Of a stretch of DNA of 32,402 nt, positions 1-32,402 are shown in pieces; position 1 is the stretch's first letter, and the number at the start of each line of letters is the position of its first letter. Source of the stretch: Haliea sp. (lineage in GTDB: Bacteria; Pseudomonadota; Gammaproteobacteria; Pseudomonadales; Halieaceae); NCBI GenBank assembly GCA_009937575.1, contig JAACFI010000009.1, forward strand, positions 1 to 32,402, read 5' to 3'. Below the pieces are notes generated by a model. That model made no database searches, was not told the DNA's origin, and saw nothing but the letters and a program-made list of their open reading frames with translations. A program made the position numbers and the translations under genes.

Positions 1-1
1 G

Positions 2-115
2 GCTTTCCTGGAATTCTATCCGGACCTGCAGGCTTTCAGCGCGCAGCAGGAAACGGAATTGAACCAAATCACGGCCGGGCAATCGAAGATTGCGCTCACC
101 GTTCAAACTCCATAA
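2..115 (+). CDS. C-terminal end of an unidentified protein (truncated by window edge)
   Basis: An open frame enters from the left edge and ends at a TAA at 113-115, giving 37 residues (AFLEFYPDLQ... ending ALTVQTP). It lies on the same strand as dsbB, 35 bases upstream of it. The fragment has no motif I recognise, so no function is offered. Its codon use looks like that of the neighbours. It could be an out-of-frame remnant, but its compatible strand and its stop just before dsbB favour a real gene end. Confidence 0.45.
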   Translation, partial: AFLEFYPDLQAFSAQQETELNQITAGQSKIALTVQTP

Positions 116-150
116 CGTACAACCTCGACAATACGGAACCTGAAATCTCT

Positions 151-654
151 ATGTTGCGCTCTCTATCCCCACGGCTGGTATTTTTCGGACTGCTGCTCCT
201 GGCTATCGTCGCCATGCTGTTCGCCCGGGTTTTCCTGGAGGAGTACCTGGACCTGGAGGCCTGCCCCCTGTGCATGACGCAGCGGGTTTTCGTGGTGGCC
301 TGGGGTGTGTTCGCCCTGATCGCGGTGCTGCACAATCCCCGCGGCTGGGGCAATCGTGTCTACGCGGCTCTCTGTGCCCTGGCGGCGATTATCGGTGGAG
401 CGGTGGCGGGACGTCACGTCTGGCTGCAGCACCTCCCGGAAGACCAGGTCCCGGCCTGCGGCCCCAGCCTGGAATACATGCTCGAAACCCTCCCTTTCAC
501 GGAAACCCTCAGCCTGGTCCTCATGGGCGACGGCAACTGCGCCATGACCATGTGGACCTTCATGGGCCTCAGCATTCCGGAACAGACTCTGATCCTGTTT
601 GTGGTGACTACTCTGGTTTGCCTTTGGCAGATGATTCGTCGTTACCCTGGATAG
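151..654 (+). CDS. dsbB: Disulfide bond formation protein B (DsbB), quinone-linked oxidase of DsbA
   Basis: DsbB is an inner-membrane protein that reoxidises periplasmic DsbA and passes the electrons to ubiquinone. The 167 residues match the usual length. A hydrophobic segment at about residues 9-29 leads to the first redox pair, Cys38-Pro-Leu-Cys41, followed by Arg45 at the position used for quinone contact. Further membrane segments lie at about 46-62, 70-87 and 146-163. The periplasmic loop holds the second pair, Cys103 and Cys130, preceded by the family-typical RHVWLQHLP. All four essential cysteines are present. No strong ribosome binding site precedes the ATG, but the signal segment begins right after it. 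As in pseudomonads, it sits beside the rsd/algQ gene, though with 132 bases between them. Confidence 0.95.
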   Translation: MLRSLSPRLVFFGLLLLAIVAMLFARVFLEEYLDLEACPLCMTQRVFVVAWGVFALIAVLHNPRGWGNRVYAALCALAAIIGGAVAGRHVWLQHLPEDQVPACGPSLEYMLETLPFTETLSLVLMGDGNCAMTMWTFMGLSIPEQTLILFVVTTLVCLWQMIRRYPG

Positions 655-720
655 AGCTTGTTTTTTCTACTATCCGGTGCTTCGGCAGTCGACCTGTAAT
701 TCAACAACCAAACCCTTGCC

Positions 721-750
721 TTGCCCAGACCCCACCTACACACTTATAGT
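721..750 (+). promoter_or_regulatory. Candidate sigma-70 promoter for rsd/algQ
   Basis: A TTGCCC box (721-726, 4 of 6 consensus) is separated by 18 bases from TATAGT (745-750, 5 of 6). A purine-rich AAGGA at 774-778 lies 8 bases before the rsd ATG, so the predicted transcript would have a leader of about 30 bases. This is read by eye from consensus only. Confidence 0.45.
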
Positions 751-786
751 TAGGGGCCAAAACGCCACAGTTCAAGGATTCCAGAC

Positions 787-1275
787 ATGCCACACAGAAA
801 CAGCGACCCGCAGGAGCAGTTCAACGCGGTAGAGGAGTTGTTGACCCGCTGGTTGAAGGAGCGGCGGGAGTTGCTGGGTAAATATACCGAGATCGCCGTG
901 GCGCTGGACAGCGAGATCAGTGGTGCCGCCCTGCAGCCGCGGCAGCAGTCACTGTGTGAGTTACTGGTGGACTACGTGTCCGCCGGGCACTTCGAGGTAT
1001 TTCACCAGTTGATCAACGAAGCCGAGAGTTTCGGGGATGGCAGCGGGGCACTGGCCGAGAAACTGATGCCCGCCATCGGTGACACCACCGAGGTGATCCT
1101 GGCCTACGAAGAGAAATACAGTGGGGACGCGGAGTTTCCCGACACACTGGAGCGTGACCTGTCCGCACTGGGAGAAGTGCTGGAATCGCGTTTCGTACTG
1201 GAAGACCGGCTGATCGCCGGTCTGCACAACAGGCATCGGCGCCTGGTTACAAACCAGGCGCCACAGTCCGCTTAA
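787..1275 (+). CDS. rsd: Rsd/AlgQ family anti-sigma-70 regulator
   Basis: Proteins of this family bind region 4 of sigma-70 and shift RNA polymerase toward alternative sigma factors; in Pseudomonas the member is called AlgQ and also affects alginate and siderophore genes. The 162-residue helical protein has the family's WLKERRELL near residue 22 and its best-conserved block, LVDYVSAGHFEVF, around residues 60-72. It lies downstream of dsbB, as in Pseudomonas. AAGGA eight bases upstream supports the ATG. Its stop codon shares the palindrome TTAA (1272-1275) with the stop of the convergent FKBP gene, leaving no room for a terminator between them. Confidence 0.93.
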   Translation: MPHRNSDPQEQFNAVEELLTRWLKERRELLGKYTEIAVALDSEISGAALQPRQQSLCELLVDYVSAGHFEVFHQLINEAESFGDGSGALAEKLMPAIGDTTEVILAYEEKYSGDAEFPDTLERDLSALGEVLESRFVLEDRLIAGLHNRHRRLVTNQAPQSA

Positions 1276-2057
1276 CCCTCGGCAGCGGCCTCTTCAGTCG
1301 CTGCTTCGGCGGCAGCCTCCTCAGCCTGGCTGGGGATGGACACCAGTTCCACCTCAAAGATCAGCGCAGAGTTGGGGCCGATCATCTGGCCCGCGCCACC
1401 GGCGCCGTAGCCCAGTTCCGGCGGGATCGCCAACTTCCACTTTGAACCGACCGGCATCAGCTGCAGTGCTTCGGTCCAGCCCGGGATAACCTGGCCGACG
1501 CCAAAGGTGACGGTCTGGCCGCGGGCGTAGGACGAGTCGAACTCGGTGCCATCCACCAGGGTGCCGCGATAGTGCACTTCCACGGTGTCCTCAGCGCCGG
1601 GCACCGGGCCCTCAGCGGCCTCCAGGACCTGGTACTGCAGGCCGGATTCGGTGACCACTACGCCTTCCACCGTGGCATTCTGCGCCAGGAAAGCCTCTGC
1701 GGCGACCGCGTTGGCAACGGCCAATTCGGCCTGCGCAGCCTGCTGCTCGGCTGCCATTTTCTCCTGGTAGGCCTGCATTTCGGCGGCGATCTCATCCTCA
1801 CTCATGCGCGGCTCGGATCCTTCGAGAGAATCGCGCAGGCCGGCGGAAAAGGCATCTGCATCCATGGGCACACCATCGGCCTTCATGCGCGTGCCGAGGT
1901 TGTAGGCGATGCCGTAGCTAAGGCGCTGTTCTGTGGTTTCCAGTGCAACGGTGGCGGGCGCTGCGCTACCGGTCTCCGCAGGGGCAGAGGATTGCTGGTT
2001 ACAGGCTTGCAGGGTGATCGCGCTGACCAGGGCAAGCGGTAAAGCGTACTTCTTCAT
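1272..2057 (-). CDS. FKBP-type peptidyl-prolyl isomerase lipoprotein (FkpA/Mip-like)
   Basis: This is a predicted periplasmic folding catalyst anchored as a lipoprotein. The signal peptide ends in the lipobox LQAC with Cys19 as the lipidation site. Residues about 40-125 form the helical FKBP N-terminal dimerisation domain (QRLSYGIAYNLG...), and residues about 155-241 form the FKBP catalytic domain, with VHYRGTLVDGTEFDSS, VIPGWTEALQLMPVG and PPELGYG. The active-site Tyr, Asp, Trp and Phe positions appear intact. The final 20 residues are an unusual Ala/Glu-rich tail. GGAAGAA lies just upstream of the ATG. FkpA and Mip cannot be separated by eye, so I give no symbol. The gene converges on rsd with a 4-base overlap. 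Confidence 0.93.
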   Translation of the reverse strand: MKKYALPLALVSAITLQACNQQSSAPAETGSAAPATVALETTEQRLSYGIAYNLGTRMKADGVPMDADAFSAGLRDSLEGSEPRMSEDEIAAEMQAYQEKMAAEQQAAQAELAVANAVAAEAFLAQNATVEGVVVTESGLQYQVLEAAEGPVPGAEDTVEVHYRGTLVDGTEFDSSYARGQTVTFGVGQVIPGWTEALQLMPVGSKWKLAIPPELGYGAGGAGQMIGPNSALIFEVELVSIPSQAEEAAAEAATEEAAAEG

Positions 2058-2265
2058 ATCGTTCTTCCAGGTTAGAGAAAATCGTGGGTATCGTTGACAC
2101 CCCTTTCAATGCAAAGTTCAACTCCAGGAGAATAAAGGCCTTCCTCCGGAGGGGCTGATACCGCTCCGGACACCATTCATCACCTTTCACATTCGTTGAG
2201 GGGAGCAACAAACTCGCAGTGGGGGCACATGTTACTACCCGCCCTGCCCCGATACCAGCCCCCGC

Positions 2266-2736
2266 TCAGCCAGCCAGCAGTTGCCGTAACCGCTCTACTG
2301 AGGCGCTCCAATCCGCGACTTCCCCATTACCGGAAAACTCGGCGACCAGTCGAAGGTTGGCCCCTGTGTCACCACCAGCTACGGGCAGGGCCGGGGCACT
2401 GCGGTAAAACTGCATCATACGATCCTGCTGCCGGTGTTCCGCTTCCAGCTCCACCTCCTTGAGCCGCTCACGCAACTCCGCGACCGGCGGGTAATCGCGC
2501 CATTCCCGGCGAAGGGTTCGCAGCGGCAGGACGACCCGTTCGCGCCACTGTCTGATTTCCTCTTCCAGCGCCGACAGGTGACCCGGCTGCAGGGGCTGGC
2601 CCATGGACCCCAGCCAGGCCCCATAAAGGAGCATGTTGACATCCAGGCCGTGGCCGTCCTGCAGCGCGAGGCAGGCGTCGGCCACGCCCTCTCTCACGTA
2701 ATGCGACAGGGAGTACTCCCAAAACGGGTTGTTCAT
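2266..2736 (-). CDS. TIGR02444 family protein of unknown function
   Basis: The 156-residue protein matches the conserved TIGR02444 (DUF2390) family, recognised from its N-terminal block: NPFWEYSLSHYVREGVADACL followed by LQDGHGLDVNMLLYGAWLG. No molecular function is established. It is soluble, acidic and mostly helical, with no signal peptide or membrane segment. It is transcribed divergently from yheS across only 51 bases; relatives are often found beside an ABC-F ATPase gene, which hints at a link to ribosome function but proves nothing. GGAA about six bases before the ATG supports the start. The 208 bases between this gene and the FKBP start hold only a short GC palindrome and no clear signal. 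Confidence 0.85.
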   Translation of the reverse strand: MNNPFWEYSLSHYVREGVADACLALQDGHGLDVNMLLYGAWLGSMGQPLQPGHLSALEEEIRQWRERVVLPLRTLRREWRDYPPVAELRERLKEVELEAEHRQQDRMMQFYRSAPALPVAGGDTGANLRLVAEFSGNGEVADWSASVERLRQLLAG

Positions 2737-2787
2737 GGCAGTTCCAACTGGTTCCCAGTGACAGCTGCGAGTAGAATTCGCTGCCTT

Positions 2788-4695
2788 ATGATCATTCTAC
2801 GCGATATCAGTCTGCGGCGCGGCAGTAAACGATTGCTACGGGACGCCAGCGTGACCATCCAGCCGGGGCAGCGCCTGGCCCTGATCGGTGCCAACGGCAG
2901 CGGCAAGTCAAGCCTGTTTTCCCTTCTGCTGGGTGAACTGGAGGCCGACGGTGGTGATATCGAAGGTGTGGGCGGCATGCGCCTGGCCCACATGGCCCAG
3001 GAGGTACAGGCCACGGCGATGCCTGCTGGAGAATACGTGTGGCGCGGCGATGGTGAACTGGCACAGCTGCGGGATGAACTCCGGTTGCTCGAGGATGCCG
3101 GTGACTTTGAAAAGGCGGCCCCGGTGCACAATGCCCTGGAGGCGATCGACGGCTATGGCGCCGAACGGCGGGCCGAGCGCTTGTTGCAGGGGCTGGGATT
3201 CGCCGCGGATGCCCCCGGTCGCCCGGTCAACGATTTTTCCGGGGGTTGGCGCATCCGGCTCAACCTCGCCCGTGCGCTGATGACCCCCTCGGACCTCATG
3301 TTGCTGGACGAACCCACCAACCACCTGGACCTGGACGCCACTTTGTGGCTGCAGCAGTGGCTGCAGCAGTATCCCGGCACCCTGTTGATGATCTCCCACG
3401 ACCGGGATTTTATCGACGCCACCTGCGAGCGCATCCTGCACATAGAGCAGGGACAGTTGTTCAGCTACAAGGGCAACTACTCGGACTTCGAGCGACAGCG
3501 CGCCGAGCGCCTGGCCAACCAGCAGGCAAGCTACGATAAACAACAGAGGCGCATTGCCCGGATAGATGATTTCGTCCGCCGTTTCCGCTATAAGGCCACC
3601 AAGGCCCGACAGGCCCAGAGCCGGCTGAAGGAACTGGAACGGATGCAGACCCTGGCACCGGCCCACCTGGACTCTCCTTTCGATTTCAGCTTTCCGCCAC
3701 CAGAGCGCAGCAGCGATCCGCTGTTACGCCTGGACCAGGCCAGCCTGGGCTACGGGGCCCGCACCGTGCTCTCGGGGGTGGACATCCAGCTGCGCCCCGG
3801 CAGCCGCTATGGCCTGCTGGGCAGGAACGGTGCAGGTAAATCCACACTACTGAAAAGCCTGGTGGGGGAGCTGCCCCTGTTGTCCGGAGAACGCCGCCCG
3901 GGTGAGCACTGCCGTATCGGCTACTTCGACCAGCAGCAGCTGGAGGCGCTGGACCTGGAGGCCAGCCCGGCCCTGCATCTGCAGCGGTTGAGCCCGACCG
4001 CCCGAGAGCAGGACATCCTCAACTTTCTCGGCGGTTTCAATTTTCGTGGAGACGCCGCTACCAGCCAGGTGGCACCGTTTTCGGGGGGAGAGAAGGCACG
4101 CCTGGCGCTGGCAATGGTGGTGTGGCAGAAACCGAACCTGCTGGTCCTGGACGAACCGACCAACCACCTGGACCTGGAGATGCGTCACGCAATGGAAGTG
4201 GCACTGCAGGCATACGAGGGGGCGCTGATCCTGGTGAGCCATGACCGCCACATGCTGCGTAACAGTGTGGAAGAACTACTGCTGGTTCACGACGGCGACG
4301 TCAAGGAATACCGCGATGACCTGGCGGGCTACGAGCGCTGGATATTGTCCAGTTACCAGCAGGTGGACAAAGATCCCACCCGGGACAGTGAGGGATCCCG
4401 CCGGGAAAAACGCAAACAGGCCGCGGCCCAGCGGGAGAGACTGCGGCCACTGAAAAATGCGGTCGCCAGTACCGAAAAGGACATAGCAACGGTGGAACAG
4501 GCCCTGGCCAGGCTGCAGGAGCAACTCGGGGACAGCGAACTCTACAGTGATGGGCGCAGGGAAGAGCTGGCCGACTTGCTCAAGCGTGAGGGGGAACTGA
4601 AAACCCGCGCCGGGGAACTGGAGGAACGCTGGCTGGAACTGCAGCAATCGCTGGAAGACCTTGAATCAGCCGCTCAGGTCGAATCGGGTATGTAA
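2788..4695 (+). CDS. yheS: ABC-F family ATPase YheS, predicted ribosome-associated translation factor
   Basis: ABC-F proteins are soluble tandem ATPases that bind the ribosomal E site and rescue or tune translation. I chose the ATG at 2788 because the protein then begins MIILRDISLRRG like E. coli YheS and is 635 residues long (YheS is 637); the frame stays open upstream, but that part is antisense to the TIGR02444 gene. Both ATPase domains are complete: first Walker A at residues 34-42 (GANGSGKSS), signature FSGGW and Walker B LMLLDEPTNHLDL; then an ABC-F linker rich in Arg/Lys/Gln; then GRNGAGKST, FSGGEKARL and LLVLDEPTNHLDL. A charged coiled coil forms the last 110 or so residues. No membrane segments are present. 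The ribosome binding site is weak. Confidence 0.95.
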   Translation: MIILRDISLRRGSKRLLRDASVTIQPGQRLALIGANGSGKSSLFSLLLGELEADGGDIEGVGGMRLAHMAQEVQATAMPAGEYVWRGDGELAQLRDELRLLEDAGDFEKAAPVHNALEAIDGYGAERRAERLLQGLGFAADAPGRPVNDFSGGWRIRLNLARALMTPSDLMLLDEPTNHLDLDATLWLQQWLQQYPGTLLMISHDRDFIDATCERILHIEQGQLFSYKGNYSDFERQRAERLANQQASYDKQQRRIARIDDFVRRFRYKATKARQAQSRLKELERMQTLAPAHLDSPFDFSFPPPERSSDPLLRLDQASLGYGARTVLSGVDIQLRPGSRYGLLGRNGAGKSTLLKSLVGELPLLSGERRPGEHCRIGYFDQQQLEALDLEASPALHLQRLSPTAREQDILNFLGGFNFRGDAATSQVAPFSGGEKARLALAMVVWQKPNLLVLDEPTNHLDLEMRHAMEVALQAYEGALILVSHDRHMLRNSVEELLLVHDGDVKEYRDDLAGYERWILSSYQQVDKDPTRDSEGSRREKRKQAAAQRERLRPLKNAVASTEKDIATVEQALARLQEQLGDSELYSDGRREELADLLKREGELKTRAGELEERWLELQQSLEDLESAAQVESGM

Positions 4696-4709
4696 CATCC
4701 AGCCGGCAG

Positions 4710-4964
4710 TTACCGGCCAATCAGGTGCAACTTCTTGACCCGGGGTAAACGCTTTATCGCCGCTTCCCGTTGCTGGGCCTCGCTGCGATCCGCCGCCGGC
4801 TCCGACCACATCAGGGAAACCGGACGCCGGCCCCTGGTATACCTGGGGCCACCGGCGCACTCACCATTATGCTGCATCAGGCGCCGCTCCAGGTCCCTCG
4901 CCACCCCTGTGTACAGGCTGCCGTCGGCGCAGCGAAGGATATAAACCTGCCAGTCAGCGGGCAC
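4710..4964 (-). CDS. Small GIY-YIG domain protein (YhbQ/UPF0213-like)
   Basis: This is an 84-residue stand-alone GIY-YIG endonuclease fold. The VYIL...LYTGVA segment at residues 7-22 is the GIY-YIG motif, followed by the usual Arg-rich helix (DLERRLMQHN) and the Glu of REAAIKRL late in the protein. Such proteins have been linked to DNA repair or nuclease activity; the substrate here is unknown. The start is GTG at 4962-4964, three bases after the elbB TGA, so the two genes form one transcription unit and are probably translationally coupled. It converges on yheS with a 14-base gap. Confidence 0.85.
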   Translation of the reverse strand: MPADWQVYILRCADGSLYTGVARDLERRLMQHNGECAGGPRYTRGRRPVSLMWSEPAADRSEAQQREAAIKRLPRVKKLHLIGR

Positions 4965-4967
4965 AAC

Positions 4968-5621
4968 TCAGGCCAGGGCCAGTACTTCTTTGACGCATTC
5001 TCCGATACCCGCGTAAGCCTCGGACACGCTGCCCGCCAACATGTAGGCGGGCGTGGTCACCATCTTGCGCTCACTGTCCACCCGCGCCTCGGATACCGGG
5101 CACTCCAGGTGCTCACCCCCCATCGAGGCGATCGCCGCAGCGGTATCCTGGTCATTGCCGATGGTGCAGCGAGTGCCCTCACCGGTAATCGCCGCCGCCA
5201 TTACCGGGGCAATACAGATCAGGCCTATCGGCTTGCCGGCGGCGTGGAAGGCGCGGGCCAATTCAAGGAAATCGGGCTGGATTTCCATCTCCGCCCCCGC
5301 TACCGCGAAATTGCACAGATTCTTTGCCGCACCGAACCCACCGGGTACCAGCAGCGCATCAAACTCCTCGACCTTCGCCGCGCCCAGGTCCAGGATATTT
5401 CCGCGAGCAATACGGGCGGCTTCCACCAGCACATTGCGCGACTCCCCCTCCGCGGGCTCTCCGGTGAGGTGATTGATCACATGCATCTGCTCGATATCCG
5501 GCGCGAAACACTGGTAACTCGCTCCCTGCTGCTCCAGGCACAGCAGGCTCAGCACTGCCTCGTTGATTTCCGCACCATCGTAGACGCCACATCCCGCCAG
5601 AACTACCGCCACCCTGCTCAT
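4968..5621 (-). CDS. elbB: ElbB/DJ-1-PfpI superfamily protein (glyoxalase-like)
   Basis: The 217-residue protein is a class I glutamine amidotransferase-like (DJ-1/PfpI) protein; E. coli ElbB has been reported to show glyoxalase-like activity. Recognisable blocks are VVLAGCGVYDGAEINEAV at the N-terminus, INHLTGEP, LLVPGGFGAAKNLCNFA and GLICIAP, where Cys136 sits at the nucleophile elbow. I chose the ATG at 5619-5621, not an in-frame start 12 codons upstream, because it is preceded at the right distance by a nearly ideal ribosome binding site, AAAGGAGGT (complement of 5627-5635), and because E. coli ElbB begins at this point. It is the first gene of a pair with the GIY-YIG protein. Confidence 0.92.
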   Translation of the reverse strand: MSRVAVVLAGCGVYDGAEINEAVLSLLCLEQQGASYQCFAPDIEQMHVINHLTGEPAEGESRNVLVEAARIARGNILDLGAAKVEEFDALLVPGGFGAAKNLCNFAVAGAEMEIQPDFLELARAFHAAGKPIGLICIAPVMAAAITGEGTRCTIGNDQDTAAAIASMGGEHLECPVSEARVDSERKMVTTPAYMLAGSVSEAYAGIGECVKEVLALA

Positions 5622-5709
5622 TGGATACCTCCTTTGAAATTTAAACAAACCGCCCACTTGCAGCGGACTACCCTTACTTTAAGGCAAGCGCGCCACATGC
5701 GGTAGTGCC

Positions 5710-7845
5710 TCAACCCCGGCGCCAGCGATGGTAACGTTGCACCAGCGACAACAGGCGCTCGGGCTTGCGCGCCTTGCGCCACTCTCCCGCGAGGAATTTG
5801 TTGCTCTCTCCCAGGGTGGGATAAATATGGATCGTGCCCAGAATTTTATTGAGCCCGATACCGTGTTTCATCGCCATCACGAACTCGCTTATCAGTTCAC
5901 CCGCGTGATAGCCAACGATGGTTGCCCCCAGGATGCGATCCCGCCCGGGTTCCGTCAGCACCTTGACAAAGCCGTGGGCCTCGCCGTCGGCGATCGCCCG
6001 GTCCAGGTCGGCGATATCGTAGCGGGTAACCTCGCAGTTAATTCCGTGCTGCGCCGCCTCGCTCTCGTTGAGACCCACCCTGGCCACCTCGGGATCGGTA
6101 AACGTCGCCCAGGGCACCACCGAGTAATCCACCTTGAACCGGCGGAAACGCCCGAACAAGGCATTGACAGTGGCGTACCAGGCCTGGTGGCTGGCCATGT
6201 GGGTGAACTGGTAGGGCCCCGCCACGTCGCCACAGGCATAGATACCCGGTATCGCCGTACGCAAGTATTCGTCCACTTCGATGGTACCCCTGGCAGAACA
6301 GTCGATGCCCAGTTCCTCCAGGCCCAGGCCCTCCACATTGGGACTGCGACCCACCGCCAGCAACAGACGATCGAATACCACCTTCCGCTCCGTACCGGCG
6401 TAAGAGAACAGGCAGTCCGATTCCGCTCCGTTTTTCCTCAGTCCCACCGGTTCATGACCGAGCAGAACGCTGATGCCCTGGCGTTCGAAGGCCAGATGCA
6501 CCTGTTCACTCACCTCGGGATCCTCCCGGGGCAGTACCCGCCCGGCGTGAGTTGCCAGGGTGACTTCGCAGCCGAGGCGCGCCAGCGCCTGGGCCAGTTC
6601 ACAACCGATAGGGCCGGCACCCAGCACCAGCAGGCGCCCCGGTGCCTCGCGCAGTTCCCACACCGAGTCGGAGGTCAGGTAATCGATCTCCTCCAGCCCC
6701 GGGATATCCGGTATCCGCGGCCGGGCACCGCTGGCGATGATGATATTGCGCGCTGCCAGCCGCCCGCCGTTCACCTCTACCTCCCAGGGCGAAACGATGC
6801 GCGCCTCCCCCTGCACACAATCCACTCCCAGTTCAGTAAAGCGCTCCACCGAGTCGTGGGGCTCGATGGCCTTCACCACCGACTGCACCCGTTCCATCAC
6901 CCTGGGAAAATCCACCTCGACCGCCCCGGGAACCAGGCCGAAATCCCCCGCGCGACGCCCGTAATCTGCGATACGCGCAGAGCGGATCAACGCCTTGCTC
7001 GGGACACAGCCCGTGTTCAGGCAATCACCGCCCATGCGATCCCGTTCGATCAGGGTGACCTTCGCTTTCACCGTCGCTGCAATCAGCGAGGCCACCAGCC
7101 CCGCCGACCCGGCACCGATCACCACCATATTGGTATCAAAACGCCGCGGACGACTGAAACGCGCCAGCGCCCGTCGCTCCTGCAACCGCCCCAGCAGCCA
7201 CCTGGCGAGGAACGGAAACAGCGCCAGCAGCACAAACGAACCCAGCAGCGGCGCCGAAATAATCCCCGCCGCCGACTGCAGCATCCCGAGCTGGGTACCC
7301 GCATTCACATACACCGCCGTCGCCGGCAGCATCCCCAGCTGGGACACCCAGTAATAACGCCAGGTCGCGATGGGCAACAGCCCCATCAACAGGTTGATGG
7401 CAAAAAACGGGAACAGCGGCACAAGTCGCAGCGAGAAAAGGTAAAACGACCCATCCTTGGCAAACCCCGCATTAACCGCCCGCAACTGCCGCTCAAACTT
7501 CCCCTGCACCCAGTCCCGCAACAATACCCGCGACACCAGGAACGCCAGCGTTGCACCCATACTGCTGGCAAACGAAACCAGCAGCAGCGCATACCAGAAA
7601 CCGAACAGAGCGCCCCCCGCCAGCGTCATGATCGCCGCCCCTGGCACCGACAGGGCAGTCACTCCCACGTAGATCGCAAAGTAAATCACCCCCGCCAAAA
7701 AAGGGTTTTGCGCATACCACTCCCGCAACTCGCCGATACGCTGCTGTAACACCTCGAATTGCAGGTATTGCCCCAGGTCGAAAGAAAACCAGGCGATGAA
7801 AGCAATGGCGATGATGGAGATGACTGCGATCTGTTTGGTTCGCAA
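5710..7845 (-). CDS. TVP38/TMEM64 membrane domain fused to a flavin disulfide oxidoreductase
   Basis: The 711-residue fusion has two parts. Residues about 5-225 hold several membrane segments of the TVP38/TMEM64 (VTT, DedA-related) type. From residue 240 a pyridine-nucleotide disulfide oxidoreductase follows: FAD-binding GAGSAG (244-249), redox-active Cys275 and Cys280 in GGDCLNTGCVPSKAL, an NAD(P)-binding GAGPIG, and a C-terminal dimerisation domain. The usual catalytic His before Pro is Tyr (HIYPTLGE), and the C-terminal cysteine pair of mercuric reductases is absent, so annotation as a mercuric reductase would be wrong. The start is TTG at 7843-7845, preceded by AAGGA at six bases; no ATG fits the membrane domain better. 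The substrate is unknown; a membrane-tethered quinone or thiol reductase is possible. Confidence 0.88.
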   Translation of the reverse strand: MRTKQIAVISIIAIAFIAWFSFDLGQYLQFEVLQQRIGELREWYAQNPFLAGVIYFAIYVGVTALSVPGAAIMTLAGGALFGFWYALLLVSFASSMGATLAFLVSRVLLRDWVQGKFERQLRAVNAGFAKDGSFYLFSLRLVPLFPFFAINLLMGLLPIATWRYYWVSQLGMLPATAVYVNAGTQLGMLQSAAGIISAPLLGSFVLLALFPFLARWLLGRLQERRALARFSRPRRFDTNMVVIGAGSAGLVASLIAATVKAKVTLIERDRMGGDCLNTGCVPSKALIRSARIADYGRRAGDFGLVPGAVEVDFPRVMERVQSVVKAIEPHDSVERFTELGVDCVQGEARIVSPWEVEVNGGRLAARNIIIASGARPRIPDIPGLEEIDYLTSDSVWELREAPGRLLVLGAGPIGCELAQALARLGCEVTLATHAGRVLPREDPEVSEQVHLAFERQGISVLLGHEPVGLRKNGAESDCLFSYAGTERKVVFDRLLLAVGRSPNVEGLGLEELGIDCSARGTIEVDEYLRTAIPGIYACGDVAGPYQFTHMASHQAWYATVNALFGRFRRFKVDYSVVPWATFTDPEVARVGLNESEAAQHGINCEVTRYDIADLDRAIADGEAHGFVKVLTEPGRDRILGATIVGYHAGELISEFVMAMKHGIGLNKILGTIHIYPTLGESNKFLAGEWRKARKPERLLSLVQRYHRWRRG

Positions 7846-7861
7846 AAGAGTTCCTTGGGAA

Positions 7862-7867
7862 ATTATA
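7862..7867 (-). promoter_or_regulatory. Perfect TATAAT -10 element before the oxidoreductase gene
   Basis: The minus strand reads TATAAT here, about 17 bases before the TTG start codon. At 16-18 bases upstream the best -35 match is poor (TTTCCT, 3 of 6). If used, the mRNA leader would be only about a dozen bases and would just include the AAGGA ribosome binding site. Assigned from consensus only. Confidence 0.4.
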
Positions 7868-8003
7868 AAAAAGCGTAATCAGTAGGAAATCGGACAGGCT
7901 CACATAATGATAGTTCACGACGGTATCTGATGCATGGCGTGTTATAGCGCCCTGAGGCCAGGGAACGGAATATATGCATGACTAAAAACTCTATCCCCGC
8001 CGG

Positions 8004-8031
8004 TTGTACCAACCCATTCCGGTGGTATGAT
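8004..8031 (+). promoter_or_regulatory. Candidate trxA promoter
   Basis: TTGTAC (8004-8009, 3 of 6) and TATGAT (8026-8031, 5 of 6) are 16 bases apart. The trxA ATG follows 55 bases later with CGGAG at 8076-8080 as ribosome binding site. The rest of the 241-base gap between the oxidoreductase and trxA shows nothing else I can name. Confidence 0.4.
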
Positions 8032-8086
8032 TAGCCCCCTCAAAACCTAGGCGGGCCCACCCCCCGCAAATCAACCGGAGAAAACA

Positions 8087-8413
8087 ATGTCAGACCAGAT
8101 CGTACACGTCAGCGATGCCACATTTGACGCCGAAGTACTGAATTCCGATATCCCCGTACTGGTAGATTTCTGGGCCGAGTGGTGCGGCCCCTGCAAGATG
8201 ATCGCTCCCGTACTCGACGAAATCGCCAGCGAATACGACGGCAGGCTGAAAGTGTGCAAGGTCGACGTGGACGCCAACCCCGACATTCCGCCCAAGTTCG
8301 GCATCCGCGGCATCCCCACCCTGATAGTGTTCAAGGACGGAAACGCCGAGGCCACCAAGGTCGGCGCCCTGTCCAAGACCCAGCTGACCGAATTCATCCA
8401 GGAAATCGTCTAA
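8087..8413 (+). CDS. trxA: Thioredoxin 1
   Basis: A cytoplasmic disulfide reductase, 108 residues as in E. coli Trx1. The active site is WCGPC with Cys33 and Cys36, Asp27 is the buried acid, and the cis-proline is Pro77 (RGIPTLIVF). GGAG six bases before the ATG supports the start. Thioredoxin supplies electrons to ribonucleotide reductase, methionine sulfoxide reductases and others, kept reduced by thioredoxin reductase, which is not in this window. It lies immediately upstream of rho, the arrangement also found in enterobacteria and pseudomonads. Confidence 0.98.
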
Positions 8414-8420
8414 ACCGCAA

Positions 8421-8467
8421 GAGCCCGGTATCGCCGGGCTCCCGACACCCACTGGTGGTCGTTTTTT
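8421..8467 (+). terminator. Hairpin after trxA, possible intrinsic terminator
   Basis: GAGCCCGG (8421-8428) and CCGGGCTC (8434-8441) form a perfect 8-base stem with a 5-base loop starting 8 bases after the trxA stop. A run of six T (8462-8467) follows, but only 20 bases after the stem, so this may be a leaky terminator or an RNA-stabilising hairpin, with some readthrough into rho. Confidence 0.55.
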
Positions 8468-8660
8468 AGCCTGAAAAACCGGTAGACGACGCCACCCCGG
8501 CGTGCTACATTTCAATTCGTTGCACGATCCAGTGCCGCAATAATAACCCTGCAATTCGATAAAACGTTTCTCAATCACGGCTTCGAACTGTTGGCATCGC
8601 CAACCGGCTTGCACTCACACATTTCTCAATTCCCCCGGACAACACGCACCCTTACCGTAT
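8468..8660 (+). promoter_or_regulatory. Leader region of rho (hairpin plus C-rich, G-poor stretch)
   Basis: A perfect hairpin GTTGGC-ATC-GCCAAC lies at 8590-8604. The following 55 bases (8606-8660) contain, by my count, 22 C and 7 G, the composition expected of a Rho-binding rut region, and no ribosome binding site precedes the ATG. Rho represses its own gene by terminating in its leader in E. coli; the same here is inference. No convincing leader peptide was seen. Confidence 0.4.
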
Positions 8661-9929
8661 ATGAACCTGACTGACCTAAAGACCAAATCCACCCAGGAAC
8701 TCATCGATATTGCCAAGGAGATGGGCCTGGAAAACATGGCCCGTTCCCGCAAACAGGACATCATTTTCGCGATCCTGAAGCGCCACGCCAAGAGCGGCGA
8801 GGACATCTACGGTGACGGCGTCCTGGAGATTCTGCAGGACGGCTTCGGTTTCCTGCGCTCCGCCGAGGGTTCTTATCTTGCCGGGCCCGACGACATCTAC
8901 GTTTCGCCCAGCCAGATTCGCCGATTCAACCTGCGCACCGGTGACTCCATCTCCGGCAAAATCCGCCCGCCCAAGGACAGCGAGCGTTATTTTGCCCTGC
9001 TGAAAGTCGGCGAGGTCAATTTCAACAAGCCGGAAAACTCCAAGCACAAGATCCTGTTCGAGAACCTCACTCCGCTGTTTCCTGACGAGCGACTCACCCT
9101 GGAAAAGGGTAATGGCAGCTCCGAGGACCTGACTGGGCGTATCATCGACCTGGTCGCCCCCATCGGCAAGGGCCAGCGGGGCCTGCTGGTAGCGCCGCCC
9201 AAGGCGGGCAAGACCATCATGATGCAGAATATTGCCCAGGCAATCATCAGCAACAACCCGGAGTGTTACATCATCGTACTGCTGATCGATGAACGCCCGG
9301 AAGAAGTGACGGAGATGCAGCGTTCTGTGGGTGCCCGCGGAGCGGAAGTGGTAGCCTCGACCTTCGATGAACCGCCCTCGCGCCACGTACAGGTGGCGGA
9401 CATGGTGATCGAGAAGGCCAAGCGGCTGGTGGAACACAAGAAGGATGTGGTCATCCTGCTGGACTCGATTACCCGCCTGGCTCGCGCCTACAACACGGTA
9501 ATCCCCAGCTCGGGCAAGGTATTGACGGGTGGTGTGGATGCCCACGCGCTGGAACGGCCCAAGCGTTTCTTCGGCGCGGCCCGTAATATCGAGGAAGGTG
9601 GCAGCCTGTCTATCATCGCCACAGCGCTGATCAACACCGGATCGAAAATGGACGAGGTGATCTACGAGGAATTCAAGGGCACCGGTAACATGGAGCTGCA
9701 CCTGGATCGCAAGGTGGCGGAGAAGCGTGTCTACCCGGCGATCAATATCCGTTCCTCGGGCACTCGCCGTGAGGAGTTGCTCACCGGCGACGAGGAACTG
9801 CAACGCATGTGGATCCTGCGCAAGCTGCTGCACGGCATGGAGGATCTGCCGGCGGTGGAGTTCCTGCTGGACAAGCTCAAGGACACCAAGACCAACGACG
9901 AGTTCTTCCTCTCCATGAAGCGTAAGTAA
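8661..9929 (+). CDS. rho: Transcription termination factor Rho
   Basis: A hexameric RNA-dependent helicase/ATPase that ends transcription at unstructured C-rich RNA. The 422 residues compare with 419 in E. coli. Domains in order: N-terminal helical bundle (1-47), cold-shock-like RNA-binding fold with RNP1-like DGFGFLR (60-66), then the RecA-type core with Walker A APPKAGKT (178-185), Walker [17 protein letters not shown] and the conserved [11 protein letters not shown]. The start ATG lacks a visible ribosome binding site, but [10 protein letters not shown] matches the family N-terminus. In this window, many tail-to-tail gene pairs lack intrinsic terminators, which would leave Rho to do the work. 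Confidence 0.98.
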
Positions 9930-9932
9930 ATC

Positions 9933-9955
9933 AATGGTGCGCTCCGCGCACCATT
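9933..9955 (+). terminator. Strong hairpin after rho
   Basis: AATGGTGCGC and GCGCACCATT form a perfect 10-base stem with a TCC loop, starting 4 bases after the rho stop. No T-run follows, so it may act as a 3' end stabiliser or an imperfect terminator and not as a classical intrinsic terminator. Confidence 0.6.
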
Positions 9956-10029
9956 CCGATCACCCGAAATTGCACCCACCTGCCCCAACGTGTACTGTGC
10001 CCTCGTGACCGTCGAAGGAGCAGGCACGC

Positions 10030-11520
10030 GTGAAATACAAGGACCTCAGGGACTTCATCGCCATGCTGGAACAACGTGGCGAGCTGGTGCGTATACAGAC
10101 TGAGGTCGATCCCCACCTTGAGATGACGGAGATCGCGGACCGCACATTGCGGCAGGGCGGTCCGGCGCTGCTGTTTGAGAATCCCAAGGGCTTCAACACG
10201 CCGGTACTGGCCAACCTGTTCGGTACCGAGCAGCGGGTGGCGATGGCTATGGGAGCGGAGGACCTGGGGGCACTCAGGGAAATCGGGGAGATTCTCGCTT
10301 ACCTGCGCCAGCCGGATCCACCTAAGGGCATGCGCGACATAATGGACAAGGCACCGCTGCTGAAGCAGGTGCTGCACATGGGACCGAAGGTGGTGCGCAA
10401 CCCGCCTTGCCAGTACCACGCCAGGCAGGGTGAAGAAGTGGATCTCACTGCAATGCCCATCCAGACCTGCTGGCCGGGGGATGCGGCGCCGCTGGTAACC
10501 TGGCCGCTGGTGATAACCCGGGGACCGAACAAGGAGCGACAGAACCTCGGTATCTATCGCATGCAGCTGCTGGGGCGCAACAAGCTGATCATGCGCTGGC
10601 TCGCCCAGCGGGGCGGGGCGCTGGACTATCGGGAGTGGCAGCTGCAGTATCCGGATAAACGCTACCCGGTGGCGGTGGCACTGGGAGCGGACCCGGCGAC
10701 CGCGCTGGGGGCGGTGACTCCGATCCCGGACGCGATTTCGGAGTACGCTTTCGCCGGCCTGCTGCGCGGCAGCAAGACGGAACTGGCGGAGTGCTTTACC
10801 CCCCTGTGCCGGGAGCACGGGCTGCAGGTGCCTGCCACGGCGGAGTACATCCTGGAGGGATACCTGGAGCCAGGGGAGATGGCGGACGAAGGCCCCTTCG
10901 GTGACCACACGGGTTACTACAACGAGGTGGAGCGCTTCCCCGTGTTCACGGTAGAAGCCATTACCCATCGGGAATCGCCCATCTACCACAGTACCTACAC
11001 CGGGCGCCCGCCGGATGAGCCGGCGGTACTGGGGGTGGCGCTGAACGAGGTGTTTATCCCGATCCTGCAGAAACAGTTCCCGGAGATCGTCGATTTCTAC
11101 CTGCCACCGGAAGGCTGCTCCTACCGCATGGCGGTGGTGACCATGCGCAAGGAATACCCCGGGCATGCCAAGCGGGTGATGCTTGGAGTGTGGTCCTTCC
11201 TGCGCCAGTTCATGTACACCAAGTTCGTAATCGTCACCGACGAGGACGTGGACGCCCGGGACTGGAAGGATGTGATCTGGGCCATGACCACGCGAATGGA
11301 CCCGCAGCGGGATTCAGTCTTTATAGACAATACGCCCATCGACTACCTGGACTTCGCCTCCCCGGTGGCGGGACTGGGCTCCAAAGTCGGCTTCGACGCC
11401 ACCAACAAGTGGCCCGGCGAGAGCGAGCGGGAGTGGGGCAAACCCATCGCCATGGACCCTGCGGTCAGGCAACGGGTCGACACCATCTGGGATGAGTTGG
11501 GAATAAAACCCGGTGACTGA
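10030..11520 (+). CDS. ubiD: UbiD family 4-hydroxy-3-polyprenylbenzoate decarboxylase
   Basis: UbiD removes the carboxyl group from 3-polyprenyl-4-hydroxybenzoate in ubiquinone synthesis, using the prenylated FMN cofactor made by UbiX. The 496 residues match E. coli UbiD (497). Typical blocks include LLFENPKG near residue 50, [17 protein letters not shown], and [15 protein letters not shown], which carries conserved acidic residues of the active site. Start is GTG at 10030 with AAGGAG nine bases upstream; the protein then begins [10 protein letters not shown] like its homologues. It ends two bases before the stop of convergent hemY. The ubiquinone made through this step is the acceptor for DsbB, encoded at the left of the window. 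Confidence 0.96.
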
Positions 11521-11522
11521 CC

Positions 11523-12776
11523 TCAGGAACGGGCCAGCCGCTGGCTAAGGGGCAGCAGTTTCTCAGGTTCCGGCAGGGTTGGCAGGTCACTCTCACTCAG
11601 CAATAACCCCTCGCGAAAATAGGCGGCGGCGACCTTGGGCTCACCAAGGCCGGTCAGCAGGCGGCCCAGCTCGGCGCACACCTCGGCACTGCGTTGTAAG
11701 CGGTAACTGCTCTCGAAATAGTCCCTGGCCTTGCCCCAGAGTTTATCCCGGGCCGACAGGCGACCCAGGCAGAGAAGCAGTTCCGGCTCATCGGGATGGG
11801 CTGCCAGCCAACTTTCGGCATGGGTGAGCTGGGCGGGTACGTTGGCGCTCTCCACCAGACCGTACAGACGCACCAGCCGCGCATCCCAGTGCTGCTTCAG
11901 GCTGCGCTGCAGGAGCTTTTCGGCAGCCGCGTGGTCACCGCCACGCAACAGCAACTCGACATAGGCACACAGGATGTCCACATCCTGCTTGAGATCCGAG
12001 GGCACTTTCTGCCACACAGCTCCGAGTTCAGCGGTATCCGCTTCCCCCTCACCCTTCACGGCATCCAGCAGCAGCCGGCGGTAAGTGTCGCTTTCCAGCT
12101 CGCGCAGGGCATCCGCTGCCAGCAGTTTCTGCTTGCGCAGCTCGGGCAACAGACGCGCCAGGCCTTCCCAGTTTCCCTGCCCGGTATAGATTGCCCGGCG
12201 CAGTTCCAGGCCCCGGGGGTAACTGGAGGCATTGCCCATGTTGTCCAGCACTGCCAGTGCCTGGTCGTACTGCCCGGCGTGCACTTTTATCTCCGCTTCG
12301 GCCAGCTCGACGGCGGCCACAGCGGCCGACTCGGCATCGGCTGCGGCACCCAGGTACTGGCTCACCTTGTCGGGCTCTCCCAGGTGGTGGCTGGCTCGTG
12401 CCGCCAGCAGGTAGTTGAGCAACGGGGCTTCATTGTTCGTGGCCCCCTTCAGCACCTGGCGGCGGGAGCGGGCCCAATTGCCCTCCAGGAAATTGATCAG
12501 GCCGCGGGTGCTCAGGCGGGCGGCGTGATGGGTCTTGCGGGTGCCGAGCCAACTGACCAGGGAACGCTGGCCCCCGACCAGGCGGAATACCAGACGCAGC
12601 GCGAGGTAAACCAACAGGATCAGGGCAAACAACAGCAGCAATCCCACCCACAGGCTGGATTCCAGGGTGTAGTTGCCGTAAGCCACCAACACATAGCCTG
12701 GATCTGTCTCGATCAGTGCGACAACGCCGACCCCCAGCAGCAGGGCGAACAGGGCAATAGCGAAGATTCTGCGCAT
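11523..12776 (-). CDS. hemY: HemY-type TPR membrane protein of the heme operon
   Basis: This is the proteobacterial HemY (HemY_N plus TPR repeats), not protoporphyrinogen oxidase of the same name. The 417 residues begin with two membrane segments (about 3-22 and 42-62), joined by the conserved ETDPGYVLVAYGNYTLESS. The rest is helical with tetratricopeptide-like repeats (for example EPELLLCLGRLSARDKLWGKARDYFESSY). Its precise role in heme synthesis is not settled; a scaffold function is often suggested. It is the last gene of the algZ-algR-hemC-hemD-hemX-hemY unit and starts three bases after hemX stops. It converges on ubiD with a two-base gap. Confidence 0.94.
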   Translation of the reverse strand: MRRIFAIALFALLLGVGVVALIETDPGYVLVAYGNYTLESSLWVGLLLLFALILLVYLALRLVFRLVGGQRSLVSWLGTRKTHHAARLSTRGLINFLEGNWARSRRQVLKGATNNEAPLLNYLLAARASHHLGEPDKVSQYLGAAADAESAAVAAVELAEAEIKVHAGQYDQALAVLDNMGNASSYPRGLELRRAIYTGQGNWEGLARLLPELRKQKLLAADALRELESDTYRRLLLDAVKGEGEADTAELGAVWQKVPSDLKQDVDILCAYVELLLRGGDHAAAEKLLQRSLKQHWDARLVRLYGLVESANVPAQLTHAESWLAAHPDEPELLLCLGRLSARDKLWGKARDYFESSYRLQRSAEVCAELGRLLTGLGEPKVAAAYFREGLLLSESDLPTLPEPEKLLPLSQRLARS

Positions 12777-12779
12777 GAT

Positions 12780-13964
12780 TTACTCGCCGCCTCCCTGCTG
12801 CAGGCGGCGCTTAATGGCGTCGTCCAGGGCATCTAGGGAACCGGAGATGTCGGGCAGGGTCACCGCCACCTGCAAGTCCGACAGCTGCCGGATCTCCCGG
12901 TCCATGGCCCGGGCTGCGGCCTCGTCGGACTCGAAGAACTCCGCCACCCAGTGGCTGGCCCGCTTGAGGCTGGCCTGGTACAGGGCCTGGTTGGAGGACA
13001 GCAGGGCCACCTGGGCCTGCTCCAGCAACATCCTCAGGTTCTGCCGCACCAGCCCCTCCCACTGGGGGTCCATCAGGGCCTGCATCGGCACATCCCGGCG
13101 GCGGATTATCACGTAGTTTGAAAGCTTGAGCAGTGCCTCCTGGTAGCCCTGCTCGAGTCGCTGTTGCCAGTCTCCCGCAGTGGCTTCCCTGGGCTGGGAT
13201 TCCTGCTCAGGGAATTCGAAAATCACCAACTTCCCGGCCTGCTCAGCCAGGGCCGACAGGCGCAGGTAAATACCCTCCAGGTCGATTCTCGGGACTGCCC
13301 GCACCGCCGCGATATCGGAGGCCACCGCCGCCCGTACCTGGTGCAGGCTGACGTCGTCCAGCTCCCGCAGCACGCTGTCAGCGCTGCCCAGCAGGGCCTG
13401 GGCCGATTCTGTATCCCCCGCCATGATCAGGCGCTGGTTGGCCAGGCGCAACAGGTATTCGGCCTCCGCCAGCAGCCAGCTATCCCGATCGGTGGCGCTG
13501 AAGCGCGCCAGCTCGGTGCGCACCGCGGCCATCTGTTCCTCTAATGAACGGGCCGCCTGGGCCTGGCTGGCCGCCTGGCTGGCGGCTTCCGCCTGCAGTT
13601 GGTCCAGGCCCTGCTGCAACTGGTCCTGCCAGCGCCCGGCCATTTGTTCCAGCCTGTCCTCTTCCTGGCCCGCCGCAGCCTCCAGCTCCGCCAGGCGATC
13701 CAGCAGCGCCGCTTCACGGCGCAACAGATCCTGCAGGTACCAGGCCGCAGCCCCGCCCAGGACAAGCACCAGTAACAGCGCCAGCCAGGCCAGCGCGGAT
13801 GATGATTTGCGAGGCGCGGGAGCTTCCCTGGGCGCCGGGGCAGGGGTGACGGGTACGTGGGGTTCTGGCTCCTCCACCGGGCTGTCGTCGTTGTTCAGCG
13901 AGGTATCGGCGCTCTCCGCCTCTTCCACCACCTGCTCGATATTCTTATCTTCCTTCTCGCTCAC
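12780..13964 (-). CDS. hemX: HemX membrane-anchored coiled-coil protein
   Basis: HemX proteins are often labelled uroporphyrinogen-III methyltransferase, but this one has no methyltransferase motif. The 394 residues show an acidic, Pro/Ala-rich cytoplasmic N-terminus (1-54), one membrane segment (about 56-76), a long Gln/Ala-rich coiled coil (about 80-145) and a conserved C-terminal domain (LLAEAEYLLRLANQRLIMAGD...). Start is GTG at 13962-13964, three bases after the hemD stop, with GGAG about nine bases upstream. Role in heme synthesis is unproven; the operon position between hemD and hemY is the main clue. Confidence 0.92.
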   Translation of the reverse strand: MSEKEDKNIEQVVEEAESADTSLNNDDSPVEEPEPHVPVTPAPAPREAPAPRKSSSALAWLALLLVLVLGGAAAWYLQDLLRREAALLDRLAELEAAAGQEEDRLEQMAGRWQDQLQQGLDQLQAEAASQAASQAQAARSLEEQMAAVRTELARFSATDRDSWLLAEAEYLLRLANQRLIMAGDTESAQALLGSADSVLRELDDVSLHQVRAAVASDIAAVRAVPRIDLEGIYLRLSALAEQAGKLVIFEFPEQESQPREATAGDWQQRLEQGYQEALLKLSNYVIIRRRDVPMQALMDPQWEGLVRQNLRMLLEQAQVALLSSNQALYQASLKRASHWVAEFFESDEAAARAMDREIRQLSDLQVAVTLPDISGSLDALDDAIKRRLQQGGGE

Positions 13965-13967
13965 TCG

Positions 13968-14744
13968 CTAGTCTCCAGAGCTGGATGTCCATTCCTCGAG
14001 TGCGCGTAGCATCGCCGGGTCAGAGGCATTGCCGGCAGTGATCACGCGATCAAAACCCGCCTTGTGTGCCATTGCGGCGACCCGAGGCGAGGGTACGACG
14101 AGGCTTATATGGCTAAACTTAGTAGTTTCTTGCGGGCTAAGCAATGCCTGCAGATTGAGTAAACCCTCACCACTACTGATCAGGATCAACTGAATACCGG
14201 ATTTTTCCAGCTGCCGGGCCAGTTCGCCGGGCCCCAGGTGCGGACACTTGCGCCGGTAACAGGCAAGTTCGTCCACTCGCGCACCGCGCCGGGCAAGCTC
14301 CTCCCGTAACAGGCTGCGTCCGCCCTCTCCGCGCACGATCAGCGCCCGCTCACCAGCGACCGACTGCAGGGATTCCAGCGCCAGCAGGCCCTCGCTGTTC
14401 ATGGCCTCACCGGGTGCGCACACCTGCACCCCGTATTCTGTGAGCAGTGTCGCGGTGGCTTCGCCCACCGCGTACCAGTTGAGGCCCACGGGCAGCTGGG
14501 GCCAGTAGTCCGCTATCCGCTCCATACCGTGGCGGACTGCGTTGGCGCTGATAAATATCACATGCTGGTAGTTATCGAGGTCCAGCAGCTGCCGGCGCTG
14601 GGATGGTGGCACGTCTTCCAGTGCCTCCAGTTCCAGTAACGGCTGGTGAAATACCCGGTATCCCCGCTCTGCCAACGCCCGGCACAGGCCAGCGGCCTGT
14701 CCCGCCGGGCGGGTAACCAGTATCGCCGGACCAGGCTCAGCCAT
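13968..14744 (-). CDS. hemD: Uroporphyrinogen-III synthase
   Basis: HemD cyclises hydroxymethylbilane, inverting ring D, to give uroporphyrinogen III, precursor of heme, siroheme and cobalamin. The 258-residue protein shows the two-lobed HemD pattern: [22 protein letters not shown] at the start, then [25 protein letters not shown] and [13 protein letters not shown]. HemD sequences diverge strongly, so these motifs plus position carry the call. I chose the ATG at 14742-14744; the frame stays open further upstream but would then run through hemC. The ATG lies inside the end of hemC (8-base overlap), so translation is probably coupled. Confidence 0.94.
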
Positions 14745-15666
14745 AGACCTCGGCCAGTATCTCCCCGGCTCCCTGGGACAGTAGTTGCTCCGCCACCTGT
14801 TCGCCCAGTGTGACGGCCTGGTCGCAGCATGCCTCGCCCTCCGCACGCAGGATTTGCGAGCCGTCCGGGCGACCCACCAGGCCGCGAAGCCACAGGCGCT
14901 CTCCCTGCTCCCGGTGCTCTGCGAAACAGGCGATCGGTACCTGGCAGCCACCCTGCAGCCTGCGGTTCATGGCCCGCTCGGCTGCTACTCGCTCGGCGGT
15001 GGGCTCGTGGTGCACCGCCTGTAACAGATCCAGGGTCGAGGCATCATTGTTGCGCAGCTCAATGCCCACCGCCCCCTGACCACCCGCGGGGAGGGAATCG
15101 GCCACCGGGATCTGTTGCGCGATGCGTCCCTCAAACCCCAGGCGAATAAGGCCGGCACTGGCAAGGATGATCGCGTCGTACTCTCCCTCGTCGAGTTTTC
15201 GCAGTCGGGTATTGACGTTGCCGCGCAGAAATTTCACCTCCAGGTCTGGCCGGCGAGCGCGCAACTGGCACTCCCGGCGCAGGCTGGATGTACCCACCAC
15301 GCTGCCGGCGGGTAACTGCTCCAGGGTAGGGAAATGATTGCTGACCAATGCATCGGAGGGGTCTTCGCGCTCGCAGATAACCCCGAGCCCCAGACCCTGG
15401 GGAAACTCCATCGGGACATCCTTCATGGAGTGCACGGCGATATCTGCCCTGCCGTCCAGCAGGGCGGTTTCGAGTTCCTTCACAAACAGGCCCTTGCCGC
15501 CTACCTTCGCCAGCGGTACGTCCAGCAGTTGGTCACCGCGCGAGGTCATTCCCAGCAACTTCACTTCCAGTCCCGGGTGGGCGCGCTCCAGGGCGGCCTG
15601 CACGAACTCGGCCTGCCAAAGGGCCAGCGGGCTTTCGCGGGTTGCTATGGTCAGAGTGCGCGACAT
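14737..15666 (-). CDS. hemC: Porphobilinogen deaminase (hydroxymethylbilane synthase)
   Basis: HemC polymerises four porphobilinogen units into hydroxymethylbilane. The 309 residues agree with the family's 310 or so. Cys241 in [12 protein letters not shown] carries the dipyrromethane cofactor, Asp83 in HSMKDVP is the catalytic acid, and the substrate-binding arginines appear in [13 protein letters not shown] and [12 protein letters not shown] chose the ATG at 15664-15666 because AGGAAG lies seven bases upstream and [19 protein letters not shown] is the usual N-terminus; an ATG 11 codons upstream is less likely. It follows algR by 63 bases. Confidence 0.97.
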
Positions 15667-15729
15667 GGTGGAGCTTCCTGGTAGAAGGGACGCAATCATA
15701 CCAGCAGCGGCAGGTAGCGGCGACCGGGC

Positions 15730-16461
15730 TCAGCGCACCAGCAGGTGTTGCTTTACCTCGGCCAGGTGGCGCCGGCTGACCGCGGGCCCTTCTTCCAGGC
15801 CGTCCAACTCGGCGTGCCAGCCGCCCTGTTCATCCCGCTGCAGACCCCGCAAATGCCTGCTGGACACCAGCGCATTGCGGTGCACCCGCAGGAACAGGTC
15901 GCCAAACTCCCGCTCAAGTTCCTTCAGGGATTCCTGTAACAGCATTTCCCTGTCGGGCCCATGGGCGACCACGTATTTCTGCTGCGCCAGGAAGCAGCGC
16001 ACCTCGTCCACCGGCATGGTTTCCAGGCCGCGGTGGGATTGACTGCTGATGTGAGTCCGCGCCGAGGCTGGCTCCCCCTCTCGCAGGCTGGCCAGCTGCA
16101 CCCGGTTCACCCGGCCAGCCCCCGACAGCGCCCGGGCCAGCTCCGCTTCCCTGACCGGTTTCAACAGGTAGGCCACGGCCTGGTGCTGCAGTGCCTGCAG
16201 GGCGTATTCGTCGTAGGCGGTACAGAAAATAATCGCCGGCGGGCTCTCCAGGGTATCCAGGTGGGAGGCGACCTCGATGCCGTCCATTCCGGGCATCCGG
16301 ATATCGAGCAGCAGGAGATCAGGGGAGTGGCTCTCTACCATAGCGAGGGCCTCAGGACCTGAGGCTGCCTCCAGGCATTCGGTGTCCGGTTGCAACCTGC
16401 CCAGCAACCGTGACAGGCGCTCCCTTGCCAGGGCTTCATCGTCCACCAGCAATATCTTCAC
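15730..16461 (-). CDS. algR: AlgR-like LytTR response regulator
   Basis: A 243-residue transcription regulator. Residues 1-120 form the receiver domain, with acidic Asp7/Asp8, phosphoacceptor Asp53 in LLLLDIRMPGMDG and the conserved Lys in YLLKPV. Residues about 140-240 form a LytTR DNA-binding domain (CFLAQQKYVVAHG... FLRVHRNALVSSRHL). In Pseudomonas AlgR controls alginate, type IV pili and other virulence traits; no alginate or pilus genes lie here, so its targets are unknown. The start is GTG at 16459-16461, overlapping the algZ stop in a GTGA, a classic coupled sensor-regulator arrangement. Being upstream of hemC, it could affect heme genes by cotranscription. Confidence 0.94.
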   Translation of the reverse strand: MKILLVDDEALARERLSRLLGRLQPDTECLEAASGPEALAMVESHSPDLLLLDIRMPGMDGIEVASHLDTLESPPAIIFCTAYDEYALQALQHQAVAYLLKPVREAELARALSGAGRVNRVQLASLREGEPASARTHISSQSHRGLETMPVDEVRCFLAQQKYVVAHGPDREMLLQESLKELEREFGDLFLRVHRNALVSSRHLRGLQRDEQGGWHAELDGLEEGPAVSRRHLAEVKQHLLVR

Positions 16462-17522
16462 AGGGCGGCTCCCGGCGCGTAACTGAGCCGAACCGTGAAG
16501 TGATCCCGCTCCCGACCGGCAGCCAGGCTGGCCCTGGAGCCGTACAGGGCCTGCAGGCGCTGTTCAATGTTGTGCAACGCCATCCGGTGCCCATCCCCCC
16601 GGCGCGACTGGGCGGGAACCGGGTTTTCCACTCTTACCCGCACCTCACCACCGGCAAACTTCACGTCAATATGAACCAGGCCGCCGGCGGGCAACTGGGA
16701 CAGGCCGTGGTAAACGGCATTCTCCACCAGGGGCTGCAACAGCAGGCTGGGCATAGGCTGCTCGCGGGCAGCCTCGTCCACCTGCCAGGCCACCCTCAGC
16801 CTGTCCCCCAGTCTCAGCTGCTCGATACCCAGGTAGAGTTCACAGAGGCGCAACTCATCCGCCACGGTGGCGGAGCGCTGGTCATCCCGCAGGCTCACCC
16901 GGAACAGCTCCGACAGGTCTTCCACCGCCTGCTCCGCCGCCTCCGGCCGGGACACGATCAGGCTGGCGATACTGTTGAGAGTATTGAACAGGAAGTGCGG
17001 ATGGATTCGTGAACGCAGGGATTCCAGTCGCGACAGCAACTCCAGTTGCTCCTGCAGGCGCAGCTGCTGTTGCAGGTAAAAATACCGCAGGAGAATACCG
17101 GTGAGCACGGCCGCCACCAGCAGGTTGCGAAGCACCCACCAGTTCTGCTCTGTGGCCCGGTTGATCTGGGGGTAGAGCTGCAGGGCCACATAGCTGCTGA
17201 GCGCAGTGACCGCCATGACCAGCAGCAGGCTGCCGGCGGTGGCCGTCGGCAGCCCGAGGCGACTGAAAGGCAGGCGCATGCGGCACAGCACGGCCAGGCT
17301 GAGCAACAGGACCCACTGCACGAACAGGGAGCTGGTGCCAAACAGGTCCCAGTTGAAACGGGGCAGTGCACTGCCGGCCAACACGTAAACGATGACCATC
17401 AGTTGCGCCAGCAGGATCATCACGAATACCGGTCGGGTAGCACACAGGTCCGGGATGAAAAACTCCGGCGCGGACCTCTCCCCCCCCGCAGCTTTCAGCT
17501 GTTGCTCCGGTCCATCCGGCAT
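16458..17522 (-). CDS. algZ: AlgZ/FimS-like membrane sensor histidine kinase
   Basis: The 354-residue sensor is the partner of AlgR. The N-terminal half has about five or six membrane segments (from about residue 30 to 165), then a short coiled coil, then a PF06580-type kinase core with IHPHFLFNTLNSIASLI holding the candidate phosphoacceptor His and an N-box PLLVENAV-like segment (LLLQPLVENAVYHGL). The glycine box is degenerate (GHRMALHNIEQRL instead of GxGIGLxN), as I recall for AlgZ relatives. I chose the ATG at 17520-17522, preceded by GGAG at seven bases and GGGGAGG further up; the longer frame would need a TTG. It is divergent from argH across 87 bases. Confidence 0.92.
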   Translation of the reverse strand: MPDGPEQQLKAAGGERSAPEFFIPDLCATRPVFVMILLAQLMVIVYVLAGSALPRFNWDLFGTSSLFVQWVLLLSLAVLCRMRLPFSRLGLPTATAGSLLLVMAVTALSSYVALQLYPQINRATEQNWWVLRNLLVAAVLTGILLRYFYLQQQLRLQEQLELLSRLESLRSRIHPHFLFNTLNSIASLIVSRPEAAEQAVEDLSELFRVSLRDDQRSATVADELRLCELYLGIEQLRLGDRLRVAWQVDEAAREQPMPSLLLQPLVENAVYHGLSQLPAGGLVHIDVKFAGGEVRVRVENPVPAQSRRGDGHRMALHNIEQRLQALYGSRASLAAGRERDHFTVRLSYAPGAAL

Positions 17523-17609
17523 CAATACGCTCCACCTCCCCGTTGCTGATATACTTGCACCCTTGCTTGGCCCCGACAAGCCAAACTTTTACAGTGACAA
17601 GACCGTGCA

Positions 17610-19010
17610 ATGACTAAAGATCAAGACACCAGCAAGCTCTGGGGTGGGCGTTTCAGCGAGGCGACCGACACCTTCGTGCAACGCTTTACCGCCTCGGTGC
17701 AGTTCGACCAGCGTATGGCCGCCGAGGACATCGCCGGTTCCCTGGCGCACGCCAGCATGTTGTGCAATGTAGGCGTGCTGGACGAGAACGAGCTGCAGGA
17801 GATCCAGCGCGGCCTCGCCCAGGTGCAGTCCGAGATCGAAAATGGCAGCTTTCAGTGGTCGGTAGAACTGGAAGACGTGCACATGAATATTGAGGCGCGC
17901 CTGACCGAACTGATCGGCGTCACAGGCAAGAAACTGCACACGGGCCGCTCACGCAATGACCAGGTCGCCACCGACATCCGCCTGTACCTGCGCGGCGCCA
18001 TCGACCGCATTGCAGCCGAACTGACCAGGCTGCAGCGTGGCACCATCGAAATGGCCGCGCAGAACACAGATACCATCATGCCCGGATTTACCCACCTGCA
18101 GACCGCCCAACCGGTTTCCTTCGGGCACCACCTGCTGGCCTGGAACGAGATGCTGGAGCGGGACCACAGCCGGCTGATGGACTGCCGCGTGCGCCTCAAC
18201 CAGTCACCACTGGGGGCCGCGGCACTGGCGGGCACCACCTACCCAATCGATCGGGAACAGACCGCCAGTGCGCTGGGTTTCGACAAGCCCACGGAGAATT
18301 CACTGGACTCGGTCTCCGACCGGGACTTCGCCATCGAGTTCTGCAGCTTCGCCGCCCTGCTGATGACGCACCTGTCGCGCATTTCCGAGGAACTGGTCCT
18401 GTGGACCTCGGCGCAATTCGATTTTATCGAACTGCCAGACCGGTTCTGTACCGGTTCATCCATCATGCCGCAAAAGAAAAACCCGGATGTACCGGAACTG
18501 GTGCGCGGCAAGGTGGGACGTGTCAACGGACATCTGGTATCACTGCTGAGCCTGATGAAGAGCCAGCCCCTGGCCTATAACAAGGACAACCAGGAAGACA
18601 AGGAGCCACTGTTCGATACCGTGGACACGGTGCTCGACTCCCTGCGGGCCTTCGGCGATATGATTCCCGCTATCCGCCCTCGCCCGGACCAGATGCGCGA
18701 GGCGGCCCGGCGCGGGTTCTCCACTGCCACCGACCTGGCGGACTACCTGGTGGGCCTGGGCCTGCCTTTCCGCGATGCCCACGAGGTAGTTGGAAAAGCG
18801 GTCGCCCACGGCGTCGACTGCGGGCTGGATCTGGCGGAAATGGAGCTGGAAACCCTGCAGGGATTTTGCGCCGATATTGGCGAGGACGTGTTCGACGTGT
18901 TGACGCTGGAGGGCTCCCTGGCCGCCCGGGATCACCTGGGCGGCACGGCGCCGTCACAGGTGGCGGCGGCTGCGCAGCGCGCCCTGGCCAGGCTGGAACA
19001 AAGAGACTAG
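17610..19010 (+). CDS. argH: Argininosuccinate lyase
   Basis: ArgH splits argininosuccinate into arginine and fumarate, the last step of arginine synthesis. The 466-residue enzyme belongs to the fumarase/aspartase superfamily. Signature [12 protein letters not shown] is at 282-293 with the catalytic Ser in its loop; His162 in the THLQ motif and the HTGRSRNDQ block (110-118) complete the active site. The ATG at 17610 has no strong ribosome binding site, but [10 protein letters not shown] just after it is the usual N-terminus. Facing algZ is the same arrangement as in Pseudomonas. The TAG stop shares the palindrome CTAG with the stop of the convergent DUF3187 gene. Confidence 0.97.
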
Positions 19011-20002
19011 GGGCTGTAACGCAGACTGGCCTGGAACATCACATCCGGTGCGGTTGCCACACGGATGTCTTCCACCACACTGACATCCAGGGCCCAGCGC
19101 TCGGTAAATCGCCAGCGCACCCCCCCGGTCAACATGAAGGCCTCGCCGCCCACCCCCTTGAGATCGCTGTCCATCGGCGCGGCGTGACTGTCCAGCTGGG
19201 CTATCAACGACCAGTTGGCGGCCAGTTGCCAGTCCAATGCCAGGCCGGCAAACCACAGGTTCTGGTCCTGGGTATCCTCCAGCAAATCACTGTCACCGGC
19301 GCGCAGGTAGCCAACCTGGCCGTGCCAGCTGAGCGGTAATCCCGACAGGTCCCGACCGGAAAAGCGCAGGGCTATATAACCGTCGTCCGCACCGCTACCG
19401 AGAAAATCGTCCTCGTCCCCGGTGCCAAACTTGTATCCCAGGACCAGGCTGGCCACCGCGTTATCATCGCGATAGAACGCGTAATTGAGTGACAGGCTGA
19501 CATCACCCAGGCCGGAGCTGTCTTCCGACAGCCCGAAGAAATCCCCCTCCCGGGTCACGTAGCGATAGTCCAGAAGATCCCTGGGTACGTTGGAGCGCCC
19601 ACCGTCCGACATGCCCCACAAATCGTGCCAGTCGTCAATCCAGTCGTCCAGTTCACCCCCACTGTGATCAAGCCAGGGTACTTCCAGCTGCAGTTCCCAA
19701 TCGGCGGCTATGCCGTAGCGCAGGTCCAACGCCACTCTCACGGTCTCTCCGTCCAGATTGAGGAATTCATCCTTGTTTGAATCGTTCACATAGTGATTGG
19801 CAATGCTGCTGTGAATTGCGCCCGCCAACACACCGCCGCCAAGGGTATCGGCACTGCGCTGGGAGGGCAGTCCCAGCAGCCCTGCCACCGGGCTCAGGTT
19901 CTTGACGTAAAGGGGGTCCTCGATAGTGTCGGCGGTGGCCACTGTCGGCAACGAAAGCAGCGTCGCCGAGAGCAGCCCTGCCGACCGCCTAACCCCAGGC
20001 AA
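19007..20002 (-). CDS. DUF3187 family predicted outer-membrane protein
   Basis: The 331-residue protein has a signal peptide (about 1-24, cleavage after VATA) and a mature region of alternating polar/hydrophobic strands ending in Arg-Tyr-Ser-Pro, consistent with an outer-membrane beta-barrel. Motifs such as [19 protein letters not shown] and [20 protein letters not shown] match what I know of DUF3187; function unknown. The only start that keeps the signal peptide is TTG at 20000-20002, inside the last 14 bases of cyaY, so it is probably translated by coupling. It converges on argH with a 4-base overlap. Confidence 0.8.
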
Positions 20003-20309
20003 AGTCGATACCCGCCTGCTCGCGCATCTGCTCTACCACGAAAGGTCGGAAGGATTTGCCGTCACGGGTATCACACCAGTCACCGGCCTGCTCGTTCCAG
20101 GCGAAATGGAATCCCCCGGCGCGGGCCGCCAACCACAACTGCCGGGTGGGCGGTTGGCGACTGAACACCATGGTCGTGCCATTGTCGAATTCCACCGTGA
20201 GGACCCCCCCGCCGGTATCGTAATCCAGGTCGTCCTCGACCTCATCCAGGGCCAGCTCCAGCGCCTCGAAGGTCTGGTCGATCATGTCATTGAATTCCGA
20301 TTCCGTCAT
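19989..20309 (-). CDS. cyaY: CyaY, bacterial frataxin
   Basis: CyaY binds iron and modulates the cysteine desulfurase IscS in iron-sulfur cluster assembly. The 106 residues match E. coli exactly in length. The acidic first helix (EALELALDEVEDDLDYD) is the iron-binding ridge, followed by the beta-sheet signature GGVLTVEFDNGTTMVFSRQPPTRQLWLAARAGGFHF (split in three strands). I chose the ATG at 20307-20309 because MTESEFNDMIDQ matches the family N-terminus. Divergent from lptM, as is cyaY from the corresponding gene in E. coli and Pseudomonas. Its 3' end contains the start of the DUF3187 gene. Confidence 0.95.
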   Translation of the reverse strand: MTESEFNDMIDQTFEALELALDEVEDDLDYDTGGGVLTVEFDNGTTMVFSRQPPTRQLWLAARAGGFHFAWNEQAGDWCDTRDGKSFRPFVVEQMREQAGIDFAWG

Positions 20310-20386
20310 CGCCGGGCTCAATCTGGTGAAAGCAGGCCTACATGATAAGGGCTGCCCGCCGCGGTGAACAGGGCGGTCGGCGGTGG

Positions 20387-20415
20387 TGTCCACGAAGCTG
20401 CGCGAGCGTTATAAT
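20387..20415 (+). promoter_or_regulatory. Candidate promoter of the lptM-lysA-dapF operon
   Basis: A perfect TATAAT (20410-20415) has a weak -35, TGTCCA (20387-20392, 3 of 6), 17 bases upstream. The start codon of lptM follows 28 bases after the -10. Confidence 0.5.
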
Positions 20416-20435
20416 TGCGCGTTTTGCACTGTGGA
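20408..20435 (-). promoter_or_regulatory. Candidate cyaY promoter, overlapping the lptM promoter
   Basis: On the minus strand TCCACA (complement of 20430-20435, 4 of 6) is followed after 16 bases by TATAAC (complement of 20408-20413, 5 of 6). The predicted cyaY leader would be about 90 bases. The -10 shares bases with the plus-strand TATAAT used for lptM. Confidence 0.4.
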
Positions 20436-20443
20436 AACCGGAA

Positions 20444-20617
20444 ATGCGCGCGATGCTTGCAATATTCAGCCTGGCCCTGGCCCTGCCGCTACTGGCCGGC
20501 TGTGGCCAGATGGGGCCCCTGTACATGCCCAGGGAGGAACCTCCGGCCCCCAGTGCCCAGCCGCAACCGGCAACCGTACCGCCCGCGCCCAGTGCAACGG
20601 CCCCCGGTGCAAGCTGA
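20444..20617 (+). CDS. lptM: LptM (YifL/LppL) small outer-membrane lipoprotein
   Basis: A 57-residue lipoprotein. After the hydrophobic signal segment the lipobox LLAGC places the lipidated Cys at residue 20, followed by the family hallmark CGQMGPLYMP and a Pro/Ala-rich tail. In E. coli, LptM helps assembly of the LptD/LptE lipopolysaccharide translocon. The ATG at 20444 has GTGGAA upstream at a fair distance; a second ATG three codons later is also possible. It leads lysA by 12 bases, the same order as lppL-lysA-dapF in Pseudomonas. Confidence 0.9.
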   Translation: MRAMLAIFSLALALPLLAGCGQMGPLYMPREEPPAPSAQPQPATVPPAPSATAPGAS

Positions 20618-20629
20618 CGGAATCGGCTC

Positions 20630-21880
20630 ATGGACTATTTCAACTATCGTGACGGCAGGCTTTACGCGGAGGACGTCCCCGTTGCCAGCATCGCGGCCGA
20701 CCAGGGCACGCCCTGCTATATCTACTCCCGCGCCGCCCTTGAATCCGCTTTCGCGGCGTATCGGGATGCGCTAGATGGCAGTGACCACCTGGTCTGTTAT
20801 GCGGTAAAGGCCAATTCCAACCTCGCGGTCCTCAACCTGCTGGCACGCCTGGGTGCGGGTTTCGATATCGTCTCCGGCGGCGAGCTGGAGCGGGTGGTGG
20901 CTGCGGGAGCAGACCCCGGTAAGGTGGTATTCTCCGGCGTGGGCAAGCAGCCGCGAGAGATGGCCCGGGCGCTGGAGCTGGGGATTTACTGCTTCAACCT
21001 GGAATCCGCGGCGGAACTGGAGGTCCTCGATCGCGTCGCCGGGGAGATGGGCCAGGTGGCCCCGGTCTCGGTGCGGGTCAACCCGGATGTGGACGCCGGC
21101 ACCCACCCCTACATTTCCACCGGCCTGCGGGAAAACAAGTTCGGGGTCACCGTGGAGGAGGCCCTGGCGGTGTACCGCCGGGCAGCGGCGCTGCCCAATG
21201 TCCGGGTGACCGGCATGGACTGTCACATCGGTTCACAGCTGACGGAAATCAGCCCCTTCATCGATGCCCTGCAGCGCTTGTTGAACCTGATCGATACCCT
21301 GTCCGGCGAGGGCATCGCCATTCGCCACCTGGACCTGGGTGGCGGCCTGGGCGTGCGCTATCGGGATGAGAACCCGCCCTCCATTGCCGATTACATAGGC
21401 GCGGTGCGCGAGGCCCTGGCCGGGCGTGAACTGCAGTTACTGCTTGAGCCCGGTCGTTCCATCGCGGCCAATGCCGGCATCCTGGTGACCCGGGTGGAAT
21501 ACCTCAAGCCCACCCCGGAACACAACTTCGCCCTGGTGGATGCGGCGATGAACGACATGATCCGCCCGGCCCTTTACCAGGCCTGGCTGGACATCCAGCC
21601 GGTCGAGCACAATCCCCGCGGCCAGAACGCCCGCTGGGATGTGGTGGGGCCAGTGTGCGAGACCGGCGACTTCCTCGGCAAGGACCGGGAATTGAGCCTG
21701 GCACAGGGAGACCTGTTGGCGATGTTCGGCGCCGGTGCCTACGGTTTTACCATGAGCTCCAACTACAACACCCGCCCGCGGGTGGCGGAAGTCATGGTGG
21801 ACGGCGACCGCGCTCACCTGGTCAGGGAGCGGGAGACAATTGCTGATATGATGCGAACGGAGAGCCGCCTGCCGGACTGA
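20630..21880 (+). CDS. lysA: Diaminopimelate decarboxylase
   Basis: LysA decarboxylates meso-diaminopimelate to lysine with pyridoxal phosphate. The 416-residue fold-type III enzyme has Lys60 (CYAVKANSN) for the cofactor, His199 in DCHIGSQLT, the phosphate-binding glycine loop LDLGGGLGVRY (234-244), EPGRSI (273-278) and the catalytic Cys343 in GPVCETGDFLG. It lies between lptM and dapF, so epimerase and decarboxylase, consecutive steps of the pathway, are made from one transcript. Confidence 0.97.
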   Translation: MDYFNYRDGRLYAEDVPVASIAADQGTPCYIYSRAALESAFAAYRDALDGSDHLVCYAVKANSNLAVLNLLARLGAGFDIVSGGELERVVAAGADPGKVVFSGVGKQPREMARALELGIYCFNLESAAELEVLDRVAGEMGQVAPVSVRVNPDVDAGTHPYISTGLRENKFGVTVEEALAVYRRAAALPNVRVTGMDCHIGSQLTEISPFIDALQRLLNLIDTLSGEGIAIRHLDLGGGLGVRYRDENPPSIADYIGAVREALAGRELQLLLEPGRSIAANAGILVTRVEYLKPTPEHNFALVDAAMNDMIRPALYQAWLDIQPVEHNPRGQNARWDVVGPVCETGDFLGKDRELSLAQGDLLAMFGAGAYGFTMSSNYNTRPRVAEVMVDGDRAHLVRERETIADMMRTESRLPD

Positions 21881-21910
21881 CATCTCGCGGATTGTCGGAC
21901 GAATACCCCT

Positions 21911-22741
21911 ATGTTGCTGAACTTCACCAAAATGCACGGCGCCGGTAATGACTTCGTGGTGATCGACCTGATCAGCCAGCGCTGTCGTCTGCGCCCCCGG
22001 GACGTGCGCAGAATTGCCGATCGGCATTTCGGCATCGGCTGCGACCAGCTGCTGGTGGTGGAGGCTCCCGGCAGTCCAGAGGTGGATTTCCGCTATCGCA
22101 TTTTCAATGCCGATGGCAACGAGGTGGAACAGTGCGGCAATGGCGCGCGCTGCTTTGCCCGTTTCGTGCGCGACAAAAAACTCACCAGCAAGCGGGTCAT
22201 CACCGTCGAAACCGCCGCGGGCATCATCGAGTTGCGGGTGCGCAATCGCGAGGACGTGGAGGTCGACATGGGCGTACCCCGGTTCGAACCGCGGGAGATT
22301 CCCTTTCTCGCAGAGACTCGCGCCCGGCGTTACCCGCTGGATGTGGAAGGCACCCGGATGGAGGTGGGTGCCGTCTCCATGGGCAATCCCCACGCGATTC
22401 TACGGGTTGACGATGTCGATACCGCTCCGGTAGAGGCGCTCGGCCCACTGATCGAATCTCACGGGGATTTCCCCCAGGGAGTCAACGTGAGCTTTATGCA
22501 GGTAGTGGATGCCAACAACATCAGGCTGCGCGTGTTCGAGCGCGGCGTGGGCGAAACCCTGGCCTGTGGTACCGGTGCCTGTGCCGCTGTTGTCGACGGT
22601 ATTTTGTGTGGAGAATTGCAGGACCCCGTGACAGTTGCGCTGCCGGGAGGTAAGCTTTCCATATCCTGGGCTGGCGAAGACCGGCCCGTGATAATGACCG
22701 GACCCACCGCGGTGGTGTTCGAGGGGACTATAAAAATCTGA
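21911..22741 (+). CDS. dapF: Diaminopimelate epimerase
   Basis: DapF converts LL-diaminopimelate to the meso form, needed for peptidoglycan and for LysA. The 276-residue protein has both catalytic cysteines: Cys75 in [10 protein letters not shown] and Cys219 in [10 protein letters not shown], in agreement with E. coli Cys73 and Cys217. N-terminus [11 protein letters not shown] is typical. It follows lysA by 30 bases and is followed by the DUF484 gene after 46 bases. Confidence 0.98.
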
Positions 22742-22787
22742 AGAACCGGCCGACAGTGCCGGCTGCGACCAGGGGGCAGGAATCGCT

Positions 22788-23495
22788 ATGGCAGCCAACA
22801 AGGGAAAGGTAGAGGCCGCACCCGCGGCGATCGATGAGCTGGATGACGACACCGTCAGGGACTACCTGAAAAGCAACGGCGATTTTCTGCAGCGCAATCC
22901 GGATCTGCTGGATCACCTGCACGTTTCCCATGCTTCCGGCAGCGCCGTGTCCCTGGTGGAAAAGCAGGTCAGCGTGTTGCGAGAGCGCAACGTGGATATG
23001 CGCCATCGCCTCAACTCGCTCACTGCCAACGCCCGGGACAACGACAGGCTCTACGAGCGGACCCGCATCCTGGTACTGAAACTTCTAGAGGCCGACTCCC
23101 CCACCTCCCTGTGCAGCACGTTCATGGACTCCATGGCAGTAGACTTCGACGTGGAGCACGCCAGCATCATCCTGTTCGGTGACCAGGACAGCCAGGATGC
23201 CTGTCGGGTGGAGAGCGCCGAGAGCGCCAAAACCGAAATCGGCGCCCTGCTCAAGGGCAACAAAGCGGTGTGCGGTGCCCTGCGCAAGGAAGAACTCAAC
23301 TACCTGTTTCCCGACGCCGGCGAGGTCGGTTCCGCCGCGCTGATGCCACTCGGCACCGGCCCCAAACTGGGCCTCATCGCTGTGGGCAGTTCCGACGCCG
23401 GTCGCTACAACAGCAATATGGGAACCCTGTTCCTGGCGCATATCGCCGACGTTATCGTGCGCCTGCTGCCGCGTCTGCAGGGTGCGCCCGCCTGA
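22788..23495 (+). CDS. DUF484 family protein (GAF-like)
   Basis: The 235-residue protein corresponds to the family found between dapF and xerC in gammaproteobacteria (YigA in E. coli). The N-terminus has VRDYLKSNGDFLQRNPDLLDHLHV (about 24-47), then a coiled coil (SLVEKQVSVLRERNVDMRHRL), then a GAF-like domain ending LGLIAVGSSDAGRYNSNMGTLFL. No catalytic motif is visible, and function is unknown. AGGA about eight bases upstream of the ATG supports the start. It ends two bases before xerC. Confidence 0.92.
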   Translation: MAANKGKVEAAPAAIDELDDDTVRDYLKSNGDFLQRNPDLLDHLHVSHASGSAVSLVEKQVSVLRERNVDMRHRLNSLTANARDNDRLYERTRILVLKLLEADSPTSLCSTFMDSMAVDFDVEHASIILFGDQDSQDACRVESAESAKTEIGALLKGNKAVCGALRKEELNYLFPDAGEVGSAALMPLGTGPKLGLIAVGSSDAGRYNSNMGTLFLAHIADVIVRLLPRLQGAPA

Positions 23496-23497
23496 AC

Positions 23498-24438
23498 GTG
23501 ACCGCCCCCGGGGCAGCCGCAGCTTCACCCGCTGTGGAGTTCGAGCAGGCGGCGGAGGCATTCCTCTCCTACCTTCGCGATGTGCGCCAGTTGTCGGCGC
23601 ACACCCTGGCCAATTACCGGCGCGACCTGGCCTCCCTGCAGCGTTACTGTGAGCGACATGGACGTCGGTCCGCCGAACAGCTGGCGGAGGCCGATATAAG
23701 ACAGTGGGTCAGCGAGATGCACCGGCGCGGTCTCGCCGGCAGCAGTATCCAGCGCAGCCTGTCAGCCGCCCGGTCTTTCTTCAATTACCTGGGTCGGGAA
23801 CGAGGCCGCCCCCGCAATCCCGCCGCCAGTGTGCAGGCCCCGCGCAAGCCCCGCAAGCTGCCCAAAACCCTGGACGCAGACCAGGTGGAAAAGTACCTGT
23901 CTTTTGCCGGTGAATCAGTCATCGATCGTCGCGACCGCGCTATTGCCGAGCTGTTCTACTCCTCCGGGTTGCGACTGGCGGAGCTGGTGTCGGTGAATAT
24001 TGACGACATCGACCGGCATTCACAATTGCTATCAGTCACCGGCAAGGGCAGCAAGACTCGCACCGTGCCGGTGGGGTCGGTAGCGCTGGAGGCCATCGAG
24101 CGCTGGCTGGAGGTACGGCCGCATACCGCGGCTGACGAGGACAGTGCCAAAGCCCTGTTTACCAGTAGCCGCGGCAGGCGCATCAGCGTGCGCAGCATCC
24201 AGGCGCGCCTGAAACTGCAGGGACGCAAGTCCGGCATGCACCAGGATGTACATCCGCACATGTTGCGCCACTCCTTCGCCAGTCACATGCTGGAATCCAG
24301 CGGCGACCTCAGGGCGGTGCAGGAGCTGCTGGGGCACGCCAACATCTCGACTACCCAGATCTACACCCACCTGGACTTCCAGCACCTGGCCAAGGTGTAT
24401 GACGCAGCCCACCCCCGCGCCAAAAAGCGCAAGGACAG

Positions 24439-24442
<4 letters not shown>
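23498..24442 (+). CDS. xerC: Tyrosine recombinase XerC
   Basis: With XerD, XerC resolves chromosome dimers at dif. The 314 residues include an N-terminal SAM-like core-binding domain (about 14-110) and a catalytic domain with the full set of residues: Arg159, Lys183, His254, Arg257, His280 and the nucleophile Tyr289. I chose GTG at 23498, two bases after the DUF484 stop, since it gives the usual length; the open frame extends further upstream only as a shadow of DUF484. No ribosome binding site is evident, so translation is probably coupled. It overlaps yigB by GTGA. Confidence 0.96.
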
Positions 24443-25550
<1,108 letters not shown>

Positions 25551-25671
25551 GTGGAGGGGGCCTTGGGATTGCCGCTTGGTCTACTATCGTAGTGAATTTA
25601 GGCGCGCCGCTCACGCCATCCATGGCTTCCGCGGCGTACCCCGGAACGCCGGCCGGCCCATCCATGGACAT

Positions 25672-25695
25672 AAAAAAGGGGGCCGAAAGGCCCCC
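25672..25695 (-). terminator. Intrinsic terminator of the porin-glnK-amtB operon
   Basis: Read on the minus strand, GGGGGCC-TTTC-GGCCCCC forms a perfect 7-base stem with a 4-base loop followed at once by six T (complement of 25672-25677). It starts about 38 bases after the amtB stop. A textbook Rho-independent terminator that isolates amtB from P-II copy 1. Confidence 0.9.
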
Positions 25696-25732
25696 AAAGC
25701 ACGCATCCGAAAATGCGCCCGCAAGCTTGTTG

Positions 25733-27016
25733 TTACAGGCCGCTGCCGCTGGCACCGACGAACTCGGGGTAGGCTTCCATGCCGCACTCGGACTGGTCTA
25801 CACCCTCGTATTCCTCTTCCTCGCTGACGCGGATACCCATGATCGCCTTGAGGATACCCCAGACGATCAGGCTGGCGAAGAACACCCAGATGAAGATGAC
25901 CAGGGCGCCAACCAGCTGGCCCATGAAGGTCGCGTCGGGATCGGATAGCAGTACCGCGAAGATACCCCACAGTCCGACCACACCGTGTACCGAGATGGCA
26001 CCGACTGGATCGTCGATCTTCATCTTGTCCAGGCTGATGATGCTGAATACCACGATCACGCCGCCGATTGCACCGATGATGGTAGCCATCAGCGGTGACG
26101 GGTCAGCAGGCTCGGCAGTGATTGCCACCAAGCCGGCCAGGGCGCCGTTCAGGGCCATGGTGAGGTCAGCCTTGCCGAACAGGATGCGGGCCACGATCAG
26201 CGCACCGATCAGGCCGCCCGCGGCCGCCGCATTAGTGTTCAGGAAGACGTTGGCCACCTCGTTGGCGACTGCGATGCCGCCCAGCTTCAGGGTGGAACCC
26301 CCGTTGAAACCGAACCAGCCCATCCACAGGATGAAGGTACCGAGTGTCGCCAGGGGCAGATTGGCACCCGGGATAGCCCTGATCGAACCATCGGCACCGT
26401 ATTTGCCCTTACGAGCGCCCAGCAGCAGGACACCTGCCAGGGCAGCGGCCGCACCGGCCATGTGTACGATACCGGAACCGGCGTAGTCGCTATAGCTCAG
26501 TTCACCGATGAAGGGAACCGCCTTGCCACCCCAGGTCCAGCCACCCTCGATCGGGTAGATGAAGCCGGTCATGACCACGGCGAACGCCAGGAAGGCCCAC
26601 AGCTTCATCCGCTCCGCGACCGCGCCCGAGACGATGGACATGGCGGTTGCCACGAATACCACCTGGAAGAAAAAGTCGGAGGCGCCTGAATAGACCGAGT
26701 CGCCATCAAAGCCGGCCTCAGCGGAATCCGCGAGCACCTGGGCAACGGCCGCATCGTCCATACCCGCCACGGTGGTAACACCGGACAGGAAGATTCCACC
26801 GTCATACATCAGGTGGTAACCGACGATCAGGTACATAGTACAGGCCACCGCGAACAGGGCCACGTTCTTGAGCAGGATCTCAGTGGTGTTCTTGGCGCGG
26901 ACCAGGCCAGCCTCAAGCATGGCAAAGCCAGCCGCCATCCACATTACCAGTGCGCCACAGATCAGGAAGTAGAACGTGTCTAAGGCGTACTGTAGTTCGA
27001 AAATATTGTTTTCCAT
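25733..27016 (-). CDS. amtB: Ammonium transporter AmtB
   Basis: AmtB conducts ammonium across the inner membrane and is blocked by P-II binding. The 427 residues predict about eleven membrane segments. The pore twin histidines are His185 (GSGIVHMAG) and His344 (AISVHGVVGLWG), and DFFFQVVF carries the phenylalanine gate. There is no long cleavable signal; the protein begins MENNIFELQYALDTFYF. A 31-base gap follows glnK copy 2, the common glnK-amtB pairing that lets P-II be recruited to the membrane when nitrogen becomes plentiful. Confidence 0.97.
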   Translation of the reverse strand: MENNIFELQYALDTFYFLICGALVMWMAAGFAMLEAGLVRAKNTTEILLKNVALFAVACTMYLIVGYHLMYDGGIFLSGVTTVAGMDDAAVAQVLADSAEAGFDGDSVYSGASDFFFQVVFVATAMSIVSGAVAERMKLWAFLAFAVVMTGFIYPIEGGWTWGGKAVPFIGELSYSDYAGSGIVHMAGAAAALAGVLLLGARKGKYGADGSIRAIPGANLPLATLGTFILWMGWFGFNGGSTLKLGGIAVANEVANVFLNTNAAAAGGLIGALIVARILFGKADLTMALNGALAGLVAITAEPADPSPLMATIIGAIGGVIVVFSIISLDKMKIDDPVGAISVHGVVGLWGIFAVLLSDPDATFMGQLVGALVIFIWVFFASLIVWGILKAIMGIRVSEEEEYEGVDQSECGMEAYPEFVGASGSGL

Positions 27017-27047
27017 GGGAATAAGTCTCTACTAACAGTCTTTGTGA

Positions 27048-27458
<411 letters not shown>

Positions 27459-27461
27459 TTA

Positions 27462-28232
27462 TTAGAGGCTTTTTGCGATTGTGAATACTACTGTGTCGTC
27501 AGCCCAGTCGGTGTCGAACACATCTTCCTCGTCCAGGTCTGTACCAACGTAAGCCAGGGACCAATCGACGCTCGCCCAGTTGTAGGTCACAGCAACCGAA
27601 TAGTCGGTGTACTGGTCTTCGTCAGTCGCCAGGAAACCCCCGTCCTCTTCCAGGAAGTTCAAACCAACGTGAAGATCGACAGTCAGCCCGGTATCAAACA
27701 AGCCAAAACTGTAGTCGCCGGACACGTACCAGAACTCATCGGTTTCCGCGTAGTAGTCGTCCGAGTAGTTCACCTGCAGGGACAGATCCCTCCAGGAGCC
27801 GCCAATATAGAACTCCTGGTAGTCGCCTTCATCGCCGTTGTCACCGGGGTAGTCGTAATAGATATAACCCACGTCGATGCCGAAATCGGTATCGCCGATC
27901 GAGCTGGCCCAGCCACCGTAGTAGTCGAGTTCCAGGCTGCCATCGTAACCGTCACCATTGGTGTCGAAGTCGACGCTGGATCCCCACATTCCGAGGTAGA
28001 AACCGGGACCAAACTCGGCATCGAAGCCACCCTGTACGGCGAAGTCTTCATCAGACTGGGAAATACCGCGGAAGCGGTAATCGGTGGTCAGGGCCACATT
28101 GCCGCTGATCTCGAAGCCGCTGACCAGTTCGTCACCGGTCACGATGGCGGGTTCGTCCTGGGCCTGTGCCAGGGAAGTACCTGCCAGCAGGGCGGCAGTT
28201 ACAGCAGCGGGAAGTAATTTCTTGTTCAACAT
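27462..28232 (-). CDS. TorF family putative porin (TIGR02001)
   Basis: A 256-residue exported protein: signal peptide about 1-25 (cleavage near AQA-QDE), then an acidic, aromatic-rich sequence of alternating strands (GFEISGNVALTTDYRFRGISQS is the family's opening block) ending in TIAKSL. It is predicted to be an outer-membrane beta-barrel. Members of this family commonly precede glnK-amtB in proteobacteria, and the sigma-54 promoter upstream suggests it is induced with them under nitrogen limitation. A role in uptake of a nitrogen source is inference. Confidence 0.9.
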   Translation of the reverse strand: MLNKKLLPAAVTAALLAGTSLAQAQDEPAIVTGDELVSGFEISGNVALTTDYRFRGISQSDEDFAVQGGFDAEFGPGFYLGMWGSSVDFDTNGDGYDGSLELDYYGGWASSIGDTDFGIDVGYIYYDYPGDNGDEGDYQEFYIGGSWRDLSLQVNYSDDYYAETDEFWYVSGDYSFGLFDTGLTVDLHVGLNFLEEDGGFLATDEDQYTDYSVAVTYNWASVDWSLAYVGTDLDEEDVFDTDWADDTVVFTIAKSL

Positions 28233-28335
28233 GTTTCAATCTCTCCATAATTTTCCAGGTTTACAGAAAATGTATCGCGTCATAACCAGCTACGGGCGCG
28301 TTGTGCGCGCTCTACACGGTCTGTCACTCTCTGAC

Positions 28336-28351
28336 TGCACGGGATGTGCCA
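28336..28351 (-). promoter_or_regulatory. Sigma-54 (RpoN) promoter of the porin-glnK-amtB operon
   Basis: The minus strand reads TGGCACATCCCGTGCA, matching TGGCAC-N5-TTGC with one change and with exactly ten bases between the GG and GC dinucleotides. The predicted transcript starts about 12 bases further on (near 28326), giving a leader of about 94 bases before the porin ATG. Confidence 0.85.
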
Positions 28352-28423
28352 GCGGCATATAACACTACAAATTTCAAATAGTTAAGTGATTATTACCTTG
28401 ACAGCCCCATGTGTTCTCCCCAT

Positions 28424-28453
28424 TTGAGCTCACTTCAAACGCACCAATATAGT
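28424..28453 (+). promoter_or_regulatory. Candidate sigma-70 promoter for ubiK
   Basis: TTGAGC (28424-28429, 4 of 6) and TATAGT (28448-28453, 5 of 6) are 18 bases apart. The -10 falls inside NtrC-like site 1. The predicted leader to ubiK is about 92 bases. Confidence 0.4.
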
Positions 28454-28456
28454 GCA
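28440..28456. promoter_or_regulatory. NtrC-like binding site 1
   Basis: CGCACCAATATAGTGCA is a near-perfect dyad: one mismatch in each half of TGCACCA-N3-TGGTGCA. Its centre lies about 122 bases upstream of the predicted sigma-54 transcription start, typical of an enhancer for NtrC. Confidence 0.7.
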
Positions 28457-28457
28457 A

Positions 28458-28474
28458 TGCACCTTATTGGAGCG
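28458..28474. promoter_or_regulatory. NtrC-like binding site 2 (weaker)
   Basis: TGCACC-TTATT-GGAGCG keeps the left half of TGCACC-N5-GGTGCA in full and 4 of 6 bases on the right. Its centre is 18 bases from that of site 1, about -140 from the predicted start. Confidence 0.5.
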
Positions 28475-28551
28475 CAGCCCTGAGCTGTGCCTGTCCGCGG
28501 AATTCCTCTAGAATTCGAAACTTGGAAAATAACTCGAGGAATAAGGCGACC

Positions 28552-28812
28552 ATGGCACTGAAACCACCCCCTCCCCCCTGGGAAGTCCTGCAACAGGTCG
28601 GCGAACTGATCGGCGCCGGCAACTTCGGCAGCGGGGTGGACAAAAGTGCCCGCAACCTGGCCCAATCCGCCCTGGCTCGTTTGGATGTGGTCAGCCGGGA
28701 GGAATTCGATGCCCAGGCCGAAATTCTCGAGCGGACCCGCGCCCGGGTGGAGGAACTGGAAGCGGTTCTGGAATCCCTGACCCTGGAACTGGAGTCCCTC
28801 GAGGGGAACTGA
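28552..28812 (+). CDS. ubiK: UbiK (YqiC/BMFP) ubiquinone accessory factor
   Basis: An 86-residue helical protein. The second half carries the family core ALARLDVVSREEFDAQAEIL followed by a heptad-rich coiled coil ending LELESLEGN, which trimerises in relatives. In E. coli UbiK binds UbiJ and supports ubiquinone synthesis under aerobic growth. I chose the ATG at 28552 with AGGA and AAGG upstream; the frame opens further upstream only with a TTG. Followed by comM after 47 bases. E. coli UbiK is 96 residues; this one has a Pro-rich start (KPPPPPWEV). Confidence 0.9.
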   Translation: MALKPPPPPWEVLQQVGELIGAGNFGSGVDKSARNLAQSALARLDVVSREEFDAQAEILERTRARVEELEAVLESLTLELESLEGN

Positions 28813-28859
28813 CAACCCGGCCACCGCCAGGTGGCTAACAGCGCGCTCACGGACGAGCC

Positions 28860-30359
28860 ATGGATTTATCGATAGTGTTCAGCAGGGCCATGACCGGCCT
28901 GGATGCCCCCCTGGTACGGGTGGAGGCCCACCTGTCCAACGGCCTGCCCGCCTTCCATATAGTGGGAATGCCCGAAACCGCGGTTCGGGAGAGCAAGGAC
29001 AGGGTACGCAGCGCCATTCTCAACTCCCATTTCAAGTTTCCCGACCGGCGCATCACCATCAGCCTGGCCCCCGCCGACCTGCCAAAGGAGGGGGGACGCT
29101 TCGATCTCCCTATAGCACTGGGGATCCTCACCGCCTCCGGCCAGGTACCGGGACTGACCCTGGCAAATCACGAATTCCTGGGGGAACTGGCACTGGATGG
29201 CAGTCTGCGACCGGTGCCCGGCACGCTCACCGCGGCCCTGGCCACCGGCAGAACCCGGCGCAGCCTGGTGGTGCCCACCGAAAGCGCACCCTCAGCCGCC
29301 CGGGTGGAGGATTGCCGGGTTATCCCTACCCCCGATCTATTGACTCTCTGCGCTCATCTCAACGGCAATCGCGCCATCGAACCCGCCACAGGCGGGCAAT
29401 CCCCCGGCCGCCACCGCTACCCGGATCTCGAGGATGTCATCGGCCAGGAATCGGCCCGCCGCGCCCTGGAAATCGCCGCCTGCGGGGGCCACAACCTGCT
29501 TTTTTACGGCCCGCCGGGAACCGGCAAGACCCTGCTGGCCAGCCGACTGCCGGGCATCCTGCCACCGCCGGATTCCCGGGAAGCCCTCACCGGCCTGGCG
29601 CTGCGGGACATCTGCTTCAGCAATGTACCGGAGGACGCTTTTTGCCGGCCTTTTCGCAGCCCGCACCACACCACCAGCGCCGTTGCCCTGGCAGGCGGAG
29701 GCAGCAAGCCCAGGCCCGGGGAAATCTCCCTGGCCCACGGTGGTGTACTGTTTCTCGACGAACTGCCCGAGTTCAGCCGACACAGTCTCGAGGTACTGCG
29801 CGAGCCCTTGGAGTCGGGGCAGATCACCATCTCCCGCGCTCGTCACAAGCTCACTTATCCCGCCCGTTTTCAGTTGATAGCCGCGATGAACCCCTGCCCC
29901 TGTGGCTTTCTCGGGGACCCACAGCGGGATTGCCGTTGCACCCCGGAGCAGATACAGCGCTACCGCTCCCGCTTATCCGGTCCACTGCTGGACCGGATCG
30001 ATATGCATGTCCAGGTTTTTCGCGTTGCCGCGGGCGACCTGATCCGGCCTGCCGCCCGGGGAGAATCCTCGACCACTGTCAGGACCAGGGTAAAGCAATG
30101 TCGGCAACTGCAGGAGGCGCGGCAGGGCAAGTCCAATGCAACATTATCCAGCGATGAATTAGCAAGTACTTGCTTACTTGGGAGAGCTCAGGAAACTGAA
30201 CTGGCAGCCGCTGCAGAACGCCTGTGCCTGTCCGGGCGCGCGGTGCACCGCACCTTGCGCGTGGCGCGTACAATCGCCGACCTGGAGGCGGCGCCTGCGG
30301 TAGACAGCGCCCATCTTGGCGAGGCCCTCGCCTATCGCAGCCTGGATGGAGAGGTATAA
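28860..30359 (+). CDS. comM: ComM/YifB family AAA+ Mg-chelatase-like helicase
   Basis: ComM is a hexameric helicase that promotes branch migration during natural transformation in Vibrio. The 499-residue protein has an N-terminal Lon-protease-like fold (about 1-170), AAA+ Walker A GPPGTGKT (217-224), Walker B VLFLDELPEF (about 295-304), a Cys cluster NPCPCG...CRC in the Mg-chelatase region (likely metal-binding) and a C-terminal Mg-chelatase domain. It is complete. Occurrence does not prove competence, as the gene is widespread in bacteria not known to be transformable. It follows ubiK, as in Pseudomonas. Confidence 0.95.
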   Translation: MDLSIVFSRAMTGLDAPLVRVEAHLSNGLPAFHIVGMPETAVRESKDRVRSAILNSHFKFPDRRITISLAPADLPKEGGRFDLPIALGILTASGQVPGLTLANHEFLGELALDGSLRPVPGTLTAALATGRTRRSLVVPTESAPSAARVEDCRVIPTPDLLTLCAHLNGNRAIEPATGGQSPGRHRYPDLEDVIGQESARRALEIAACGGHNLLFYGPPGTGKTLLASRLPGILPPPDSREALTGLALRDICFSNVPEDAFCRPFRSPHHTTSAVALAGGGSKPRPGEISLAHGGVLFLDELPEFSRHSLEVLREPLESGQITISRARHKLTYPARFQLIAAMNPCPCGFLGDPQRDCRCTPEQIQRYRSRLSGPLLDRIDMHVQVFRVAAGDLIRPAARGESSTTVRTRVKQCRQLQEARQGKSNATLSSDELASTCLLGRAQETELAAAAERLCLSGRAVHRTLRVARTIADLEAAPAVDSAHLGEALAYRSLDGEV

Positions 30360-30400
30360 AAAAAGCTGGCAATTAGAACCAATTGAGCTTTACCCGCTGC

Positions 30401-30444
30401 CACAGCTGTGTCACAATTCCGCTACAAACTAATAGTCATTAGTT
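30401..30444. promoter_or_regulatory. Palindromes upstream of the P450 gene, candidate operator
   Basis: AACTAATAGTCATTAGTT (30427-30444) is a perfect 7-base inverted repeat around a 4-base centre, the size and spacing typical of TetR- or MarR-type operators. A second palindrome, CACAGCTGTG, is at 30401-30410. They lie 40-85 bases before the P450 start. No sigma-70 promoter of good quality could be placed next to them. Confidence 0.5.
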
Positions 30445-30485
30445 ACAGCTTTTCCCCTGATATTGCACTGACGCTGGAGGTCACC

Positions 30486-31736
30486 ATGAGCCAATGCCCG
30501 TTTGCCAACCTGTTGGACCCGGATACCTATGCCCAGGGCATGCCCTATCAACAGTTGCGGGAGATTCGCGAGGCGGGACCCGTGGTGCGCATGGAAGACC
30601 CCCTGACCGGAATCCCCTACTGGGTTGTTACCCGCAGGGAGGACCTCGACCTGGTCTCAAAAAATCCCCACCTGTACTCCTCGGCAGCCAGGAGTGCCTT
30701 CCCCATGGAGATGGACGAGGGCACGGTGGAAATGCAGCAAAACACCATCATCAACATGGACCCCCCGATTCACCAGAAGGTGCGCCGCATCGTGCGCAAT
30801 GCCTTCACCCCCAAACGGGTGGAGTCCTACGAACCCAAGTTCCGCGAGCACGCCAGTCGCATCGTCGACGCCGTGGCCGGCCGCGGTGAGTGCGAATTCG
30901 TAGAAGAAGTGGCGGCGGAGCTGCCGCTGATTGCGATCCTGGAACTGCTGGGGGTTCCCCTGGAGGATCGCAAGAAATTCTTCGACTGGACCAACACCAT
31001 GATCTTCGCCGATGATCCCGACATGTCCACGTCCGAAGAGGAAGGGCAGCTCGCAGCCATGGAAGTCATCGGCTACGCCATGCAACTGGCGGCACAGCAC
31101 CGTGAGCAGCCCATGGACAATATCACCGGCGCCCTGCTGGACGCGGAACTGAGCGGACAGCCGGTTTCCGAGGAGATGTTCGGCTGGATGTTTATTCTCA
31201 TCCTGGTGGGAGGCAACGAATCCACCCGCACGGTCATCGCCCAGGGCATGCGCCTGTTGATGGAGCACCCGGACCAGTTGCAGTACCTGGTGGACAACCC
31301 GGACAAGATCCCCAACGCCTGTGAGGAGATCCTGCGTTACAACACCGCGTTCATCTCAATGCGCCGAACCGCCACGGAGGACACCGAGTTGGGCGGGCAA
31401 CACATCAGCAAGGGCGACAAGGTGTTATTGCACTACCACACGGTCAACCACGACGAGGATGTATTCGGCGAGGATGCCATGAGCTTCGATGTCACCCGCG
31501 CCGAGCGCATGCCCGACCTGTACAACCAGCTGCGTTCCTTTGGCATCGGCCAGCATTTCTGTATCGGCACCCACCTGGCGCGCCTGGAACTGCGAATCAT
31601 GTTCGAGGAGATCATCCCACGCCTGCGCAACCCGAAGTTCAGCGAGGAGCCGAAATTCGTCCGCTCTTACTTCGTCAACGCGGTAAAAGAGATGAATATC
31701 CGCTTCGACCCTGAGACCGCTGTCGACGCGGCCTGA
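30486..31736 (+). CDS. Bacterial class I cytochrome P450 monooxygenase
   Basis: A 416-residue soluble heme-thiolate enzyme. Cys359 in FGIGQHFCIGTHLARLEL ligates the heme; the ExxR motif is Glu281-Arg284; the I-helix oxygen-binding motif is GGNEST (242-247); DPPIHQKVRRIVRNAF (92-107) is the C-helix region. GGNEST and the general pattern recall steroid- and terpenoid-oxidising families (for example CYP125/CYP142-like), but the substrate cannot be assigned. I chose the ATG at 30486 with GGAGG five bases upstream; an ATG 26 codons earlier is in frame but lacks such a site. No ferredoxin or reductase gene is adjacent. Confidence 0.93.
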   Translation: MSQCPFANLLDPDTYAQGMPYQQLREIREAGPVVRMEDPLTGIPYWVVTRREDLDLVSKNPHLYSSAARSAFPMEMDEGTVEMQQNTIINMDPPIHQKVRRIVRNAFTPKRVESYEPKFREHASRIVDAVAGRGECEFVEEVAAELPLIAILELLGVPLEDRKKFFDWTNTMIFADDPDMSTSEEEGQLAAMEVIGYAMQLAAQHREQPMDNITGALLDAELSGQPVSEEMFGWMFILILVGGNESTRTVIAQGMRLLMEHPDQLQYLVDNPDKIPNACEEILRYNTAFISMRRTATEDTELGGQHISKGDKVLLHYHTVNHDEDVFGEDAMSFDVTRAERMPDLYNQLRSFGIGQHFCIGTHLARLELRIMFEEIIPRLRNPKFSEEPKFVRSYFVNAVKEMNIRFDPETAVDAA

Positions 31737-31748
31737 TCACGCCGGACT

Positions 31749-31795
31749 CCACAGTCGCCGCGCGGGAAATACAGACAAACCGCGGGCGATTGTGG
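31749..31795 (+). terminator. Long hairpin between the P450 and DUF1329 genes
   Basis: Bases 31749-31765 pair with 31780-31795 over 16 pairs (one G-T, one bulged G) around a 14-base A-rich loop. No T-run follows. It begins 12 bases after the P450 stop and probably marks the transcript end or protects it. Confidence 0.6.
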
Positions 31796-31860
31796 ATATT
31801 TCCGCCGTTCTGATCTAGTCTTCGAGGGATAATTAAAATCTCCGAGGAGTAACCCGCCCG

Positions 31861-32402
31861 ATGATCAGAAAATCACTTGCAGCCGTCTGCCTGAGTTCCA
31901 TCGCCGCCAGCACGGTGTTTGCCGCTGTATCACCCGAAGAAGCCGCTCGCCTGGGCAAGGATCTCACCCCCATGGGAGCCGAGATGGCCGGCAATGCCGA
32001 TGGCAGTATTCCGCCCTGGAACCCGGAGGGCACACCCATTCCCGAGGGGTTCGTTGCCGGCTCCGATAATTACCTCAACCCCTATGCCGACGAGACTCCG
32101 CTGTACACCATAGACGCCAGCAACTGGACAGAGTATGCAGATGTTCTCACCCCCGGCACCAAGGCCATGTTCGAAAAATATGGTGCCGACGGTTACAAGA
32201 TGAATGTGTACCCGACACACCGCGGGACTATCAGACCGGACTGGTACTACGCCAATACGTTTAAAAACGCCACCGGGGCCAACCTGGTGGAGGATGGGCA
32301 GAAGATAGATGGAAATTATCCCGGGGTACCGTTTCCCATCCCGCAGTCCGCACTGGAAGCAATCTGGAACCACATGATTCGCTACAGTGTGGATTTCAAC
32401 AT
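31861..32402 (+). CDS. DUF1329 family exported protein (truncated by window edge)
   Basis: The first 180 codons of a protein that runs off the right edge. A signal peptide covers about 1-21 (cleavage near VFA-AVS). The mature start AARLGKDLTPMGAEMAGNADGSIPPW and later GVPFPIPQSALEAIWNHMIRY match DUF1329, a periplasmic/outer-membrane family structurally akin to LolA/LolB-like folds and often found with DUF1302 proteins near hydrocarbon or steroid degradation genes. GAGGAG (31844-31849) lies 11 bases before the ATG. Function unknown. Confidence 0.88.
   Translation, partial: MIRKSLAAVCLSSIAASTVFAAVSPEEAARLGKDLTPMGAEMAGNADGSIPPWNPEGTPIPEGFVAGSDNYLNPYADETPLYTIDASNWTEYADVLTPGTKAMFEKYGADGYKMNVYPTHRGTIRPDWYYANTFKNATGANLVEDGQKIDGNYPGVPFPIPQSALEAIWNHMIRYSVDFN

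Follow-up and report, generated by a model that had tools for sequence, protein, structure and literature searches.

A predicted NtrC-activated sigma-54 promoter upstream of a porin-glnK-amt operon in Haliea sp.

Introduction

The control of glnK-amtB by NtrC and sigma-54 in enteric bacteria is textbook knowledge. In Escherichia coli K-12, a sigma-54 promoter and NtrC dyads are located upstream of glnK-amtB, and glnA (glnALG) carries two strong 17-bp NtrC dyads about 110–140 bp upstream. The genes amtB and glnB/glnK form the core of the NtrC regulon in Proteobacteria (PMC5343134), a study whose main text names no outer-membrane porin as a member of the regulog, and the same operon is reported to lack a porin in Paraburkholderia and Pseudomonas stutzeri (PMC5979394, PMC8443478). 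A 17-bp NtrC consensus, TGCACCAnnnTGGTGCA, is quoted in PMC8743547. Experiments on the Klebsiella nifLA promoter demonstrated a dependence on the face of the helix (Minchin et al. 1989, as cited in the review PMC7408454), and glnALG is called more tolerant in the same review. No nitrogen-regulated porin of the TorF type, and none within a glnK-amt operon, was found in the open-licence literature, a restriction that makes the absence of such reports weak evidence of novelty.

The locus described here lies in a 32,402-nucleotide stretch of Haliea sp. DNA, referred to as the window. It resembles the glnK-amtB locus of E. coli K-12 in its sigma-54 promoter and upstream NtrC-type dyads, but differs in having a porin as its first gene, in its abutting dyads (18 bp centre to centre) and in encoding a marine Amt (TIGR03644).

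Results

Organisation of the locus

Read along the minus strand, the locus comprises two dyads, a sigma-54 promoter, a TorF-family porin, a glnK-type PII gene, amt and an intrinsic terminator, with the following features:

28458..28474, minus strand, distal NtrC-type dyad (CGCTCCAATAAGGTGCA on the minus strand; centre about -141; 18/21)
28440..28456, minus strand, proximal NtrC-type dyad (TGCACTATATTGGTGCG on the minus strand; centre about -123; 20/21)
28336..28351, minus strand, predicted sigma-54 promoter, -24 GG / -12 GC (22.5/23.5; predicted start near 28325)
27462..28232, minus strand, TorF-family putative outer-membrane porin, first gene (TIGR02001/PF09694)
27395..27446 (approximate), minus strand, intercistronic RNA hairpin just upstream of the glnK ribosome-binding site
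27048..27386, minus strand, glnK-type PII signal protein (NF007946, 184.1 bits, cut-off 181; Tyr51)
25733..27016, minus strand, ammonium transporter of the marine Amt subtype (TIGR03644, 671.8 bits, cut-off 514)
25678..25695, minus strand, intrinsic terminator after amt (GGGGGCC TTTC GGCCCCC, then T6)

The gene names porin, glnK and amtB of the original prediction were borne out by profile scores above the cut-offs, with the Amt belonging to the marine subtype, and glnK directly precedes amt on one strand with a gap of 31 nt, as in glnK-amtB. On the plus strand, a ubiK-like gene diverges from the unit, and a YifB/ComM-type gene comes after it. Within the gap between porin and glnK, neither a sigma-54 site by the scoring described below nor a sigma-70-type match was found in the window. 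The same gap contains a 91-nt fold of -34.2 kcal/mol (z -3.1), with no T run behind the hairpin in the window; a gap hairpin at z <= -2 was observed in about 14 of 19 porin-first relatives, and several relatives (L056, L073, L088, L112) carry a T run behind the equivalent hairpin, which is thus terminator-like. The hairpin probably raises the abundance or stability of the porin message above that of the glnK-amt part, and might let the porin exceed GlnK and Amt through message protection or partial termination.

A second PII gene (25152-25490, minus strand) lies behind the amt terminator. It lacks a sigma-54 site and has a separate sigma-70-like promoter at 25550-25523 (TTGCCA-N16-CATAAT). The genome G159 (locus L129) has an equivalent terminator behind amt and contains the tandem order porin, glnK, amt, terminator, porin, glnK, with a good sigma-54/NtrC set before the first porin only; as a second porin and a second PII gene occur at the corresponding place there, a duplicated porin-glnK cassette is suggested, from which the porin was lost in the window. 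The Amt of the window is closer to proteins from other families (a Marinobacter and an Ectothiorhodospiraceae MAG, 85–88%) than to those of Microbulbifer (74–76%). Within a single genus (g4) of the same family, the Amt scores of L130 and L131 are clearly below that of L129 and also below that of L132, which belongs to genus g3. Judging from these sequence comparisons, an exchange of amt between lineages is possible.

The sigma-54 element and the dyads

Sigma-54 and NtrC motifs were scored by fixed consensus weights. The minus strand at 28336-28351 reads TGGCACATCCCGTGCA, with an exact GG-N10-GC core in a TGGCAC-N5-TTGCA-like context, and scores 22.5 of 23.5 on the weighted sigma-54 consensus with no equal on either strand of the 32 kb window. 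The exact spacing originally claimed for this strand was confirmed. With the -12 element at C28337, transcription is predicted to start near 28325. In an alignment of six family members, TGGCACA and TGC are invariant at this site.

Both dyads are 17-bp palindromes of the TGCACCAnnnTGGTGCA type and are predicted NtrC enhancers. The dyad at 28440-28456 (CGCACCAATATAGTGCA, 20/21) is the best of the window, and all 15 bp of its core, GCACTATATTGGTGC, are the same as in the -108 site of E. coli glnA; the dyad at 28458-28474 (TGCACCTTATTGGAGCG, 18/21) is the joint second-best of the window. Their centres, at about -123 and -141, fall inside the range of ~80–160 bp upstream that is expected of an NtrC enhancer, and agree within one base with the distances of about 122 and 140 bp first proposed from a start at 28326. 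The distal dyads of the window (-141) and of E. coli glnA (-140) are co-located, whereas the dyad spacing is 18 bp in the window and 32 bp in E. coli glnA. The centre-to-centre spacing of 18 bp given in the original prediction is exact, but it is not peculiar to this genome, as two further genera of the family have the -123/-141 pair as well; it occupies the same place in G181 and G078, with which the window dyads align without gaps between them, and the distances from dyad start to promoter start are 105 and 123 bases. Other close dyad spacings are common among relatives too; the commonest, observed in six cases (among L049-L128, upstream of glnK or porin), is 13 bp, with overlapping palindromes that share a half-site. 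A weak sigma-70-like match, TTGAGC-N18-TATAGT (28424-28453, plus strand), is directed toward the divergent ubiK-like gene and overlaps the proximal dyad, so NtrC bound there could affect that gene.

Calibration and chance expectation

The scoring was calibrated on the glnA and glnK promoters of E. coli K-12. With the same weights, the glnA sites were recovered with scores of 20 at both -140 and -108, and glnK gave a sigma-54 score of 23.5 with dyads at -87 (20) and -139 (16); the scale is meaningful because the well-known glnA sites and the glnK site at -87 are recovered by it. As a null, the intergenic region 28233-28552 was subjected to 2000 dinucleotide shuffles, in which a sigma-54 site of equal score arose 9 times, one dyad scoring at least 17 in 127 shuffles and two dyads in 7. 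An origin of the sites by chance within intergenic DNA is highly improbable: lone dyads of similar quality do arise by chance, and many occur among the matches listed in a whole-genome exact-pattern scan, but the sigma-54 site and two dyads together appeared in 0 of the 2000 shuffles, and conservation and phasing across genera, described below, contradict a chance origin.

The genome-wide uniqueness of the promoter set was judged from the exact-pattern search only, in which the matches listed are a lower bound. An AT-rich exact dyad on contig C384 was rejected as another promoter, being inside a coding frame. A repetition of the motif at glnA of this genome was not borne out: between glnA and a second, divergent amt (G000, contig C265, 8946-9283) the weights used above gave neither a sigma-54 nor an NtrC site, weaker sites and contig gaps being possible there, and by this scoring the region is unlike enteric glnA, which has NtrC/sigma-54 sites.

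Conservation among relatives

The porin was matched in 79 of 195 genomes of the order. Among the best 30 of these loci, a PII gene adjoins the porin in most, and most loci with such a PII gene have a sigma-54 site scoring 21.5–22.5 upstream of the porin and at least one dyad further upstream. A broader comparison was based on 80 loci found through the Amt protein in named genomes, 74 of which were usable. A TorF-family porin lies directly before glnK in 21 of these glnK-amt loci and not in the other 53. Of the 21 porin-first loci, 20 have a sigma-54 site ahead of the porin; of the 53 loci with no preceding porin, 52 have one ahead of glnK. Thus the sigma-54 site stands before whichever gene comes first, so the element heads the operon and the porin, where present, belongs inside the predicted nitrogen-controlled unit. 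A sigma-54 site within the porin-glnK gap was observed in 2 of the 21 loci, both with long gaps (L068, 535 nt; L117, 350 nt), in which the porin presumably forms a separate unit.

The original prediction depended on conservation of both elements in orthologous regions, and the scan supported it: besides the 20 of 21 sigma-54 sites, both elements were present at stricter cut-offs in 13/21 porin-first loci, and in 35/53 of the other loci. The background in random 500-mers from the same loci was 138/1955 for the sigma-54 site and 26/1955 for both elements. Among 26 phylum-wide family porins with no adjoining PII gene, a sigma-54 site was detected at 5 and both elements at 2 (Fisher test on this control, p 7e-7, with the unlinked porins conservatively entered as 6/26). 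This recurrence of the promoter set in many related bacteria argues that the site is real. On the other side, no more than the 13 of 21 porin-first loci reach the stricter dyad cut-off. The architecture is also not uniform, since in the closest porin-first relatives, in Microbulbifer (L088, L127), the sigma-54 site is 209–321 nt away from the assigned start and dyads scoring 18 are absent.

Helical phasing of the dyads

In the Amt-derived loci, the dyads tend to lie multiples of 10.5 bp away from the sigma-54 site (61 pairs, resultant 0.59), a phasing as large being found in 0 of 5000 jittered sets and unchanged after dereplication. It is present whether or not a porin comes first and for dyads with scores of 16–18, and is gone for dyads scoring 11–14; in the smaller order-level set alone it is not significant (p 0.09). 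The phase peaks correspond to dyad centres near -98, -109, -119, -130, -140 and -151, and the E. coli glnA sites coincide with these peaks. In the window, the distal dyad (-141) shares this phase (0.71 versus a population mean of 0.64–0.71). The proximal dyad (-123), which has the better sequence of the two, is displaced from the common phase by about a third of a turn, unlike the in-phase sites of E. coli glnA. This displacement counts against the promoter reading, and the close family has the same off-phase position. Oligomerisation may require two abutting NtrC dimers, of which one would set the geometry. As face-of-helix dependence was already known, the phasing supports working enhancers and is not a new principle.

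The porin

The porin (27462..28232) scores 173.7 bits against TIGR02001, for which the curated cut-off is 47.15, and its AlphaFold2 model is a 12-stranded barrel (pLDDT 82), so that it is like the TorF-family porins (TIGR02001/PF09694) in family score and predicted barrel. NanC and KdgM are 12-stranded small-solute porins. In the fold search these two gave the best full-length alignments (TM by target length 0.68 and 0.67), general porins, OmpF among them, received slightly lower E-values than they did, and sequence identity to the fold matches was 10–13%. Compared by sequence with solved structures, the porin gave weak Porin D matches at best (E 0.05 and worse). Unlike the porin of the window, most of the members found across the phylum are not beside glnK and lack the promoter set.

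Discussion

The region 28336-28474 very probably represents an NtrC-activated sigma-54 promoter that would transcribe porin, glnK and amt as one unit under nitrogen limitation, a reading drawn from sequence. The placement of the porin as first gene of an NtrC/sigma-54 operon, as originally proposed, is supported by the lack of a sigma-54 site in the porin-glnK gap and by the strong terminator behind amt; given that 20 of 21 porin-first loci have a sigma-54 site before the porin, compared with 5 of 26 unlinked porins, the porin is most likely the leading gene of an NtrC/sigma-54 operon with its end at the terminator after amt. A single RpoN (TIGR02395, 504 bits) is encoded in the genome, as is a full-length NtrC whose 751 bits exceed the curated cut-off. 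From these components we infer a course of events in which RpoN holoenzyme would rest in a closed complex at 28336-28351; when nitrogen is short, NtrB would phosphorylate NtrC, dimers of NtrC-P would bind the two abutting dyads and then oligomerise, and NtrC-P would loop back and open the promoter through ATP hydrolysis, giving a starvation-induced transcript that would begin near 28325, cover porin, glnK and amt and stop at the terminator (25695-25678).

The sigma-54 promoter might be real and yet respond to an enhancer-binding protein other than NtrC, for which the several further NtrC-like AAA+ regulators of the genome would be candidates; this is very unlikely, since the dyads fit the NtrC box, the best of them sharing 15 bases with E. 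coli glnA, they stand before glnK-amt, a core NtrC target (PMC5343134), and the genome has the full-length NtrC. The promoter might also drive the porin alone, with the hairpin terminating transcription and glnK-amt expressed mainly from a separate promoter. The stable fold in the gap and the T runs behind the equivalent hairpins of L056, L073, L088 and L112 would fit such an arrangement, but the gap has no sigma-54 site here or in 19 of 21 relatives and no sigma-70-type match in the window, where the hairpin is also not followed by a T run. Moreover, porin-less glnK-amt loci carry their own sigma-54 site (52/53), so that its loss would remove nitrogen control, and expression of the porin by itself from this promoter seems unlikely.

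Transcription of porin, glnK and amt together from an NtrC-activated sigma-54 promoter, the preferred reading, involves an ordinary mechanism; the porin as operon leader is its less familiar part and a modest novelty. The dozens of sigma-54/NtrC promoters that stand before one operon provide a natural data set for reading enhancer phasing. For the porin family, the Pfam entry of which (PF09694) is still labelled 'unknown function', the locus offers a testable function, namely outer-membrane uptake under nitrogen limitation, with the porin made together with the ammonium channel of the inner membrane and the regulator of that channel. Tentatively, and with somewhat less than even confidence, the porin may be a dedicated outer-membrane pore for nitrogen starvation that would deliver ammonium or small nitrogenous solutes to Amt and that many gammaproteobacterial families would have retained in the operon, where a conserved intercistronic hairpin or leaky terminator would set a high ratio of porin to GlnK and Amt.
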